A stretch of 64,000 nucleotides of DNA. Origin: Microbacterium sp. SORGH_AS_0969 (lineage in GTDB: Bacteria; Actinomycetota; Actinomycetes; Actinomycetales; Microbacteriaceae). This document shows, piece by piece, positions 1 through 64,000 of this stretch. The notes beneath the pieces are model-generated. The model saw nothing but the letters and a program-made list of their open reading frames with translations, did no database searches and was not told the DNA's origin. The DNA lies in assembly GCF_030818255.1 (NCBI RefSeq), contig NZ_JAUTAG010000001.1:1240001-1304000 (forward strand), read 5' to 3'. The translations under genes were made by a program, and so were the position numbers. How positions within the stretch are numbered: position 1 is the stretch's first letter; the number at the start of each line of letters is the position of its first letter.

Positions 1-41
1 GCGTGCTCACGGGCCGATCGTACCCGCGACACGCCCTCTGG

Positions 42-75
42 CCGAATCGATTCGATTCACGTCGAATCGATTCGG
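42..75. promoter_or_regulatory. Inverted-repeat operator in the MFS gene promoter
   Basis: Two 13-base arms, CCGAATCGATTCG (42-54) and CGAATCGATTCGG (63-75), are exact inverted copies, and each contains the 10-base palindrome GAATCGATTC. The arms end directly before the likely -10 hexamer (76-81), so a bound protein would cover the -35 region. The shape fits a LacI- or ROK-type repressor site, probably for a regulator encoded just outside the window. The regulator's identity is inference. Confidence 0.65.
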
Positions 76-81
76 TACAGT
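76..81 (+). promoter_or_regulatory. -10 hexamer TACAGT, leaderless start of MFS gene
   Basis: TACAGT ends seven bases before the ATG at 89, so transcription would begin at or next to the start codon. No Shine-Dalgarno sequence is present. Confidence 0.55.
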
Positions 82-88
82 GAGGCGC

Positions 89-1327
89 ATGGACACCGCC
101 CTCACCCGTTCTCAGCTCGTGCGCTGGCACATCGCGATTTGCGCGATCTTCCTGGCGAGCGGATTGAGCATCTCGACGTGGGCGTCTCGCGTCCCCGCGA
201 TCCGCGCGTCCCTCGACATCGAGAACTCGGGCGTGGGCCTGCTCCTGCTGGGCATGGGCGTGGCATCCATCATCGGCCTCTCGGTCGCCCCGGCCGTCCT
301 TGCGCGTCTCGGCGCCCGCACCGGCATGCTCACCGCTCTCGTCCTCGTCGGAGTGGGGCTCGCGATCATCGGGTTCGGCGCCGACGCCCTGCAGGTGTTC
401 GGGGTCGCCCTGGTGGGACTGGCGCTGTTCGGGTTCGGCAACGGAGCGGTCGACGTGATGATGAACGTCGAAGGCGCCGCGCTCGAGAAGGCCACCGGCC
501 GCACGATCATGCCGCTGCTGCATGCCTTCTTCAGCTTCGGCACCGTCATCGGCGCCGGGCTCGGATTCGTCGCGGTGAGCATGGGCATCTCGGTCTTGGC
601 GCACTGCGTGGCGATGGCGGTGGTGATCCTCGTGGTCGCGTTCGTCTCGATCGCCAACGTCCCGCGCCGCGAGGTGGCGATGGACGCCCCTGCCGCCGAG
701 GAGCGCGCGCATTGGCGCGAGCGCCTCAGCACCTCTCTCCAGGCGTGGAAGGAGCCGCGGACCTACACGCTCGGCGTCATCATGCTCGGTATGGCCTTCG
801 CCGAAGGCAGCGCGAACGACTGGCTTCCGTCGGCCGTCGTGTTCGGTCACGGCGCGCCCGAAGAGGCCGGACCCGCCGTCCTCGCCGTCTTCTCGGTCGC
901 CATGACGATCGGCCGTATCGCGGGCGGCCCCGTCGTCGACCGTCTCGGCCGCGTGATCGTGCTGCGCGTCCTCGCCGCGACCGCTGCGGCGGGACTCCTG
1001 CTGTTCATCGTCGCGCCGTTCGGGCCGCTGGTCTTCATCGGCGCCGCCCTGTGGGGCCTCGGTGCGTCGCTCGGTTTCCCGATCGGCATGTCCGCCGCCG
1101 CCGACGACCCCGCGAAGGCGGCCTCCCGCGTCGCCGCCGCGGCCACGATCGGCTACGTCGCCTTCCTCTGCGGTCCCCCGATCCTCGGCTGGATCGGCGA
1201 CCACATCGGGCTGCTCCCGACGCTGTTCATCGTGGTCGGCCTGATCGTGGCATCCGGGCTCTTCTCGGGGGCGGCCAAGCCGCTCACCGTCGAGAGCGCC
1301 GAGACCGAGAAGGTCCGGCGCGGCTAA
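89..1327 (+). CDS. MFS transporter, YbjJ-like
   Basis: A 412-residue membrane protein of the major facilitator superfamily with about twelve hydrophobic segments. The N-terminal stretch WASRVPAIRASLDI and the following glycine-rich helices resemble the YbjJ branch of the family, whose substrates are mostly unknown. The ATG at 89 is preferred to the in-frame GTG at 80 because the TACAGT hexamer lies seven bases before it. The stop overlaps the stop of the convergent Ig-repeat gene by four bases. The palindromic operator upstream suggests control by a local, probably sugar-responsive, repressor. The transport substrate cannot be told from the sequence. Confidence 0.88.
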   Translation: MDTALTRSQLVRWHIAICAIFLASGLSISTWASRVPAIRASLDIENSGVGLLLLGMGVASIIGLSVAPAVLARLGARTGMLTALVLVGVGLAIIGFGADALQVFGVALVGLALFGFGNGAVDVMMNVEGAALEKATGRTIMPLLHAFFSFGTVIGAGLGFVAVSMGISVLAHCVAMAVVILVVAFVSIANVPRREVAMDAPAAEERAHWRERLSTSLQAWKEPRTYTLGVIMLGMAFAEGSANDWLPSAVVFGHGAPEEAGPAVLAVFSVAMTIGRIAGGPVVDRLGRVIVLRVLAATAAAGLLLFIVAPFGPLVFIGAALWGLGASLGFPIGMSAAADDPAKAASRVAAAATIGYVAFLCGPPILGWIGDHIGLLPTLFIVVGLIVASGLFSGAAKPLTVESAETEKVRRG

Positions 1328-2787
1328 CGCGCGACCGCGGTCGTGGCTTTCGACGTCACGCTCTTCGAGGTGTAACCGGCCTTCGTGCCGGTCACCGTGA
1401 CGGTGAGCTTCGCGCCGCGCTGCGCGCTGGTCGGCGTGAACGATGCGGACGTCGCCCCGCGGATCTTCCCCCCGCTCGCGAACCACTGGTAGGTGAGCGT
1501 CGTCCCGCTCGTCCACGAACCCGGGACGGCCGTGAGGGTCGACCCGACACGGGCGATGCCGCGGATCGTCGGGGTGGGAGCGGTCAGGATGCCGGCCGCC
1601 ACCGCCGCCGTCGGCTTCGAGGTCTTCGACACCGACGTGTAGCCCGCGAGCGTCCCGGTGACCGTCACGGTGATGGACTTGCCCTTCTGCGCGGCACCCG
1701 GGGTGAACGACGTGGCGGTGGCCCCCCGCACCGCCACGCCGTCGGCGGACCACTGATACTTCAGCGTCGCGCCTCTCGCCCATGCCCCCGTGGTGACCGT
1801 CAACGCGCGTCCGACGCGGGCGGTGCCCGAGACGGTCGGCGTCGACGAGGCGAGCTTCGGGGCCGCGGCCGCGGCCCAGTCCATGGTCAGACGGGTGAAC
1901 GACCACACGCCGATCGAGACGGCGACCGCGCGAGCGGGATCGCTCGTTCCCTTGGCGGTCCCGTCGTAGTAGACGACCCGACCGTCGGTGTACTGCGCTC
2001 GCACGGTCACCTTCGTGCCGGTCGGGAGGATGGTCTCGTTGTAGACCCCGCCGAGTCCGCCGCCGATGAGGTCGAGCTCCGTTTCGGCCTTGGTGGAGAC
2101 GTCGGTCGCCACGACGCGCAGCTGCCGCATGACGACCGACTCGTCGAACATGAGCAGCTCGGTCGCGAGACCACCGCGCGCGACGCCGTAATCGATCGTG
2201 ACGTCCGAGACGCTCTTGGTCGTCGCGTCGACCACGGTCTCGTACGGCGAGGACGCGAACCACCCGTCCGGCATCTCCATCCGGCTGAAGACGGTGTACG
2301 TGCCGCGCGGCACGTCCGAGATGCGGAAGGTTCCCGCCTTCGGGTCGTATTTCACTTTGGCGCTCGGCACCGGAACCCCGCCGACCGGGGCGGCCGAGAC
2401 GGTGACCGCCGCCCGCTGCGCCGTCGTCGTGCGCTTGTCGAAGATCACCCGGCCCGAGATCGTGACGGTCTTCACGGCCGCCAGCTCGCCCACCGGGACG
2501 GGCGAGGAGGACGCTGCGGGAGAAGGTTCGGGAGCGGTAGACGACGACGGGGCGGGCATCGGTGCGACGAGCCCGATCGCCGTGGGAGCCGGGCTCGCCG
2601 TCGGGGTGACAGGCGACGGCATGACGGCCTGACCGGTCGCCGTCGGGGCCGGACTCGCCGACGCGGAGGCGGGCGCCGGAACAGCGGCGGTCGCGGGTCC
2701 GGCGGCGAGGAATCCCGCCACCACGACGGCGGAGACGCCGAAACCGATCGCCGCGCTCGCGCGCGTGAGTCCCGAGAAGAGCGACAT
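1324..2787 (-). CDS. Secreted Ig-like repeat protein
   Basis: A 487-residue exported protein. The start at 2787 is chosen because AGAAGG sits six bases upstream and because it places a classic signal peptide at the N-terminus (hydrophobic core ending GPATAA); an in-frame ATG at 2847 would add 20 residues. A Pro/Ala/Ser/Thr-rich linker follows, then a segment with CarboxypepD-like features (ISGRVIFD, GTYTVF). Two tandem repeats of about 83 residues form the C-terminus, each with G.ARVG..LT, Y.W.A and SFTP signatures and ending in TGT.AGYTS. Such repeats are common in actinobacterial surface proteins. No LPxTG motif or anchor is visible, so it is probably released or loosely wall-bound. Function unknown. 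Confidence 0.82.
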   Translation of the reverse strand: MSLFSGLTRASAAIGFGVSAVVVAGFLAAGPATAAVPAPASASASPAPTATGQAVMPSPVTPTASPAPTAIGLVAPMPAPSSSTAPEPSPAASSSPVPVGELAAVKTVTISGRVIFDKRTTTAQRAAVTVSAAPVGGVPVPSAKVKYDPKAGTFRISDVPRGTYTVFSRMEMPDGWFASSPYETVVDATTKSVSDVTIDYGVARGGLATELLMFDESVVMRQLRVVATDVSTKAETELDLIGGGLGGVYNETILPTGTKVTVRAQYTDGRVVYYDGTAKGTSDPARAVAVSIGVWSFTRLTMDWAAAAAPKLASSTPTVSGTARVGRALTVTTGAWARGATLKYQWSADGVAVRGATATSFTPGAAQKGKSITVTVTGTLAGYTSVSKTSKPTAAVAAGILTAPTPTIRGIARVGSTLTAVPGSWTSGTTLTYQWFASGGKIRGATSASFTPTSAQRGAKLTVTVTGTKAGYTSKSVTSKATTAVAR

Positions 2788-2836
2788 GGGCATCCTTCTG
2801 ATCCGGAGCCGCTGCATTCCGGCCCTTCTCCTCGTC

Positions 2837-2842
2837 ACGCTA
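2837..2842 (-). promoter_or_regulatory. -10 hexamer TAGCGT for the Ig-repeat gene
   Basis: TAGCGT on the minus strand about 50 bases before the start at 2787. No start codon follows at 6-7 bases, so this transcript would have a short leader carrying AGAAGG. Confidence 0.4.
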
Positions 2843-2923
2843 GACATCTCGCGAGCGCGGAATCGCGCCGAACGGCATTTCCGAACGACTCCGAACAGCC
2901 CGACGACGTGCGTGCGGGGCGAT

Positions 2924-2929
2924 TAGGCT
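2924..2929 (+). promoter_or_regulatory. -10 hexamer TAGGCT, leaderless start of nucS
   Basis: TAGGCT ends six bases before the GTG at 2936, and no ribosome-binding site is present between them. Confidence 0.55.
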
Positions 2930-2935
2930 CGTCGA

Positions 2936-3631
2936 GTGCGTCTCGTCATCGCCCGTTGCTCCGTCGATTACACCGGCCGTCTCAACGCGCATCTCCCCCT
3001 CGCCACCCGCCTGCTCGTGCACAAGGGTGACGGGTCGCTGCTCGTGCACTCCGACGGCGGCTCCTACAAGCCGCTCAACTGGATGAGCCCGCCGTGCAGC
3101 CTCGTCGTCGAGCAGCCCGACGACGTCGACGTCGAAGACGGCGTCGTCGAGCGCTGGCGTGTGACCCACGCGAAGAGCGGCGACGCTCTGCTCGTGCGGA
3201 TCCACGAGGTCATCCACGACACCGCCCACGACCTCGGGGTCGACCCCGGTCTCATCAAGGACGGCGTGGAGGCCGACCTGCAGCGCCTGCTCGCCGAGCA
3301 GGTCTCGGTCGTCGGCGAGGGGCTCACCCTGGTGCGACGCGAGTACCCCACCGCGATCGGCCCGGTCGATCTCCTGCTGCGAGACGACAACGGCGGCACG
3401 GTCGCGATCGAGGTCAAGCGCCGCGGCGACATCGATGGCGTCGAGCAGCTCACCCGTTACCTCGAGCTCCTGAACCGCGACCCCCTCCTCGCTCCGGTGA
3501 CCGGCGTCTACGCCGCTCAGGAGATCAAGCCCCAGGCCCGCGTGCTCGCGACAGACCGTGGCATCCGGTGCCTCACCCTCGACTACGACGAGATGAAGGG
3601 CATCGACTCGGGCGCTCCGCGCCTGTTCTGA
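2936..3631 (+). CDS. nucS: Mismatch-specific endonuclease NucS (EndoMS)
   Basis: A 231-residue NucS/EndoMS protein, the usual length. In actinobacteria lacking MutS-MutL, this enzyme cuts both strands at G-T, G-G and T-T mismatches and lowers the mutation rate, acting with the beta clamp. The N-terminal domain begins [11 protein letters not shown]. The C-terminal nuclease domain carries the RecB-like core with VDLLLRD, then [12 protein letters not shown] and QLTRYLELL, giving the D..ExK metal site. The GTG start is fixed by the leaderless hexamer upstream and by conservation of the N-terminus. It is followed 11 bases later by a small gene of unknown role. Confidence 0.95.
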
Positions 3632-3642
3632 CGGAGACGACC

Positions 3643-4017
3643 GTGAGCGCGTACCTCGCCGAGTTCCGACGCAACGAACTGCGCAGGGAGGGGGAAGCGA
3701 ACGGCGTCGTCGAGTACGGCTGCGACCTCTTCCGCGGCGAGGATCGCGAGCTGGGAGTCTGGGTGAGCGGCCCGGATCGGTCCTCGATCGACGCCGAGGT
3801 CGTGCCGCTCGCCGAGAAGGCGCTGGCCGATCTCGACCGTCTCGTCAGCCTGGTCCCCCGTCCCCCCTCTCGGCTCGCGACGATCGCGGTCTCGCCGGGG
3901 CGCGTGCTCCTGACCTTCTGGGAGGACGGGGTGAACAACGAGTTCACCGCGTCGTTCTCCCTCGCGGCGGTCGCGAGCGCGCCGGGGTGGTCGTTCGACG
4001 GCTTCGGCGCGACCTGA
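3643..4017 (+). CDS. Small conserved protein, unknown function
   Basis: A 124-residue soluble protein starting at GTG 3643, with GGAG seven bases upstream. It follows nucS by 11 bases, so the two are probably cotranscribed. I do not recognise the family. The sequence has an acidic N-terminal half (YGCDLFRGEDRELG, WVSGPD) and a C-terminal part rich in beta strand (VLLTFWEDGVNNEFTASFSL). No catalytic motif, signal peptide or membrane segment is visible. The long overlapping reading frame that begins inside nucS is only the antisense-like extension of this frame and should not be used as its start. Confidence 0.7.
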   Translation: MSAYLAEFRRNELRREGEANGVVEYGCDLFRGEDRELGVWVSGPDRSSIDAEVVPLAEKALADLDRLVSLVPRPPSRLATIAVSPGRVLLTFWEDGVNNEFTASFSLAAVASAPGWSFDGFGAT

Positions 4018-4092
4018 CCGTGGCCCCACGACGCGTCCTCTCGCCGCGAGGGGTGACCGCCGCGCCCTGACGCTCGCGTCCGATCGCGCCGG

Positions 4093-4098
4093 TAGCGT
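4093..4098 (+). promoter_or_regulatory. -10 hexamer TAGCGT, leaderless start of HAD gene
   Basis: TAGCGT ends six bases before the ATG at 4105. The same TAGCGTGG string with the same spacing precedes the GNAT gene at 9371 and the island gene at 19526. Confidence 0.6.
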
Positions 4099-4104
4099 GG
4101 ACAC

Positions 4105-4824
4105 ATGCCTGTGCGTTCCCCTTTCTCGTGTGTCCTGTGGGACGTCGACGGCACGCTCGTCGACGCGTCCGAGGGGATCCTCCGCCGACTGACCATCACG
4201 CTCGAGCACTTCGGACGCACGCCCCCGACCCGCGACGAGCTGTCGCGCTGGATCGGTCCGCCGATGTTCGAGTCGTTCCAGGTGAACGTCGGAATGACGC
4301 CGGAGCAGTCGACCGAGGCCGTCGCCTTCTACCGCGGCCTCAACAAGAGCGAGGGATACACCGTCAGCGCGCGCCTCTACCCCGGCGTCGCCGACCTCGT
4401 GCACGATCTCCACGCCGCGGGCGTCCCGCAGTCGACCGCGAGCTCGAAGCCCGAGGTCCAGGTCGTCGCGCTGATGGACCACTTCGGCCTCGCCCCCGAC
4501 CTCGAGGCGATCGTCGGCGCCTCGCTCGACGAGCGCAGTCTGAGCGCGAAGTCCGACATCGTGCGCGAAGCACTCCGCCGTCTCGAGGCGAACGGCGTCG
4601 ACACCTCGCGTCCGGTCCTGATCGGCGACCGGCATCACGACGTCGAGGGCGGGGCGGATGCCGGCGTGCCGGTGATCTTCGTCCGCTGGGGCTTCAGCTG
4701 GCCCTATGAGGCCGACGGCGCCCAGGCCGCGGTCGACGACATCGACCAGCTGCGTGCGCTGCTCCTCGTCCACGACGACGAGCTCGATGCCGAGAGCGAC
4801 AGCGGGACCGTCACCCGTGTCTGA
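4105..4824 (+). CDS. HAD-superfamily phosphatase (phosphoglycolate phosphatase-like)
   Basis: A 239-residue haloacid-dehalogenase hydrolase. Motif I is DVDGT (nucleophile Asp13, acid-base Asp15), motif II and III lie around TASSKPE (residues 111-117, Lys115), and motif IV is GDRHHD (residues 174-179) with the metal-binding aspartates. The helical cap after motif I puts it in subfamily I, near Gph/YjjG-type phosphatases. It would dephosphorylate a small phosphorylated metabolite in the cytoplasm; the substrate is not predictable. It ends eight bases inside the next gene, implying translational coupling. Confidence 0.88.
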   Translation: MPVRSPFSCVLWDVDGTLVDASEGILRRLTITLEHFGRTPPTRDELSRWIGPPMFESFQVNVGMTPEQSTEAVAFYRGLNKSEGYTVSARLYPGVADLVHDLHAAGVPQSTASSKPEVQVVALMDHFGLAPDLEAIVGASLDERSLSAKSDIVREALRRLEANGVDTSRPVLIGDRHHDVEGGADAGVPVIFVRWGFSWPYEADGAQAAVDDIDQLRALLLVHDDELDAESDSGTVTRV

Positions 4825-6016
4825 TGTCGCCTGGGCGGTTCCGACCGCGCTGGCCATCGTCGGGGCCCTCCTCGTGACCTCCGTCGTCGTGATGGTCGTC
4901 CGCACCCGACGCCGCTCCCCTCGTATGCGAGCCGCCGCCGACGCGGCGCGCCTCGCCGCGGCCGACGCCCTCCTCCGTCTGGACGACGCGGCCACCGAAC
5001 TCGACGTCGCCTTCGAGGCCGCCGACGCCGTGGTCGACGGCGACTCGACGAGCTCTCTGCGACGCGGTCGCGCGGCCGCCCTCCGCGCGCGCGACCGCGG
5101 TTTCGTCGAGGTCGCCGCCCTCGAGACTTCGTCGGCGATCCCCGCTCAGCGCCGGATCGAGGCCGAGGCCCTGCGCGTTCAGCTCGAGGCGCAGTTCGAG
5201 AAGGTCGCCCGCACGCGCGCCGAGCTCGTCGAGTGGGCACACACGCACGGAGCCCCGTCCGACCGTGTGAGGGCCGCGCGAGCGCGACGCGATGACGTCG
5301 TCCGCACCGCCGGCGATCCCGCGCCGCTGATCGCGAGCTTGCGCGAGCGATTCGACGAGAGCGACTGGCACGACGCGGCCGAGGCCGCCGATGCCGCCGC
5401 CGCCGCTCTGGCCCACGCGGACGAGACGCTCGCCGCCGCCGACGCGGCCACGGACGGCGGCGAGATCGATCGCCTGGTCCACGAGGCGACGGATGCCACG
5501 CGCCGGACCGCTCGACACCTGAAAGCCGTCGAAGACGCCCACCGCATCGCCCTCCAGGCCGCCGACAACGCCGACGCCGAGCTCGCCGCCGCGCGCGAGG
5601 AGCTCGCGGCCGCCATCGACATTGCCGGAACCCGTCCCGACGAGTGCGCGCCCGACGCCGCCGCGCGACTGCGCGAAGCGACGAACGACCTCGATGCCGC
5701 GGCGGTCGATGCCCGGAAGCGGCCGCGCGCCGCGATCGAGACCGTCGCCCGCGTCCGCGAGCTCCGAGACGAGCTGCTCGGCGAGGCTCCCGGCCCGCGA
5801 CGGCGACTCGAGGCCGCGCGCGCCGCGCTCCCGGGGACGCTCGCGTGCGCGCGAGCGGCTCTCGCGGCCGCAGAGGCGCGGGACGACCGCACGATCGATG
5901 CGCGCCTGCGACGCGACCGCGCCCGACGCGAGCTCGCGGCCGCCCGCGCCGCGACCGACGCGGGTGTTGCCCTCGCCAACGCCCGAAAGGCCTGGCAGGC
6001 GGCCGCCGCGCGCTGA
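4817..6016 (+). CDS. Membrane-anchored coiled-coil protein, unknown function
   Basis: A 399-residue protein starting at GTG 4817, overlapping the HAD gene by eight bases. Residues 4-28 form one transmembrane helix (ALAIVGALLVTSVVVMVV), followed by a basic patch RTRRRSPR. The rest is almost entirely Ala/Arg/Glu/Asp-rich helix with heptad character, so a long cytoplasmic coiled coil is likely. No enzyme motif is visible. The topology recalls septum or wall-associated scaffold proteins of actinobacteria, but that is only an analogy. I do not recognise the family. Confidence 0.72.
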   Translation: MSDVAWAVPTALAIVGALLVTSVVVMVVRTRRRSPRMRAAADAARLAAADALLRLDDAATELDVAFEAADAVVDGDSTSSLRRGRAAALRARDRGFVEVAALETSSAIPAQRRIEAEALRVQLEAQFEKVARTRAELVEWAHTHGAPSDRVRAARARRDDVVRTAGDPAPLIASLRERFDESDWHDAAEAADAAAAALAHADETLAAADAATDGGEIDRLVHEATDATRRTARHLKAVEDAHRIALQAADNADAELAAAREELAAAIDIAGTRPDECAPDAAARLREATNDLDAAAVDARKRPRAAIETVARVRELRDELLGEAPGPRRRLEAARAALPGTLACARAALAAAEARDDRTIDARLRRDRARRELAAARAATDAGVALANARKAWQAAAAR

Positions 6017-6037
6017 CAGGGCGCACCTCCGGTGCCC

Positions 6038-6043
6038 TATCGT
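6038..6043 (+). promoter_or_regulatory. -10 hexamer TATCGT, leaderless start of the rhomboid-like/DUF2156 gene
   Basis: TATCGT ends seven bases before ATG 6051. The in-frame GTG at 6042 overlaps this hexamer and is therefore rejected as the start. Confidence 0.5.
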
Positions 6044-6050
6044 GAGCGAC

Positions 6051-8114
6051 ATGGGGGAGAACACCACGGCACGCCGCACGCTCCAGCTCATGCGTCGGGT
6101 TCCCGCGACGCTCGTGCTCGCCGGGATTCTGCTCGTCGTCGGCGTCGTGGGAGCGGGGCTGGGGCATCCGTTCTCCACCTCCGACCTGTTCCCGTCCGTG
6201 GCGTACGGTCTCCCCGCCCTTCAAGAAGGCAGGTGGTGGACTCCGGTCACCGGCACGTTCTTCCTCGACGCGCCGTGGGTGGTCGCCCCGATCCTCCTGG
6301 GCCTCGTGGGCATGGGGTACGTCGAGTACCGCCGCGGCTCGCGGGTCGCCGCGGGGTACTTCGCCGCGGGCCAGCTCGTCTCGGTCCTGGCATCCGCGCT
6401 CTTCCTCTGGGCGGCGGCACTCCTCCCCTGGCCGTGGGCTCAGCAGCAGGCGGCCGTGCTCGATGTGGGCCCCTCGGGCGGCGTCGTCGCGACCATCGCC
6501 GCCGCGGTCTCGCTCCTGCCCTCCCCCTGGCGCCTGCGCGCATGGACCGTGCTGGTGGCCGGGCTCTCCGTGACGCTGATCTACTGGGGCACGCTCCCCG
6601 ATCTCGAGCATGCCTTCGCGGTGGTCTTCGTGCTGATCGTCGACCGTTCGCTGCGCCCGCAGCGGGTGTCGGTGCGCGAGCAACGGCTCATCGCCTTCGT
6701 GGTCGTCTGCGCCCTCGGTGCGATCGAGATCCTGACGTTCTTCAGCCCCACCACCGGCCCCTTCGGGACGTCCGAGCCCGTCTCGGGATCGTGGGTCGAC
6801 GTCGCGGGGAACACGCTGCTGGTGCTCGTCGTCGCGACCGGCATCCGGCGCGGCCGTCGGTGGGCGTGGATCGTGCTCATCGCCTATGCGACCCTCAACG
6901 CAGCGCTGGTTGTTCTGCTGGCCGCGCTGGTGCTCTTCACCGGTGCCGCCGGCGTCGAGGCCGTCTTCGGCGTCGACCTCACGATCACCCTCGCCTCGTC
7001 GCTGCTGTGGACCATCGTCCTCGTCTATCTCGTGCTCATCCGCGCCGCTTTCCGCGCGCGCCCGAAGGCGGCTCTGGGCGAGACGCCCGCCCCCACCGTC
7101 GCCGACGTCAAAGACGAGCTACGCCGATCCGGTGGCGGCACCCTGTCGTGGATGACCACGTGGGAGGGCATGTCGTACGCGCGCTTCGGCCGCGGCATCG
7201 TGGCCTTCCAGCGCCGAACCGGTGTCGCCCTCGCGCTCGGCGACGCCCTCGGCCCCGCGGGCGATCGTCCGCGGGCCGTGCGCGCGTTCATCGACCGAGC
7301 CGAGAGCGCCGGCCTCGCCCCCTGCTTCTTCAGCGCCGGAGAAGAGACACGCGCGGCGGTGCCCGAAGGCTGGCGCAGCATCGTCGTCGCCGACGACACG
7401 ATCGTCGACCTTCCGGGCCTGAAGTTCACCGGCAAGGCCTGGGGAGCCGTCCGCACTTCGCTGAATCGCGGCGAGCGCGAGGGCATGACCTTCCGGCTTT
7501 CCCGCCTCGCCGACGAGACCTGGGGCATCCGACAGCAACTGCGGGCGATCTCCGACAGCTGGGTCGGCGAGAAGGGCCTCCCCGAGATGGGATTCACCCT
7601 CGGCACGCTCCACGAGGCGAGCGATCCCGAGGTGCGGGTGGCGCTCGCGATCTCGCCCGCCGGTGACGTCGACGGCTTCCTGTCGTGGCTGCCGGTGTAC
7701 GGCGAGGGCCGCGTGCGCGGATGGACGCTCGATCTCATGCGCCGACGCGACGGAGGCTTCGGCCCCGTCATGGAGTACCTGATCGGTTCGTCGGCGCTGC
7801 AGTTCTCCAGCGAGGGCGCGGATGTGATGTCGCTGTCGGGCGCGCCCCTCGCGCACGAATATCCCGCCGATGCCGGCCCCATCGCCGACCTGCAGCAGCG
7901 CATGGCCACGATGCTCGAGCCCGTCTACGGCTTCGCGTCCCTGCACCGGTTCAAGGAGAAGTTCCAACCGCGCTACGAGACCATGTACCTGCTCTACCGC
8001 GACGAGGCCGACCTCACGCGAATCGGCACCGCCCTCACGCGGGCGTTCCTGCCGCACGCGACGATCAGGCAGTTCGCCGCGGCCGGCCTCGACCTCATGC
8101 GCCACGAACGCTGA
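6051..8114 (+). CDS. Rhomboid-like membrane domain fused to DUF2156 acyltransferase domain
   Basis: A 687-residue protein in two parts. Residues 15-200 are membrane helices with rhomboid features: GRWWTPVTGTFF corresponds to the loop-1 WR motif, GYVEYRRGSRVAAGYF to the G..lE...G region, GPSGG holds a serine (Ser142) where the rhomboid nucleophile lies, and LEHAFA holds His187 where the catalytic histidine lies. The helix-2 H..N pair is absent (FLDAPWVVAP). More helices follow to about residue 345. Residues 355-687 form a DUF2156 domain like the C-terminus of MprF/LysX lipid aminoacyl transferases, with LSWMTTWEG and SLSGAPLAHE. A role in modifying membrane lipids is likely by family; proteolysis is speculative. 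Confidence 0.82.
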   Translation: MGENTTARRTLQLMRRVPATLVLAGILLVVGVVGAGLGHPFSTSDLFPSVAYGLPALQEGRWWTPVTGTFFLDAPWVVAPILLGLVGMGYVEYRRGSRVAAGYFAAGQLVSVLASALFLWAAALLPWPWAQQQAAVLDVGPSGGVVATIAAAVSLLPSPWRLRAWTVLVAGLSVTLIYWGTLPDLEHAFAVVFVLIVDRSLRPQRVSVREQRLIAFVVVCALGAIEILTFFSPTTGPFGTSEPVSGSWVDVAGNTLLVLVVATGIRRGRRWAWIVLIAYATLNAALVVLLAALVLFTGAAGVEAVFGVDLTITLASSLLWTIVLVYLVLIRAAFRARPKAALGETPAPTVADVKDELRRSGGGTLSWMTTWEGMSYARFGRGIVAFQRRTGVALALGDALGPAGDRPRAVRAFIDRAESAGLAPCFFSAGEETRAAVPEGWRSIVVADDTIVDLPGLKFTGKAWGAVRTSLNRGEREGMTFRLSRLADETWGIRQQLRAISDSWVGEKGLPEMGFTLGTLHEASDPEVRVALAISPAGDVDGFLSWLPVYGEGRVRGWTLDLMRRRDGGFGPVMEYLIGSSALQFSSEGADVMSLSGAPLAHEYPADAGPIADLQQRMATMLEPVYGFASLHRFKEKFQPRYETMYLLYRDEADLTRIGTALTRAFLPHATIRQFAAAGLDLMRHER

Positions 8115-8168
8115 TCGGTCGGACAGGCTGATCGGCCGGACACGGGGATGCCGCCGCGCCCGACCGAA

Positions 8169-8193
8169 TCGACCCCGGGGTCGCCGGGGTCGA
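8169..8193. terminator. Bidirectional terminator hairpin
   Basis: TCGACCCCGG and CCGGGGTCGA pair perfectly over ten bases with a five-base loop. The hairpin lies between the convergent DUF2156 gene and the cold-shock gene, so it can end transcripts from both sides. Confidence 0.65.
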
Positions 8194-8197
8194 GGGA

Positions 8198-8404
8198 TCA
8201 GAGGGGGCGGATGTCTTCCGCCTGCAGGCCCTTGGGGCCCTGCGCGATCTCGAACTCGACGCGCTGGTTCTCTTCGAGAGAGCGGTAACCGCCCGACTGG
8301 ATCGCGCTGTAGTGCGCGAAGACGTCCTGCCCGCCGTCATCGGGCGCGATGAAGCCGAAGCCCTTCTCCGCGTTGAACCATTTGACCGTGCCCTGCGTGC
8401 TCAT
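8198..8404 (-). CDS. Cold-shock domain protein, CspA family
   Basis: A 68-residue single cold-shock domain that binds single-stranded RNA and DNA. Both RNA-binding motifs are present: KGFGFI (RNP1) and DVFAHYSAI (RNP2). The start could be ATG 8404 ([10 protein letters not shown]) or ATG 8410 two codons earlier; GGAAAA lies at a workable distance from either, and the shorter form matches the usual family N-terminus. The promoter is probably TACTTT at 8457-8462 on the minus strand, giving a leader of about 45 bases. A strong hairpin lies further upstream. Confidence 0.93.
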
Positions 8405-8456
8405 CGACATGCCGTTTTCCGCTTGAGCCGGCACCGAGCGCGCCGGACTTGCCCCA

Positions 8457-8462
8457 AAAGTA
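8457..8462 (-). promoter_or_regulatory. Possible -10 hexamer TACTTT for the cold-shock gene
   Basis: TACTTT on the minus strand about 53 bases before the ATG at 8404. No clear -35 sequence is seen. Confidence 0.35.
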
Positions 8463-8533
8463 GCGTCCGCGTCGAAACGGTGCACGAACCCGTGACACAA
8501 ACGTTGCATGCCGAAACGGGGCCGAAGCCCATA

Positions 8534-8572
8534 CGACGCCCGGGCTGAGCAGAGCTCGAAGCCCGGGCGTCG
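8534..8572. repeat. Perfect 13-base inverted repeat between divergent genes
   Basis: CGACGCCCGGGCT (8534-8546) and AGCCCGGGCGTCG (8560-8572) are exact inverted copies with a 13-base spacer. The site is in the divergent gap between the cold-shock and GntR genes, so it is not a normal terminator position. It could be a protein-binding palindrome, or an RNA hairpin if either transcript starts further out than proposed. The rest of 8411-8712 shows only the promoters listed. Confidence 0.55.
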
Positions 8573-8699
8573 ACGGATCCCCCCGGATATGTCACGCGAG
8601 GCGTGACGGTGATGACATTACAGCCGCAGAAGGCCTCCGCGCGACATGAAAGCTGTGAATACGTAACGCAAAGTCCGAGACTGTGATAATCGCGCGACG

Positions 8700-8705
8700 T
8701 AGACT
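8700..8705 (+). promoter_or_regulatory. -10 hexamer TAGACT, leaderless start of gntR-family gene
   Basis: TAGACT ends seven bases before ATG 8713 and no ribosome-binding site is present. Confidence 0.5.
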
Positions 8706-8712
8706 CCGCGTG

Positions 8713-9321
8713 ATGAGCGCTCCACGGTCTCGGTTGGCCCTCGTCGATGAGGCCTACGCGGCCCTCGGCGAGGCCATCGTCGACGGCCGCCTCCGCCCCG
8801 GAGACCGTCTCCGTGACGTGGAGCTGGCCGCGTACATGGGCATCTCACGAACGCCCGTCCGCGAAGCGCTGCAGAAGCTCCAACGCATCGGTCTCGTCGA
8901 GGTCGCCGCGAACCGTTATACGCGCGTCGCCGCGCTCACCGACCGCGCCCGCACCGACATGCGCGAGTACGCCGCGCACAACATCGCGTCGGCGATGCGC
9001 GTCGCGCTGCCGCGCTGCACCCCCGAGGAGATCGAGACCGCCCTCACCCTCATCGACGCGATGCGCGACGCCGACTCCTCGAAGACGTACGTGGCCGCTG
9101 TCCTGGACCTGTATGCCCTCATGGTCGCGGCTTCGCACAACATCCCCTTCCAGAGGACGCTGGAGCAGACCGACCTCGTCCTGCGGCGAAACCTCGAGGG
9201 GTGGGAGAGCATCACGGGCGACACCAGAGCCACGCTGTTCGCGCATCTGCGCACGCAGCTTGCCGCGCGCGACGCGAACGGCGCGACGTGGACCTTCCTC
9301 GCTCTGCACGGCTTCGCCTGA
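8713..9321 (+). CDS. GntR-family transcriptional regulator
   Basis: A 202-residue regulator. The N-terminal winged helix-turn-helix spans about residues 8-75, with the family hallmarks VDGRLRPGDRL, MGISRTPVREAL and LQRIGLVEV. The C-terminal half is helical and resembles an FCD-type ligand-binding domain, though short. It would bind DNA as a dimer and respond to a small metabolite. The target is unknown; autoregulation of its own leaderless promoter, perhaps through the nearby inverted repeat, is a reasonable guess. The start at 8713 is supported by the TAGACT hexamer. Confidence 0.88.
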   Translation: MSAPRSRLALVDEAYAALGEAIVDGRLRPGDRLRDVELAAYMGISRTPVREALQKLQRIGLVEVAANRYTRVAALTDRARTDMREYAAHNIASAMRVALPRCTPEEIETALTLIDAMRDADSSKTYVAAVLDLYALMVAASHNIPFQRTLEQTDLVLRRNLEGWESITGDTRATLFAHLRTQLAARDANGATWTFLALHGFA

Positions 9322-9358
9322 GCGCGCAAGCGTCGAGCGCCCCGCACGGTGCCCCCGG

Positions 9359-9364
9359 TAGCGT
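9359..9364 (+). promoter_or_regulatory. -10 hexamer TAGCGT, leaderless start of GNAT-like gene
   Basis: TAGCGT ends six bases before ATG 9371, identical in sequence and spacing to the HAD gene promoter. Confidence 0.6.
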
Positions 9365-9370
9365 GGCGCC

Positions 9371-9799
9371 ATGGCCCACATCGACCTGCGCGAGCTGACC
9401 GACGACGATCGGGATGCCGCCTTCGCCGCCGTCCGCGACAGTGCCTCCTCGTGGCCGCGCGCCACGATCGAGAACCGCGAGGCCTTCGACGCCTGGGTCG
9501 CCGAGGATCGCGTGGCCGCCCGCGCGGTGGTCGTCGACGGCGCCATCGTCGGCCTCGCCGCCACGCTCGATGTCGACGACGACCGCGAGATCCTCCTCGC
9601 TGTGACTCCCGATGCCGTCGAGGGTGTGGCCACCGAAGCCCTCCGCCTGCTCACGGTCCTCGAACCCGAACGCCCCCTCTACGCCTGCCTCGCCGCCGAC
9701 GACGACCCCTCGCACGCCGTGCTCGCCGGGCTGGGCTTCGTGGAGGACTCGCGCGACGGGGACGACATCGTCTACGTCCTTCCCCCGACTCTGGAGTGA
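9371..9799 (+). CDS. GNAT-like N-acetyltransferase domain protein
   Basis: A 142-residue protein with the strand-helix pattern of a GNAT acetyltransferase: IDLRELTDDDRDAAFAAV at the N-terminus, a central AVVVDGAIVGLAATLDV strand pair, and the late motif AVLAGLGFVEDS typical of the family's last helix-strand unit. The acetyl-CoA loop (Q/RxxGxG/A) is weak or missing, so the enzyme may be degenerate or bind another ligand. It is followed eight bases later by a small membrane protein gene, probably in the same transcript. Confidence 0.65.
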   Translation: MAHIDLRELTDDDRDAAFAAVRDSASSWPRATIENREAFDAWVAEDRVAARAVVVDGAIVGLAATLDVDDDREILLAVTPDAVEGVATEALRLLTVLEPERPLYACLAADDDPSHAVLAGLGFVEDSRDGDDIVYVLPPTLE

Positions 9800-9806
9800 C
9801 CTCGAC

Positions 9807-10145
9807 ATGAACGACGTGACGTGGGGCGGGATCGTTCCGAGTGTGGTGCTGATCATCGCCGGCGGGGCGCTGTGGTGGTGGTCGATCGCTCTGACCGTCC
9901 GCGCCTACCGCGGCGAGCGCGTCCCGGTGTGGCGGAACCCGCCGAAGGCCCCGGGCAGGGCCATCGCTGCGCGCGCGTTCGGAGCGGCCACCTTGACCCT
10001 CGGCGTCGGGCTCGCACCCTGGGGGCGGCTCGACGGGCCGTCCTGGCTCGTGCCGTTCCTGGCGGGTTCGGTGGCCGTGGTGTTCCTGCTCGTCCCGTAC
10101 TTCGTCGCCCTGGCGGTTCACAACCGCCGCGTCGAGTCGGCTTAG
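9807..10145 (+). CDS. Small membrane protein, unknown function
   Basis: A 112-residue protein with three hydrophobic segments: residues 6-29 (SVVLIIAGGALWWWSIAL), around 56-70, and around 80-102 (FLAGSVAVVFLLVPYFVAL). A basic, proline-rich loop (YRGERVPVWRNPPKAPGR) separates the first two. It begins eight bases after the GNAT-like gene. The stop overlaps that of the convergent small acidic protein gene. I do not recognise the family. Confidence 0.7.
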   Translation: MNDVTWGGIVPSVVLIIAGGALWWWSIALTVRAYRGERVPVWRNPPKAPGRAIAARAFGAATLTLGVGLAPWGRLDGPSWLVPFLAGSVAVVFLLVPYFVALAVHNRRVESA

Positions 10146-10279
10146 TTCGGTTCTTCGCTCTCTTCGAGCGTCTCGTCGGCGTCGACCGACGTGTCGTCCG
10201 TGGCGCTGTCCTCCTCGGCTGCGGCGGCCTGCTGGGCGGCGAGGGCGTAGGCCTCTTCTTCTCTGCGCTTCTCCGACAT
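10142..10279 (-). CDS. Small acidic protein of 45 residues
   Basis: A short frame beginning MSEKRREEEAYALAAQQAAA and ending ESEEPN, with about a third of its residues Asp or Glu. It is supported by a leaderless promoter: TAGGTT lies exactly six bases before its ATG on the minus strand, the same layout as neighbouring genes. Its stop overlaps the convergent membrane-protein stop by four bases, a tight arrangement seen elsewhere in the window. It is probably an unstructured or helical cytoplasmic peptide. I do not recognise it. Confidence 0.65.
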   Translation of the reverse strand: MSEKRREEEAYALAAQQAAAAEEDSATDDTSVDADETLEESEEPN

Positions 10280-10285
10280 GCGCCC

Positions 10286-10291
10286 AACCTA
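10286..10291 (-). promoter_or_regulatory. -10 hexamer TAGGTT, leaderless start of the small acidic gene
   Basis: TAGGTT on the minus strand ends six bases before the ATG at 10279. Confidence 0.5.
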
Positions 10292-10317
10292 GGCGCGCGC
10301 GAGCGGCCGCGTAAAGG

Positions 10318-11316
10318 TCAGCGCCGCGAGAGGGTCGCGACGATCGGTCGGTGGTCACTGCCCGCGTCGTCGAAGTCGGTTCTGACCTCGAAGCCGCGCA
10401 CCTCCCACGCCGACCCGACGAGCACGTGGTCGATGGGTGCCGCAAGTCCCGTGAGCAGGCGCACCGGCCACGTGCCCACCGCGGCCGCTCCCGCCTCCGC
10501 GGCGGCATCCCGGCACTCCCCCACCGTGCCGCCGTTCCGTCCGAGACCCGCGAGGTGATCGAGCGTCGAGTTGAGATCGCCCGCGAGGATCACGTCGGGG
10601 CTCGAGCACTGCGCCGCCACCCAGTCCATCCCCTCGGTCCAGTCGGTCATGATCAGCGGCAACGGGGGCAGCGGGTGCGCGGCGACGAGTGTCGGTCCGT
10701 CCCCCTCAGCCGGGCGGAAGACCCCGCTGGGAACCCCGGGCGTCGAGCCGGCCGACAGATCCAGGACGTACGGTCCCATCGACTCCGCGACGAGGAGCGT
10801 CGTGGGGACGGGATCGTCCCCGGGAGCGGCCTGCAACGTCGAGGGAGTCATGCGGATGCCCTCGCGGGACAGGATGCCGACGACCTCCGCTGCCGCGTCC
10901 GCGTCGGTCTCGGGAAGGCTCACGACGTCCGCCCCGGTCTCGCGGACGAGTCGGGCGATGCTCTCGGGCGACGCCCCGCCCCCGTACGTGTTCCAGGCCA
11001 CGACGACCAGCTCGCCGTCGGCAGCCGCCCCGCCCCCACCGCGCGCGACGAGCACGCCCGCGTTGCCGAGAGACGCCGCGGCGAGCACGATCGCCAGCCC
11101 CGCCGCCACGCCCCACCGCCGCCGGAGCACCGCGACCAGCCCCGCGACGACGGCGAGCGCGGCGAATCCGAGAGCCAGGATGCCGCGGAACGGGATCAGC
11201 AGCGCCACCCCCTGAAGCCGCTGCGCACCGACGAGCTGCGGCCACACCACCAGGACGGCGAGAGCGCCGCCGAACACGAGCGTCACGATCAGGCCGGTGC
11301 GTCGGGTCTTCGGCAT
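10318..11316 (-). CDS. Membrane-anchored endonuclease/exonuclease/phosphatase family protein
   Basis: A 332-residue protein. Three hydrophobic helices fill residues 8-92 and anchor it in the membrane, after which an EEP (DNase I-like) domain lies outside the cell or in the membrane plane. Core motifs are present: VVAWNTYGGG (strand with metal-site Asn), SLPETDAD (metal-binding Glu), LAGDLNSTLDH (Asp and Asn) and GSDHRPIVA (catalytic His). Related proteins are phosphodiesterases or phospholipases, and some are nucleases; the substrate is open. TTTACT six bases before the ATG may be a weak leaderless promoter. Confidence 0.88.
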   Translation of the reverse strand: MPKTRRTGLIVTLVFGGALAVLVVWPQLVGAQRLQGVALLIPFRGILALGFAALAVVAGLVAVLRRRWGVAAGLAIVLAAASLGNAGVLVARGGGGAAADGELVVVAWNTYGGGASPESIARLVRETGADVVSLPETDADAAAEVVGILSREGIRMTPSTLQAAPGDDPVPTTLLVAESMGPYVLDLSAGSTPGVPSGVFRPAEGDGPTLVAAHPLPPLPLIMTDWTEGMDWVAAQCSSPDVILAGDLNSTLDHLAGLGRNGGTVGECRDAAAEAGAAAVGTWPVRLLTGLAAPIDHVLVGSAWEVRGFEVRTDFDDAGSDHRPIVATLSRR

Positions 11317-11395
11317 CCGCCCAGTAAACCGCGAAACCTCGTGCGGGCCGGCGCGCGTGGGACGGGAGCGGTTTGGCGACCGGGTGACCCTCGCC

Positions 11396-11401
11396 TAGCG
11401 T
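11396..11401 (+). promoter_or_regulatory. -10 hexamer TAGCGT, leaderless start of DUF368 gene
   Basis: TAGCGT ends seven bases before ATG 11409. The in-frame GTG at 11400 overlaps the hexamer and is rejected as the start. Confidence 0.55.
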
Positions 11402-11408
11402 GGACCGA

Positions 11409-12326
11409 ATGGCCGACACCCTTGCCGACCGACGTTCACCTCTCCGCCCCGCTCTCGATGTGGTCCGCGGCGCCCTGATCGGGGCGGTGGAAGTCATCCC
11501 GGGGGTCAGCGGCGGAACCGTCGCGCTGATCGTGGGGGTGTACGCGACGCTGATCGACGCCGCGAGCCATATCGTGCGAGGCACGGTCGCGGTGACCGAC
11601 GTCCTGCGCGGACGTGGATTGGCGCGCAGCGCCCGCCATTTCCGGGCCGTCCGTTGGCGTGTGGTGGCCCCCGTGCTCGTCGGCATGGTGCTCGCGGTCG
11701 TGCTGGGTGCGCGCATCCTCGCTCCGCTGGTGCAGGAGTACCCGACCGAGACGCGCGCGGTCTTCGGCGGCATGATCGCGGCGTCCCTGCTCATCCCGAT
11801 CCGCCTGCTGGGCCGCGAGTGGAAGTGGCGGCTGGGCCTCCTCGCGCTCGTCGCCGCCGCGGCGGCTTTCTTCCTCACCGGCCTGCCCTCAGGTTCCGTC
11901 GAAGACCCGCCGCTCGTCGTCGTCGCGCTGGCGGCTTCGGTCGCCGTCTGCGCCCTCGTGCTGCCGGGGCTCTCGGGAGCGTTCCTGCTCCTCGTCTTCG
12001 GCCTCTACGAGACGACGCTGGTCGCCCTGAACGAGCGCGACATGCCCTACATCCTGGCCTTCGCCGTCGGCGCGGTCGTCGGGCTCAGCCTCTTCGTCAA
12101 CGTTCTGCGCCTTCTCCTGGCGCGGTTCCACGCGGGCATGCTCGCCCTGATGACGGGGCTGATGCTGGGCTCCCTCCGCGCGCTCTGGCCCTGGCAGGAC
12201 GACGCCGGGCAGGCCCTCGCACCCTCGGACGAGATCGCTCTCCCGGTGCTCCTCGCAGCGGCCGGTGCCGCGGTGGTACTCCTGGTGGTGTGGATGCAGG
12301 CGCGGCTGACCGCGAAACCTTCCTGA
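11409..12326 (+). CDS. DUF368 family membrane protein, polyprenyl-phosphate translocase-like
   Basis: A 305-residue integral membrane protein with eight or so hydrophobic helices. The family signature EVIPGVSGGTVALIVGVY sits near residues 25-42, and the second-half counterpart is VLPGLSGAFLLLVFGLYE. DUF368 proteins (PopT type) have been shown to return undecaprenyl phosphate across the membrane for reuse in wall synthesis. That role is taken from the family, not from anything seen here. It is the last core gene before the accessory island; an inverted repeat 40 bases downstream probably ends its transcript. Confidence 0.87.
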   Translation: MADTLADRRSPLRPALDVVRGALIGAVEVIPGVSGGTVALIVGVYATLIDAASHIVRGTVAVTDVLRGRGLARSARHFRAVRWRVVAPVLVGMVLAVVLGARILAPLVQEYPTETRAVFGGMIAASLLIPIRLLGREWKWRLGLLALVAAAAAFFLTGLPSGSVEDPPLVVVALAASVAVCALVLPGLSGAFLLLVFGLYETTLVALNERDMPYILAFAVGAVVGLSLFVNVLRLLLARFHAGMLALMTGLMLGSLRALWPWQDDAGQALAPSDEIALPVLLAAAGAAVVLLVVWMQARLTAKPS

Positions 12327-12365
12327 CCCGAGCGGCGCCCCCGGCAGATTCGGACGAGCGCAACG

Positions 12366-12398
12366 GAATCGGATGCCAGAGGGCGTGTCATCCGATTC
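12366..12398. terminator. Inverted repeat after the DUF368 gene
   Basis: GAATCGGATG (12366-12375) and CATCCGATTC (12389-12398) are exact inverted copies 13 bases apart. The position fits a terminator, although there is no T-run. Confidence 0.4.
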
Positions 12399-12440
12399 TG
12401 TTCGCCGTGTCCGATTCGGGTGCTGCCCCGGCCGCGGCCG

Positions 12441-12457
12441 CCCCTCGCGCACAGATG
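12441..12457. repeat. 17-base inverted copy of the tRNA-Leu 3' end
   Basis: CCCCTCGCGCACAGATG is identical to the minus-strand sequence covering the 3' end of tRNA-Leu(CAG) and its flank (complement of 21268-21284). It directly adjoins the left 74-base repeat. It may be a remnant of recombination at the tRNA. Confidence 0.5.
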
Positions 12458-12530
12458 GGGGACTTTCCCCACCGCCCCTCCACACGCCGCTGCGCGGCGC
12501 GCGGAGCTTCCGGCGGCGTGGGCCCAACCC
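12457..12530. repeat. Island repeat, left copy (74 bases)
   Basis: This 74-base block matches 19888-19961 with four mismatches, in the same orientation. It starts GGGGGACTTTCCCC and ends GGGCCCAACCC. Internally CACGCCGC and GCGGCGTG can pair, so it can fold as a stem. The two copies enclose the NTPase and nuclease-like genes. Confidence 0.75.
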
Positions 12531-12558
12531 GAACGTGCCCAACCCCGCCCCTGCCCAG

Positions 12559-12604
12559 ACAACGACGAAAGGCCCCGGGAAAACCCGGGACCCTTCTTCG
12601 TTGT
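12559..12604. terminator. Long hairpin, terminator-like
   Basis: Two 21-base arms starting ACAACGACGAAAGG and ending CCTTCTTCGTTGT pair around an AAAA loop with three mismatches. The core GAAAGGCCC..GGG resembles the terminator beside tRNA-Leu. No gene reads directly into it; it may have come with a lost tRNA or gene. From 12605 to about 12930 I see nothing else that can be called. Confidence 0.45.
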
Positions 12605-12929
12605 GTGAGTCTGTACCGAAATCCCAGAGCCCTTCAAAGGGTTGCGCCGCCGGTGGCTTGCAACAGCGACACGGTGAGCGTAGGCCTGGACGTTTGACCG
12701 TCAACCGGGCCCCTCAGCTGCCAGTCTTCACATTGACCGTCCCGTCGGTGCGCTCAAAGAGCGAGGGCCGGTTACAGCTCAGCCAAACCGAGCATGCCTC
12801 GCAGAGCGGGTGTCACATCCGGAGGGGCGTTGACCGGTGCCTTGGCGTGCACGGTTCTCGGCGACTGGGAGGGGGCGCCACCGCGGGGGAACTCACGTCG
12901 GTGGTCGCATCCGAGGGAGAGCTCCTTCA

Positions 12930-13358
12930 CGTCCCAGCTTGATGACGGCTTCGCTCGGGCCCTGTTCTGTCAGCGCAAGCGCCAAGGCAGTCGGATCGTC
13001 GCTGGCCACGGTGATGCGTGCCTCGTCTGCGCCAGCGAAAACGACATCCGCGAGAGCGAGGAGCTCTCGTTAGACCGGGTTCGGGTTGCGCTCGCCCCAG
13101 ACTTTGGAGCGGTGGTTCACGTCGAACGAGATGCGGATTCCTACGCGTCTGGCGGTTCGTGCGACCTCTAGAGCGCATTCGGCCGCGGACTCCCGCGGAC
13201 CCGGGAGTATTCCTGTCAGGTGGACGAGATCGGCGTGCTCGATGAGCTCTGCCGGCATATCGACGGGGCGCAGAACTGAGGCGGCGCTTCCTGCCCTCCA
13301 GAACGAGACGGTCGATGTGTGGGTGGTGCGTCGGTGCTTGTGCATGAACCCGGTGGGC
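12930..13358 (-). pseudogene. PfkB-family sugar kinase fragment (KdgK-like)
   Basis: The minus strand encodes the middle of a PfkB kinase related to 2-dehydro-3-deoxygluconokinase. Recognisable pieces are RPTGFM, FWRAGSAAS, DLVHLTGILPG, ISFDVNHRSKVWGERN, LADVVFAGADEARI and VIKLGREGAL. An in-frame TAA at 13070-13072 interrupts it. The N-terminal third is missing at about 13358 and the C-terminal GAGD catalytic region is not found. It lies head to head with the dehydrogenase fragment, and both lose their 5' parts at the same place. Further down this strand, a frame ending TPALRGMLGLAEL at about 12776 may be another unidentified remnant. Confidence 0.72.
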
Positions 13359-13359
13359 C

Positions 13360-13812
13360 GGACGGGACATCGTCGAGGTCTCTGCTGTCGGATCCGCCTT
13401 GTTCGACGACGGCGCTCGCGAACACGGCGACTACGACACCGCGGTCACCACCTTGCGGAGCGGAAGCGGCGCCGTGGTCACCATCATTAACTCCCGCCAC
13501 AGTGCTTCCGGGTACGACCAGCGACTGGAGGCGTTCGGCGCCGAAGGGCAAGTCAGCGTCGACAACGCGCACCTGAGCTTGGTGAGCCGCTCATCCTCTA
13601 CCGCCACGTCGATGCGGTCCCCGCACCAGAGCTTCTTCCTCGACCGTTACGCCTCCGCCTACCGCGCTGAGCTCGCAGACTTCGTGGGCCTCATCCGAGG
13701 GGAGGCCTCGCACGCCTCCACCTTCGAGGACGGGCGTGCAGCGCTCATCCTCGCCGACGCAGCCCTCGCCTCGGCGGCCGGCGCGGGAACGGTTGCCGTC
13801 AACCTCAGCTGA
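13360..13812 (+). pseudogene. Gfo/Idh/MocA dehydrogenase 3' fragment (inositol 2-dehydrogenase-like)
   Basis: About 150 residues of the C-terminal half of an IolG-type NAD-dependent dehydrogenase, starting near DIVEVSAVGSALF and including DTAVTTLRSGSGA, NSRHSASGYDQRLEAFG, FLDRYASAYRAELADF and EDGRAALILADAAL. The whole Rossmann-fold half and the start codon are missing. The frame is open to its natural stop at 13812. Together with the opposing kinase fragment it suggests remains of an inositol or sugar-acid catabolism locus cut by a deletion or inversion near 13360. Confidence 0.72.
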
Positions 13813-13823
13813 AATATGGCCGC

Positions 13824-13852
13824 GGGTTCCGGTCAACAGACCGGGCCCGCGC
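13824..13852. terminator. GC-rich hairpin after the dehydrogenase fragment
   Basis: CGCGGGTTCCGGTC and GACCGGGCCCGCG pair around a short loop with a small internal mismatch, 15 bases after the pseudogene stop. Confidence 0.4.
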
Positions 13853-13939
13853 TGCTGCTTCGGGGCGCCCAAACGGCCGATGTCGCCACCCCTCAGTAGG
13901 TTTGCGAGAAGCGCGTTTCCGCGCGCGCACATCTGGGGG

Positions 13940-16900
13940 ATGGGGTTTCACGTGGCAGCCACGGCAAGGGAAGGCGGTTGGTTCGTCGTCGACGCACCAA
14001 TCAAGACCGCCGATCAGGATGCGTTCGGTCACGAAGATGTCGCAGACAATCTGCACCGAATGGTGACCGAGCCCACACCGCATCGCCGCATGGTCGGCCT
14101 GTTCGGGCAATTTGGTGTCGGTAAGAGCACCGTGATCGAGTTGCTGCGCGCCAAGCTCAACGGGAACAAAGATCTGACGCTCATTCGCATGTCGGCCGAA
14201 CGCCACGAGCCGGTCGGGTTCCACCGGGCGGCGGTTTACGCCTTCGCTGAGGCCCTTGTTGAGGCCAAGGAGATCTCGAACAGCACCGCCCAGGAGGTGC
14301 TTGAGCCTCTCAGAAGTGCCCAATCCACGTCTTTCTCCGACATGACACTGTCCACCGTCGGACGCGCGGTCACCCAGATGCAGAAGGCGTTGAACGTCAA
14401 CTGGGTGAAGTTCTGGGGGATCTTGGTGGGCGCGGTCCTGCTCGCGGCCCTCGTGCTCGGCCTCGGCGCCGTTCTTATCCCTCCTGCGGTCTGGACCGGG
14501 CTCGGTGGCTTCCTCACCCCGCTGCTGACGGCTGGTGCCTTCTTCGCCCCGTTTATCTGGCTGGCCAGCGTGATCGACCTGGGCCCCATCGACCTCCGCG
14601 GGATCTTCACTCCCGGTACGCGCAGCTTCCAGCGCGCGAAAGTCGAAGCAGCGGACGAGCAAGAACGCGCCTTCGCCGAATTGGTGGCGAAGTCCAAGCA
14701 CCGCCTGATTGTCGCCGTTGACGACATCGACCGCCTCTCACGGGATCAGATCCTGGCGGCCCTGAACGCGATCCGCAGCTTCCAGCTCACCTGCGGCCGG
14801 GCAAAGCAACCCATCTTCATCGTCGCTATCGACGAGCAGATCGTTCGCTCCGCCATCGAAGAGGACAAGGAAAAGACCACCCCCGACGCCCAGGAGTTCC
14901 TCAACAGGCTGTTCACGCTTCGGCAGGAGGTACCCGTCCACGAGACCTTCGACCTGCGTGACTACGCCCGTGACCTCCTCACCGAACGGGCTTCCCTGCT
15001 CGCCGCCAAACTCGGCGAGGCGGTCGAAGACGTCCTCCTGATGCTCATCCATGACGACGTCAGGGACCCCCGCCACGTTGTTCGCCTCATCAACGCCTTC
15101 AGCAGCGACTACAGGCTCGCCGAGGCGCGCGAGGCACGTCCGGGCTCGCGCTCGATAAGAGCCGGCGTGGTCACAGGCCACCTCGACGTTCTCGCGCGGA
15201 TGGTGGTCTTGAAGACCGATTACCCGCAGTTCTTTCGTGCGACTCTGGACGACCAAGGGCTGATCACGGCCGCCTCCCGGGCGTCCTCGCTCGACCTGGG
15301 CGACGAGGAACACCAGTTCCTCGTCGCCCAGGGCTTCGGTCCCGGGTTGCCGAGACACGCATCCCTCTTTCGCTACCTGTCCCGCACCGCAGGGTGGGTC
15401 GAGGAGGGCATCGACCTGACGCCCTTCCTTTATCTCGGCCAGGACCGTTTCAGCCTCACGCTCGGCAATACTCAGGCGCGGGAGATCCGTTCCGCTCTGG
15501 CCAACAATCAGCCCACAGCGTTGGCACGCCTGGGTAACGAAGCTCAGGCCGCTGGGGATGCCGCGACCAACACCTTCCAAGAGCTGACTGTCTCGGTACT
15601 CAGGGAACTCGAGACTGGAGAGCAGAGCAACGGTGTCGCGGCAACACTCGCCGCCGTCCGCACCTGCGAAGCGTTGAAAGGCGCGAAGATCACCCGCGCG
15701 GTCGCTCCGCTCGTCGACAAACACCCCTCCTGGTTGACGGATGTGGTCGGCGCGATCAAGCTGCTCGAGAACGCGGAGGCCGACGCGGCACGCAGCCTCG
15801 CCACCGCGGTGATGAGCGCCGACTCCGCGGCGAGTGACCCCGCGATCTGGGAGAACCGGTCAGAGCTGGAAAGCCTCACGGGCGAGGACAAGTTCGCCGC
15901 CTGGATCGAACGGCGGATCGCCGCCATGATGACGTGGGAGCAGTGGCGGGCGTGGCCCACCAGCGTGCTTGATGATCAGAGCGCCAACTTGATGCTCGCC
16001 CGTGCTGTGCTGCTGGCAGCGCGCGCGGAAGAGGACGACCCCGCAGACGAGAGCGACCTCAAACGGGCAAGAGAGGTCTCTGACCTCATACTCGTTGGCG
16101 CACCCGTCCAAGACGAGGAGGCAATGCAAAAGGCAGTCGCGCAGCCCGCGAACACGTATGAAAGTGCCATCGGTCTGCTCGCGGCGGAGAAGTTCGCGCT
16201 GACCGACAAGCAGCTCGCGGAGCTGTCGTTCACGCACGTGAGCAGAAGCATCAAGGGTGCCGGAGAGGACACCTCGCCACTGACCGCCGTCATGGATGGG
16301 GTCGCCTCTCTTGCACGCCGCACGGCGGAGGAGGCAGCCAGTTGGACGAGCCCTGACCGAAAGACCAAGGTCGCGGCGATCCCGGCGGACCACCTCGCCA
16401 CCTGGATCGGTGACGCCGAGTATCCGCCCTCACGCGGCGTCCCGGTGCTCCAGGCGATGGCGTCACACGGGGTGGCGGGCCAGACCACGCTCGCGACGGC
16501 ACTTTTCAGTGCGTGGGCCGCGGACCCAAACGGATCCGACAATGACGATGTGTCGTTCCGGGACTCAGCTGATCGCGTGATCGCTCTCATCCCTCAGCTG
16601 CAGAACCCGGCGCAGGAAGCAGTGGTGACGACGTGGATCAGCATGCTCGAGGACGACTCCACGCTGCCTGAAGCCATGTCGCTGAGTTCCACGATTCTCG
16701 CCGACACGAGCCCGCCTTTGTGGGCGGACCGGGCGCTCAATGCACTGATGATGTGGTTCAGCACGAGCTACGACTTCACCGGTGTCTACACCGACGCCGC
16801 GGCCGCGGTGATGGCAACCGGTCACGTCAGTCCGGAGGTCGAAGAGTCCCTGTGGTCCCGGTTGTACAGCGTCTCCTCCTCCGGGTCGGTGTATCGACAG

Positions 16901-17758
16901 CGCAGCTTCTCGACGATAGCCAAGCTGCCGTGGGGTGAAGCCATCCTCCCAACGGTGACGGAGAGCGTCGCGTTGTACATGTCGTACGTGGAGCCGACGA
17001 GCTTCTGGGCACTGTTCGACATGCAGCAGATGCACGGGCAGATGAACCAGCAGTTCGTCAACCGGGTCGACGAGATGATCGAAGACGAGGACGATCTCAC
17101 CGCAGCGCGCGCTCGGGTTGATGCCCTGGCAGGCAAGTTGATCCTCGATCATGCGGTCACCCTTGTCCTTGGTGCGACCTCGGCGACTGCCATGGAGGCC
17201 GTCGCCGCGCGATGGGCGGACCCGTCGGGAGGGGCCACTGCGAAGGACGGGGCCAACTGGCTCATCCGCGCGGCCAGGGAGGGGAGCTCCGAGAGCAAGC
17301 GCATGCTCGCCGCGGCCATGGCTGGCGCCGACGCCTCCGCGTACGCCGAAGTCCTGGACGTCCTGCTCGATGAGACGGTGGATCTGGGCAATGGTGCACA
17401 TGCCGACGTGTGGGCGTTCGTCACCGCGCCGATGACCGAGACAGCACGAATCGCGCTCGTGTCGAGGATCCGCCCGTTGTTGACCGAAGCCCAGCGCGAA
17501 GCCATCGCGGTGGCCCCGACCCTCAACGCCGCAGCAACGGACCCGGCGTTCGACGCCCTCGTAGCTGACGACGTGCGCGAAGTCATGGTCCACTGGATCG
17601 TCGACGTCCCGGACGCGTCCGTCGTTGTTGCCGTAGCCGAAGCGATTCGTGGCAGCAAGCGGAGCCACGCGGAGGCCCTCGCGGCTCGCAGGGGACGACC
17701 GAAAATCCCGCAACGCGCGGTCGCCTACGATGCCGCAATGCGAGTGCTCCGCAGGTAA
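13940..17758 (+). CDS. Large KAP-family P-loop NTPase with membrane segments
   Basis: A 1272-residue protein. Walker A is GQFGVGKST (residues about 55-63). A hydrophobic insert at about 155-215 forms two membrane helices, the layout that defines KAP NTPases. Walker B is LIVAVDDIDRL (about 255-265), followed by an AAA/STAND-like segment (ALNAIRSF, FIVAIDEQIV, FLNRLFTLRQEVPV). The remaining 800 or so residues are mainly helical, with no motif I know. Some KAP proteins, such as phage T7-excluding PifA, act in phage defence; others are of unknown role. ATG 13940 is preferred; GTG 13952 is possible and has a better-placed GGGG. Base composition looks lower in GC than the core genes. Confidence 0.85.
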   Translation: MGFHVAATAREGGWFVVDAPIKTADQDAFGHEDVADNLHRMVTEPTPHRRMVGLFGQFGVGKSTVIELLRAKLNGNKDLTLIRMSAERHEPVGFHRAAVYAFAEALVEAKEISNSTAQEVLEPLRSAQSTSFSDMTLSTVGRAVTQMQKALNVNWVKFWGILVGAVLLAALVLGLGAVLIPPAVWTGLGGFLTPLLTAGAFFAPFIWLASVIDLGPIDLRGIFTPGTRSFQRAKVEAADEQERAFAELVAKSKHRLIVAVDDIDRLSRDQILAALNAIRSFQLTCGRAKQPIFIVAIDEQIVRSAIEEDKEKTTPDAQEFLNRLFTLRQEVPVHETFDLRDYARDLLTERASLLAAKLGEAVEDVLLMLIHDDVRDPRHVVRLINAFSSDYRLAEAREARPGSRSIRAGVVTGHLDVLARMVVLKTDYPQFFRATLDDQGLITAASRASSLDLGDEEHQFLVAQGFGPGLPRHASLFRYLSRTAGWVEEGIDLTPFLYLGQDRFSLTLGNTQAREIRSALANNQPTALARLGNEAQAAGDAATNTFQELTVSVLRELETGEQSNGVAATLAAVRTCEALKGAKITRAVAPLVDKHPSWLTDVVGAIKLLENAEADAARSLATAVMSADSAASDPAIWENRSELESLTGEDKFAAWIERRIAAMMTWEQWRAWPTSVLDDQSANLMLARAVLLAARAEEDDPADESDLKRAREVSDLILVGAPVQDEEAMQKAVAQPANTYESAIGLLAAEKFALTDKQLAELSFTHVSRSIKGAGEDTSPLTAVMDGVASLARRTAEEAASWTSPDRKTKVAAIPADHLATWIGDAEYPPSRGVPVLQAMASHGVAGQTTLATALFSAWAADPNGSDNDDVSFRDSADRVIALIPQLQNPAQEAVVTTWISMLEDDSTLPEAMSLSSTILADTSPPLWADRALNALMMWFSTSYDFTGVYTDAAAAVMATGHVSPEVEESLWSRLYSVSSSGSVYRQRSFSTIAKLPWGEAILPTVTESVALYMSYVEPTSFWALFDMQQMHGQMNQQFVNRVDEMIEDEDDLTAARARVDALAGKLILDHAVTLVLGATSATAMEAVAARWADPSGGATAKDGANWLIRAAREGSSESKRMLAAAMAGADASAYAEVLDVLLDETVDLGNGAHADVWAFVTAPMTETARIALVSRIRPLLTEAQREAIAVAPTLNAAATDPAFDALVADDVREVMVHWIVDVPDASVVVAVAEAIRGSKRSHAEALAARRGRPKIPQRAVAYDAAMRVLRR

Positions 17759-17786
17759 CCCCGCCGCGCCCTACCTTCCACGCGGG
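17757..17786. terminator. Hairpin after the KAP NTPase gene
   Basis: AACCCCGC and GCGGGGTT pair around a 14-base loop, overlapping the NTPase stop codon. It is a plausible but weak terminator. Confidence 0.4.
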
Positions 17787-17883
17787 GTTCGGCGAGGAAG
17801 CGGACGGCGGGGCCTTCGGGCCTAGCGGCCGTCGTCGTACAGGCTGAGCAGGAAGGCGATGTGCGAGGTCAGGTCCCCGTCTC

Positions 17884-18282
17884 CAGGGCCCTGACGACCT
17901 CGTTGACGTGCTCATCGACCCCGCCACGAAGAAGGTGGTGGGCGGGAACCCGCTGACGCAGAAAACGTTGCAGTTCGGACCCGACACCAAGGAAGGACGG
18001 AAAGTCTTGAAGAACCTGCAGAACATCGAGGACAAGACCCCCGAATGGAAGGCCTTCTACGGCATGCGTAACCGCGTCGAGGAGAACAACAAGTCGTTCA
18101 AGGGGGACCAAGCCACCGACATCGGCAACCCAGAGAAGCGGCGTCCCCGCGGCTACGCCTACAACGCCCTGTGTGGCGGTGCGGCGGGGGCCATGTCTAA
18201 CATGCGTCGCATCGTCGCCCACATCCATGCCGACGCCCTCGTCACGGTCGAGCACCGCGACAAAACCTCGCCCCTCAATTAG
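17884..18282 (+). pseudogene. C-terminal fragment of a transposase-like protein
   Basis: An open frame without a convincing start (first GTG 17908). The part WKAFYGMRNRVEENNKSFK, followed by GNPEKRRPRGYAYNAL and SNMRRIVA, resembles the C-terminal end of DDE-type transposases, where R.R.E..N..K and a later N..RI are typical. The upstream catalytic region is absent; an in-frame stop lies at 17845. The stop overlaps the convergent island gene by four bases. The family is uncertain, and a small functional protein cannot be excluded. Just upstream on the minus strand, the string LTSHIAFLLSLYDDGR before a stop at 17823 may be another tiny gene remnant. Confidence 0.5.
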
Positions 18283-19526
18283 GTTCGCAGCGTGGAGTCC
18301 AGCTGCGCCCGGATGTGACGCACGTAGTCAGGGTCCAGCTCAAGGTCCCCCTCCATGGCAACCATTGTCGTGTCCCACTCACGAACACCGGGCCGGCCCG
18401 GTGAGAGCAGCACCCCGACGGAGAGCAACTCGCCCACGCCGGTGTCTTCCATGAAGTCGTGATGAGCGAGCTCCACCCTCGCGCGGAAGACCATTCTCGT
18501 CATCTCATCAAGACGAGACGCGACCATCAGCACGACCGGTGATTCGAACGGCCCGGGCTGGGTGGGGAGGTACACGCGGGTGGAGGTGATGAGAGACCGT
18601 CTCGACCACGTTCCCGCCTCTGCCATATAGGAGCGCAGACGCTCACCCAACTCCGTGCGGCCCGCTACGGGTATGCCGTCTAGACGGGACAGCACCTCAA
18701 TCCGGTCCAGCTCCCTCGCTGAGGGGGCCGGAGTGAGGGCGATGTCCTCCTGGATGGATCGAAGCACAAGGTGGGCGTCGGTCGTCTCCGCACTCGCCAC
18801 CTCCAGCGGCGCTGAGGGCATCGGCATGAGAACCGCGGTGTTCGTCGCCCAATGCGGTGTTTCCTGCTCGGGGACGGCCAGATCCGCGAGTGCTAGCTCG
18901 TGATAGCGGACAGGCTCCGTCCCCAACGTCTGCGGTCCACCGACGATCCTCGACAGGTAATGAGCAACCCAACGAGCGGACCTCAGGTGGTTGAACAGAA
19001 ACTCCCAGTCGCGTCGCATCATCACAACCGCGTCCGATGGGAGTTCCGGCGGCACGTACCCCTCCGGTACCGAGTCATGGTCAACGAGCACCACCGACAC
19101 CCAGCTGAGCGCGGCCCCGTCGATGGTCACTTCGCGGCCTCGTCGGTTGGTCATCTGCACCGGCCCCGAACGCAGCCGTCGGATGGAGCCCGCGCCCTGT
19201 CGCAGCCCCTTGGCGATGTTCTTGTCTAACCAGTTGCGTTCTTTGTCGGGAGTACTGCCGACGCCTGACCGCGCCTTCGACTGGATCATCACCGCGACCC
19301 CGCTCGTGATGAGAATGCCGTCGCCCACCTCCCGGACGCCGCTACCGCTGGCCTCATGAGTGGGCTCGAAGATGAAATCCGGCATGCCCCAGAGTGCCGC
19401 CGCAAATCGAATGGCTTCCTCGGCCGCGACTCCGCGTTCGACCCCCTCGGGGAGCGGGGCTGCAGCCGCAACCTCCCGGTGGAGGAGGCCATCGGGCGTG
19501 TCGATCAAAAGCGTGAGCTTGTCCAC
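18279..19526 (-). CDS. Island protein with possible PD-(D/E)xK-type nuclease motif
   Basis: A 415-residue soluble protein. GDGILITSGVAVMIQSKAR (residues 68-86) has the D...(E/Q)xK spacing of PD-(D/E)xK nucleases, with Asp69, Gln82 and Lys84. The next part, RNWLDKNIAKGLRQGAGSIR, resembles the helix that follows such motifs in restriction-like proteins. Nothing else is recognised. The GTG start is fixed by TAGCGT six bases upstream. It is transcribed toward the KAP NTPase gene, separated by a transposase remnant. By position and motif it may be an effector of the same defence-type module, but this is inference. Confidence 0.6.
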   Translation of the reverse strand: MDKLTLLIDTPDGLLHREVAAAAPLPEGVERGVAAEEAIRFAAALWGMPDFIFEPTHEASGSGVREVGDGILITSGVAVMIQSKARSGVGSTPDKERNWLDKNIAKGLRQGAGSIRRLRSGPVQMTNRRGREVTIDGAALSWVSVVLVDHDSVPEGYVPPELPSDAVVMMRRDWEFLFNHLRSARWVAHYLSRIVGGPQTLGTEPVRYHELALADLAVPEQETPHWATNTAVLMPMPSAPLEVASAETTDAHLVLRSIQEDIALTPAPSARELDRIEVLSRLDGIPVAGRTELGERLRSYMAEAGTWSRRSLITSTRVYLPTQPGPFESPVVLMVASRLDEMTRMVFRARVELAHHDFMEDTGVGELLSVGVLLSPGRPGVREWDTTMVAMEGDLELDPDYVRHIRAQLDSTLRT

Positions 19527-19532
19527 GGCTCC

Positions 19533-19538
19533 ACGCTA
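19533..19538 (-). promoter_or_regulatory. -10 hexamer TAGCGT, leaderless start of the island gene
   Basis: TAGCGT on the minus strand ends six bases before GTG 19526. It is followed by GG, as at the core genes starting at 4105, 9371 and 11409. Confidence 0.6.
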
Positions 19539-19792
19539 CGGGGATGCCTGACGAGCGGCTGCCTGCGAGGCCCTGATCGGCCCGATCAAGGCGCACGCGC
19601 GACGGCATTCGCGAGTACTGGTGGGCGGGGAAGCTCAGCCGGGCCTAGGGGGCCTCTTGTGTGAACCGCGGGGATCTCGCGCGCGGGACTGAGAGGCACT
19701 GCGCTGCTTGCTGTGGAGACAGAGCTGTCGCATTTAGCAAGAGATGTCGACGGAGGTCACTTAGGGCCTCGTGTACGGCACGCGCGCCGGAG

Positions 19793-19839
19793 AACAGAAA
19801 TGGCCGATCAGATTTGAAACTGACCGGCCATTTCCTGTT
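19793..19839. terminator. Hairpin in the non-coding part of the island
   Basis: AAATGGCCGATCAG (19798-19811) and CTGACCGGCCATTT (19820-19833) pair with one mismatch; AACAG and CTGTT extend the stem around a bulge. No gene reads directly into it. Apart from this hairpin and the repeats below, 19540-19978 shows no gene. Confidence 0.5.
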
Positions 19840-19877
19840 TACGTACAACTGGGTCTGAATCCAAGTACAGACCCTTG

Positions 19878-19896
19878 TGTGCGCGAGGGGGGACTT
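19878..19896. repeat. 19-base direct copy of the tRNA-Leu 3' end
   Basis: TGTGCGCGAGGGGGGACTT is identical to 21272-21290, the 3' end of tRNA-Leu(CAG), in the same orientation. It looks like an attachment-site remnant. It runs straight into the right 74-base repeat. Without the later insertion sequence the two copies would be about 140 bases apart. Confidence 0.6.
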
Positions 19897-19961
19897 TCCC
19901 CACCGCCTCTCCACACGCCGCTTCGCGGCGCGCGGAGCCTCGGGCGGCGTGGGCCCAACCC
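19888..19961. repeat. Island repeat, right copy (74 bases)
   Basis: Same-orientation partner of 12457-12530, with four mismatches in 74 bases. Its first nine bases overlap the tRNA-Leu 3'-end copy. Confidence 0.75.
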
Positions 19962-19978
19962 AGAATGGGTCCCAAGCC

Positions 19979-21204
19979 GGGTTATAGGCAAGAACGTGTG
20001 GATGGGATGGTGATCTAGCCGCGCGATCACGCGGTGAAACGGGGTTGTGCATGGTCCGCGACGCTTAGGCGTGGACCATCCCTCGAATCAGGCGCTCTGC
20101 GTGATATGCGGTGCTCGGCTGGTGAAGAACGGTAAGACCGCCGCCGGAACACAGCGATGGCGCTGCCCCGACTGCGGCGCATCATCTGTCCGCTCCCGAC
20201 GCGACGTGAGCGAGCGGGAGCAGCTGCGCCGGTTCCTGCGCTGGTTGACGGGCAAAACAACGCAAGCGGAAATCGGCGGCGGAACCGGGCGCTCATTTCG
20301 TCACGACACCGCCTGGTGCTGGGGTCTGCAGCCCGTGATGCCGGTCACCGGCGAAGTTCACGATGTCGTCCTCGTCGACGGTGTCTGGATCGGCTCCTGG
20401 TGCCTTCTCGTCGCCCAATCCGACACCGGACGCGTCCTCGCCTGGCAGTGGTGCGCCCGAGAATCCACCGCCGCGTGGACGGCCCTGTTCGAACAGGTCC
20501 CGCCCCCGGTCGTCGTCGTCACCGACGGCGGTTCCGGCATCCGCTCCGCCCTAGCCACGACCTGGCCCGACACCGCCGTGCAACGCTGCATCTTCCACCT
20601 GCAACTGAACGTCACCCGCGAGCTGACGCGCAATCCCCGCACCCGCGCCGGCCGCGACCTGCGCCAGATCTCCCTCGCGTTGACCGCGGTCCACACCATC
20701 GATGACGCCATCTCCTGGCGGCTCACGTTGCAAGCGTGGTGGCAGACCCACGGGCATCTCACCAAAGAACGCACCCTCTACGCGAACGGGCACTTCGGGT
20801 TCACCCACTTCAAACTCCGCCGAGCCTGGAATGTCCTTCATCGCGCCGCAGAATCAGGGCACGTGTTCACCACTCTCCAGCACGGAAACCCCCGCACCAC
20901 TTCACGCCTGGAGGGTTTGAACAGTCAGATCCGCCACCTTCTGCGCCATCACCGGGGCATGCCCACCGAGCACCGCCGCAAAGCCGTCGAGTGGTTCCTG
21001 CTGCTGCACGAGGTTCCCCTCGAGCGCGCGCACCGGCACGCCATCACGCCCACCCCGCCGGCCACACCCGACGAGCCCGACGACGACGGACAGCCAGCTC
21101 TCTACGACACCGCCGTCACCGCCGAGGAAGGCCTCTGGATCCGAACCGGATGGGCAGGACGGAGCTGACACGCCCGAGCCATCCACACGTTCTTGCCTAT
21201 AAGC
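19979..21204 (+). mobile_element. IS1249-type insertion sequence (IS256 group)
   Basis: The ends carry perfect 24-base inverted repeats, TTATAGGCAAGAACGTGTGG and four more bases at 19982-20005 and its complement at 21179-21202. The 8-base string CCCAAGCC occurs at 19971-19978 and 21205-21212 and is the likely target duplication, giving an element of 1226 bases. It holds one intact transposase gene. It sits between the right island repeat and the tRNA-Leu terminator. Intact ends, duplication and gene suggest a recent insertion. Confidence 0.85.
20047..21168 (+). CDS. IS1249-family transposase
   Basis: A 373-residue transposase. The N-terminus has a zinc-ribbon C..C / C..C (CVICGARL and RCPDCGAS), then a helix-turn-helix-like region. 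The DDE core is visible: VVLVDGVWIGSW (first Asp), VVVTDGGSGIRSAL (second Asp) and the late TTSRLEGLNSQIR (Glu). CIFHLQLN between the second Asp and the Glu is typical of the IS256/MULE group. GTG 20047 is taken as the start; GTG 20071 (VDHPSNQ) is an equally possible start. It should be able to move the element. Confidence 0.9.
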   Translation: MHGPRRLGVDHPSNQALCVICGARLVKNGKTAAGTQRWRCPDCGASSVRSRRDVSEREQLRRFLRWLTGKTTQAEIGGGTGRSFRHDTAWCWGLQPVMPVTGEVHDVVLVDGVWIGSWCLLVAQSDTGRVLAWQWCARESTAAWTALFEQVPPPVVVVTDGGSGIRSALATTWPDTAVQRCIFHLQLNVTRELTRNPRTRAGRDLRQISLALTAVHTIDDAISWRLTLQAWWQTHGHLTKERTLYANGHFGFTHFKLRRAWNVLHRAAESGHVFTTLQHGNPRTTSRLEGLNSQIRHLLRHHRGMPTEHRRKAVEWFLLLHEVPLERAHRHAITPTPPATPDEPDDDGQPALYDTAVTAEEGLWIRTGWAGRS

Positions 21205-21228
21205 CCCAAGCCCTCCCGCTCCCGCAGA

Positions 21229-21271
21229 GATGAGAAAGGCCCCCGGGATGAACCCGGGGGCCTTTCTCATC
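21229..21271 (-). terminator. Terminator of tRNA-Leu
   Basis: A perfect 19-base stem (GATGAGAAAGGCCCCCGGG and its complement) with an ATGAA loop lies three bases from the tRNA 3' end. On the minus strand it is followed by CTCTGC, not a long T-run. Confidence 0.8.
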
Positions 21272-21273
21272 TG

Positions 21274-21357
21274 TGCGCGAGGGGGGACTTGAACCCCCAC
21301 GCCCGTGAAGGCACTGGCACCTGAAGCCAGCGCGTCTACCTATTCCGCCACTCGCGC
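21274..21357 (-). tRNA. tRNA-Leu(CAG)
   Basis: The minus strand folds as a class II tRNA of 84 bases: acceptor GCGCGAG pairing with CTCGCGC, anticodon stem CTGGC/GCCAG around loop TTCAGGT giving anticodon CAG, a long variable arm, and a T-arm with GGTTCAAGTCC. CCA is not encoded. The 3' end is duplicated at 19878 and, inverted, at 12441, which marks it as an integration target for the neighbouring island. Confidence 0.93.
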
Positions 21358-21449
21358 GTGCGCGACATCGAGGATGCCGCGCGACCAACTTCCCGAGAGT
21401 ATCACGGCCGCGTCAACACAGCGAAACGCGGGCTCTGCAGGCGTCATCC

Positions 21450-21478
21450 ATGACCTGCTCAGCCGCCCTGACTACGAT
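21450..21478 (+). promoter_or_regulatory. Promoter of the fhaA-pknB operon
   Basis: ATGACC (21450-21455) and TACGAT (21473-21478) are 17 bases apart, a fair housekeeping sigma promoter. The expected leader is about 26 bases and includes the GAAGGAG ribosome-binding site at 21501-21507. Confidence 0.45.
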
Positions 21479-21511
21479 GTGCCTACTGGTCTGCCTGCCC
21501 GAAGGAGTCTC

Positions 21512-22249
21512 GTGGGACTACTCGACAGTTTCGAGAAGGGTCTCGAACGCGCCGTCAACGGTGCGTTCGCGAAGACCTTCCGCAGTGGCATCCAGCCGGT
21601 GGAGATCGCCTCCGCGCTGCGGAGTGAACTCGACAAGAAGGCCGTCGTGGTCACCCGCGACCGCATCCTCGCGCCCAACGCGTTCGCGGTGCGCCTCTCG
21701 CCCGCCGACGACGAGAAGATGAGCGCCCTGGGGTCGACCCTCGTCACCGAGCTCACCACGCTCGTGAAGAAGCACGCCAGCACACAGGGGTACTCGTTCG
21801 CCGGTCCCCTCGCCATCTCGATCGAACGCGACGAGTCGCTGTCGACGGGGACCCTCCGCGTCGACTCGCAGACCAGCGAGGGCCAGGTCTCGTGGCGCGG
21901 TGTCGTCGACATCAACGGCACGCGGCACGAGCTCACCCGCGCGCGCACGGTCATCGGGCGCGGCAGCGACGCCGACATCACGATCCCCGACGCCGGCACC
22001 AGCCGCAAGCACGTCGAGATCCTCTGGGACGGCGAGCGCGCGATGGTCCGCGACCTCGGATCCACCAACGGCACGACCCTCAACGGCCGTAAAGTGTCAG
22101 AAGCCGCACTTCCGCCCGATTCGACCATCTCCATCGGTCGCACCACGATCGTGTTCCGTGTGGTGGCGCAGGCGCAGCCGGCGCGACGCGCGGCGGTTTC
22201 CGACGCCACGCGCCTGTTCGACGTTCGGGAGCGGGGGCCCCTGTCATGA
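21512..22249 (+). CDS. fhaA: FHA-domain protein FhaA (DUF3662 + FHA)
   Basis: A 245-residue protein. Residues 1-120 are the DUF3662 domain (LLDSFEKGLERAVNGAF, QPVEIASALRSELD), and about 155-232 an FHA domain with IGRGSDADI, SRKHVEI and LGSTNGTTLNG, which binds phosphothreonine. The family partner in mycobacteria binds phosphorylated MviN/MurJ-type proteins and limits wall synthesis at the pole and septum. GTG 21512 is chosen because GAAGGAG lies five bases upstream. It is the first gene of the operon and overlaps fhaB by four bases. Confidence 0.92.
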   Translation: MGLLDSFEKGLERAVNGAFAKTFRSGIQPVEIASALRSELDKKAVVVTRDRILAPNAFAVRLSPADDEKMSALGSTLVTELTTLVKKHASTQGYSFAGPLAISIERDESLSTGTLRVDSQTSEGQVSWRGVVDINGTRHELTRARTVIGRGSDADITIPDAGTSRKHVEILWDGERAMVRDLGSTNGTTLNGRKVSEAALPPDSTISIGRTTIVFRVVAQAQPARRAAVSDATRLFDVRERGPLS

Positions 22250-22782
22250 GTCCGTTGACTCTTCTGCTGCTGCAGGGAGGCTTCCTCGTCCTCCTGTGGT
22301 TCTTCGTCTTCGGCGTGGTGTACTCGCTGCGCGCCGACCTCTTCGGCGTCAAGGTGCGAAAGCTGCCCGAGCCGGCGGCATCCGCCCCCGCCGCTCCCGC
22401 CCCGGTCGCGTCTCCCGACGCGGTGACCACCCAGGTCAAGCGGCAGCCCGCCCCGGCGCCCGCGCCCGCCGGCGGGCTCGCCACCACCGAAACCGTCTCG
22501 CGCATCGTCATCACGAGCGGCCCGAAGGTCGGTCTCGAGCTCCCGCTCGGCACCGAACCGCTCACGATCGGCCGCTCGAGCGAGTCCGGTCTCGTGGTCC
22601 GCGACGACTACACCTCCAGCCACCACGCGCGGCTCGTGCTGTGGGGCAACCAGTGGATGCTGCAAGACCTCGACTCGACCAACGGCACCACGCACGACGG
22701 GGTGCGCGTGGCATCCCCGGTGCAGGTGAAGGTCGGCGCCCCGATCAAGGTGGGCGCGACGACCTTCGAGTTGAGGAAGTAA
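22246..22782 (+). CDS. fhaB: Membrane-anchored FHA protein FhaB (FipA)
   Basis: A 178-residue protein with one N-terminal transmembrane helix (LLLLQGGFLVLLWFFVFGVV), a Pro/Ala-rich linker and a C-terminal FHA domain with IGRSSESG, SHHARLV and DSTNGTTHDG. It reads phosphothreonines made by PknA and PknB and helps stabilise the divisome; FipA is the mycobacterial counterpart. ATG 22246 overlaps the fhaA stop. pstP begins ten bases after its stop. Confidence 0.92.
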   Translation: MSPLTLLLLQGGFLVLLWFFVFGVVYSLRADLFGVKVRKLPEPAASAPAAPAPVASPDAVTTQVKRQPAPAPAPAGGLATTETVSRIVITSGPKVGLELPLGTEPLTIGRSSESGLVVRDDYTSSHHARLVLWGNQWMLQDLDSTNGTTHDGVRVASPVQVKVGAPIKVGATTFELRK

Positions 22783-22791
22783 CCCTCCTCC

Positions 22792-24030
22792 ATGGTCTTC
22801 CAGGGCTCGAGCGCCGCCATCTCCCACACGGGCAAGGTGCGCTCCAACAACCAGGATTCGGGCTATTCCGGCTCGAATCTCTTCGTGGTCGCCGACGGCA
22901 TGGGCGGCCACGCGGGCGGTGACGTCGCGTCGAGCCTCGCGATCCACCGCATGACCGAGCTGGACCAGCCCTTCCCGACCCCCGCCGACGCCGAGCACGC
23001 CCTCCGCGACGCCCTGTCCGACACGGCAGCCGAGCTCATCGACACGGTCGCGCGCCGACCCGAGCTCGCGGGCATGGGAACCACCGTCAGCGCGCTGATC
23101 ATGGTCGACGACTACGCCGTCATCGGCCACATCGGCGACTCGCGCATCTATCTCTACCGCGACGGCGAACTCACCCAGATCACGACCGACCACACGTTCG
23201 TGCAGCGCCTGGTCGACTCGGGTCGCATCACCCCCGAAGAGGCGCGGTACCACCCGCGCCGCTCGGTCCTCATGCGCGTGCTCGGCGACATGGACCCCGA
23301 TCCCGAGATCGACACGTTCATCATGCCGACGCAGGATGGCGATCGCTGGCTGCTGTGCTCCGACGGACTCTCGGGCGTCGTCGACGACACGCACACGGAC
23401 CGCACCCTCGCCCTCGGGATGCCGCCCGCCCGCACCGCGGACGCGCTCCTCAAGCAGGCGCTCGACGGAGGGGCGCCCGACAACGTCACCGTCGTCATCG
23501 TCGACGTCGGCGGCCAGCACCCCGTCTTCACCGGCACGCCGACGATCGTCGGTTCGGCGCTGAACCCGGTTGGAGCCGTCGCTCCCGCGGGCCGACCGGC
23601 GCGATCGAACTGGCTGCACCCCGTCCGCCAGGCCGCGAACGAGCCGACGCACTTCGAACCCGCGCCCGAGTTCCTCGAGGAGCTCATCGAGGAAGACCGG
23701 CGCCGCGCCCGTCGGCGCCGCCTCGGCTGGCTCGCCGCACTCCTGATCGTGCTGGCCGGCATCGGCCTCGCTCTCTTCGCCGGCTACAACTGGACCCAGA
23801 CGCGGTACTACGTGGGCGCCGACGACGATTCCGTCGTCATCTACCGCGGAGTGCAGCAGTCCATCGGCCCGATCTCGCTGTCGTCGGTGTACGAAGACAC
23901 CAACATCGTCCTCGCCGACCTCTCGGACTTCGACCGCCAGACGGTCGAGGCCACGATCTCGGCGCGCTCCCTGTCCGACGCCGAACAGATCGTGGAGCGT
24001 CTGCGTCCCACCCCGGAGGCCGGCGGATGA
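22792..24030 (+). CDS. pstP: PP2C-family protein phosphatase PstP
   Basis: A 412-residue membrane phosphatase that reverses PknA and PknB phosphorylation. The catalytic domain covers residues 8-240, with metal-site motifs RSNNQDSG, VADGMGGHAGGD, HIGDSRIYLYR, CSDGLSG and GAPDNVTVV. A linker and basic stretch RRRARRRRLG lead into one transmembrane helix at about 310-332, then an external domain of some 75 residues. No good ribosome-binding site precedes the ATG, so translation may be coupled to fhaB. Its stop overlaps rodA. Confidence 0.95.
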   Translation: MVFQGSSAAISHTGKVRSNNQDSGYSGSNLFVVADGMGGHAGGDVASSLAIHRMTELDQPFPTPADAEHALRDALSDTAAELIDTVARRPELAGMGTTVSALIMVDDYAVIGHIGDSRIYLYRDGELTQITTDHTFVQRLVDSGRITPEEARYHPRRSVLMRVLGDMDPDPEIDTFIMPTQDGDRWLLCSDGLSGVVDDTHTDRTLALGMPPARTADALLKQALDGGAPDNVTVVIVDVGGQHPVFTGTPTIVGSALNPVGAVAPAGRPARSNWLHPVRQAANEPTHFEPAPEFLEELIEEDRRRARRRRLGWLAALLIVLAGIGLALFAGYNWTQTRYYVGADDDSVVIYRGVQQSIGPISLSSVYEDTNIVLADLSDFDRQTVEATISARSLSDAEQIVERLRPTPEAGG

Positions 24031-25427
24031 CCGATCAGAAGCTGACCCGCGACAACGCCGTGTCGACCGACACGGCCGTGATGCGCGCCCTGAAGAAGAT
24101 CCGCGTCCCCGCCACGCAGCGCAATCGCGAGCTGGGCCTGCTGATCTTCGCGATCGCCGTCTACGGCGCCGCTCTCGTCCTCGTGCAGTTGGGCGCCACC
24201 GGCGCGATCGAGTCGGGCTTCCTCACGCTGGCGAGCATTCCCGCCGTCCTCGCGCTGATCCTCCACGTCGTGCTGCGCCTGCGCGCCCGCGACGCCGACC
24301 CCTTCGTCCTGCCGATCGCCACGGTGCTGACCGGGATCGGCATCGCGATGATCTACCGCATCGACCTCGCGGTCCGCCTCGAGGGCTGGGATGCCACGTC
24401 CAACCGCCAGATCGCCTGGGCGGCCATCGCTCTGGTCGCCGCTCTCGCCGTGGTCGTCTTCGTGCGCAACTACCGCGTGCTCTTCCGCTACACCTACCTC
24501 TCGGGTCTCATCGGCATCCTGCTGCTGCTCCTGCCGTTCGTCCCGGGCCTGGGTACCGAGCAGAACGCCGACGTGTGGGTCTCGCTCGGGTTCGTGTCGT
24601 TCCAGCCGGGTGAGCTGGCCAAGATCTGCCTCGCGATCTTCTTCGCCGGCTACCTCGTGCGCACCCGTGAGAGCCTGACCTCCACGGGCACCCGGTTCCT
24701 CTTCATGACCTGGCCCCGCGCGCGCGAGCTCGGCCCACTCCTGATCATCTGGCTCGTCTCGCTCGGCATCATCGTGCTCCAGCGCGACCTCGGTACGGGT
24801 CTGCTCATCTTCGGCATGTTCGTCGCGATGCTCTATGTCGCGACCGGCAAGACGAGCTGGGTGCTGATCGGTGTCGTCCTCGCTGCGACCGGAGCGTTCT
24901 TGGCATCCCGGGTCCTCCCCTACGTCAACGGGCGCTTCGCCAACTGGCTCGACGCGTTCAACCCCGAGGTCATCAACCGCGACGGCGGCAGCTATCAGCT
25001 CGTGCAAGGGATCTTCGGCCTCTCGCACGGCGGACTCTTCGGCACCGGTCTCGGCCAGGGCCGCCCGTACATCACCCCGCTTTCGCAGAGCGACTACATC
25101 GTCCCGAGCCTCGGTGAAGAGCTGGGTCTCGTCGGCTTGTTCGCGATCCTCGCGCTCTACATGGTGTTCGCGAGCCGCGGCATCCGCATCGGTCTCGCGG
25201 GTCAGGACGACTTCGGAAAGCTCCTGGCGACCGGCTTCTCGTTCACGATCGCGCTGCAGGTGTTCATCATGGTCGGCGGTGTCACGCGCGTGATCCCGCT
25301 GACCGGCCTGACCACCCCGTTCCTCGCCGCCGGCGGCTCCTCGCTCGTGGCCAACTGGATCATCGTGGCCTTCCTGCTGCGGATCTCGGATGCCGTGCGC
25401 AGCCGCCCCCGGGTGGTGATCGGTTGA
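24027..25427 (+). CDS. rodA: SEDS-family peptidoglycan polymerase RodA/FtsW
   Basis: A 466-residue polytopic protein with about ten or more membrane helices. SEDS signatures are VSLGFVSFQPGELAK, RDLGTGLLIFG, the large loop with GLGQGRPYITPLSQSDYI and EELGLVG, and GLTTPFLAAGGSSLVANW. SEDS proteins polymerise lipid II glycan strands together with a class B PBP, here the adjacent pbpA. ATG 24027 overlaps the pstP stop. The pairing with pbpA in a Ser/Thr kinase operon is standard for actinobacteria and favours the RodA name over the FtsW of the dcw cluster. Confidence 0.94.
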   Translation: MTDQKLTRDNAVSTDTAVMRALKKIRVPATQRNRELGLLIFAIAVYGAALVLVQLGATGAIESGFLTLASIPAVLALILHVVLRLRARDADPFVLPIATVLTGIGIAMIYRIDLAVRLEGWDATSNRQIAWAAIALVAALAVVVFVRNYRVLFRYTYLSGLIGILLLLLPFVPGLGTEQNADVWVSLGFVSFQPGELAKICLAIFFAGYLVRTRESLTSTGTRFLFMTWPRARELGPLLIIWLVSLGIIVLQRDLGTGLLIFGMFVAMLYVATGKTSWVLIGVVLAATGAFLASRVLPYVNGRFANWLDAFNPEVINRDGGSYQLVQGIFGLSHGGLFGTGLGQGRPYITPLSQSDYIVPSLGEELGLVGLFAILALYMVFASRGIRIGLAGQDDFGKLLATGFSFTIALQVFIMVGGVTRVIPLTGLTTPFLAAGGSSLVANWIIVAFLLRISDAVRSRPRVVIG

Positions 25428-25488
25428 TGACGCCCACGATCGCGCCCCCCACCGCGCCCCTCGGCGCTCCCCGACCGGAGGAGGCACC

Positions 25489-26946
25489 GTGACCAAAGAA
25501 CTCCGACGCCTCAGCATCGTCATGCTGGCGATGTTCCTCGCCCTGTTCGCCTCGACGAGCATTATCCAGGTCGCCCAGGCGGGCAATCTCACCGATGCCC
25601 CCGGCAACACTCGCGCCCTCTACGACTCGTACGAGATCCAGCGCGGCTCGATCATCGCGAGCGGAAGCCCGATCGCGCAGTCGGTGCCGGCGGACGACGT
25701 CTACAGCTGGCAGCGCCAGTACACCGACGCGCAGATGTGGGCTCCCGTGACCGGGTACGTCAACCCCGTGCTCGACTCGCGAACCCAGATCGAGGATGCC
25801 GAGAACTCGGTGCTCAGCGGCTCGGGAGAGAACGAGTTCTTCTCGCGCATCAATCGCGCCATCACGGGTCAGGCGCCCCGAGGCGCGAACGTGGAGCTGT
25901 CGCTCGACGCCAACGTTCAGCGCGCCGCGTGGGACGCCCTCGGCGGTCTGCAGGGTGCTGTCGTCGCGATGGAGCCCTCGACCGGCCGCATCCTGGCCAT
26001 GGTGTCGACGCCGAGTTTCGACACGAACGCCCTCGCGTCCCACGACACGGATGCCGTCGACTCGACCTACGATCAGCTGGTCGCCGACCCGTCGCAGCCG
26101 ATGGACAACCGCGCCATCGCGGGCAACCTCAACCCTCCGGGGTCGACGTTCAAGCTGGTCGTGGCGTCGGCGGCCTTGGCATCCGGAAAGTACACCCCCG
26201 ACTCGAGCTTCCCGAACGTGGCCGAGTACACGTTGCCGCAGTCGAGCAGCGTCGTGCGCAACGCCGGCGGCGGCACGTGCGGCGGCGGCGACACCGTCAC
26301 GATCGCCACCGCGTTGCGGTTGAGCTGCAACATCCCGATGGCCGAGCTGGCCGTCGAGCTCGGCGACGACGCGATCAAGGCCGAAGCCGAGAAGTACGGC
26401 TTCAACAAGCAGTTCTCGATGCCCCTGACCTCGACGGCGTCCAGCTACCCCTCGGGTCTCGACGCCGCGCAGACGGCGCTCAGCGGATTCGGTCAGGGAC
26501 AGGTGACCGCGACCCCGCTGCAGATGGCGATGGTGTCGGCCGGAATCGCGAACGGCGGGGTGGTGATGAACCCGCGGATGGTGGACCGCGTGATCGAGTC
26601 CGACCTGTCGGTGACCGACGAGCGCGCTGACAGCGAGTTCGGCCGCGCGCTCGACGCGAATCTCGCGGCACAGATGGTTTCGATGATGACGGCGAACGTC
26701 CAGGACGGCGCGGCGTCGAATGCAAGAATAGACGGGGTCCAGGTCGCCGGTAAGACCGGCACCGCGGAGAACGGATCGACACGTCCGTTCACTCTCTGGT
26801 TCACGGGTTTTGCTCCGGCCGACGACCCCAAGGTCGCCGTCGCAGTGGTGGTCGAGAACGGCGGGGGCCAGGGGCAGAGCGGGAGCGGCAACGACATTGC
26901 CGCCCCGATAGCGAAGAAGGTCATGGAGGCGGTGCTGGGTAAATGA
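25489..26946 (+). CDS. pbpA: Class B penicillin-binding protein PbpA
   Basis: A 485-residue transpeptidase. One N-terminal transmembrane helix (LSIVMLAMFLALFASTSI) is followed by the PBP dimerisation region and the transpeptidase domain from about residue 140. Active-site motifs are STFK (in PPGSTFKLV), SCN (in LSCNIPM) and KTG (in VAGKTGTAEN). GTG 25489 has GGAGG seven bases upstream. It cross-links wall made by the neighbouring RodA and is a beta-lactam target. Its stop overlaps pknA. Confidence 0.95.
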   Translation: MTKELRRLSIVMLAMFLALFASTSIIQVAQAGNLTDAPGNTRALYDSYEIQRGSIIASGSPIAQSVPADDVYSWQRQYTDAQMWAPVTGYVNPVLDSRTQIEDAENSVLSGSGENEFFSRINRAITGQAPRGANVELSLDANVQRAAWDALGGLQGAVVAMEPSTGRILAMVSTPSFDTNALASHDTDAVDSTYDQLVADPSQPMDNRAIAGNLNPPGSTFKLVVASAALASGKYTPDSSFPNVAEYTLPQSSSVVRNAGGGTCGGGDTVTIATALRLSCNIPMAELAVELGDDAIKAEAEKYGFNKQFSMPLTSTASSYPSGLDAAQTALSGFGQGQVTATPLQMAMVSAGIANGGVVMNPRMVDRVIESDLSVTDERADSEFGRALDANLAAQMVSMMTANVQDGAASNARIDGVQVAGKTGTAENGSTRPFTLWFTGFAPADDPKVAVAVVVENGGGQGQSGSGNDIAAPIAKKVMEAVLGK

Positions 26947-28688
26947 GACCGACGCAGGGAGTGACCTTCGGAGGACGGTACGAGCTCGATACGCGTATTG
27001 CGATCGGCGGTATGGGTGAGGTGTGGGAGGCGACCGATCATGTGATCGGACGCACCGTCGCCATCAAGATCCTCAAAGACGAATACATGGGCGACCCCGG
27101 GTTCCTCGAGCGTTTCCGCGCCGAGGCCCGCCACGCCGCCCTCGTGAACCACGAGGGCATCGCCAGCGTGTTCGACTACGGCGAGGAAGACGGCAGCGCC
27201 TTCCTCGTCATGGAACTCGTCCCCGGCGAAGCCCTGTCGACGATCCTCGAGCGCGAGGGCTCGCTGTCGACCGACAAGACGCTCGACATCGTCGCGCAGA
27301 CCGCCGCCGCGCTGCAGGCTGCGCACGCGGCCGGTCTCGTCCACCGCGACATCAAGCCGGGCAACCTGCTGATCACGCCCGACGGCCGCGTCAAGATCAC
27401 CGACTTCGGCATCGCCCGCATCGCCGACCAGGTCCCGCTGACCGCGACCGGTCAGGTCATGGGCACCGTGCAGTACCTGTCGCCCGAGCAGGCGTCCGGA
27501 CACCCGGCGTCTCCGGCGACCGACATCTACTCGCTCGGCATCGTCGCGTACGAGTGCCTCGCGGGCAAGCGCCCCTTCACCGGCGAGTCGCAGGTCGCGA
27601 TCGCGATGGCCCAGATCAACGAGCAGCCCGCGCCGCTCCCGCCCACCGTGGCGGTTCCGGTGCAGAACCTCGTGATGGCGATGATCGCGAAGAAGCCCGA
27701 CGACCGGCCCGCCTCGGCCGCCGCCGTCTCGCGCGCCGCCACGGCCCTGCGCCGGGGAGACCTGACCGCCGCCGCGGCCGCGGTCCCCGCCATCGCCGCG
27801 GGTGCCGCCGTCGCCGACGACGTCACGCAGCTCCTGTCTCCCGGACAGACGGGCGCGGCGACGCGCCTCATGCCGACGCCAGCGGCCACGTCGCTCCTCA
27901 CCGAGGAGCACACCGAAGAGACCGTGCCGCAGAAGAAGAAGCGAAGCCGGCTCACGTGGCCGCTCATCGCGCTGATCGTGCTGCTCGTCCTGGTCCTCGG
28001 AGGAACGCTCGCCGCTCTGCTGACCAACCAGAACGAGCCCGACGCGGCCCCCTCGAGCACGGCTCCGACCGCAGCCACGCCGGTGCCGAGCGCGTCGACG
28101 CCTTCGCCGGCTCCGTCGCCCTCGCAGACGCTCGTCGACGTCGACTCGCTCGAGCTGGTCGGCCGCACATGTGACGAGGCCCGCGCAATCCTCCGCGAGA
28201 ACAACCTCGCGGCCACGTGCGCCACCGGAAATGCGGCGACCAGCGCCGACGAGGTCGGCAAGGTCTACATCGTCGACCCCACCGGTCGTAACCCTGCGGG
28301 CACCAACATCACGGTGACGGTCTACGGCGAAGAGACGCCCCTCAGCCAGCCGGGAACGCCCACTCTGCCGTCGTCGGTCGCGGCCGGCGCCACGGTGCAG
28401 GTTTCGTGGCAGCAGTACACCTGCCCCTCGGGCACGGGCAACGTGACGTCGTACAATTTCACCGCCGAGCAGGGCACCTTCGCCACCAACGGCTCGTCGA
28501 CGGCGTCGTTCTCCCCCGACGAGCGCAACGCCGAACTGGTGGTGAGCAACTCGCCCGGGTCGACTCTCCGCGTCACCTACACGGTCAGCTGCTCGGGCAC
28601 CGATCGGACCGCGGGTCCCTCGGGCGAGGCCTCGGCCACCATCTCCGGCGGTCCGTCGCCGACGACCTCCGCGTCGCCCAAGAACTGA
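26943..28688 (+). CDS. pknA: Ser/Thr protein kinase PknA
   Basis: A 581-residue transmembrane kinase. The kinase domain (residues about 12-275) has IGGMGEVWEA, VAIKILKDE, VHRDIKPGNLL, TDFGIARIA and SPEQASG. An Ala-rich juxtamembrane linker leads to a helix at about 340-362. Outside there is a Ser/Thr/Pro spacer, one PASTA-like domain (GRTCDEARAILRENNL, VYIVDPTGRNPAGTNI) and then a beta-rich domain with two cysteines (QQYTCPSG, YTVSCSG) ending in a Ser/Thr tail. Mycobacterial PknA has almost no external part, so this one is extended. ATG 26943 overlaps pbpA. Confidence 0.94.
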   Translation: MRPTQGVTFGGRYELDTRIAIGGMGEVWEATDHVIGRTVAIKILKDEYMGDPGFLERFRAEARHAALVNHEGIASVFDYGEEDGSAFLVMELVPGEALSTILEREGSLSTDKTLDIVAQTAAALQAAHAAGLVHRDIKPGNLLITPDGRVKITDFGIARIADQVPLTATGQVMGTVQYLSPEQASGHPASPATDIYSLGIVAYECLAGKRPFTGESQVAIAMAQINEQPAPLPPTVAVPVQNLVMAMIAKKPDDRPASAAAVSRAATALRRGDLTAAAAAVPAIAAGAAVADDVTQLLSPGQTGAATRLMPTPAATSLLTEEHTEETVPQKKKRSRLTWPLIALIVLLVLVLGGTLAALLTNQNEPDAAPSSTAPTAATPVPSASTPSPAPSPSQTLVDVDSLELVGRTCDEARAILRENNLAATCATGNAATSADEVGKVYIVDPTGRNPAGTNITVTVYGEETPLSQPGTPTLPSSVAAGATVQVSWQQYTCPSGTGNVTSYNFTAEQGTFATNGSSTASFSPDERNAELVVSNSPGSTLRVTYTVSCSGTDRTAGPSGEASATISGGPSPTTSASPKN

Positions 28689-28721
28689 CCCCTCGAACAC
28701 GCACCACCCTGGAGTTCCTTC

Positions 28722-30452
28722 GTGACCACTGAGACGCGCGTCCTGTCCGGACGCTACCGCGTTGACGACCTCATCGGTCGTGGCGGCATGGCGAGCGTCT
28801 ACCGCGGCTACGACCAGACGCTCGGGCGGACCGTCGCGATCAAGGTCCTCAAGGCCGATCTCGCCGGCGACGCGGCCTTCCGTACGCGCTTCCGCCTCGA
28901 GGCGCAGGCCGCGTCGCGCATGGCGCACCCCACGATCGTGCGGGTGTTCGACGCGGGCGAAGACGTGGAGACGGGCCCGGACGGCCAGGAACGTCCCGTT
29001 CCGTACATCGTCATGGAACTCGTCCACGGGCGTCTGCTCAAGGACATCATCTCGGCGGGCCCCGTTCCCACCGACGACGCACTGCGGTACGTCGACGGCA
29101 TCCTCGAGGCGCTCGAGTACTCGCACCGCGCCGGTGTCGTGCACCGCGACATCAAGCCCGGCAACGTGATGATCACCGAATCCGGCGGTGTGAAGGTCAT
29201 GGACTTCGGCATCGCGCGCGCGGTGTCGGACTCCTCGTCGACCGTGGCCGAGACGACGGCGATCGTCGGCACGGCCGCCTACTTCTCTCCGGAACAGGCG
29301 AAGGGCGAGTCGGTCGACGCGCGTGCCGACCTGTACTCGACGGGTGTCGTCCTCTACGAACTGCTGACCGGCCGACCGCCGTTCCGTGGTGAGACACCCG
29401 TGGCCGTCGCGTACCAGCACGTCAGCGAAGCCCCGGTGCCGCCGAGCGAGGTCAACGAATCCGTTTCGACGGCTCTGGATGCCATCGTGCTCCGCGCCCT
29501 CGCGAAAGATCCGTTCCAACGCCCGCAGGATGCCGCCGGCTTCCGGGAAGCGCTGGATGCCACCGTGGACGGCAAGGGTCCGACCAAGCGTCAGATGTCG
29601 GCGCTGTCGAACGAGCTCTACGGACCCAACCCGCGTCAGGCGGCCGAGACCGCACGGTCGCTGCGCCAGCTCAGCACCGACACGACGATGCGCCGTACGC
29701 AGCCGGGCCCTCCCGTCGCCTGGATCTGGGCGGGTGTCACCGTTCTCGCCGTGCTCCTGGTCGCCGTGCTGTTCTGGGTGATGCAGATCCAGCCCTCGAA
29801 CAACGTCCCGTCCGCCGGCCGAGCCGTGCCCAACGTCGTCGACATGTCGTACGACCGGGCCGTCGAGGCGCTGGAGGGGGAAGACCTCGTCGCCAAGCGC
29901 GTCGACGAACCCAGCGACAAGATCGCCGCCGGAAACGTCACGCGGACGACGCCTGCCGCCGACACGTCCGTCGCGGAGGGTCAGGAGGTCGTGCTCTACG
30001 TCTCGAGCGGCCCCGATCTCGCCACCATGCCCACCCTTTCGGGGATGAGCGAAGAGGCCGCGCGCACCGCGCTGCAGCAGGCGGGGCTCTCCGTCGGTTC
30101 GGTCCGGCGACAGAACGACCCGGCTCTCGCCGCGAACACCGTGATCTCCGCGAATGTCGCGAGCGGCGGTGCAGTGACGAACGTTGAGGCGGGTTCGCAG
30201 CTCGCCAAGAACACCACCGTGAACCTCATCGTCGCCAGCGGCCAGGTCGTGATCGTCGACTACACGGGGTACACCGTGGATGCCGCCAAGCGCCAGCTCG
30301 AGTCCGATGCGACGCAGCTGACGGTCAAGGTCGAAGAGGATCCCAGCTGCGCGGCCTCGGTCCCGAGCCCCACGGTCAAGACGCAGTCGTTGGCTCCCGG
30401 TGAGGTCCCGGTCCACAGCGAGATCACGCTCACGTCCTGCTCGGGCTCCTGA
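28722..30452 (+). CDS. pknB: PASTA-domain Ser/Thr protein kinase PknB
   Basis: A 576-residue kinase. The catalytic domain (about 12-275) has IGRGGMASVYRG, VAIKVLKADLAG, VVHRDIKPGNVM, MDFGIARAV and SPEQAKGESVDARADLY. A transmembrane helix lies at about 328-350. Three PASTA repeats follow, beginning near VPNVVDMSYDRAVEAL, MPTLSGMSEEAARTAL and VDYTGYTVDAAKRQL; they sense muropeptides or lipid II. It phosphorylates division and wall proteins and the FHA partners upstream. GTG 28722 follows TGGAGTTCCTTC. The last 23 bases overlap the convergent pabA-like gene. Confidence 0.95.
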   Translation: MTTETRVLSGRYRVDDLIGRGGMASVYRGYDQTLGRTVAIKVLKADLAGDAAFRTRFRLEAQAASRMAHPTIVRVFDAGEDVETGPDGQERPVPYIVMELVHGRLLKDIISAGPVPTDDALRYVDGILEALEYSHRAGVVHRDIKPGNVMITESGGVKVMDFGIARAVSDSSSTVAETTAIVGTAAYFSPEQAKGESVDARADLYSTGVVLYELLTGRPPFRGETPVAVAYQHVSEAPVPPSEVNESVSTALDAIVLRALAKDPFQRPQDAAGFREALDATVDGKGPTKRQMSALSNELYGPNPRQAAETARSLRQLSTDTTMRRTQPGPPVAWIWAGVTVLAVLLVAVLFWVMQIQPSNNVPSAGRAVPNVVDMSYDRAVEALEGEDLVAKRVDEPSDKIAAGNVTRTTPAADTSVAEGQEVVLYVSSGPDLATMPTLSGMSEEAARTALQQAGLSVGSVRRQNDPALAANTVISANVASGGAVTNVEAGSQLAKNTTVNLIVASGQVVIVDYTGYTVDAAKRQLESDATQLTVKVEEDPSCAASVPSPTVKTQSLAPGEVPVHSEITLTSCSGS

Positions 30453-31082
30453 CGCGGCGGGGGTGGAGGGTCGCCCCGCGCTCGGCGGCGCCGCGGCATC
30501 CGGCATCCTCCATCCATCTGCCGAGAAGCCGGTGACCCCCCTCGGTCAGCACACTCTCCGGGTGGAATTGGACGCCGACGATCGGCGCGAACCGGTGGCG
30601 GAGGCCCATGATCACGCCGCTGTCGGTACGCGCCGTGACCTCGAGCTCAGCGGGGAGTGTTCCGTCCGACACGGCGAGGGAGTGGTAGCGCGTCGCCGCG
30701 AACCCGTCGGGCAGGTCGGCGAACACGCCTCGTCCGTCGTGGCGGATGCGGCTCGTGATGCCGTGCAGGAGCTCGGGGGCGTGGTCGACGCGGGCTCCGA
30801 ACGCGACCGCGATCGCCTGATGGCCGAGGCAGACGCCGAGGAGCGGACGCATCGCGTCATGTGCGGCTCGGACGACCTCGATCGACCCTCCCGCCTGATC
30901 GGGATGACCGGGCCCGGGTGAGATCACGACGGCCTCGGCGCGTGTCGAGACCGCGTGGAGCAGCGTCGGGTCGTTCGCGGGAAGCGTCTCGACGCTCGCA
31001 CCGAAAGATCGCTCAGGTACCCGGCGAGGGTGTGGACGAAGCTGTCGCGGTTGTCGACGACGACCACGCGCCACCGACTCAC
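30430..31082 (-). pseudogene. pabA: Glutamine amidotransferase component II (PabA/TrpG), apparent frameshift
   Basis: A class I glutamine amidotransferase supplying ammonia for aminodeoxychorismate or anthranilate synthesis. The N-terminus (WRVVVVDNRDSFVHTLAGYL) starts at GTG 31082, overlapping the upstream gene. After LSDL the homology jumps frame to GASVETLPANDP at about 31003-31010. One extra base in the AAA run there would restore LSDLFGASVET, so a base seems to be missing. Downstream all is intact: LLGVCLGHQA (catalytic Cys), YHSLAV and GVQFHPESVLT (His, Glu). It is either a sequencing error or a broken gene. No synthase component I gene is nearby, so PabA rather than TrpG is only a habit of naming. 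Confidence 0.8.
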
Positions 31083-31234
31083 TCGACCGTGACCTCCTGC
31101 GGGTAGACCATGTCGCTCACCCAGGGGAAGACGTAGTAAAAGAGTCCGTAGAGCACCGCGGCAGCGAGGACGAGAAGGATGAGCACCCGCACCCACCAGG
31201 GTCCGGGCAGCACACGCCAGAGGGCTCCGTACAT
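31079..31234 (-). CDS. Small membrane protein between sortase and pabA
   Basis: A 51-residue protein, MYGALWRVLPGPWWVRV at the start, then one transmembrane helix (LILLVLAAAVLYGLFYYVF) and a short acidic tail ending QEVTVE. Its ATG overlaps the sortase stop by one base (TGATG) and its stop overlaps the pabA start (GTGA), so the three genes are translationally coupled. Such mini-proteins commonly follow class E sortases in actinobacteria. Function unknown. Confidence 0.75.
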   Translation of the reverse strand: MYGALWRVLPGPWWVRVLILLVLAAAVLYGLFYYVFPWVSDMVYPQEVTVE

Positions 31235-32043
31235 CAGGCGGCTCCAGAGGTCAGCGAAGCAGGGGCGCCGTTGGCGCGGGGCGTGAACGATTCGAAGACG
31301 CCGTAGCCGATGGCACGCTCCGAGAATCCGTAACGCGGGCTGCACGTGGTCATCGTGATCAACCGATCCGTTGCCTCCACCTGAGCGGCCTGCGGGACCG
31401 GGAGCAGCACGCCGACGCCGTCGGGCTGCACATACTCGAGGTTGCGGTAGCGGTAGGTGTACCAGCCGTCGGGGGTCTCGACGACGATGGCGTCGCCGAT
31501 GTGGAGAGAGGGGAGGTCGGCGAACGGAGCGCCATGGCTGCCGCGGTGTCCCGCGATGGCGAAGTTGCCGACCTGACCGGGCATCGCGTTGTCGGGGTAG
31601 TGCCCCACGCCGATCGGGTCGAGCGTGACCGATGAACTCACTCCGCCCGCCAGCTTGAACTGGTAGTCCGACCCCAGGCGCGGGATGCGCAGGACGCCGA
31701 AGACCTCGCCGTCGCCGGGCTGTGGCAGAGCGGGCGGCTCGGCGGTGGCCGGCTCCGTCGGGGCGGGCGCTCCGGAGGACGAAGCGGTCGGCGACGGCGC
31801 GGGGGCGGGTGTCTCGGTCGCCCACTTGTCGGTCAGTGAACTGGCTTCGTTCTTGTACTGGGCACCGATGATCGCGTCGCCGATCCAGAGCTGCCAGGCG
31901 ACGAACAGAAGCACGAGCACGCCCGCGGTCAGCAGCAGGTCACCGAAGACACCGATGACCGATACCCGGCGCCGCGGAGCGGAACGCCGGCGAGAGCCAC
32001 GGCGAGCGTCGCGACGCGTCTGCGGAGAGGATGCGGTGTCCAC
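31234..32043 (-). CDS. Class E sortase
   Basis: A 269-residue transpeptidase that would anchor surface proteins carrying a sorting signal of the LAxTG type. A basic N-terminus and one transmembrane helix (residues about 32-52) precede a Pro/Ala/Thr-rich spacer and the catalytic domain. Catalytic residues are visible: His in NFAIAGHRGSHG, Cys in LITMTTCSPRYG and Arg in GFSERAIGYG. GTG 32043 is set by TAGAAT six bases upstream. It shares its 54-base promoter region divergently with crgA. No sortase substrate is seen in the window. Confidence 0.92.
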   Translation of the reverse strand: MDTASSPQTRRDARRGSRRRSAPRRRVSVIGVFGDLLLTAGVLVLLFVAWQLWIGDAIIGAQYKNEASSLTDKWATETPAPAPSPTASSSGAPAPTEPATAEPPALPQPGDGEVFGVLRIPRLGSDYQFKLAGGVSSSVTLDPIGVGHYPDNAMPGQVGNFAIAGHRGSHGAPFADLPSLHIGDAIVVETPDGWYTYRYRNLEYVQPDGVGVLLPVPQAAQVEATDRLITMTTCSPRYGFSERAIGYGVFESFTPRANGAPASLTSGAA

Positions 32044-32049
32044 CAGGCG

Positions 32050-32055
32050 ATTCTA
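32050..32055 (-). promoter_or_regulatory. -10 hexamer TAGAAT, leaderless start of the sortase gene
   Basis: TAGAAT on the minus strand ends six bases before GTG 32043. It is the hexamer nearest to consensus in the set. Confidence 0.6.
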
Positions 32056-32084
32056 GTTCCGTGGGTCGCACAGCACCTGAGCAT

Positions 32085-32090
32085 TAGACT
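32085..32090 (+). promoter_or_regulatory. -10 hexamer TAGACT, leaderless start of crgA
   Basis: TAGACT ends seven bases before ATG 32098; no ribosome-binding site is present. Confidence 0.6.
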
Positions 32091-32097
32091 GGGCCGC

Positions 32098-32337
32098 ATG
32101 GCTCGAACTGGAAACGGCGACGACCCGATCGCCGAGCGCAACGAAGGCGCGTCGGCACCGAACCCTGTGTGGTTCCTGCCCATCATGATCGGTCTCATGC
32201 TGGTGGGCCTGGTCTGGGTCCTGGTGTTCTACCTCAGCAACTCGCAGTTCCCCATTCCCGGCATCGGCCCGTGGAACCTCGTCATCGGCTTCGGAATCGC
32301 CTTCGTGGGCTTCCTGATGACCACGCGCTGGCGCTGA
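32098..32337 (+). CDS. crgA: Cell division protein CrgA
   Basis: A 79-residue membrane protein with two helices, WFLPIMIGLMLVGLVWVLVFYL and IGFGIAFVGFLMTT, joined by the conserved loop SNSQFPIPGIGPWN. CrgA recruits division proteins such as FtsI and CwsA to the septum and is confined to actinobacteria. Its position close to the pknB cluster and the replication genes is the usual one. Confidence 0.94.
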   Translation: MARTGNGDDPIAERNEGASAPNPVWFLPIMIGLMLVGLVWVLVFYLSNSQFPIPGIGPWNLVIGFGIAFVGFLMTTRWR

Positions 32338-32364
32338 ATTTCACCCGACTTACACGTGTGTAAT

Positions 32365-33330
32365 TCATCCCCACCTGTGGATGAGCCTGTGGATAACTCT
32401 CAGTAGTACACGACGACGGGGATCACGAGCAGCGCGAGAAGCACCGCGCCCACCCCGACCAGCAGCCCGATCTGCAACGCTCTCTGACGCGCGAGACGCG
32501 TCCGGCGCGTAGACGAAGCCCACGGCCGCCCCGGTGATGAGGCCACCCAGGTGCGCCTGCCAGGAGATCCCGACGCCGTTGAGCGCGGAGATGAAGTCGC
32601 CCGTACCGATCGAGGTGATGAGCGCGACGACGAACGGCCATGCGAAGTTGATGCCGATCAGCACGGCGATGACGCGGATGTCGGCGCCGATATGGCGCCC
32701 GATGACGAGCAGGGCGCCGAAGAGGGCGAAGATCGCGCCCGAGGCGCCGACGACCGGGGTCAGCGGCGCGAGGAGTGCCACCGCCACGGATCCGCCGAGT
32801 GTGCCGAGGACGTAGAGGACGACGAACCGCCATCGCCCCAGGAGCGGTTCGAGGTTTCGACCGATGAACCACAGCGCGAGCATGTTCAGCGCGATGTGGA
32901 AGAAGCCGGAGTGCACGAGCGAGACGGTGAACAGCCGCCACGGCTCGAACGCCCCGAACTGCGGAACGAGGTACGGGCCGTAGAACATGAGCGCGTTGCT
33001 CAGGATCGACCCGAGACCGGGGATGATCCCGATGATGTAGACCAGGCCTGTGATCGCGATGATCGTCAGCGTCGCGAGGGGTCGTCCCGAGGCGACCACG
33101 ACGGCCGGGCGACGCGATGCCCAGCGTCGTTCCGCCTTCTTTTGGGCAGGGGTCTCCGCGGCGCGCTGCTGAGCCATGCACTCGGGGCAGATCACGCCGA
33201 CGGCGGCGGGTGTGCGACATTCCGAACAGACCGTACGCAGGCATCGCTGGCAGAGCACGAAGCTCTGTCGATCCGGATGCCGGTAACAGAAGTTGTCGCT
33301 GTTACGACGGAACTCGTCGGTCGTGGACAC
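32365..33330 (-). CDS. Rhomboid-family serine protease with zinc finger, C-terminal frameshift
   Basis: An intramembrane protease. The N-terminus has a B-box-like zinc finger (CYRHPDRQSFVLCQRC, CSEC, CPEC), followed by the rhomboid domain: EPWRLFTVSLVHSGFFHIALN (given in two parts, EPWRLFTVSL and HSGFFHIALNM), nucleophile Ser in GASGAIFALFG and catalytic His in AHLGGLITG. After GFVYA the frame shifts: deleting one base near 32504 would give a final hydrophobic helix (LLVGVGAVLLALLVIPVVV) and a stop at 32400-32402. As sequenced it instead ends in an Arg-rich tail at 32365. The active site is upstream of the shift. GTG 33330 is the start. Confidence 0.85.
   Translation of the reverse strand: MSTTDEFRRNSDNFCYRHPDRQSFVLCQRCLRTVCSECRTPAAVGVICPECMAQQRAAETPAQKKAERRWASRRPAVVVASGRPLATLTIIAITGLVYIIGIIPGLGSILSNALMFYGPYLVPQFGAFEPWRLFTVSLVHSGFFHIALNMLALWFIGRNLEPLLGRWRFVVLYVLGTLGGSVAVALLAPLTPVVGASGAIFALFGALLVIGRHIGADIRVIAVLIGINFAWPFVVALITSIGTGDFISALNGVGISWQAHLGGLITGAAVGFVYAPDASRASESVADRAAGRGGRGASRAARDPRRRVLLRVIHRLIHRWG
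32376..32396 (-). promoter_or_regulatory. Pair of DnaA boxes outside oriC
   Basis: TGTGGATGA (32376-32384) and TGTGGATAA (32388-32396) lie 12 bases apart in the short gap between crgA and the corrected rhomboid stop. The second is a perfect DnaA box (TTATCCACA on the minus strand); the first differs at one base. Confidence 0.55.
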
Positions 33331-33348
33331 CCGCCGCCGCCTCGAAGA

Positions 33349-33906
33349 TCAGACGGCCACGACGTCGACCGAGTGCAGGACGACGTCGGCCTTCGGACGG
33401 TCCTGGGCACCGGTGGGCACCGCAGCGATGGCGTCGACGACGGCCTTCGACGCGTCGTCGGCCACCTCACCGAAGATGGTGTGCTTGCCCTGCAGCCACG
33501 GCGTCGGGTCGGTGGTGATGAAGAACTGCGAGCCGTTGGTGCCCTCGGCCTGGCCCGTGATGGCGTTGCGGCGCAGGCCGGCGTTGGCCATGGCGAGCTT
33601 GTAGGGCTGCGTGAAATCGAGCTCGGGGTGGATCTCGTCGTTGAAGTTGTAGCCGGGCCCGCCGATGCCCTGACCGAGCGGGTCGCCGCCCTGGATCATG
33701 AAGTTCGGGATGATGCGGTGGAAGATGACGTCCTTGTAGAGCGGACCCTCACCCTTGGCGCCGGTGGCGGGGTTGGTCCATTCCTGCGTTCCATCGGAGA
33801 GGCCGATGAAGTTGCGGACGGTACGGGGAGCGTGGTCGCCGAACAGGTTGACCACGATGTCGCCGTGGTTGGTGTGCAAGGTCGCGACGGCGGTGTGAGT
33901 AGCCAT
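33349..33906 (-). CDS. ppiA: Cyclophilin-type peptidyl-prolyl isomerase
   Basis: A 185-residue single-domain cyclophilin, cytoplasmic since no signal peptide is seen. Family motifs include FHRIIPNFMIQGGDP, active-site residues in GGPGYNFNDE, LAMANAGLRRNA, GSQFFITTDPTPWLQGKHT and FGEVADDASK. It speeds proline isomerisation during folding. The gene lies 18 bases upstream of the rhomboid gene and is probably cotranscribed with it. GAGAAT six bases before the ATG may be a leaderless -10 variant. Confidence 0.95.
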   Translation of the reverse strand: MATHTAVATLHTNHGDIVVNLFGDHAPRTVRNFIGLSDGTQEWTNPATGAKGEGPLYKDVIFHRIIPNFMIQGGDPLGQGIGGPGYNFNDEIHPELDFTQPYKLAMANAGLRRNAITGQAEGTNGSQFFITTDPTPWLQGKHTIFGEVADDASKAVVDAIAAVPTGAQDRPKADVVLHSVDVVAV

Positions 33907-34006
33907 GGGTACATTCTCTCAGAGTTATCTGCAAGGGTCCGTGGTGGGCACCGCCCGGTCTGGCAAGATGAAGCAACGTACATCCCATCGACAGGGAGGA
34001 TGAGCC

Positions 34007-34579
34007 GTGGGCCTCAGCCGCAAGAGCAAGAAGGAACTGCGCAAGCTCCAGAAGCACGCCGCGAAGGTGTGGGAGTCGCAGCAGGTGCTGCTGGGCGAGA
34101 GCGGAAAGGTGGCTCGCGAAGCCGGCCACCAGCTCGGTCGCTTCAGCCGCGAAGACCTCGTCCCCGCCGTCCAAGACGGCTACAACAAGTACGCCGCGCC
34201 CTACGTCGACAAGAGCGTGAAGTACAGCAACCGCTTCCTCAGCAACAAGCTCATTCCGGCGGCCGGTGCGGTCGTCGGCGGGGCGATGTCGGTGTGGGAT
34301 GCCGCGGGCGACACGCGTGACCGCCTCGCGAAGGGCCAGGGCTTCGAGCTCGATGCCCATAAGTACGCGAAGCGCGCCGAGAAATACGGCAAGAAGGCGT
34401 CGAAGAACCTCGCCAAAAAGCTTCCGCACCAGAACGACGGCATCGGCGCCGGCGGCGTCATCGCCATCATCCTCGGCGTCGTCGCGGCGGCCGGTGTGGC
34501 CTACGCCGCGTGGCAGACACTTCGTGCCGACGACGAGCTGTGGGTGGCCGACGACCCGCTGCGTGCACCGGACGCGTGA
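34007..34579 (+). CDS. Basic protein with C-terminal membrane helix, unknown function
   Basis: A 190-residue protein beginning GLSRKSKKELRKLQKHAAK. The first 140 residues are soluble, Lys/Arg-rich and helical with several Tyr-Lys motifs; one transmembrane helix (GGVIAIILGVVAAAGVAYAAW) lies at about 148-170, with a short acidic tail. It is probably tail-anchored. GTG 34007 has AGGGAGGA eight bases upstream. Its stop overlaps the YbaK-like gene by three bases. I do not recognise a function. Confidence 0.75.
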   Translation: MGLSRKSKKELRKLQKHAAKVWESQQVLLGESGKVAREAGHQLGRFSREDLVPAVQDGYNKYAAPYVDKSVKYSNRFLSNKLIPAAGAVVGGAMSVWDAAGDTRDRLAKGQGFELDAHKYAKRAEKYGKKASKNLAKKLPHQNDGIGAGGVIAIILGVVAAAGVAYAAWQTLRADDELWVADDPLRAPDA

Positions 34580-35049
34580 GCGACCCCACCATCAGAGTCC
34601 GAGAGGCCGCGCGCGAGCGCGGCCTCTCCGTCCATATCCGGGAGCGTCCGGCGGCGTCGAGCCTGGACGAGGCGGCCGAACTCCTCGGCATCCCCTCCGC
34701 GGCCATCGTGAAGACGCTCGTGGTCAAGCGATCCGACGACACGTATCTCTTCGCGCTCGTGCCCGGTGACCGGGCGATCTCGTGGCCCAAGCTCCGCGCC
34801 GTCGTCGGAGTCAACAAGCTCCGACTGCCCGAACCCGAGCTCGCCCTGGCGGCGACTGGATACGAACGCGGGACGATCGTGCCGATCGGCAGCACGACCG
34901 ACTGGCCGGTCTACGCCGACGAGAGCATCGTCGGCCAGCGCATCGCCATGGGGGCCGGGGCGCACGGCTACAGCCTCTTCGTCGAGGCCGACGACCTGAT
35001 CGACGCGTACGACGCGACGGTCGCCGATATCACCGCGCCTCGTGCGTGA
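34576..35049 (+). CDS. YbaK/EbsC-family aminoacyl-tRNA deacylase-like protein
   Basis: A 157-residue protein of the YbaK/ProX fold, which removes wrongly charged amino acids (such as Cys or Ala) from tRNA-Pro. Features are EAAELLGIPSAAIVKTLVVK (conserved Lys), YLFALVPGDR, LRAVVGVNKLRLP, GYERGTIVPIGS and YADESIVGQRIAMGAGAHGYSL. GTG 34576 overlaps the preceding stop. Its end overlaps the convergent Nudix gene by 20 bases. The exact substrate cannot be told from sequence. Confidence 0.88.
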   Translation: MSDPTIRVREAARERGLSVHIRERPAASSLDEAAELLGIPSAAIVKTLVVKRSDDTYLFALVPGDRAISWPKLRAVVGVNKLRLPEPELALAATGYERGTIVPIGSTTDWPVYADESIVGQRIAMGAGAHGYSLFVEADDLIDAYDATVADITAPRA

Positions 35050-35497
35050 GCGTTGACTCCTCCGTCCCGCGCGGCGAGATCTTCGCCATGCGGAGCGCGA
35101 TGTCCACGAGCTGAACACGGCGAAGCTTGCGGACCGCCGGCAACGAGAACCACTCTGCACGGTCCGTAGATCCCCCGACCTCGTGGCGGAGACGCCCTCC
35201 GACCACGTGGGCGCGGTAGACGATGCGCAGCGTGTGGAGCGGACCGTCGGCATCGTCCGACAGACGCCCGGACGCCGGTATCACTCGGGAATGGATGCCG
35301 AGCAGCTCATCGACCACCACACGGTAGCCCGTCTCCTCCCGCACCTCGCGCCGGACCGCGCGCTCGGGGTCCTCCCCCGCCTCGAGACCGCCCCCGGGGA
35401 GCGTCCACGCCGCCCGACGGCCCTCGACCCAGTGCGCCAGCAACAAACGGTCGCTCGAGCCGGTGACGATGGCATAGGCGGCGACTCGCATGTCCAT
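35030..35497 (-). CDS. Nudix hydrolase
   Basis: A 155-residue enzyme that cleaves nucleoside-diphosphate-linked compounds. The Nudix box is complete: GGLEAGEDPERAVRREVREE followed by TGY, matching Gx5Ex7REUxEExGU. The start at 35497 (MDMRVAAY) is fixed by TATGGT six bases upstream; a longer frame upstream crosses the tRNA and should not be used. It may clean the nucleotide pool (MutT-like) but the substrate is unknown. Confidence 0.92.
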   Translation of the reverse strand: MDMRVAAYAIVTGSSDRLLLAHWVEGRRAAWTLPGGGLEAGEDPERAVRREVREETGYRVVVDELLGIHSRVIPASGRLSDDADGPLHTLRIVYRAHVVGGRLRHEVGGSTDRAEWFSLPAVRKLRRVQLVDIALRMAKISPRGTEESTLTHEAR

Positions 35498-35503
35498 TGC
35501 GAC

Positions 35504-35509
35504 ACCATA
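35504..35509 (-). promoter_or_regulatory. -10 hexamer TATGGT, leaderless start of the Nudix gene
   Basis: TATGGT on the minus strand ends six bases before ATG 35497. Confidence 0.55.
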
Positions 35510-35584
35510 GCGGCGCGACGGCGGCGGCGTGCGCCTCGGACCGTGAAGAGTCCCGCATCGGCCGGAGCCGGGGTGACGAAGATG

Positions 35585-35657
35585 TGGAGCCTGGGAGATT
35601 CGAACTCCCGACATCCTGCTTGCAAAGCAGGCGCTCTACCAACTGAGCTAAGGCCCC
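35585..35657 (-). tRNA. tRNA-Ala(TGC)
   Basis: The minus strand reads GGGGCCTTAGCTCAGTTGG at its 5' end, anticodon arm CCTGCTTTGCAAAGCAGG with anticodon TGC, and T-arm GGGAGTTCGAATCTCCC. It is 73 bases long and CCA is not encoded. It lies 12 bases downstream of tRNA-Ile, in the usual tRNA-Ile/tRNA-Ala pair downstream of gyrA. Confidence 0.95.
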
Positions 35658-35669
35658 GTGGGGATGGGG

Positions 35670-35743
35670 TGGGGCTACCAGGACTTGAACCTGGGACCTC
35701 TTCATTATCAGTGAAGCGCTCTAACCGCCTGAGCTATAGCCCC
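35670..35743 (-). tRNA. tRNA-Ile(GAT)
   Basis: The minus strand begins GGGGCTATAGCTCAGGCGG, has anticodon loop CTGATAA giving anticodon GAT, and T-arm CCAGGTTCAAGTCCTGG; 74 bases, CCA not encoded. It lies between gyrA/DUF3566 and tRNA-Ala, as in other actinobacteria. Confidence 0.95.
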
Positions 35744-35811
35744 GTTGTGACGACGTGATGTCGTCAACCTCGAAGACTTTACCGGAATCCCGAGGTTTTT
35801 CCGAATCGGCC

Positions 35812-36216
35812 TCAGTTCGAGGTGAAGCCGACCAGGAGACCGCCGGTCACCTTGACCGCGAGGTTGTAGATTCCGGCGACGACCGCGCCGAGAACCGTGA
35901 TGACGACCAGGTTGAGGATCGCGACGATCGCCGCGAACGCCATCACCTGGGGGAGCCCGACGTACTGCGACAGCGTCGCGCCGCCGTCGGTGAAGCTCGT
36001 GAAGAACTCGTCGAGTTTCGTGATGAGGCCCGTGGCGCTCACGACGAGATAGATGAGGAAGTACGACACCACGGTCACGATCGCGACCGCCACGGCGGCC
36101 AGGAACGACAGCTTCACCGCCGACCAGAAGTCGATGTAGACCAGGCGCAGGCGGACCTGCTTGGCGGGGGTCTTGTGAGTCGACTTCTTAGCGAGCTTGT
36201 CGGCTACCGTGCTCAT
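35812..36216 (-). CDS. DUF3566 membrane protein
   Basis: A 134-residue protein with a basic N-terminus ([20 protein letters not shown]) and two to three membrane segments, including [18 protein letters not shown] and [19 protein letters not shown]. It corresponds to the DUF3566 protein that sits directly downstream of gyrA in most actinobacteria. ATG 36216 overlaps the gyrA stop by four bases. Function not established. Confidence 0.9.
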
Positions 36217-38843
36217 GCGTCAGTACTTTCCTCGGGGGTCTCGGGAGCGGAGGCGTCGGCCTCGTCCGCAGGGGCTGCGGCGGGCTCCGTGGTCGTCTCC
36301 GTCGTCTCTGCCAAGTTTCGTTCGGCGTTTCGAGCGATCGCGATGATGCGATCGTCGCCTCCAGCACGGGCGAACACGACACCCATCGTGTCGCGTCCCT
36401 TGGCGGGCACCTCGGCCACGGCAGAGCGTACCACCTTGCCGCTGGCAAGAACCACAAGGACCTCGTCGCCCTCGGAGACCATCATTCCGCCCGCGAGGAC
36501 GCCTCGATCGTCGGTCAAACGAGCCACCTTGATGCCCAGGCCGCCGCGGTTCTGCATGCGGTACTCGGTCACCGCCGTGCGCTTGGCGTAGCCGCCCTCG
36601 GTCACGACGAAGACGTACTCGTCGTCCTTGGCGACGGATGCCGAGAGCAGGCTGTCGCCCTCGCGGAAGTCCATGCCCTTCACGCCCGACGTCGACCGAC
36701 CCATCGGCCGCAGCGCGCTGTCGGTCGCGGAGAACCGCAGCGACATTCCCAGCCGACTGATGAGGAGGATGTCGTCGCCCTCGTCGACCAGCAGAGCGCT
36801 CACCAGTTCGTCGGCCGTGCCGGGCTCGGTGTCGTCGCCCTCCTCGGCCACCTGGCCGCGGAGCTTGATCGCGATGACGCCGCCCTGCCGGTTGGTGTCG
36901 TACTCGTCGAGGCGCGTCTTCTTCACCAGACCGTTGCGGGTCGCCAGCACCAGGTAGGTGGCGACGTTGTAGTCGCGGATGTCGAGGATCTGCGCGATCT
37001 CTTCATCGGGCTGGAGCGCGAGCAGATTCGCGACGTGCTGGCCCTTGGCATCCCGACCCGCTTCGGGGACCTCGTAGGCCTTCGAACGGTAGACGCGACC
37101 CTTGTTCGTGAAGAACAGGAGCCAGTGGTGCGTCGTGGTGACGAAGAAGTGCTCCACGACGTCGTCGGCGCGCAGCTGCGCACCCTTCACGCCCTTGCCG
37201 CCGCGATGCTGCGACCGGTAGTTGTCGCTGCGGGTGCGCTTGATGTAGCCATCGCGCGTGACGGTGATGACCATCTCTTCTTCGGCGATGAGGTCTTCGA
37301 TCGACACGTCGCCGTCGAAGCCGTGCAGGATCTGGGTGCGACGGTCGTCGCCGAAGCGGTCGACGATCCCGGTCAGCTCGTCACGGATGATCGTGCGCTG
37401 GCGGGCAGGGGTCGCGAGGATGTCGTTGAAGTCCGCGATGCGGGCCTCGAGCTCGGTCGCCTCGTCGACGATCTTCTGCCGTTCGAGCGCTGCCAGACGA
37501 CGCAGCTGCATGTCGAGGATGGCCTGCGCCTGGATGTCGTCGATGTCGAGGAGCTTCTGCAGTCCCTCGTTGGCATCCTGGGCTGTCGGAGACCGACGGA
37601 TGAGCGCGATGACCTCGTCGAGGGCGTCGAGCGCCTTCAGGTACCCGCGCAGGATGTGCATGCGCTCTTCGGCCTTGCGGAGCCGGTAGCGCGTGCGGCG
37701 CACGATGACGTCGAGCTGGTGGTCGATCCAGTGGCTGATGAAGCCGTCGAGCGACAGGGTGCGGGGCACGCCGTCGACGATCGCGAGCATGTTCGCGCCG
37801 AAGTTCTCTTGCAGCTGGGTGTGCTTGTAGAGGTTGTTCAGCACGACCTTGGCGACCGCGTCGCGCTTGAGCACGACGACGAGGCGCTGACCAGTGCGAC
37901 CCGAGGTCTCGTCGCGGATGTCGGCGATACCGGTGATCTTGCCCTCGCGAGCGAGGTCGCCGATCTTCACCGCGACGTTGTCGGGGTTCACCTGGTACGG
38001 CAGCTCGGTGATCACGAGGCACGTGCGGCCCTGGATCTCCTCGATGTTGACGACGGCGCGCATCGTGATCGAGCCGCGACCGGTGCGGTAGGCGTCCTTG
38101 ATCCCGCGCGTGCCGAGGATCTGCGCGGCGGTCGGGAAGTCAGGCCCCGGGATGCGCTCCATGAGGGCTTCGAGCAGTTCCTCGCGGGTGGCATCCGGGT
38201 TCTCGAGAGCCCACAGCGCGCCGGCGGAGACCTCGCGGAGATTGTGCGGCGGGATGTTCGTCGCCATACCGACCGCGATGCCGACCGAACCGTTGACGAG
38301 CAGGTTCGGGAAGCGCGACGGCAGGACGACGGGCTCCTGCGTCTGACCGTCGTAGTTGTCCTCGAAGTCGACGGTCTCTTCTTCGATGTCGCGCACCATC
38401 TCGAGCGCGAGCTGCGACATCTTCGTCTCGGTGTAGCGCGGAGCAGCCGCTCCCTGGTTGCCCGGCGAGCCGAAGTTGCCCTGTCCGAGCGCGAGGGGGT
38501 ATCGCAGCGACCACGGCTGCACGAGGCGCACGAGGGCGTCGTAGATCGGGGCGTCGCCGTGGGGGTGGTAGTGCCCCATCACCTCGCCGACCACGCGGGC
38601 GCACTTCGAGAACGACTTGTCGGGGCGGAAGCCCCCGTCGTACATGCCGTAGATCACGCGACGGTGAACCGGCTTGAGACCGTCTTCGACGCGCGGCAGG
38701 GCACGACCGACGATGACGCTCATGGCGTAGTCGAGGTAGCTCCGCTGCATCTCGAGCTGGAGGTCGACCTGGTCGATCCTGCCGTGGTTGTGCGCGGGTT
38801 CCGACCGGACCTCGTCGGGCTCGGGCGTGATGTCGTCAGCCAT
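36213..38843 (-). CDS. gyrA: DNA gyrase subunit A
   Basis: An 876-residue gyrase A subunit that cuts and rejoins DNA to introduce negative supercoils. The active-site tyrosine is Tyr137 in [11 protein letters not shown]. The C-terminal beta-pinwheel includes the GyrA box QHRGGKG. The quinolone pocket reads [14 protein letters not shown] (residues 93-106): Ala98 and Pro99 stand where E. coli has Ser83 and Ala84. The C-terminal tail is acidic and Ala/Glu-rich. It lies 71 bases downstream of gyrB. Confidence 0.97.
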
Positions 38844-38914
38844 GTCTTCTCAGTTTCGTAGTACGTCGTCGATCGTCGTCGTGAGGTTCCGTGCGGGGTC
38901 GCGCGGGCGAGAGA

Positions 38915-40948
38915 TCAGATGTCGAGGAAGCGGACGTCTTTGGCGTTGCGCTGGATGAAGCTGCGGCGCGACTCGACGTCTTCGCCCATGAGGACCGAGA
39001 AGATCTCGTCGGCCGCGGCGGCATCGTCGATCGTGACCTGCTTCAGCGTGCGCGTCTCGGGGTCCATCGTGGTCTCCCAGAGCTCGTGGTCGTTCATCTC
39101 GCCCAGACCCTTGTAGCGCTGGATGCCGTTGTCCTTGGGGATACGGCGACCAGCGGCCTGGCCGTCGACGAGCATCGCGTCGCGCTCACGGTCGCTGTAG
39201 GCGTACTCGTGCGGGTGGTTGGACCACTTCAGGCGGTAGAGGGGCGGCTGAGCCAGATAGACGAAACCGGCCTCGATGAGTCCGCGCATGTAGCGGAACA
39301 GCAGGGTCAGAAGAAGCGTGGTGATGTGCTGGCCGTCGACGTCGGCATCCGCCATGAGCACGATCTTGTGGTAGCGCGCCTTGGCCATGTCGAAGTCTTC
39401 GCCGATGCCCGTGCCGAAGGCCTGGATCATCGCCTGGACTTCTTTGTTGCCCAGTGCCCGGTCGAGACGCGCGCGCTCGACATTGAGGATCTTGCCGCGC
39501 AGCGCCAGAATCGCCTGCGTGTGCGGGTCACGGCCCTGCACGGCCGAACCGCCGGCGGAGTCACCCTCGACGAGGAAGATCTCGCTGATCGAGGGATCCT
39601 TCGAGGTGCAGTCCTTGAGCTTGTCGGGCATCGCGGCCGACTCGAAAACGCTCTTGCGGCGAGCGGTCTCGCGCGCCTTGCGCGCGGCGAGACGTGCGGT
39701 TGCGGCATCGATCGCCTTGCGGATGATGTTCTTCGCCTGGCCCGGGTTGCGGTCGAACCAGTCGCCGAGCTTGTCGCCGACGACCTTCTGCACGAAGGCA
39801 CGCGCCTCGGTGTTCCCGAGTTTCGTCTTCGTCTGGCCCTCGAACTGCGGCTCCGACAGCTTCACCGAGATGACGGCGGTGAGTCCCTCACGGATGTCGT
39901 CTCCGGTGAGGTTGTCGTCCTTCTCTTTGAGCAGGTTGTTCGCGCGGGCGTAGCGGTTGACCAGCGTGGTCAGCGCGGCACGGAAGCCCTCTTCGTGGGT
40001 GCCGCCCTCATGAGTGTTGATTGTGTTCGCGTACGTGAACACGTTCTCGGTGTATGCCGTGGTCCACTGCATCGCGAGCTCGAGCGCGATGTGACGCTCG
40101 GTGTCTTCCGACTCGACCTCGATGATCTCGTCGTTGACGACATCGGCCTTGCGCACACGGTTGAGGTGCTCGACGTAGTCGACGAGACCTCGCTCGTAGA
40201 GGAACGAGTCGTTGCGCGCCTCGGTGACCTCTTCGCCCGGCTCCCCCTCGACGACCACCGACTGCGGACGCTCGTCGCGGAGGCTGATGCGCAGGCCCTT
40301 GTTGAGGAACGCCATCTGCTGGAAACGCGTGCGGAGGGTGTCGTAGTCGAAGTCGATGGTGTCGAAGATCGTGGCATCCGGCCAGAACGTGATCGTCGTC
40401 CCGGTCTGGTCGCTTTCTTCGCCCTTCTCGAGCGGGGCCAGAGGGTGTCCGCCATCGCGGAACGACTGGCGCCACACGTGACCCTGCCGCTTGACCTCGA
40501 CCTCGAGGCGAGTCGACAGCGCGTTCACGACCGACGAACCGACGCCGTGCAGACCGCCGGACACGGCGTATCCGCCACCTCCGAACTTTCCTCCGGCGTG
40601 CAGCACCGTGAGCACGACCTCGACCGTCGACTTGCCCTCGGTGCGGTGCATGTCGACCGGGATGCCGCGGCCGTTGTCGACGACGCGGACAGCGCCGTCG
40701 CTGAGGATCGTGACCTCGATCGTGTCGCAGTACCCGGCCAGGGCCTCATCGACGGAGTTGTCGACGATCTCTTGGACGAGGTGGTGCAGGCCCCGCTCGC
40801 CGGTGGAGCCGATGTACATGCCGGGGCGCTTGCGGACCGCCTCGAGACCTTCGAGCACCTGGATGGCGTCGGCCCCGTACTCGTTGGGAACCTTGGTGGA
40901 GGGTGCTTCGGGTTCCTCGGAAACGCTGTCGGGGTTTTCGGACGTCAT
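38915..40948 (-). CDS. gyrB: DNA gyrase subunit B
   Basis: A 677-residue gyrase B subunit supplying ATPase activity. The GHKL domain has [23 protein letters not shown] and [14 protein letters not shown]; the TOPRIM domain has [11 protein letters not shown] and [11 protein letters not shown]; the C-terminus has [18 protein letters not shown]. The length is normal for an actinobacterium. Upstream on the minus strand, TAGGAT at about 40988-40993 may be its -10 sequence. Confidence 0.97.
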
Positions 40949-41066
40949 GGGTACGCGCGCTCCAGATCGGTTCTCGGAGCTTCCATCCTATCGCGCGCGA
41001 CCTGCAGAAATGGCGTGTACGCCCCTACGCGGCGATAAATCGACCCGAGGCGGGATCGACCATGGC

Positions 41067-41564
41067 CTAGCCGTAGGTATCGCGCGGGCCGCGGCCTGGA
41101 ACGGCTCTGGGCCCCCATTTCCAGGAGGGGACGTCGGGTCCCACGAACCGGATCGCTTCGACACCCGCCTCGGGAAAGCGACGCAGGATCTCCGACAGGA
41201 TCTGCGCGCGCATGAGCTGGAGCTGTTTCGCCCACGCCGTGGAGTCGGCCTGGACCGTGAGAGTGCCGGCGTCCAGAGCGACGGGACGGGTGTGGGCAGC
41301 CGTGTCTGCACCGGCGACGTCGTGCCAGGTGCGGACCAGATCCTCGCGAGCGAGCTGTGGCTCCCACCCGGCGGACTGCGTGAGCGTCGAGAGCACGTCG
41401 CCGAGTCCCCGCGGGTCGCGGCCGGGGGTGAAGGGGGCGTTCTCGTCGTCGTCCGTGCGCCGACGACGCCTCTTCTTGCGGTAGGGCGAGGGTTCGAGGC
41501 CACGAAGGCGCAGGTAGGTCGCCATCGTCTCGGGCAGTTCGGTGTCGTCACTCATCGTCGTCAC
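41067..41564 (-). CDS. dciA: DciA-like helicase loader (DUF721)
   Basis: A 165-residue DUF721 protein. The N-terminus is short and basic (RKKRRRRR), and the conserved domain runs from about residue 52 with GLGDVLSTLTQSAGW, LVRTWHDVAG, LTVQADSTAWAKQLQLM and ILRRFPEAG. DciA loads the DnaB helicase in bacteria lacking DnaC/DnaI. GTG 41564 overlaps the recF stop as GTGA; ATG 41555 three codons later is an alternative. The position after recF is the classic one. Confidence 0.9.
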   Translation of the reverse strand: MTTMSDDTELPETMATYLRLRGLEPSPYRKKRRRRRTDDDENAPFTPGRDPRGLGDVLSTLTQSAGWEPQLAREDLVRTWHDVAGADTAAHTRPVALDAGTLTVQADSTAWAKQLQLMRAQILSEILRRFPEAGVEAIRFVGPDVPSWKWGPRAVPGRGPRDTYG

Positions 41565-42712
41565 TCATCGTCGTCGCTCACGATCCGACCCGCCTCCACC
41601 CGAACCACGTGGGCGCGGAGGGCGTCGGGGACGTCCTCTTCGACCGCGGAGGTGACGATCACCTGCTCGTATCCGCCGACGAGCTCGGCGAGGCGCGCGC
41701 GGCGTCCGGCGTCGAGCTCGGCGAACACGTCATCGAGGATCAGGACCGGGTCTCCGAGACGTGACTCCGCGCGCAGGATCTCGGCCGAGGCCAGTCGCAG
41801 AGCGAGCGCGACCGACCAGGACTCCCCGTGCGAGGCGTAGCCCTTCACGGGCAGGTTGCGGACTCGCAGGACCAGGTCGTCACGGTGCGGGCCGACGAGG
41901 GTCAGTCCGCGCTCGAGCTCAGCGGCACGACGAGCGGTGAGGGCGGCGCGGAACTGGTCGGCGAGGGGCCCGGCCGACGTCGAGGTCGCCGCGTCGCCTT
42001 CTTCGGGGTCGCCGCCTCCGACGGAGAGTGCCCATTCGAGGCGCGGTTCGTGGTCGGCGCCGGCAATGGCCGCGTACGCCCGCGCCACCGGCTCCGACAG
42101 ATCGGATGCCAGCGCCAGGCGCGCCTCGATGAGCTCGGTTCCGAGGGTGACGAGCTTGTCGTCCCACACGTCGAGCGTGCCGAGGGCGTCGCCGCGCACC
42201 CCTCTCGCCCGAGCGGACTTCAACAGAGCGGTGCGCTGACGCAGGACCCGGTCGTAGTCGGCGACGACCGCGGCCATGCGGGGGCTGCGTTGCACGATCA
42301 GCTGGTCGGCGAAGCGCCGGCGTGCGGACGGGTCACCGCGGACGATCTGAAGGTCCTCGGGCGCGAAGAGGATCACCTGCGCGTAGCGCGGCAACTCGGC
42401 GGTGCGGACGTTCACGCCGTTCACGCGCGCGCGATTGGAGCCCTGGCGATTGAGCTGCAGTTCGAGCAGGACGCTGCGCTCCCCGTGGGCGAGACGCGCG
42501 CGGACGATCGCGGCATCCGCCCCGTCTCTCACCATCGGCGCGTCACTGGAGACGCGATGAGAACCGAGCGTGGCCAGGTAGGCGACCGCCTCGACGAGGT
42601 TGGTCTTGCCCTGGCCGTTCCGCCCGACGAAGACGTTGGCGCCGGTGGCGAGCGAGACGTCGACTTCCGCGTAATTGCGGAAATCCCTGAGTCCCAGCTG
42701 CTCCACGATCAC
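41561..42712 (-). CDS. recF: DNA recombination/repair protein RecF
   Basis: A 383-residue SMC-like ATPase that helps load RecA at single-strand gaps. Walker A is VGRNGQGKTNLVEA (about 30-43), the signature region is YASHGESWSVALALRLAS and Walker B is PVLILDDVFAELD. Start GTG 42712. It is separated from dnaN by 57 bases. The 3' end contains a short tandem duplication that also forms the dciA start region. Confidence 0.96.
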   Translation of the reverse strand: MIVEQLGLRDFRNYAEVDVSLATGANVFVGRNGQGKTNLVEAVAYLATLGSHRVSSDAPMVRDGADAAIVRARLAHGERSVLLELQLNRQGSNRARVNGVNVRTAELPRYAQVILFAPEDLQIVRGDPSARRRFADQLIVQRSPRMAAVVADYDRVLRQRTALLKSARARGVRGDALGTLDVWDDKLVTLGTELIEARLALASDLSEPVARAYAAIAGADHEPRLEWALSVGGGDPEEGDAATSTSAGPLADQFRAALTARRAAELERGLTLVGPHRDDLVLRVRNLPVKGYASHGESWSVALALRLASAEILRAESRLGDPVLILDDVFAELDAGRRARLAELVGGYEQVIVTSAVEEDVPDALRAHVVRVEAGRIVSDDDE

Positions 42713-42769
42713 CGAGTCAGACTACCGGCCGCCTCCGACACCGAAGCCCGAGGATCGGCCCGGGCCGGC

Positions 42770-43921
42770 TCAGCGCAGCAGCAGATTCGGCTGGAGCAGG
42801 TACTTGAACGTGCCCTCGCCGCCCTTGTCGACCGAGGTCTGCGGGGTGACCAGCACGGGGCTCAGCTTGTTCGCGTTGTCGCTCGACGTGAACGTGATGC
42901 GGGTGAACTCGCTGCGCACGGCACCGAGCGACTCGAGCAGGTACTGCGGATTGAGGCCGAGCGTGACCTCGTCGCCGACCAGCGTGGCATCCACTGTCTC
43001 GGTGGCGCGCGCCTGCTCGGTCCCCGAGGCGTCCATCGACACTCCGTCGGCGCCGAAGGTGAAGCGCAGCGGAGCGGAGCGGTCGAGGACGAGCGCCACA
43101 CGGCGGACGGCTTCGGCCAGTTCTGCGGTGTTCACGACGCTGTGGTGCTCGGTCTGCTCGGGGAAAAGCCGGCGCACCGGGGGGAAGTTGCCCTTGATGA
43201 GGAGAGACGTGACGGTCTTGTTCGCCGCGGTGAACGCGATGATCTCGCGATCGCCGGAGCCCGAGAAGGCGATCGAGATGTCGCCGCCGTGCGCGAAGGT
43301 CTTGCCGACCTCCTGCAGGGTGCGCGCGGGCACCAGCGCCGAGGTCGTCTCGTCGGATGCCGCGTGCCCGCCGTCCCAGGGGATCTCGCGCAGCGCGACG
43401 CGGTAGCGGTCGGTGGCGACGAGGCTGAGCCGCGTTCCGCTCACCTCGAGCTGGACGCCGGTGAGGACGGGGGTGACGTCGTCGCGGGACGCCGCGAAGG
43501 CCACCTGCGCGATCGCGGTGGCGAACTCGTCCGCGGGGACCAGACCCGACTCACCCGTGACCTCGGGGATGGCGGGGTACTCCTGGACGGGCATCGAGGC
43601 GAGGGTGAACCGCGCCGACCCGCACGTGAGCAGGATTCCGCCGTCGTCGTCGACGGCGATCTGGATGGGAGCGTTCGGCAGGCGGCTGGCGATGTCGCTG
43701 AGAAGACGACCGTGGACGAGGATCGTGCCGGGCTCGTCGACCGTCGCCTCGATCGTCGTCCGCGCGGAGGCTTCGTAGTCGAACGCGGCGAGCGTGAGTC
43801 CCTGATCGCCGGCCTCGATGAGCACACCCGCGAGGATCGGCTGCGGATTGCGCTGCGGCAGGAGCTTGACCACGAACGAGACGGCTTCGCTGAACACATC
43901 GCGATTGACGTGGAACTTCAC
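42770..43921 (-). CDS. dnaN: DNA polymerase III beta sliding clamp
   Basis: A 383-residue clamp that holds the replicase and many repair proteins on DNA. The N-terminus is MKFHVNRDVFSEAVSFVVK; the C-terminal end (KGGEGTFKYLLQPNLLLR) is the usual actinobacterial variant of the partner-binding pocket region. Start is GTG 43921. It is preceded by oriC and by dnaA on the same strand. Confidence 0.97.
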   Translation of the reverse strand: MKFHVNRDVFSEAVSFVVKLLPQRNPQPILAGVLIEAGDQGLTLAAFDYEASARTTIEATVDEPGTILVHGRLLSDIASRLPNAPIQIAVDDDGGILLTCGSARFTLASMPVQEYPAIPEVTGESGLVPADEFATAIAQVAFAASRDDVTPVLTGVQLEVSGTRLSLVATDRYRVALREIPWDGGHAASDETTSALVPARTLQEVGKTFAHGGDISIAFSGSGDREIIAFTAANKTVTSLLIKGNFPPVRRLFPEQTEHHSVVNTAELAEAVRRVALVLDRSAPLRFTFGADGVSMDASGTEQARATETVDATLVGDEVTLGLNPQYLLESLGAVRSEFTRITFTSSDNANKLSPVLVTPQTSVDKGGEGTFKYLLQPNLLLR

Positions 43922-44311
43922 GGACGCTCCCTTGACGGCGGGTATGGCTTACCCATGCTAGTCCCCGACCGAGGCGCCCCCGATGTGCGTGCCTTCGCAC
44001 CACGAGGTCATCGAATCTCTCTTAACTCAAATGGGATCTTTCATCTTGTTAACAGCTGTGGAGAGTGTGGATAACTCGACGGATCCCTGTTAACAGAAGG
44101 GAACGACACCAGTGTGACCTGTGGAGGCGTTGCGGAGAGCCTGCGCAGTTAACACGACGGCACTCGAAGGGGGTGCGCCTGCCGTCCACAGGTTAAGGCG
44201 CGTCGTACACAAGTCATCCGCAGAGATTTGGAGTTATCCACAGGTTTTCCACACTGTGTAGAACCGTGCGAAAAGTCTTCGCGGAAGAGGTTGTGACGGG
44301 TTCTCCCGGGC
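43922..44311. other. oriC: oriC region between dnaA and dnaN
   Basis: A gene-free stretch with clustered DnaA boxes: TGTGGATAA at 44066-44074, TTATCCACA at 44234-44242, TTTTCCACA at 44245-44253, and weaker ones (TGTGGAGAG 44057, TGTGGAGGC 44120, CCGTCCACA 44182). The local string GTTAACA occurs three times (about 44048-44160), and the region around 44020-44055 is relatively AT-rich, a possible unwinding site. The dnaA-oriC-dnaN order is typical of actinobacterial origins. Confidence 0.9.
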
Positions 44312-44350
44312 GAAAAAGACGAAAGGCCCGACCGCGGATGCGGACGGGCC
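44312..44350 (-). terminator. Terminator of dnaA
   Basis: On the minus strand, GGCCCGTCCGC and GCGGTCGGGCC pair with one mismatch around ATCC, followed by TTTCGTCTTTTT. This is a good intrinsic terminator just past the dnaA stop. Confidence 0.85.
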
Positions 44351-44369
44351 CGGTGCGGGAGACGAGCTC

Positions 44370-45785
44370 TCAGCGCATACGTCCGAGTTGGCTCGTGATC
44401 TCCGAGACCTGGTTGAAGATCGATCGACGCTCCTTCATGAGGTCGCTGATCTTCTTGTAGGCGTACATGACGGTGGTGTGGTCGCGGTTGCCGAACAGCT
44501 GTCCGATCTTGGGCAGTGACAGGCTCGTACGCTCGCGGCAGAGATACATCGCGATCTGCCGGGCGGTGGCGACGGCCTGTGATCGGCTCGAACCGTAGAG
44601 GTCGTCGACCGAGAGCTTGAAGTACTGCGCGGTCGCCGTGATGATGTCGGTCGGAGAGACGACATTGGCGTCGTCCTGATCGATGATGTCGCGAAGCACC
44701 GTCTGCGCGAGCGACATGTCGAGGGTCGACCGGTTCAGACTCGCGAACGCGGAAACGCGGATGAGGGCACCCTCGAGTTCGCGGATGTTCGACGACACCA
44801 CTGTGGCGATGTACTCGAGGACGTCGTCGGGAATGAGGAGACGTTCGCTCTGCGCCTTCTTACGGAGGATCGCGATGCGGGTCTCGAGGTCGGGCGCCTG
44901 CACATCGGTGATGAGGCCCCACTCGAAGCGACTCCGCATGCGATCTTCGAAGCCCGTGAGCTGCTTCGGGGGCAGGTCGCTCGTGATCACGACCTGCTTG
45001 TCGTGGTCGTGCAGGGTGTTGAACGTGTGGAAGAAGGCTTCCTGCGTCTCGGCACGCCCCTGGAGGAACTGGATGTCGTCGATCAGAAGGATGTCGACGT
45101 CGCGATATCGGGCCTGGAACGCCGAGCCGCGGTTGTTCGCGATCGAGTTGATGAAGTCGTTCGTGAACTCTTCGCTCGAGACGTATCGGACGCGGATGCC
45201 GGCGTACATGCTCGCGGCGTAGTCGCCGATCGCGTGCAGCAGGTGGGTCTTGCCCAGTCCCGAGTCCCCATAGATGAAGAGCGGGTTGTAGGCCTTCGCC
45301 GGCGCTTCGGCGACGGCGACAGCCGCTGCGTGGGCGAATCGGTTGGACTGGCCGATGACGAAGTTGTCGAAGGTGTACTTCGGGTTCAGTCGGGTGTCGC
45401 TGCGAGAAGCCGGGACGATCGGCTCCGGAGCCTGCTCGGGGATGAGTGAGTGACCGGCCGGCGCCGACACGGAGCGCTCGTCGGCAGGAGTGGGTCGCGG
45501 CGAATCGATCAGGTCGGGATTCACGACCACACGGAACGCGTTCACTTCGGGGTCGGGCCCCTGAACCTGGGTCAGAGCCTCGAGGATGGGAGCCCGCATG
45601 CGCTTGTTGATCTGCCCTGCAGTCAGGTCATTGGGGACATCGAGGTACAGGGTGCCGCCCATCACGCCCTGGGGAACGGCGAGGTTCAGGAAGCCGTGGA
45701 GCTGCGGCGTGACGCGCTCGTCCTTGAGAAGGTGGTCGAGCACGGCGGACCAGACGGGAACATCCGGTACTTCGTGCAATGACAT
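44370..45785 (-). CDS. dnaA: Chromosomal replication initiator DnaA
   Basis: A 471-residue initiator ATPase. The N-terminal domain I is followed by a short linker and the AAA+ domain with Walker A GDSGLGKTHLLHA, Walker B ILLIDDIQFLQG and sensor regions. Domain IV ends with the box-binding signature GNRDHTTVMYAYKKI. ATG 45785 has GGAGGGGAC upstream. It binds the boxes on both sides of its own gene. Confidence 0.98.
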   Translation of the reverse strand: MSLHEVPDVPVWSAVLDHLLKDERVTPQLHGFLNLAVPQGVMGGTLYLDVPNDLTAGQINKRMRAPILEALTQVQGPDPEVNAFRVVVNPDLIDSPRPTPADERSVSAPAGHSLIPEQAPEPIVPASRSDTRLNPKYTFDNFVIGQSNRFAHAAAVAVAEAPAKAYNPLFIYGDSGLGKTHLLHAIGDYAASMYAGIRVRYVSSEEFTNDFINSIANNRGSAFQARYRDVDILLIDDIQFLQGRAETQEAFFHTFNTLHDHDKQVVITSDLPPKQLTGFEDRMRSRFEWGLITDVQAPDLETRIAILRKKAQSERLLIPDDVLEYIATVVSSNIRELEGALIRVSAFASLNRSTLDMSLAQTVLRDIIDQDDANVVSPTDIITATAQYFKLSVDDLYGSSRSQAVATARQIAMYLCRERTSLSLPKIGQLFGNRDHTTVMYAYKKISDLMKERRSIFNQVSEITSQLGRMR

Positions 45786-45837
45786 GTCCCCTCCGGGATC
45801 TCGGCGCGCGGGCAGACCGACGGAGTCACGTCGAACC

Positions 45838-45933
45838 TGTGGATAACTTCCGGGGCCACGCTAGTTCGCGGCTCATCCGGAGCAAAATCCACTGTAGAAC
45901 GCTGTCGCGTGTCTTTGCCACGCCTGTGGACAA
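45838..45933. promoter_or_regulatory. DnaA boxes between dnaA and rpmH
   Basis: TGTGGATAA (45838-45846, perfect) and TGTGGACAA (45925-45933, one mismatch) lie upstream of dnaA. They may serve origin function and dnaA autoregulation. The whole gap 45786-46081 holds these boxes plus the rpmH promoter. Confidence 0.7.
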
Positions 45934-45966
45934 CGACTGGGGATAATGGGCGGTCGGTTTCTCGGT

Positions 45967-45995
45967 TTGAGTTAAGGGCGCGCGCGACGTAGCCT
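45967..45995 (+). promoter_or_regulatory. Promoter of rpmH-rnpA operon
   Basis: TTGAGT (45967-45972) and TAGCCT (45990-45995) are separated by exactly 17 bases, a good housekeeping promoter. The leader to rpmH is about 80 bases and carries CCGGAG near its end. Confidence 0.65.
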
Positions 45996-46081
45996 TAGTC
46001 GGTTGACTTATGCCTATACGGCAGTCCCGACCCACGTCCCCGGCAGAAGAGCATCGGGCGACACCACCTCCGGAGTGACCC

Positions 46082-46219
46082 ATGAGCAAGCGCACCTTCC
46101 AGCCCAACAACCGTCGCCGCGCCAAGAAGCACGGCTTCCGCGCCCGCATGCGCACGCGCGCCGGCCGCGGCATCCTCGCGGCCCGTCGTGCCAAGGGCCG
46201 CACCGAACTCTCGGCCTGA
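46082..46219 (+). CDS. rpmH: 50S ribosomal protein L34
   Basis: A 45-residue ribosomal protein L34: [20 protein letters not shown] at the N-terminus and [11 protein letters not shown] at the end, the standard length and sequence. It is the first gene of the rpmH-rnpA-yidD-yidC-jag-rsmG series running away from dnaA. GGAG lies about nine bases upstream. Confidence 0.98.
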
Positions 46220-46227
46220 TTCACCCG

Positions 46228-46566
46228 GTGCTCGCGAAGCCGAACCGACTCACCCGCGGATCGGACTATAAAGCCACTGTCCGCCGGGGGACTCGGTGCG
46301 CCGGAACGCACGCCGTGACCTATGTCGGCAGCGTGGACGAAGACGGCCCCGCCCGTTTCGGTTTCATCGTGAGCAAGCAGGTCGGATCCGCGGTGATCCG
46401 CAACACCATCCGCCGCCGCCTGAAGGCGGTGTGCGCCGAGGCGCTCCCGTCTGTCCGCGGGGGCGCCTCGGTCGTGATCCGGGCACTCCCCTCCTCGGCG
46501 ACCGCCGATTACGCGTCGCTCCGGTCCGACGTCCTTCGTTGCTTGCAGCGGAAGGCTTTCGCATGA
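46228..46566 (+). CDS. rnpA: Ribonuclease P protein component
   Basis: A 112-residue protein cofactor of RNase P. It starts at GTG 46228, eight bases after rpmH. The RNP helix motif is GSAVIRNTIRRRLKAV, and FGFIVSKQVG precedes it, both diagnostic. It assists the RNA subunit in maturing tRNA 5' ends. It overlaps yidD by four bases. Confidence 0.96.
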   Translation: MLAKPNRLTRGSDYKATVRRGTRCAGTHAVTYVGSVDEDGPARFGFIVSKQVGSAVIRNTIRRRLKAVCAEALPSVRGGASVVIRALPSSATADYASLRSDVLRCLQRKAFA

Positions 46567-46919
46567 GCGCCTCGACCCTCCCCACCTCGTCCACCGGGAC
46601 GGCTCATTTCGAGCTGTCCGCGGTGGTGGCATCCGTCCCGCTCCTCCCCAGGAACGCGGGACTGGCCCTGTTGCACGCGTATCGCGCGACGATCTCGCAC
46701 GTCTATGGCGACGTCTGCAAGTACTACCCGTCCTGTTCTGCCTATTCGGTAGGCGCCGTGCAGCAGCACGGACTCGTCAAGGGTGTCGCGCTGACCGCGG
46801 CCCGCCTCGCACGCTGTCATCCCTGGGCTCAGGGAGGCATCGACGATGTCCGTCCTCACCGCGCCTTCCGTCACGAACTCACTCCGCACGGATTCGTCGT
46901 GCCCTCCCGGAAGGACTGA
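46563..46919 (+). CDS. yidD: Membrane protein insertion efficiency factor YidD
   Basis: A 118-residue protein with the YidD core LLHAYRATISHVYGDVCKYYPSCSAY and RLARCHPWAQGGIDDV (each shown in part: YYPSCSAY, RCHPWAQGG). The conserved cysteines CKYYPSC are present. It has an N-terminal extension of about 35 residues compared with short homologs. It helps YidC insert proteins into the membrane. It overlaps rnpA and is followed two bases later by yidC. Confidence 0.94.
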   Translation: MSASTLPTSSTGTAHFELSAVVASVPLLPRNAGLALLHAYRATISHVYGDVCKYYPSCSAYSVGAVQQHGLVKGVALTAARLARCHPWAQGGIDDVRPHRAFRHELTPHGFVVPSRKD

Positions 46920-46921
46920 TC

Positions 46922-47995
46922 GTGCAATTCGATCTCATTGGGACCATCCTCTGGCCGTTGAAATGGATGGTCGAGCTCGTGCTGGTGGGCTGGCACGCGC
47001 TGTTCACGGCGTTGGGTATGGCGCCGGCCGCGGGCCTCACCTGGGTGCTCTCGATCGTGGGTCTCGTGCTCATCGTGCGTGCCGCCCTGATCCCGCTCTT
47101 CGTGAAGCAGATCAAGAGCCAGCGCAAGATGATGGAGATCGCTCCGGAACTGCGCAAGGTGCAGGAGAAGTACAAGGGCAAGCGCGACCAGCTGTCTCGC
47201 GAGGCGATGAGCCGCGAGACCATGGCTCTGTACAAGAAGCACGGCACGACGCCGGTCTCGAGCTGCCTCCCGCTCCTGGTGCAGATGCCGATCTTCTTCG
47301 CCCTGTTCAGCGTGCTGAACGACGTGTCGAAGCACGCCGCGAGCGGCGTCGGTGGTGTGGGTCTGCTCACCCCCGAGCTCACGACCGAGTTCTACGACGC
47401 GCGTCTGTTCGACGTGGCATCCATGCACGTGAACCTCGTGACGGCGTGGAGCCAGCCCGACGGCCAGGTCACCGTGGCGATCCTGCTCACGCTGGTGGTG
47501 CTGATGATCGCGTCGCAGTTCTTCACGCAGCTGCAGATCATCTCGAAGAACCTCTCCCCCGAGGCGAAGACCGGCCAGGCGTACCAGATGCAGAAGGTGA
47601 TGCTTTACATCCTTCCGCTGGCGTTCATCTTCTCGGGCGTCTTCTTCCCGCTCGGTGTCGTCATCTACTGGTTCGTCAGCAACCTGTGGACGATGGTCCA
47701 GCAGTTCGTCGTCATCCGCGAGATGCCGACCCCCGGATCGGACGCGGCGAAGGCCCGCGAAGAGCGCCTCGCGCGCAAGGGCAAGGCGATCGATTCGAGC
47801 GGCAAGGTCGTCCCGATCGAGAAGTACCGCGCCGAGCAGCAGCGTCTCCTCGAAGAGGCCGAGCGCGCCCGTGCAGCGCAGCCCAAGCGGCAGCAGCCGG
47901 TCGGCAAGCAGCGTGCCAAGAAGCAGCAGGGCAACAAGCCCGGCTCCCCGGCACGGCCGGCCCCCGGCTCCGCCGCATCCGACCCCTCCTCCTGA
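46922..47995 (+). CDS. yidC: Membrane protein insertase YidC
   Basis: A 357-residue Oxa1/YidC insertase with five hydrophobic segments. Characteristic pieces are MTREAMALYKKHGT-like (here MSRETMALYKKHGTTPVSS), LPLLVQMPIFFALFSVL and PLAFIFSGVFFPLGVVIYW. The C-terminus is long, basic and Gln/Lys-rich (RQQPVGKQRAKKQQ), as in actinobacterial YidC that contact ribosomes. GTG 46922 follows GGAAGGACTGATC. Confidence 0.96.
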   Translation: MQFDLIGTILWPLKWMVELVLVGWHALFTALGMAPAAGLTWVLSIVGLVLIVRAALIPLFVKQIKSQRKMMEIAPELRKVQEKYKGKRDQLSREAMSRETMALYKKHGTTPVSSCLPLLVQMPIFFALFSVLNDVSKHAASGVGGVGLLTPELTTEFYDARLFDVASMHVNLVTAWSQPDGQVTVAILLTLVVLMIASQFFTQLQIISKNLSPEAKTGQAYQMQKVMLYILPLAFIFSGVFFPLGVVIYWFVSNLWTMVQQFVVIREMPTPGSDAAKAREERLARKGKAIDSSGKVVPIEKYRAEQQRLLEEAERARAAQPKRQQPVGKQRAKKQQGNKPGSPARPAPGSAASDPSS

Positions 47996-48009
47996 CGACC
48001 GGAGACATC

Positions 48010-48513
48010 ATGACGACGTCCGAGCAGATCTCGACCGACCAGAACGCCGCCACCGAAGAGCAGCTCGAGCAAGAGGGCGACATCGCCGCCGACTTCCTGG
48101 AGGGTCTGCTCGACATCGCCGATATCGACGGTGATCTCGCCCTCGACGTGCGTGCCGGGCGTGCCTACGTGTCCGTGGAGGCGGACGACGCGAGCGCGCT
48201 GTCGTCGCTGTCGCACCCTGACACGGTTCAGGCCCTCCAAGAGCTCACGCGTCTCGCCGTGCAGAACGCGACCGGTCGCTTCTCCCGACTGATCCTCGAC
48301 GTCGGCGGCTCGCGCGACGCGCGCCAGCGTCAGCTCGAGAACCTCGTCGACCGCGCGATCGAACGCCTGGACGAAGGCGCTTCGCAGGCGTCTCTGCCGG
48401 CGATGTCGAGCTACGAGCGCAAGCTCGTCCACGACATCGCCGCGGAGCGCGGCTGCGTGTCCGAATCCTTCGGCGAGGGCGCGGACCGTCACACCGTTCT
48501 GCGCCGTAGCTGA
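48010..48513 (+). CDS. khpB: Jag/KhpB-like RNA-binding protein
   Basis: A 167-residue protein with an acidic N-terminus, a KH-type domain (FLEGLLDIADIDGDLAL, AYVSVEADD) and a C-terminal R3H domain (SSYERKLVHDIAAERG, SFGEGADRHTVL). KhpB binds many RNAs and affects cell-wall synthesis in Gram-positive bacteria. ATG 48010 has CCGGAGAC upstream, and it sits between yidC and rsmG as usual. Confidence 0.93.
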   Translation: MTTSEQISTDQNAATEEQLEQEGDIAADFLEGLLDIADIDGDLALDVRAGRAYVSVEADDASALSSLSHPDTVQALQELTRLAVQNATGRFSRLILDVGGSRDARQRQLENLVDRAIERLDEGASQASLPAMSSYERKLVHDIAAERGCVSESFGEGADRHTVLRRS

Positions 48514-48521
48514 GGACCCGG

Positions 48522-49151
48522 ATGCCGTTGGAGCTGGAGCCGGAGCCGGCTGTCGCCGCGGAGATCTTCGGTGATCGTCTCAGCCTCGCTCGGCGATTCA
48601 CCGAGGCTCTCGCGCAGCATGGCGAGAAACGCGGTCTGATCGGTCCGCTCGAGGTCCCACGTCTGTGGACACGTCACATCCTCAACAGTGCTGTCGCGGC
48701 GCCCTTCTTCGAAGGGCAGGCGGCGGACATCGGTTCTGGTGCCGGTCTGCCGGGGATCGTTCTCGCGATCGCGCGCCCGGACGTGCAGTGGACGCTCATC
48801 GAGCCGATGGAGCGCCGGACGATCTGGTTGACCGAGCAGGCGGAGGCCCTCGGACTCTCGAACGTCACGGTCGCTCGAATGCGCGGGGAAGAGTGGACCG
48901 GTGGGCGTTCGTTCGACGTCGTCACCGCGCGTGCGGTGAGTGCGCTCCGCACCTTGCTCCCCTTCACGGCTCCCCTGGTTCGTCCGGGCGGTCGACTGGT
49001 GCTCTTGAAGGGAGCGAATGTCGCGGCCGAGATCGACGCGGCCGCGAAGCAGGTGCGCCGCTTCGGACTGACGGATGTGCGCGTTGAGGTCGTCGGCGAG
49101 GGTCAGCTGGACGAGCCGACACGCGTGTTCGTCGCGACGGTATCGCGCTGA
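48522..49151 (+). CDS. rsmG: 16S rRNA m7G527 methyltransferase RsmG
   Basis: A 209-residue S-adenosylmethionine-dependent methyltransferase modifying G527 of 16S rRNA; loss gives low-level streptomycin resistance. Motif I is DIGSGAGLPGIVLAI; other diagnostic pieces are WTRHILNSAVAAP, LIEPMERRTIWL and TARAVSALRTLLP. The length is normal. It is the last gene before the 6-kb region without genes. Confidence 0.96.
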   Translation: MPLELEPEPAVAAEIFGDRLSLARRFTEALAQHGEKRGLIGPLEVPRLWTRHILNSAVAAPFFEGQAADIGSGAGLPGIVLAIARPDVQWTLIEPMERRTIWLTEQAEALGLSNVTVARMRGEEWTGGRSFDVVTARAVSALRTLLPFTAPLVRPGGRLVLLKGANVAAEIDAAAKQVRRFGLTDVRVEVVGEGQLDEPTRVFVATVSR

Positions 49152-49447
49152 CGAGCTCTTTCTTCCGCCGCTCGCGAGCCTGATTACCGCGACTGATCGC
49201 GGTGCTGTCTCACCAGCCCGCGTGAGGCTTCGGTGAAGCACTGTTCTCTTCGGGCCGCGGACGCGACGTATGCGTAGCGTGGCCCGCGAACATGTATGAC
49301 AAGTACGTGCGGCGCTTTCAGTACGACCGTCACGAGCTTCTCGATTGAAAGACGTGCATCGCAGTGCTTCCGGCGTGAACCCGGGTGCCCGCGTGCGTCA
49401 ATCCTTGGATGGTCACTGCGGACGTTACCGCCGCATGGGGAGCGCGC

Positions 49448-49461
49448 GTTCCACGTGAAAC
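49448..49461. promoter_or_regulatory. parS-like site, one mismatch
   Basis: GTTCCACGTGAAAC differs from the perfect 14-base parS by one base (T4 to C). Confidence 0.75.
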
Positions 49462-50952
49462 GCGACTCTCAGAGTCCCGTGGTGTCGATGACGGCTGTGC
49501 ATCCTCACCCTCGGTGATGGCCCGGTGCGTCGGCGGTGAGAGAGTGCGATTCCTTTTCCAAGTGGGCGTGGCCCTTTCGACCGAGTCTGGTGGGAAGCAT
49601 CTGGCGGGCTCGTGGGGCAATGCCATGGGACCTCAATCACCTGCGCTCGACTGCGGTGACAGGAGAAGCTCGACGGAGAGTTCTGATCAACATCTGAAGT
49701 CGCTCGCGTCTGGATGTGGTCCCTGGCCGAGGCCATGCTCGGTGTCCTGCTCAAGGGAGATCGCGCTTCACCTCTCCCCCGCGGCCAGGGGAGGTGTCCG
49801 TACAACGCGGCCGGAAGCCTGCTGCTTGGTGATCGTCGGAAGTGCCCGACCTCTAAAACTCCCGTGATCGCAAGAGTCGGTGGTTTCAGGGCGATGACCG
49901 GCACCGGCGTGAGCCGTCGGCGGCGTTGTCGGCGGTGGAGTTGCGGCGCCCGCACGCCGGGGTCAGTGGCTTCTGCGATGGGCATCAATGTCGGTTGGAC
50001 AGGTTGTCAACTGCCAGGGTTCGCGCGCATGGGCGGTGAGGGCGTCGTTTGATGTCGAGGTCGTGTGACACGAGGGCCCTTCCCCGGCGCGAGCTCGTGT
50101 CGGGGCGTGAACGGAGGAGTGACCGCGCCCGCGCGTTGTTCGGCTGACCCCGGTTGAGACTCAAGGCGTCGGAGACAGACCTCGAGACGGCGATGCGCAC
50201 GTCGTCGGTGACCGGCGCGATCAGGGTGTGACAGGCGACGGTGTTCGACACGAGAGTTGTTTGAGCGAGGCCAGCGCTCGCCCGGTTTCCGTGGGTGAGC
50301 GGCACGATGGGACGGCATCCCGGCTCTATCGGTCATCGCTCGCACCATTGCGCAGGCAGTGTTGCGCGGCTCACCGTCTCACCGCGACGCCGGACTGGTG
50401 TGTGGCGTGTTGCCAGGCCTCGGAGCTCGGCGTGTGTTCGGTGCCGCCGTGGGTTTCGGCGCCCTCGGAGCGGCGCGGCGCACGAGCGTCGCCCGCCGTG
50501 ACGGTCGCGGGTGACACGGTTGTCGGCTCCTGGAGGGAAAGTGGACGCGCACTGCGGGCTGCTCGAGCCGACCTGCGTGCTCGCGTGCCAGGTTGAATCG
50601 AGAATTCGAGCAGATCGACCTGCTGCGTGAGATGGTCCCGCAGAGTGCGGTTGTCGCACAGGGGGTTCGATGAGGAAGTGACGGGATGCTGCGACGCGCG
50701 GGCGTCTGTGATCTTGGCGGTCGTCGCAGGATGCTGGGTGTCGCTCGACTGCCGAGATCATTTCGTGTGCGTAGGGAAGTGCTGGGAGAAGCGCCGCTGC
50801 CAGGGTCGCGTCTCGGATACATCTCGCGTCTCGATGGCAGAGGTCCATGAGATCCGCTACGCCTGAGTCGCGTAGCGGTCTGAGTGGGCTGAAGCCCCGT
50901 CACGTGTGATCCTCCTGAGTGCGCACGTCTGAGGCGTGTGACCAGGCGTGAT

Positions 50953-50966
50953 GTTTCACGTGGAAC
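50953..50966. promoter_or_regulatory. parS-like site, one mismatch
   Basis: GTTTCACGTGGAAC, the exact reverse complement of the variant at 49448. Confidence 0.75.
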
Positions 50967-51097
50967 GAGGCGTGCGCTACTCCCCCTGACGTCGAGGCGC
51001 CGCGTGGCGACAGTTTTCTGGGATGAGTTGGCGGCGTGAGGAGCACGTCACGCCTATCCGATCGTTTTTGCACCCGACCCGCACGTTCGGCGTTCCT

Positions 51098-51111
51098 GTT
51101 TCACGTGAAAC
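51098..51111. promoter_or_regulatory. parS: parS site, perfect
   Basis: GTTTCACGTGAAAC, the palindromic ParB-binding site, about 100 bases before the IS element. Confidence 0.93.
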
Positions 51112-51208
51112 ATTCTTTGCCGTACGCCCGCGGTCCCCTGGCGTCGGGATGTCGTTGCCGACCCATGCGTACTGTGTGAACGTACGTGGTGTCCGCGCGC
51201 GGGAAGCC

Positions 51209-51625
51209 CTAGGCCGTGTCTGACAATGTCTTGGTCCAGGTGATGGTGGCGTGGATGAGGACGGCGGCGCGGAATACGACCGCTAACTTGTCGTAGCGGG
51301 TGGCGAGGCCTCGCCATTGCTTGGTGTGGCAAAACCGCCGCTCGATGACGTTGCGGTTGCGGTAGTCATCGGCGTCGAGCCCGACGGGCCTGCCGCCGCG
51401 GGATCCGCGGCGTTTGCGGTGACCTTGCTGGTCACGCGGTTCCGGGATCACGGCCTTGATTCCCCGGCCGCGCAGGTGCGCTCGGATCGCGCGCGACGAG
51501 TACGCCTTGTCGCCGCGGACCGCATTCGGACGTGTGCGAGGCCGTCCGACCGGTCGGGTCACGCGCAGCTGCTCCAGCATCGGGATCAGCATCGGTGAAT
51601 CACCAGCCTGGCCGGGAGTGATCAC
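51209..51625 (-). CDS. IS5-family transposase, second frame (OrfB)
   Basis: The C-terminal part of the DDE transposase. The frame is open upstream of its first ATG, through NLTVEPPDHGIG and RGGLSTKIHQLVDG, so it is read by frameshift from OrfA near 51740-51755 (CCACAGGGGGCTGG region). Motifs are VTVITPGQAGDSPML, ADKAY-like RGDKAYSSRAIR and RNVIERRFCHTKQWRGLATRYDK (shown in part: NVIERRFCHTKQWRG), carrying the catalytic Asp and the Y-(2)-R-(3)-E-(6)-K signature. The stop lies in the left flank. Confidence 0.85.
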   Translation of the reverse strand: MITPGQAGDSPMLIPMLEQLRVTRPVGRPRTRPNAVRGDKAYSSRAIRAHLRGRGIKAVIPEPRDQQGHRKRRGSRGGRPVGLDADDYRNRNVIERRFCHTKQWRGLATRYDKLAVVFRAAVLIHATITWTKTLSDTA

Positions 51626-52149
51626 GGTGACCAGCGGAAACCCGTTGCCGTCGACGAGTTGATGGATCTTCGTCGACAGACCACCTCTCGAGCGGCCGAT
51701 GCCGTGATCAGGCGGCTCGACGGTCAGATTCGTGTAATTCGATCCAGCCCCCTGTGGGGCGGGTCGTGTTCGTTGCGTGCTGATGCGCGCGAGCGATCGT
51801 GGAATCCACCGACACCGACCAGTCCACCATCCCTTCGGCGTCGGCCTGGGCGATCAGTGTGGACACGATCGTGTCCCACGTCCCCTCGGTGGCGAGCCGG
51901 TGATGCCAGGTCCATACCGTCTGCCAGGGCCCGAACACCTCGGGCAGATCACGCCACGCGATGCCGCACCGGTACCGGTAGATGATGCCCTCCAACATCG
52001 ACCGCGCATCCGAGAACTTCCGCCCCGGACGCCCCGTCGGCTTCGGCAACATCGACTCAATCAACGACCACTGAGCATCAGAGAGCAACTGGAACCGCGA
52101 CACGACCCCAGGCTCTCAGCCAAACGCACCAACCTTTGTCAGACACGCC
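51213..52149 (-). mobile_element. IS5-family insertion sequence (IS427 group)
   Basis: An element of 937 bases. The ends are imperfect inverted repeats: GCCGTGTCTGACAA at the left and, on the other strand, GGCGTGTCTGACAA at the right. CTAG flanks both sides (51209-51212 and 52150-52153) as the likely target duplication. Two overlapping frames on the minus strand encode the transposase. It is inserted in the gene-free region between two parS sites, apparently without disturbing a gene. Confidence 0.88.
51708..52103 (-). CDS. IS5-family transposase, first frame (OrfA)
   Basis: A 131-residue first frame from GTG 52103, with GCCTGGGG upstream. It has the DUF4096-type domain (LLSDAQWSLIESMLP, GIIYRYRCGIAWRDLP, VWTWHHRLATEGTWD) and the first catalytic Asp in SVSVDSTIARAHQH. 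It ends just after the frameshift region; the full transposase requires a shift into OrfB. Confidence 0.87.
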   Translation of the reverse strand: MSRFQLLSDAQWSLIESMLPKPTGRPGRKFSDARSMLEGIIYRYRCGIAWRDLPEVFGPWQTVWTWHHRLATEGTWDTIVSTLIAQADAEGMVDWSVSVDSTIARAHQHATNTTRPTGGWIELHESDRRAA

Positions 52150-53044
52150 CTAGCAGCGCAGGAGCGCGCACGAGTTGTGCAAGAGCTGCTGGCACGCGAG
52201 ACCTACCAGCACGGACGCACGGGCGTGCGAGCTAGTGTGCAAAGGCCGGTGATCTTGAGACATCTGCTCGTCGATTCGGCTGGCTGATGAGCGAGTCGTG
52301 GAGTCAACTGACACGTGCAGGTACGTGTCCAGGCCACCACGCGTGCGGTCTTTCGCGTGCAGGTCGCGCACGGCGGTGAGTTCACCGATCCGTTGGCCCG
52401 AAGATGCCGAGCGTGTCCATTCCAGGTGATGTCGGGTCCCGTGAACGTGAGTGGACTGCTCGTCAGAGCAAGTCACACGCAGTGGACGGTCGGAGGTTCC
52501 GATGCGCGCCGTCCAGACCAAAGAAGACCCGCGACTGTCCCGGTGGAAATCAGGGCGCCGCGCGTGGTCGGGGACCTGTGCGTGCGCAAGACTTCGTGGC
52601 TGAAAGCAGGACGCCTCAGGATGAGAACAGTGACCTGATCGAATGATGCGGCGAGCTCATCCCCCACAGGTCCCTCAAGGGTGGTGCCCGCGTTTCGCGA
52701 TGGCTGGTCGCACGTTGGCGGTTCTGGACCGGGGTCTGTCACTCGGTACGTCGCGAGCATTTGCCACCGGATCCTGCCTGCGCTGCTGTTGAGCGGCGCA
52801 GAGGTTATTCGAGGCAGGATTGGGGCGCTGAGGTGGATGGCGCGATCAGACCGACCTCCCCGCGCCGTCAGAGCCGCGGTCAGGCCTGTGGTGTGCAGTC
52901 CGCAGTCGAGCGCACGCGTCGACCTGCCCGTGAGCGGCGGATGCGCCGAGGGAAGTTCCCGCCGAGGTCGTGTGCCAACACGATTCTCCATGAGGTGCAC
53001 GCATAGGGTGTTGGGTGGCCTGAGTCCGGCCGACGGGTTCGCGC

Positions 53045-53058
53045 GTTTCACGTGGAAC
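53045..53058. promoter_or_regulatory. parS-like site, one mismatch
   Basis: GTTTCACGTGGAAC, identical to the site at 50953. Confidence 0.75.
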
Positions 53059-53777
53059 GCGTGCACGCTGAGCAGTGCGAGCGGTCCACCAGGAGCGGCC
53101 GGCGAGACCAGCATCGGTCTGGTGGCTACGGCGCACGTGACGCCATCACGGGACCGAACGTCGGCCTTGCCGGGCGGTGTCGGATAATGGATGGGCGATT
53201 ATCCATGATGGGTCGCACGAGGTGCTTGCTCAGTGTCCAGCCCCGACTGACGCCCGCAACTATCCGCCGAGGGCACTTCACGCTTTGGTGTCAACATCGA
53301 GTGTGGGTGTACGCATCCCGCGGTGAGCCCGCTGCCCGCATACCTGCTGGCTCGCGGTTCATAGACGACTACGGGCGGGATGTGTCGGCGGGTGAAAGCT
53401 AGGTCCGGGCGACACCCGCTCAGCCCCAGCTCTGACGGATGTACTCCACGACTGCTGGAAGCCAATGCAGCGTCGGCGTCGTTACCCGCGTTCGGGCCGT
53501 CCGCGGGGACTCGCGACTTCCGCACGAGCCACCGCACGACAACGCCTCGGGCGTGGCAGTGCTTTCTGATGAGACGACTCCTCACCGCGGCGTGCGGCGT
53601 TCTCATGGGACAACTCAACCGCCCGTCGAGAGCGGGTCGTGAGCTGAGTGGTTGGCTCCCACCTATCGTCGCCCGGTCGCGCGTTGGGGTTGTGCTGAAC
53701 CTGCGGTTAGCGCGAGTGCGCGGCGAGAACCGTCCAGGACGCTGTTCCCATCGGCTCATTGTGTCTCTCGCAAGCGG

Positions 53778-53791
53778 TGTTTCACGTGAAA
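53778..53791. promoter_or_regulatory. parS: parS site, perfect
   Basis: GTTTCACGTGAAAC within TGTTTCACGTGAAACA. Confidence 0.93.
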
Positions 53792-54100
53792 CATGTTGCG
53801 GGCGCCGGCGTGCTGCTCGGGTCAGTATGAAGAAGAGAGAATACCGCGCAGGTCCAATCTGGTGGGGGGCGACGGGGCACCGGAGTGGAAAGAGTCGGGG
53901 TGAGTCGACGGCGGTCTCGTCAAGATCGCGGCGTTGCCCTCCTGGCCGACTTCGCCTCGCGCCCAACGTGAAGAAGGCGCGAGGAGTGGGTGTCTTGAAG
54001 CAGGAGACTGGCGATTGCTTCGACGGGTGATCGATACGCGAGCGTGACTGGGGCAATCGGACCGCACTGCAAACTGCAAGCCAGTTCGGCGCTTCGGGAT

Positions 54101-54114
54101 GTTTCACGTGAAAC
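54101..54114. promoter_or_regulatory. parS: parS site, perfect
   Basis: GTTTCACGTGAAAC, 323 bases after the previous site. Confidence 0.93.
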
Positions 54115-55058
54115 CGACCAACGGATCTCGCTGCGCGGGATGTGCCCACGCGTGGGGAAGAGTGCAGGACGTCGCCGGGAGCCGGAGAGTCTCCCCAGCG
54201 GCGGAGAGTTGATCGAGTTCACGTAACGAGAACCGATCACGTCAATCGGTCATGGATCCAGTCGCTCCCGGGTCGATCTCGCTCACGTCAGAGTGTCGCT
54301 GGAGGAGTCCGGTTGGTTGTGTCTCCCTCGTCGAACAAGGTCGACGGTGTACCACGAGAAACGCCGACTGTTTGAGCCTTCGCGATGCAAGCCGGGCTGT
54401 CTGCGCTGCATGAAGCACCCCTGTCTGTTCTGACTACTCCTCGCGCGTCGCGGCTGGTCGACATGGCACAGTGAGTGCCGTGCGGCCGTGATCGCTGGCG
54501 CGCCGGCCACGCGCGGCGTGCAAGAAGCCTGCTGCACGGCTTCGCCCGGCAGGCAGCGAAGTTCGCGACCCGTGGTGAGATGCTCGATCGGCGAAACAGA
54601 GCTGATTGCGATCCTCTGCGTGTTCTCTGTGCACTCGAACTCTGTGGTCTTGACACGCCTTGGATCCTGGTTGAGTCGCTCGTCCTGCCCCGCGGCGCAT
54701 GTCGCAGAATACGAGCACAGAGCGCACCGCAGACGTTGCTCACGCGAGACCTTGCACTCGGGGCTCGTCGCTCGACGCTTCGCGCTCCCGAGTTGGTGCT
54801 TGGTGCCTGGGGCTCGGCAGTCAGGACTCGGTGGTCGTCACTTGCTACTCTGTGAGTCGCTCGTGGCAGGCGGCACTTCACGGGTGGCAGGGTGCTGACG
54901 CCTCGCGGCACCAGGCTGCGACTTAGCCACTCTCCCTGATGTCGACAGCGCCTTACCGCCCCCAGTGACCTCCATAAGACCGCGCCTCGGGGTGGACGAG
55001 GCAGGCAACGGCATCCCGACCACCCCCACGAAGTGGGCTCGAACCTCGCCCACAACTC

Positions 55059-55067
55059 TGTGGATAA
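55059..55067 (-). promoter_or_regulatory. DnaA box upstream of parA
   Basis: TGTGGATAA, a perfect box on the minus strand, 36 bases before the likely parA -10 hexamer. Confidence 0.6.
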
Positions 55068-55102
55068 CCGGCGCTCGGCGATCGTCGCGACCGCCTCGCG
55101 GG

Positions 55103-55108
55103 TAGACT
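55103..55108 (+). promoter_or_regulatory. -10 hexamer TAGACT for parAB
   Basis: TAGACT about 37 bases before the parA GTG. No clear -35 sequence is seen. The leader would include GGGAGAG and most of a parS site. Confidence 0.45.
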
Positions 55109-55144
55109 GGGCGAGTTCGGCGACGGCAAGGGAGAGCGTTTCAC

Positions 55145-56061
<917 letters not shown>

Positions 56062-56062
<1 letters not shown>

Positions 56063-57042
56063 TGGCGAAGAGGACCGGACTCGGGCGCGGTATCGGCGCC
56101 CTGATCCCCACGGCGGAGGCTTCGGAGGCGCGTCCGGTCGACGTTTTCTTTCCCGGCGCGCCGGCGAAGGATTCGTCGGCCCAGCCGGCATCCCCCGCTG
56201 GAACGGACGCGGCTTCGCCTGCGGACGACCTCGTTTCGGTGCCGGGCGCTCGTCTCGTACACATCGACCCCAAGGCGATCGTCCCCAACCCTCGCCAGCC
56301 ACGTACGCACTTCGACCCCGAAGACCTCGCGGAGCTCGTGCACTCCGTGCGGGAGTTCGGTGTGCTCCAGCCCGTGGTCGTCCGCGACAAGGGCGACGGC
56401 ACCTATGAACTGATCATGGGCGAGCGCCGGACGCGCGCTTCGAGGGAGGCGGGCCTCGAGTCCATCCCCGCCGTGGTTCGCGAGACCGACGACGAGTTTC
56501 TGCTGCGCGACGCGCTCCTCGAGAACCTCCACCGCTCGCAGCTCAACCCTCTCGAAGAGGCGTCCGCCTACCAGCAACTCCTCGAGGACTTCGGCATCAC
56601 CCAAGAGGAGTTGGCCACTCGTATCGGTCGTTCTCGTCCACAGATCAGCAACACCATTCGCTTGCTGAAGCTCCCTGTGCCTGTTCAGCAGCGGGTGGCG
56701 GCGGGAGTACTCAGCGCGGGGCACGCACGCGCGATCCTGTCGCTCGACGACCCGCAGGAGATGCAGAAGCTCGCCGACAAGATCGTCAACGAGGATCTCT
56801 CTGTGCGCGCGGCGGAAGCAGCGGCCAAGATGCCGGGGGTCTCGCCCGCGCGTCAGAAGCCGAAGGCAGGGTCGCGACGTTCCGGTCTCGACGACGTCGC
56901 GGAGCGGCTCGGTGACCGACTCGACACCAAAGTACGCGTTTCGCTGACGGCAAAGAAAGGCCAGATCAGCATTGATTTCGCTTCGATTCAGGACCTGAAT
57001 CGCATCCTTTCCGCCCTGGGCGAAGAGGGCTACACCGGCTGA
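56062..57042 (+). CDS. parB: Chromosome-partitioning protein ParB
   Basis: A 326-residue parS-binding CTPase clamp. The N-terminus has the ParA-activating stretch KRTGLGRGIGALIP. The CTP-binding core includes NPRQPRTHFD and GERRTRASREAG, followed by ENLHRSQLNPLEEA. The helix-turn-helix GITQEELATRIGRSRPQISN recognises parS. The C-terminal dimer domain is the last 45 residues. It should bind the sites upstream of parA. Confidence 0.96.
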
Positions 57043-57072
57043 CGGACAGCGCCGGGTGCCGCCGGTCGCGCG

Positions 57073-57078
57073 TACCCT
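57073..57078 (+). promoter_or_regulatory. -10 hexamer TACCCT, leaderless start
   Basis: TACCCT ends six bases before GTG 57085. Confidence 0.5.
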
Positions 57079-57084
57079 TGAAAG

Positions 57085-57432
57085 GTGACCGCGAACGAGC
57101 AAGACCCGCCCCGGCGGGCGAGTCTGGAACTGCTGCGGGCAGAGGCATCCGACGAACTGGCAGTGCTCATCCATGAGCGGCTGCGCGGTGGCGAAGACCC
57201 GTGGGACTTCATGGAAGACCTCCCGAGCGTCGATGAGCTCGTCGTCCTGACGCTGCGGGCCGACAACATCGCCGAGAACGGCGGGCAGCGCCCGAACCGT
57301 GCGCGCAACTATCGCGTCCTGCGGCAGATCGCTCTCGACTATCCCCCGCTCACGCGCGCTGTGTGGCGCATCCTGGGCGAAGAAGAGCCACACCGGCGCT
57401 GGGATGCCAGCGTGCGCCTCGACGCCTCCTGA
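57085..57432 (+). CDS. Small conserved protein between parB and trxA
   Basis: A 115-residue soluble protein with an acidic and helical sequence (LELLRAEASDELAVLIHERL, DPWDFMEDLPSVDELVVLTL) and a tryptophan near the end (AVWRILGEEEPHRRWD). I do not recognise its family. GTG 57085 is supported by the TACCCT hexamer six bases before it. It follows parB by 42 bases on the same strand but seems to have its own promoter. Confidence 0.75.
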   Translation: MTANEQDPPRRASLELLRAEASDELAVLIHERLRGGEDPWDFMEDLPSVDELVVLTLRADNIAENGGQRPNRARNYRVLRQIALDYPPLTRAVWRILGEEEPHRRWDASVRLDAS

Positions 57433-57833
57433 CGGCCCTCAGGCGCCTGACGCGCCGCACTCCCGGTACGACGTTGGGACCGCGCGGCGTACATTCCGCG
57501 GTCCGCGCAAAGCGCGAGCCGCGCACGGCGCCCACCCCCGCACGACGCGGTCCGCGCACGACGCGATCCGTGCACGACGCACACCGCGCGCGTTGCACAC
57601 CCCGGTAAGACACGGCCCGCGCGACGCAAACCCCGAAGCGCGACCCCGTAGCGTCCTCTCCCCCGCCGCGTCGATGATGAAGCCTCCGTGGGCCTCATCC
57701 CAGCGCACCCCGGGCGTGATCGAGCGCGGGCCCTGCTCGGCATCCATTGTCCTTGCGACCCCCGGGGCGATACGCCGCCGGAAACGACGGATCCCCGACG
57801 CCGAAGCGCCGGGGATCCGATTCGCGAGGGGAC
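57433..57833. other. Intergenic region with a short tandem repeat
   Basis: About 400 bases without a supportable gene. Frames on both strands are composed of Arg/Ala/Thr/Pro strings typical of non-coding GC-rich DNA. It contains a three-copy 16-base repeat at 57541-57588. Confidence 0.6.
57541..57588. repeat. Three-copy 16-base tandem repeat
   Basis: Units CACGACGCGGTCCGCG, CACGACGCGATCCGTG and CACGACGCACACCGCG begin at 57541, 57557 and 57573. Degenerate versions of the same motif continue on both sides. Confidence 0.7.
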
Positions 57834-58157
57834 TCAGCCGATGAACGGCGCGAGGTCCTGCTCGAGCGCGTACTTGGGCTTCGCGCCGATGATGGTCGTC
57901 TTGACCTCGCCGCCCTGGAACACCTTCATCGCGGGGATCGAGGTGATCTGGTACTTCATCGCGAGGTCGGGGTTCTCATCGACATTGAGCTTGAGGATCG
58001 TGATTTTGCCCGAGTTCTCGGACTGGATCTCGTCGAGCACGGGGGCGACCATGCGACACGGTCCACACCACTCGGCCCAGAAGTCCACGAGAACGGGTCC
58101 GTCGGCCTGCAGGACGTCCTGCTCGAAGGTCGCGGAGGTCGTCGCCTTGGCGGTCAT
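57834..58157 (-). CDS. trxA: Thioredoxin
   Basis: A 107-residue thioredoxin with the active site WAEWCGPCRMVAP and the cis-proline loop SIPAMKVFQGG. It reduces protein disulfides and is itself reduced by the neighbouring TrxB. AAGGAGA lies seven bases before ATG 58157. It is 61 bases downstream of trxB on the same strand. Confidence 0.97.
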   Translation of the reverse strand: MTAKATTSATFEQDVLQADGPVLVDFWAEWCGPCRMVAPVLDEIQSENSGKITILKLNVDENPDLAMKYQITSIPAMKVFQGGEVKTTIIGAKPKYALEQDLAPFIG

Positions 58158-58218
58158 GTGCTTTTCTCCTTAGTGAGAGCGTCAGTTGGTGAAACGCCCG
58201 GGGGCGTCGAATTGTTCC

Positions 58219-59205
58219 TCAGACCACCGCAGCGTCGGGCAGGCCCTCGATGAGGCTGTCGGCGACGGCCGGTTTGCCGGCCTCACCACGCGCCGCGAGG
58301 AAGTGCTCCACGTCGAGGGCGGCGACCGTGCCGCTGCCGGCCGCGGTGATCGCCTGGCGGTATGTGGGGTCGATCACGTCGCCGGCGGCGAAGACACCCT
58401 CGACCGACGTGCGCGACGAGCGCCCGTCGACCCAGATGGTGCCTTGATCGGTGAGCTGCAGCTTGTCGTGCACGAGGTGCGTGCGCGGGTCGTTTCCGAT
58501 CGCGACGAACAGGCCGTCGAGCGGCAGCTCGCGCGTGGTGTCGTCGACGGTCGAGCGCAGGCGGACGCCGGAGACGGCCTCGTCGCCGAGAATCTCGTCG
58601 ACCGCGCTGTTCCAGATGAACTCGATCTTGGGGTTCGCGAAAGCGCGCTCCTGCATGATCTTCGACGCGCGCAGGGTGTCCTTGCGGTGGATGATGTACA
58701 CCTTCGACGCGAACTTCGTGAGGAAGTTGGCCTCTTCCATCGCGGAGTCGCCGCCGCCGACGACGGCGATCGTGCGGTCGCGGAAGAAGAATCCGTCGCA
58801 CGTGGCACACCACGAGACGCCGCGGCCGGACAGGCGGTCCTCGCCCTCGAGCCCGAGCTTGCGGTACGCGGAGCCGGTCGCGTAGATGACCGAGACGGCC
58901 TCTTCGACCTTGCCGCTGCCCAACGTGACCTTCTTGACGTGTCCCTCGAGGTCGAGAGACACGACGTCGTCGTACAGGACCTCCGCGCCGAAACGCTCGG
59001 CCTGCGCCTGCATCTTGGCCATGAGGTCGGGGCCCTGGATGCCGTCGGGGAACCCGGGGAAGTTCTCGACCTCGGTCGTGTTCATGAGGTCGCCGCCGGC
59101 TTCGACGGAGCTCGCGACGACGAGGGGCTCGAGGTTCGCCCGGGCGGCGTAGATGGCGGCCGTGTAGCCGGCAGGACCCGACCCGATGATGATGACGTGA
59201 CGCAC
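58219..59205 (-). CDS. trxB: Thioredoxin reductase
   Basis: A 328-residue flavoenzyme that passes electrons from NADPH to thioredoxin. The FAD site is GSGPAGYTAAIYAARA, the redox-active pair is CATCDG, the NADPH site VVGGGDSAMEEA and the second FAD motif VFAAGDVID. GTG 59205 is chosen because GAGGAAGG lies upstream and the protein begins directly with the FAD-binding strand (RHVIIIGSG); the frame further upstream is not homologous. Confidence 0.96.
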   Translation of the reverse strand: MRHVIIIGSGPAGYTAAIYAARANLEPLVVASSVEAGGDLMNTTEVENFPGFPDGIQGPDLMAKMQAQAERFGAEVLYDDVVSLDLEGHVKKVTLGSGKVEEAVSVIYATGSAYRKLGLEGEDRLSGRGVSWCATCDGFFFRDRTIAVVGGGDSAMEEANFLTKFASKVYIIHRKDTLRASKIMQERAFANPKIEFIWNSAVDEILGDEAVSGVRLRSTVDDTTRELPLDGLFVAIGNDPRTHLVHDKLQLTDQGTIWVDGRSSRTSVEGVFAAGDVIDPTYRQAITAAGSGTVAALDVEHFLAARGEAGKPAVADSLIEGLPDAAVV

Positions 59206-59279
59206 GATTGCGCCTTCCTCTCGTTGATTCCGTCGGATGAAACCCATGGTAGCCCCGGGGTATTCCGCGGGGCTGAGGG

Positions 59280-60878
59280 CTAGCGTCGGGGCAGGAACCG
59301 CCGAACGAGTGAGAACGCCGACGCCACCTCGGGGGTGCGGAACAGGGCCAGGATGCCGACGTACACCGCCAGCACGACGGTTCCGATCAGGCCGGCTCCG
59401 ACCGCTCCGGCGAGAGAGCTCGTCGTCATCCAGCCGGTCGATCCCCCGAGGAGCGAGAGAACGACGAATCCGGCCATCGCGGCCGGAAGCGACGCGAGGG
59501 TGAACTTGACCAGCGCGGGGAGCCACGCGGCAGCCCCGATCCCGCCGAGGCGCCGGTGCAGCAGCACGCTCGCGACGATGACCTGCACGATGCTGGCGAA
59601 GGATTGGGTGAGGGCCACCCCCGCGGCGAGGACGCTGCGATCAAGGAGGAGGCCCGCGAGAACCGCGCCACCGGCCACGAGAGCGCACTGCAGCAGCGTG
59701 AAGAAGAACGGGGTCCGGGTGTCGTTGTACGCGTAGAACGTCCGCTGCACGACGAACAGGACGGCCAGAGGCACCAGGCAGAGCAGGAAGCACAGGAGCA
59801 CCGGAGCCGCGGCGGTCGCCTGCTCGGCGCCGTTGGTGAAGATGCGGCTGGCGGGTACCGCGGCCACGGCGAGGGCGGCAGCGGCCACGACGATGAAGAA
59901 CCCGAGCGTACGAATGCTGCGAGCGATGTCGGCCCGCACCTCGTCGTGCCGTCCGGATGCCGCGTGCTCGCTGAGCTGCGTGAAGTACGGCGTCCCGATC
60001 GAGAGCACGATGATCGAGTACGGGAGCATGAAGAGGAGCCAGGCGTTCTGTGACGCGAAGATCGCCGGGTCCTCCCCAGAGGCGCCAGAGAGCACGTTGG
60101 ATTGCACGATGCCGGCGAGTTGACCCGCGACGACCATGAGAAACGTCCACCCGGCCAGTCGGGCGATGTGGCGCAGGCCCACGCCCTTCCACTGGAAGTC
60201 CGGCCGCAGCGCCAAGCCGGCCCGCCGCCAGAAGAACACCAGCACGAGGGTCTGAACGACGATGCCCGCCGTCGCCGTTCCCGCCAGCACCGCGATCATG
60301 CTCGGTGTCCAGGCATCCACCCGGGTCTGGGGACCGCCGAAGATCAGGATGAACGCGCCGAAACCGGCGATCGAGACGATGTTGTTGACGATGGGTGCCC
60401 ACGTGTACGGGCCGAACACCCGTCGAGCATTGAGGATCTCACCGAGTAGCGCATAAAGGCCGTAGAAGAAGATCTGCGGCAGGCACCAATAGGCGAACGC
60501 CGTCGACAGCGCGAGTTGGTCCGCTGTGAACTTGCTCGCGTACACCTGCACGAGGAACGGCGCGGCGATCATCGCGAGGGCGGTCGCGCCGAGCAGCCCG
60601 ACCGTCCCGAGCGTGAAGAGCTTCGAGATGAACGCTTGGCCGCCGTCGGCGTGCGCTGCGGCCTTGACGATCTGCGGGACGACGACGGCGGTCAGCAGGC
60701 CGGTCGAGATGATCGCGTAGATGTTGTTGGGCAGCTGGTTCGCGACGGCGAACGCGTCGCCGGCGCCGCCGAAGGATCCGATCGCGGCGACGAGCACGAT
60801 CGTGCGGAGCAGGCCACTGACCCGCGAGACGACGGTGCCCGCCCCGATGAGGACGCTCGCGCGACCGATGCTGCTCAC
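59280..60878 (-). CDS. murJ: Lipid II flippase MurJ
   Basis: A 532-residue MOP-family membrane protein with about 14 helices. Conserved parts are GTVVSRVSGLLRTIVLVAA, FAVANQLPNNIYAI, FYGLYALLGEILNARRVFGP and VQRTFYAYNDTRTPFF. It flips lipid II across the membrane for wall synthesis. Unlike mycobacterial MviN it has no cytoplasmic pseudokinase extension. GTG 60878 overlaps the stop of the preceding secreted-protein gene. FhaA and PknB earlier in the window regulate this step in related bacteria. Confidence 0.94.
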   Translation of the reverse strand: MSSIGRASVLIGAGTVVSRVSGLLRTIVLVAAIGSFGGAGDAFAVANQLPNNIYAIISTGLLTAVVVPQIVKAAAHADGGQAFISKLFTLGTVGLLGATALAMIAAPFLVQVYASKFTADQLALSTAFAYWCLPQIFFYGLYALLGEILNARRVFGPYTWAPIVNNIVSIAGFGAFILIFGGPQTRVDAWTPSMIAVLAGTATAGIVVQTLVLVFFWRRAGLALRPDFQWKGVGLRHIARLAGWTFLMVVAGQLAGIVQSNVLSGASGEDPAIFASQNAWLLFMLPYSIIVLSIGTPYFTQLSEHAASGRHDEVRADIARSIRTLGFFIVVAAAALAVAAVPASRIFTNGAEQATAAAPVLLCFLLCLVPLAVLFVVQRTFYAYNDTRTPFFFTLLQCALVAGGAVLAGLLLDRSVLAAGVALTQSFASIVQVIVASVLLHRRLGGIGAAAWLPALVKFTLASLPAAMAGFVVLSLLGGSTGWMTTSSLAGAVGAGLIGTVVLAVYVGILALFRTPEVASAFSLVRRFLPRR

Positions 60879-63112
60879 GGGCGGGACTCCTCGGAGGCGC
60901 GGGGGTCGGTGGGGTCGTCGTCGACGGCATCGCCCTCGGCGGGCGCGCGTCCGTCGGCCGGCTCGTCGTCGGGTGTCGGCTCTGGTTCCTGGCCGGCGGC
61001 GACGCGCCGTCGACGCGCGAGGGTGCGGATCACGCCCACGCTGAGGAAGACGACGACGAGCACGATCACGACGATGAGGCCGATGCTCTCCCACTCGGCG
61101 CGCACTTCGACGTCGACGACCTGCGGGGCGCCGACGGGCTCTCCCGTGGGGCTGTAGAGCTGCAGGGCGACGCTGACCTCGCCGTTGGCCAGTCGCGCCT
61201 CGACGGGCACTTCGACGCGCGTGTTCGCCGAGGCCTGGGCCTCGACGGGGGTGCGATCCTGCACCCGGAGTCGCGCATCGTCGGGGCGGACCGCGAGCAC
61301 GACCGAGATCGGCCACGGGAGGTCGTTGCGCACCCATGGACGCAGCGGCGCGCTCGAGCTCACCAGGCGGAAGTCCGACGACAGGATGCCGACCGCGTTC
61401 AGCGTGGTCTGTGTCGCGGCGCGATGGTCGGAGACGGTCGTGCGGGCGGCATCCCCTGTCCATCCCACGTTCAGCACCTGGAGGACCTCGGCGCGCTCGC
61501 GACCGGTGAGGAGGTCGGGCTGCTCGAGGATCGTCGCGAAGCGGTCGATGACCTGCTCGTCGGCGACGAGGTTCGTCACGTCGTCGACGAGCGTGCTGTC
61601 GACCGCGGCGTCGACGAGCGAGATCGCGGATGCCGGCTGCCCGGCGATCGCGTCGAGGGTCGTTCCGGTGAAGCCCGGCGCGGTCGTGACGGCCGTCATG
61701 GTGGCGCGCAGGCTCCCACGCGATCGGTCCGTGCCGCGGTCGAGGAGGGCGAGGACGGGGCGGTCGGCGTTCGCGGTGCGAGCGAAAGCCAGATAGCCGA
61801 GTGCCGCGGCGAGGTCGGCTCCGCGTCGAGTGGTGTCGTTCTCGCCGGCCGCGCGGGTCAGTGCCGCCGAGACCTCGGCGTCGTACACGGGGGTGGACAC
61901 TCCTCCGACGCTGGCGTTCGCCGGGACGGCCTCGCCCGCACCGGCGACGGTGCTCGAGGGAACCAGGACTCGTGTGGGGGCATCCGCGGTCCCCTGACCG
62001 CCGAGAGCGGCCACCGTGTCGGCACCCGCGGAGCCGGAGGCCGGCCAATACACCGACGGAGTGGAAGAGCCGATGTCGAGGAGGGTCGTCAGGTCGGGGA
62101 GCGTCGGCTGACCGGGGGTCGCGGAGGGATCCGGCGACGGGCTCGCGACCGCAGGGGGCTGCGTGAAATCGCTCGCGATCATGTACGACTGGAGCGAGGT
62201 CGGGGCGAGGGGCGCCGTGAGCCCGGCGCGCAGTTGCGATGCCAGGTCGGCGTCGCCGAACTGCAGAGCGAAGCGTTCATTGGGCAGGGACAGCAGTCTC
62301 TGCAGCCACGCCACGGCGGTGGGAGGTGCCGACGAGCCCAGTGCGCGGATGGATGCCACGATCGCCGGGTCGATCGCCAGGGTCGCCCGCGTGCCGTCGA
62401 CGGCGTCGAGCTGGGCCGAGAGCGGACCGTCGACCGCCGTCAGATCGACGAGCTCGTTCGCGGTGAGAAGACCCCGCGTCATCGGCGAGGCGGTGATCGG
62501 GACGACCAGCCCCAGGGGCGTCGGCGTTCCCGCGTCGGCGGTCACCACCACGACGCTGAGCGCCGTGAGGCCGTCGGCCGTGCGGGCGAGGAGCGGGTAC
62601 ACACCGGCGGCCCGACCGGCCACCGCGGCATCGGTCGCGGGCACGCTGAACGTCGTCGACGCCTGCGAGCCGGAGGGAGTGGCATCCAGAATCCCGGTGG
62701 CGATCTGCTGGAGCGTCACGCCCGTCGAATCACCGTCGAGCCAGCGCGTGAGCGCCGAGTCGTCGGCCAGGGCCTGTGTGCCGATCGACAGGGCCACGGA
62801 GGAGGCAGGGAGGGCGCTTCCCCCGCTGGGGTTCGCTCGGGTCGCGGTCGCGGTGAGTGCGTCTCCGCTGCGCAGGATGCCGTTGGCCGCCGGAGCGACC
62901 GCGAGCACCGGTGCGGCGCTCGCCGTGGCGGAGGGCGTCGGCGTGGCCGTTGGAGCAGCCACGGCGGCGGCGGGCGCGGCCATACCCAGCGCGAGGGCGG
63001 TTGCCGCGAGGGTCGCCAGCAGCCGGCGCGTGAGAGGGCGCCGCAGCACGGGTGAGCCAGAGGGCTGGGAGATCACGGTCATACGAGCGTCGGTGGGCGA
63101 GGGGTCTCGCAC
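60875..63112 (-). CDS. Large secreted/membrane protein, DUF6049 type
   Basis: A 745-residue protein, the usual neighbour upstream of murJ in actinobacteria. The N-terminus has a signal peptide (RRLLATLAATALALGMAAP), followed by a long external region rich in Ala, Thr and Asp. One transmembrane helix lies near the C-terminus (IGLIVVIVLVVVFLSVGVI), with an acidic cytoplasmic tail ending EESRP. GTG 63112 is favoured over ATG 63082 because TAGACT lies exactly seven bases upstream. A role connected with wall synthesis is guessed from position only. Confidence 0.85.
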   Translation of the reverse strand: MRDPSPTDARMTVISQPSGSPVLRRPLTRRLLATLAATALALGMAAPAAAVAAPTATPTPSATASAAPVLAVAPAANGILRSGDALTATATRANPSGGSALPASSVALSIGTQALADDSALTRWLDGDSTGVTLQQIATGILDATPSGSQASTTFSVPATDAAVAGRAAGVYPLLARTADGLTALSVVVVTADAGTPTPLGLVVPITASPMTRGLLTANELVDLTAVDGPLSAQLDAVDGTRATLAIDPAIVASIRALGSSAPPTAVAWLQRLLSLPNERFALQFGDADLASQLRAGLTAPLAPTSLQSYMIASDFTQPPAVASPSPDPSATPGQPTLPDLTTLLDIGSSTPSVYWPASGSAGADTVAALGGQGTADAPTRVLVPSSTVAGAGEAVPANASVGGVSTPVYDAEVSAALTRAAGENDTTRRGADLAAALGYLAFARTANADRPVLALLDRGTDRSRGSLRATMTAVTTAPGFTGTTLDAIAGQPASAISLVDAAVDSTLVDDVTNLVADEQVIDRFATILEQPDLLTGRERAEVLQVLNVGWTGDAARTTVSDHRAATQTTLNAVGILSSDFRLVSSSAPLRPWVRNDLPWPISVVLAVRPDDARLRVQDRTPVEAQASANTRVEVPVEARLANGEVSVALQLYSPTGEPVGAPQVVDVEVRAEWESIGLIVVIVLVVVFLSVGVIRTLARRRRVAAGQEPEPTPDDEPADGRAPAEGDAVDDDPTDPRASEESRP

Positions 63113-63119
63113 CGCGACG

Positions 63120-63125
63120 AGTCTA
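63120..63125 (-). promoter_or_regulatory. -10 hexamer TAGACT, leaderless start of the DUF6049-type gene
   Basis: TAGACT on the minus strand ends seven bases before GTG 63112. Confidence 0.55.
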
Positions 63126-63151
63126 GGGCCGCCCACCTCGGAGCCCCCCGA

Positions 63152-63157
63152 TAGCCT
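63152..63157 (+). promoter_or_regulatory. -10 hexamer TAGCCT for the methyltransferase gene
   Basis: TAGCCT 23 bases before GTG 63181, divergent from and 26 bases away from the minus-strand hexamer. It would give a short leader. Confidence 0.4.
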
Positions 63158-63180
63158 CGCGAAGACGGTTGAATGGAGCG

Positions 63181-64000
63181 GTGCTTCCCGAACCCGATCC
63201 GACGCTGTGCCGCCTCCTCGCCGACGACCTGCGGGCGGCGGGCTACCGCAGCGCCGAGCTGAGGAGCGCGTGGGGTCCGCGAGCCGACGACGCCGTCGCA
63301 CACGGACTGCTCGGCCCCGCGATGCGCGCGCTGGGCGACCGGCGCGATCCCCTCGCGGTGCTGGGGCGCCTTTGGGGGCTCGGTCGTTCGGTGAGGCGCG
63401 ACGACCTCGCAGCTGCCCTGCCGTCAGTCGGGATTGCGGGAGCCGTCACTCTGGGCCTCGCCGCGGAGGACGGAGACACCGTGGCGCCCACCGTTCTCGT
63501 CCGCCCGCAGGCCATCGCCGACACGGACGGCGAGGAGGAGTGGTGGATCGCGAGCGACCTCGACGAGGCGGCGCTGGGCGGCCCTCTTCCCGAGGATCAC
63601 GTGTTGGGCGTCGGTGGGGCGTCGCAGACGCTCGCGCGGCTGCAGGTCACCTGGCGCGCCGCTTCGGCTCTCGACATCGGCACGGGGTGCGGCATCCAGG
63701 CTCTTCGCCTGCGTCGCCTGGTGCCGCGAGTGGTCGCCACCGACATCTCCGAACGGGCGTTGCGGTTCACGCGCCTGAACGCCCTTCTGAACGACGTCGA
63801 CGGGATCGAGACGCGGCACGGTTCGCTTTTCGAACCCGTCGAGGGAGAGGTGTTCGAGCGGGTGGCATCCAATCCCCCGTTCGTCATCACCCCGCGTGTC
63901 GCGGGGGTTCCGGCCTACGAGTACCGCGACGGGGGCCTCGAGGGCGATGCGCTCGTCGCCTCGGTCATCCGCGGGGTCGGAGCTCACCTCGCGCCGGGCG
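63181..64000 (+). CDS. SAM-dependent methyltransferase, partial
   Basis: At least 273 residues, cut off by the window end. The first 150 residues form an N-terminal domain (LPEPDPTLCRLLADDLRAAG), and the methyltransferase domain follows: motif I ALDIGTGCGIQALRL, acidic loop VVATDISERALRFTRLNALLN and VASNPPFVITPR, the NPPF motif of enzymes that methylate planar nitrogens (HemK/RsmC/TrmN6 type). The substrate is unknown. GTG 63181 is used; TTG 63169 is a possible earlier start. Confidence 0.82.
   Translation, partial: MLPEPDPTLCRLLADDLRAAGYRSAELRSAWGPRADDAVAHGLLGPAMRALGDRRDPLAVLGRLWGLGRSVRRDDLAAALPSVGIAGAVTLGLAAEDGDTVAPTVLVRPQAIADTDGEEEWWIASDLDEAALGGPLPEDHVLGVGGASQTLARLQVTWRAASALDIGTGCGIQALRLRRLVPRVVATDISERALRFTRLNALLNDVDGIETRHGSLFEPVEGEVFERVASNPPFVITPRVAGVPAYEYRDGGLEGDALVASVIRGVGAHLAPG

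Follow-up and report, generated by a model that had tools for sequence, protein, structure and literature searches.

A tRNA-Leu-linked island of Microbacterium carrying a KAP-family NTPase gene and a predicted restriction-fold nuclease gene, most likely two independent accessory genes

Introduction

Beside a tRNA-Leu gene, the 3.94-Mb genome of Microbacterium sp. SORGH_AS_0969 carries a gene for a large P-loop NTPase and, converging on it, a gene for a nuclease-like protein. Do the two proteins work as one system, or did one island bring two genes that have nothing to do with each other? A preliminary description of this DNA proposed the former, a membrane-linked anti-phage module. We analysed a stretch of 64,000 nucleotides (1,240,001-1,304,000), called the window here, and all positions are those of the window unless another locus is named. 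We lean towards the explanation that an island at tRNA-Leu brought independent genes, a Tmn-like membrane NTPase switch and a lone restriction-fold nuclease, both plausibly serving defence.

An accessory island at tRNA-Leu

In the window, 8947 bp separate a VCA0040-like gene (11400-12326, + strand) from tRNA-Leu(CAG) (21273-21357, - strand). The same distance is only 479 bp in another genome of the genus (G024, locus L081). The left flank of the window can be aligned to this short site up to position 12605, a few bases from the tRNA 3' end; on the right, the alignment starts at position 21212 and runs into the tRNA gene. From these alignments and the two distances we infer that about 8.5 kb was acquired at the 3' end of tRNA-Leu, and the tRNA-linked accessory island of the preliminary description is thus supported. 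Three relatives hold the VCA0040-like gene (G024, G035 and G026), and the short-site comparison rests on G024 because no tRNA was found in G035 and G026 within the 1.5 kb fetched on either side of the gene. The VCA0040-like gene, which borders the island, is undecaprenyl phosphate translocase-like (Pfam E 7e-63). It is present in 4 of 39 genomes of the genus, this one included (E ≤ 1e-40), so the flank of the island is itself accessory. The features are as follows.

12454-12530, + strand: left 77-nt repeat, probably ancestral sequence downstream of tRNA-Leu; alignable to the G024 short site over 12484-12605
12606-21211, no strand: accessory insert, with an IS1249 copy that came later; the left edge is the end of the alignment to the short site
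13070-13345, - strand: possible PfkB-like kinase fragment (Pfam E 0.018, below the cut-off)
13399-13812, + strand: C-terminal fragment of a GFO/IDH/MocA oxidoreductase, a remnant of 137 aa (Pfam E 8e-7)
13952-17758, + strand: KAP-family NTPase, 1268 aa (Pfam, homologue alignment, structure)
17908-18282, + strand: 124-aa fragment, C-terminal part of a longer protein family (from relatives; no family model match)
18279-19526, - strand: 415-aa predicted PD-(D/E)xK (QxK) nuclease, with E36, D69, Q82 and K84
19878-19896, + strand: 19-nt copy of the tRNA-Leu 3' end (exact genome matches)
19885-19961, + strand: right 77-nt repeat (by comparison with the left copy)
19979-21205, + strand: IS1249-family insertion sequence, with 27-nt terminal inverted repeats
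21273-21357, - strand: tRNA-Leu(CAG), the insertion target (tRNA call)

The exact 19-nt copy of the tRNA-Leu 3' end resembles an attachment site and lies at the inner edge of the island. In shuffled windows, the expected number of matches to this sequence with up to 3 mismatches is 0.05. Exact copies occur three times in the genome, the other two being at the 3' ends of tRNA-Leu(CAG) and tRNA-Leu(GAG). On the evidence of these matches, the boundary signal is the tRNA-Leu 3' end and not the 77-nt repeats. No integrase was recognised by Pfam among the island ORFs scanned, and therefore the island looks immobilised; it also appears partly decayed.

The repeats of the preliminary description are real, and their length is 77 nt rather than 74, with 94% identity between the copies. 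The sequence matches at 11 places in the genome and thus belongs to a dispersed family, and for this reason the repeats were set aside as attachment sites in favour of the tRNA 3' end. Six of nine further places were examined, and in five a tRNA gene lies within about 0.9 kb, three of them sharing one tRNA-Gly. Part of the repeat is also found downstream of tRNA-Leu in G024. Judged from where the copies lie, the repeats mark tRNA-downstream DNA and are nothing special to this island. Copies of this GC-rich, palindromic family follow several tRNA genes, namely those for Leu, Gly and Ser, and the family may be an intergenic element linked to tRNAs.

A full-length IS1249 transposase ORF (20047-21168; NCBIfam E 1e-109), which had been missed, lies in the IS1249 copy between the right repeat with its 19-nt site and tRNA-Leu. 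Among the metabolic gene remnants described earlier, the GFO/IDH/MocA fragment is borne out and the PfkB-like one is not, as it scores below its cut-off. The fragment between the KAP and nuclease genes had been called a transposase remnant. It is a real gene fragment, a piece of a longer protein (562 aa in locus L112) with relatives in 12 of 295 genomes of the genus, this one included, and it has no match in the plasmid records. The transposase label is unconfirmed because no library searched gives it to the fragment or to the long form (Pfam only for the latter).

The KAP-family NTPase

The KAP ORF (13736-17758, + strand) codes for 1340 aa from its first GTG. The preliminary description placed the start at 13940, giving 1272 residues; the gene stands, and the start at 13952 gives 1268 aa, a form identical to a database entry (P0054). 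Its assignment to the KAP family is secure (Pfam KAP_NTPase E 4e-23, 82.5 bits against a curated cut-off of 20). Walker A occupies residues 52-59 and Walker B about 253-258. Between them lie hydrophobic segments near 158-176 and 190-208, the membrane insert that had been noticed earlier. We aligned 35 of 36 KAP proteins, and two segments above a mean hydropathy of 1.3 are present in all 35 rows having the region (34 different proteins). From about residue 410, the protein is helical and forms a HEAT-like solenoid.

The gene is patchily distributed. It was found in 4 of 295 genomes of the genus, this one included, one copy (G056) being partial and broken, and in 1 of 396 genomes of an order sample. 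In the homologue searches for this protein and for the nuclease, only the candidates sharing most words were scored. In 7 plasmid records, matches cover 18-23% of the KAP length, and the phage records gave no match. The same KAP subfamily occurs at another tRNA-linked site, in L076 (G292 contig 163, 2932-7291), where the homologue adjoins tRNA-Ser and a HipA-like gene lies about 0.9 kb past its other end. At L077, which holds a partial KAP gene, arsenic-resistance-like genes lie about 7 kb away.

The 415-residue nuclease-like protein

The 415-aa protein has no match in any family library searched. We aligned 36 of its 53 homologues, and E36, D69 and K84 are present in 36/36 rows and Q82 in 35/36, so the D69...Q82-x-K84 motif is present as the preliminary description gave it. 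The structure prediction that it had suggested also agrees with a restriction-like fold. The confident model has strands at 70-74 and 77-85 and helices at 31-47 and 93-119, and it resembles the cleavage domains of FokI and Nt.BspD6I by realignment. The conserved acidic residue and the lysine of the xK element (D69, K84) lie on neighbouring strands, and the fold is restriction-endonuclease-like, as expected of PD-(D/E)xK members. With Foldseek alone, the model had no PDB match at E ≤ 0.001, the fold being shown only by realignment, and a profile search of PDB sequences gave one match at E 0.11, which we take as chance. The nuclease call holds because of the fold and the conserved motif, and the protein is a probable restriction-fold nuclease, as predicted from the model.

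This gene is also patchily distributed: 2 of 295 genomes of the genus, 2 of 396 genomes of the order sample, 8 of 72,556 plasmid records and 1 of 50,697 phage records. The last is an unannotated fecal scaffold, an unverified human-gut phage (MT835530.1; L084, 8001-9182), whose homologue has 34% identity. Four neighbouring ORFs were scanned there, one being an rve-type transposase, one glycosyltransferase-like and two unmatched, and the phage nature of the scaffold is therefore unsure. Among viral contigs, 45 matches to the nuclease pattern turned up, none of them confirmed. Of the papers listed by our literature searches, none deals with this nuclease family, which does not prove that no such paper exists.

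Gene neighbourhoods and possible roles

Is the nuclease family found among defence genes? We collected the nearest genes of 52 of 60 nuclease loci (91 proteins of at least 90 aa). L019, L051, L060, L062 and L068 were left out as near-duplicates or for having no called gene, and three more had no usable neighbour. For the background we took 17 stretches of 10 carrier genomes, which gave 91 proteins. Genes were called mechanically by script. At E ≤ 1e-30, PADLOC families numbered 22 among the nearest genes (10 names) and 4 in the background. Genes about 9 kb from the nuclease (87 proteins) gave 40 PADLOC families at the same threshold, and at 1e-5 the matches of the near and distant sets were equal (127 vs 126). 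The neighbourhood evidence for defence is ambiguous, as distant genes also exceed the background. L009 (9995-14261) has an arrangement like that of a small defence island: after a close homologue of the nuclease come a T5orf172 gene (PADLOC PDC-S57) and a gene whose Mrr_cat match is sub-threshold. A profile comparison of the nuclease with one Mrr-like neighbour gave no relation.

The nuclease family may instead serve stress or metalloid resistance as part of ars clusters, perhaps processing damaged nucleic acid. Arsenic-resistance-like clusters are present at 11 of 60 nuclease loci (L012, L013, L035, L037, L043, L045, L046, L048, L051, L053, L055), or 10 after removal of one of the alike L043 and L051, and at 0 of 17 background stretches from the 10 carrier genomes. 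For a cluster to be counted, two or more of four kinds of gene had to lie within 10 kb, the kinds being ArsR-like, Acr3-like, arsenate-reductase-like and flavin-monooxygenase-like; the ArsR-family and FMO-like labels are backed by Pfam tallies, whereas Acr3 and arsenate reductase are our own reading of the sequences. In L012, L013, L037, L046 and L055, the end of a monooxygenase-like match lies about 30-110 bases upstream of the called nuclease start, on the same strand. On a 60-row tree, at least 5 gains or losses are required to explain the link. These loci speak for a non-defence role in that branch of the family. However, the link is confined to one Amycolatopsis clade and several Streptomyces clades, it does not show in the remaining 49 of the 60 loci, several of which are shortened by contig ends, no arsenic-resistance-like genes were found in this window, and the link could reflect shared mobile cargo. 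We regard a stress or metalloid role of the family as unlikely.

Another reading is that either gene is a passenger with no role in defence, coding for instance for a mobile-element or repair enzyme or for a membrane NTPase of other function. Neither protein matches a dedicated defence model over its length, the best PADLOC stretches of the KAP protein lying in its NTPase part, and the commonest Pfam groups among the nearest neighbours are flavin-type oxidoreductases and acetyltransferases. Against this, the patchy distribution, the tRNA island and the restriction genes near some homologues suggest a defence role, and the reading frames are intact. We consider passengers improbable. Defence is plausible for the KAP protein and for the nuclease, and is proven for neither.

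The two genes occur apart

Outside this genome, the homologues of the two genes were not found together. KAP queries (36 proteins) found no KAP gene at any of the 60 nuclease loci, of which 38 span about 21 kb and the remainder are shortened by contig ends; the same query set found all three KAP loci used as positive controls (L075, L076, L077). A KAP profile gave no match in the whole genomes of 33 other nuclease carriers, examined as sets of 12 and 21, the latter being 20 reached through the loci plus G086. Three known KAP genomes run alongside the 21 as positive controls all matched. Conversely, none of the three other KAP-carrying genomes of the genus has the nuclease (the G056 copy is the partial and broken one), and among the 295 genomes of the genus both genes occur only in this one. 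The preliminary description had proposed a co-occurrence search and held that homologues found only apart would refute its module; this was the outcome, and no conserved two-gene system is seen.

One membrane-linked anti-phage module, in which the KAP protein would be the sensor and the QxK protein the effector nuclease, is thus rejected for lack of co-occurrence and is very improbable: both genes are intact and adjacent in one island, and qatABCD is a precedent in which, as described in one report, the KAP protein QatA shares an operon with the predicted nuclease QatD (PMC13279940), but here the genes are convergent and split by a fragment of an unrelated protein family. The KAP and nuclease genes are most likely two independent accessory genes.

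A model for the island genes

By analogy, the most likely role of the KAP protein is that of a membrane-anchored NTPase switch encoded by one gene. The helical solenoid would sense a signal of infection, the NTPase, which may form a ring, would then change state, and the membrane hairpin would deliver the response in the manner of Tmn. The N-terminal half of the nuclease is predicted to cut nucleic acid at a metal-dependent site formed by D69 and Q82-x-K84 with E36, and the C-terminal half probably serves recognition or control. The nuclease would act as a lone effector, with defence as its most likely role.

A bolder version, which we hold as doubtful, is that the nuclease represents an undescribed family of lone QxK enzymes, mostly of Actinomycetota, which travels as single-gene cargo, has repeatedly been built into arsenic clusters and serves both phage defence and metalloid stress, and that the KAP protein represents an undescribed type of KAP-HEAT defence NTPase, anchored in the membrane and spreading alone.

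In summary, the proposed two-gene system is removed. What remains is a well-conserved nuclease-like family that is absent from the libraries searched and recurs in arsenic-resistance-like clusters, and a KAP-HEAT subfamily with a large sensor-like helical region. Each gene can be tested singly.

Comparison with known systems

The usual motif of restriction-type nucleases is ExK. Compared with FokI, Nt.BspD6I and HindIII-type nucleases, the 415-aa protein has 5-10% identity, QxK instead and a different C-terminal half. Unlike FokI and HindIII-type systems, no methyltransferase was recognised beside its gene here.

The KAP protein shares the KAP NTPase domain with PifA (PADLOC E 8e-21) and QatA (PADLOC E 2e-13), and differs from them in that the best-matching stretches are confined to the NTPase part. 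With the NCBIfam QatA model it scores 59 bits against a cut-off of 600, below the level for qatABCD membership, and no qatBCD-like genes were present among the ORFs scanned beside it (gene fragments, nuclease, IS1249). For QatA, also a KAP NTPase, DNA binding and assembly into heptamers or octamers are described (PMC13279940). RdrA of RADAR and the Avs/STAND NTPases share the fold alone; the KAP protein differs from them by its membrane insert, placed between Walker A and Walker B, and has no recognised fused effector. Tmn is a single-gene system. The KAP protein is likened to it by description, as a KAP-family NTPase with two membrane segments, and no model named Tmn was among its PADLOC matches at E ≤ 1, although the library may hold none. 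In the published description of Tmn, this KAP NTPase has two transmembrane domains and stops several phages, the mechanism being as yet unexplored (PMC11846954). On this analogy, the best reading of the KAP protein is a switch like Tmn, equipped with a large, putatively sensory helical region.
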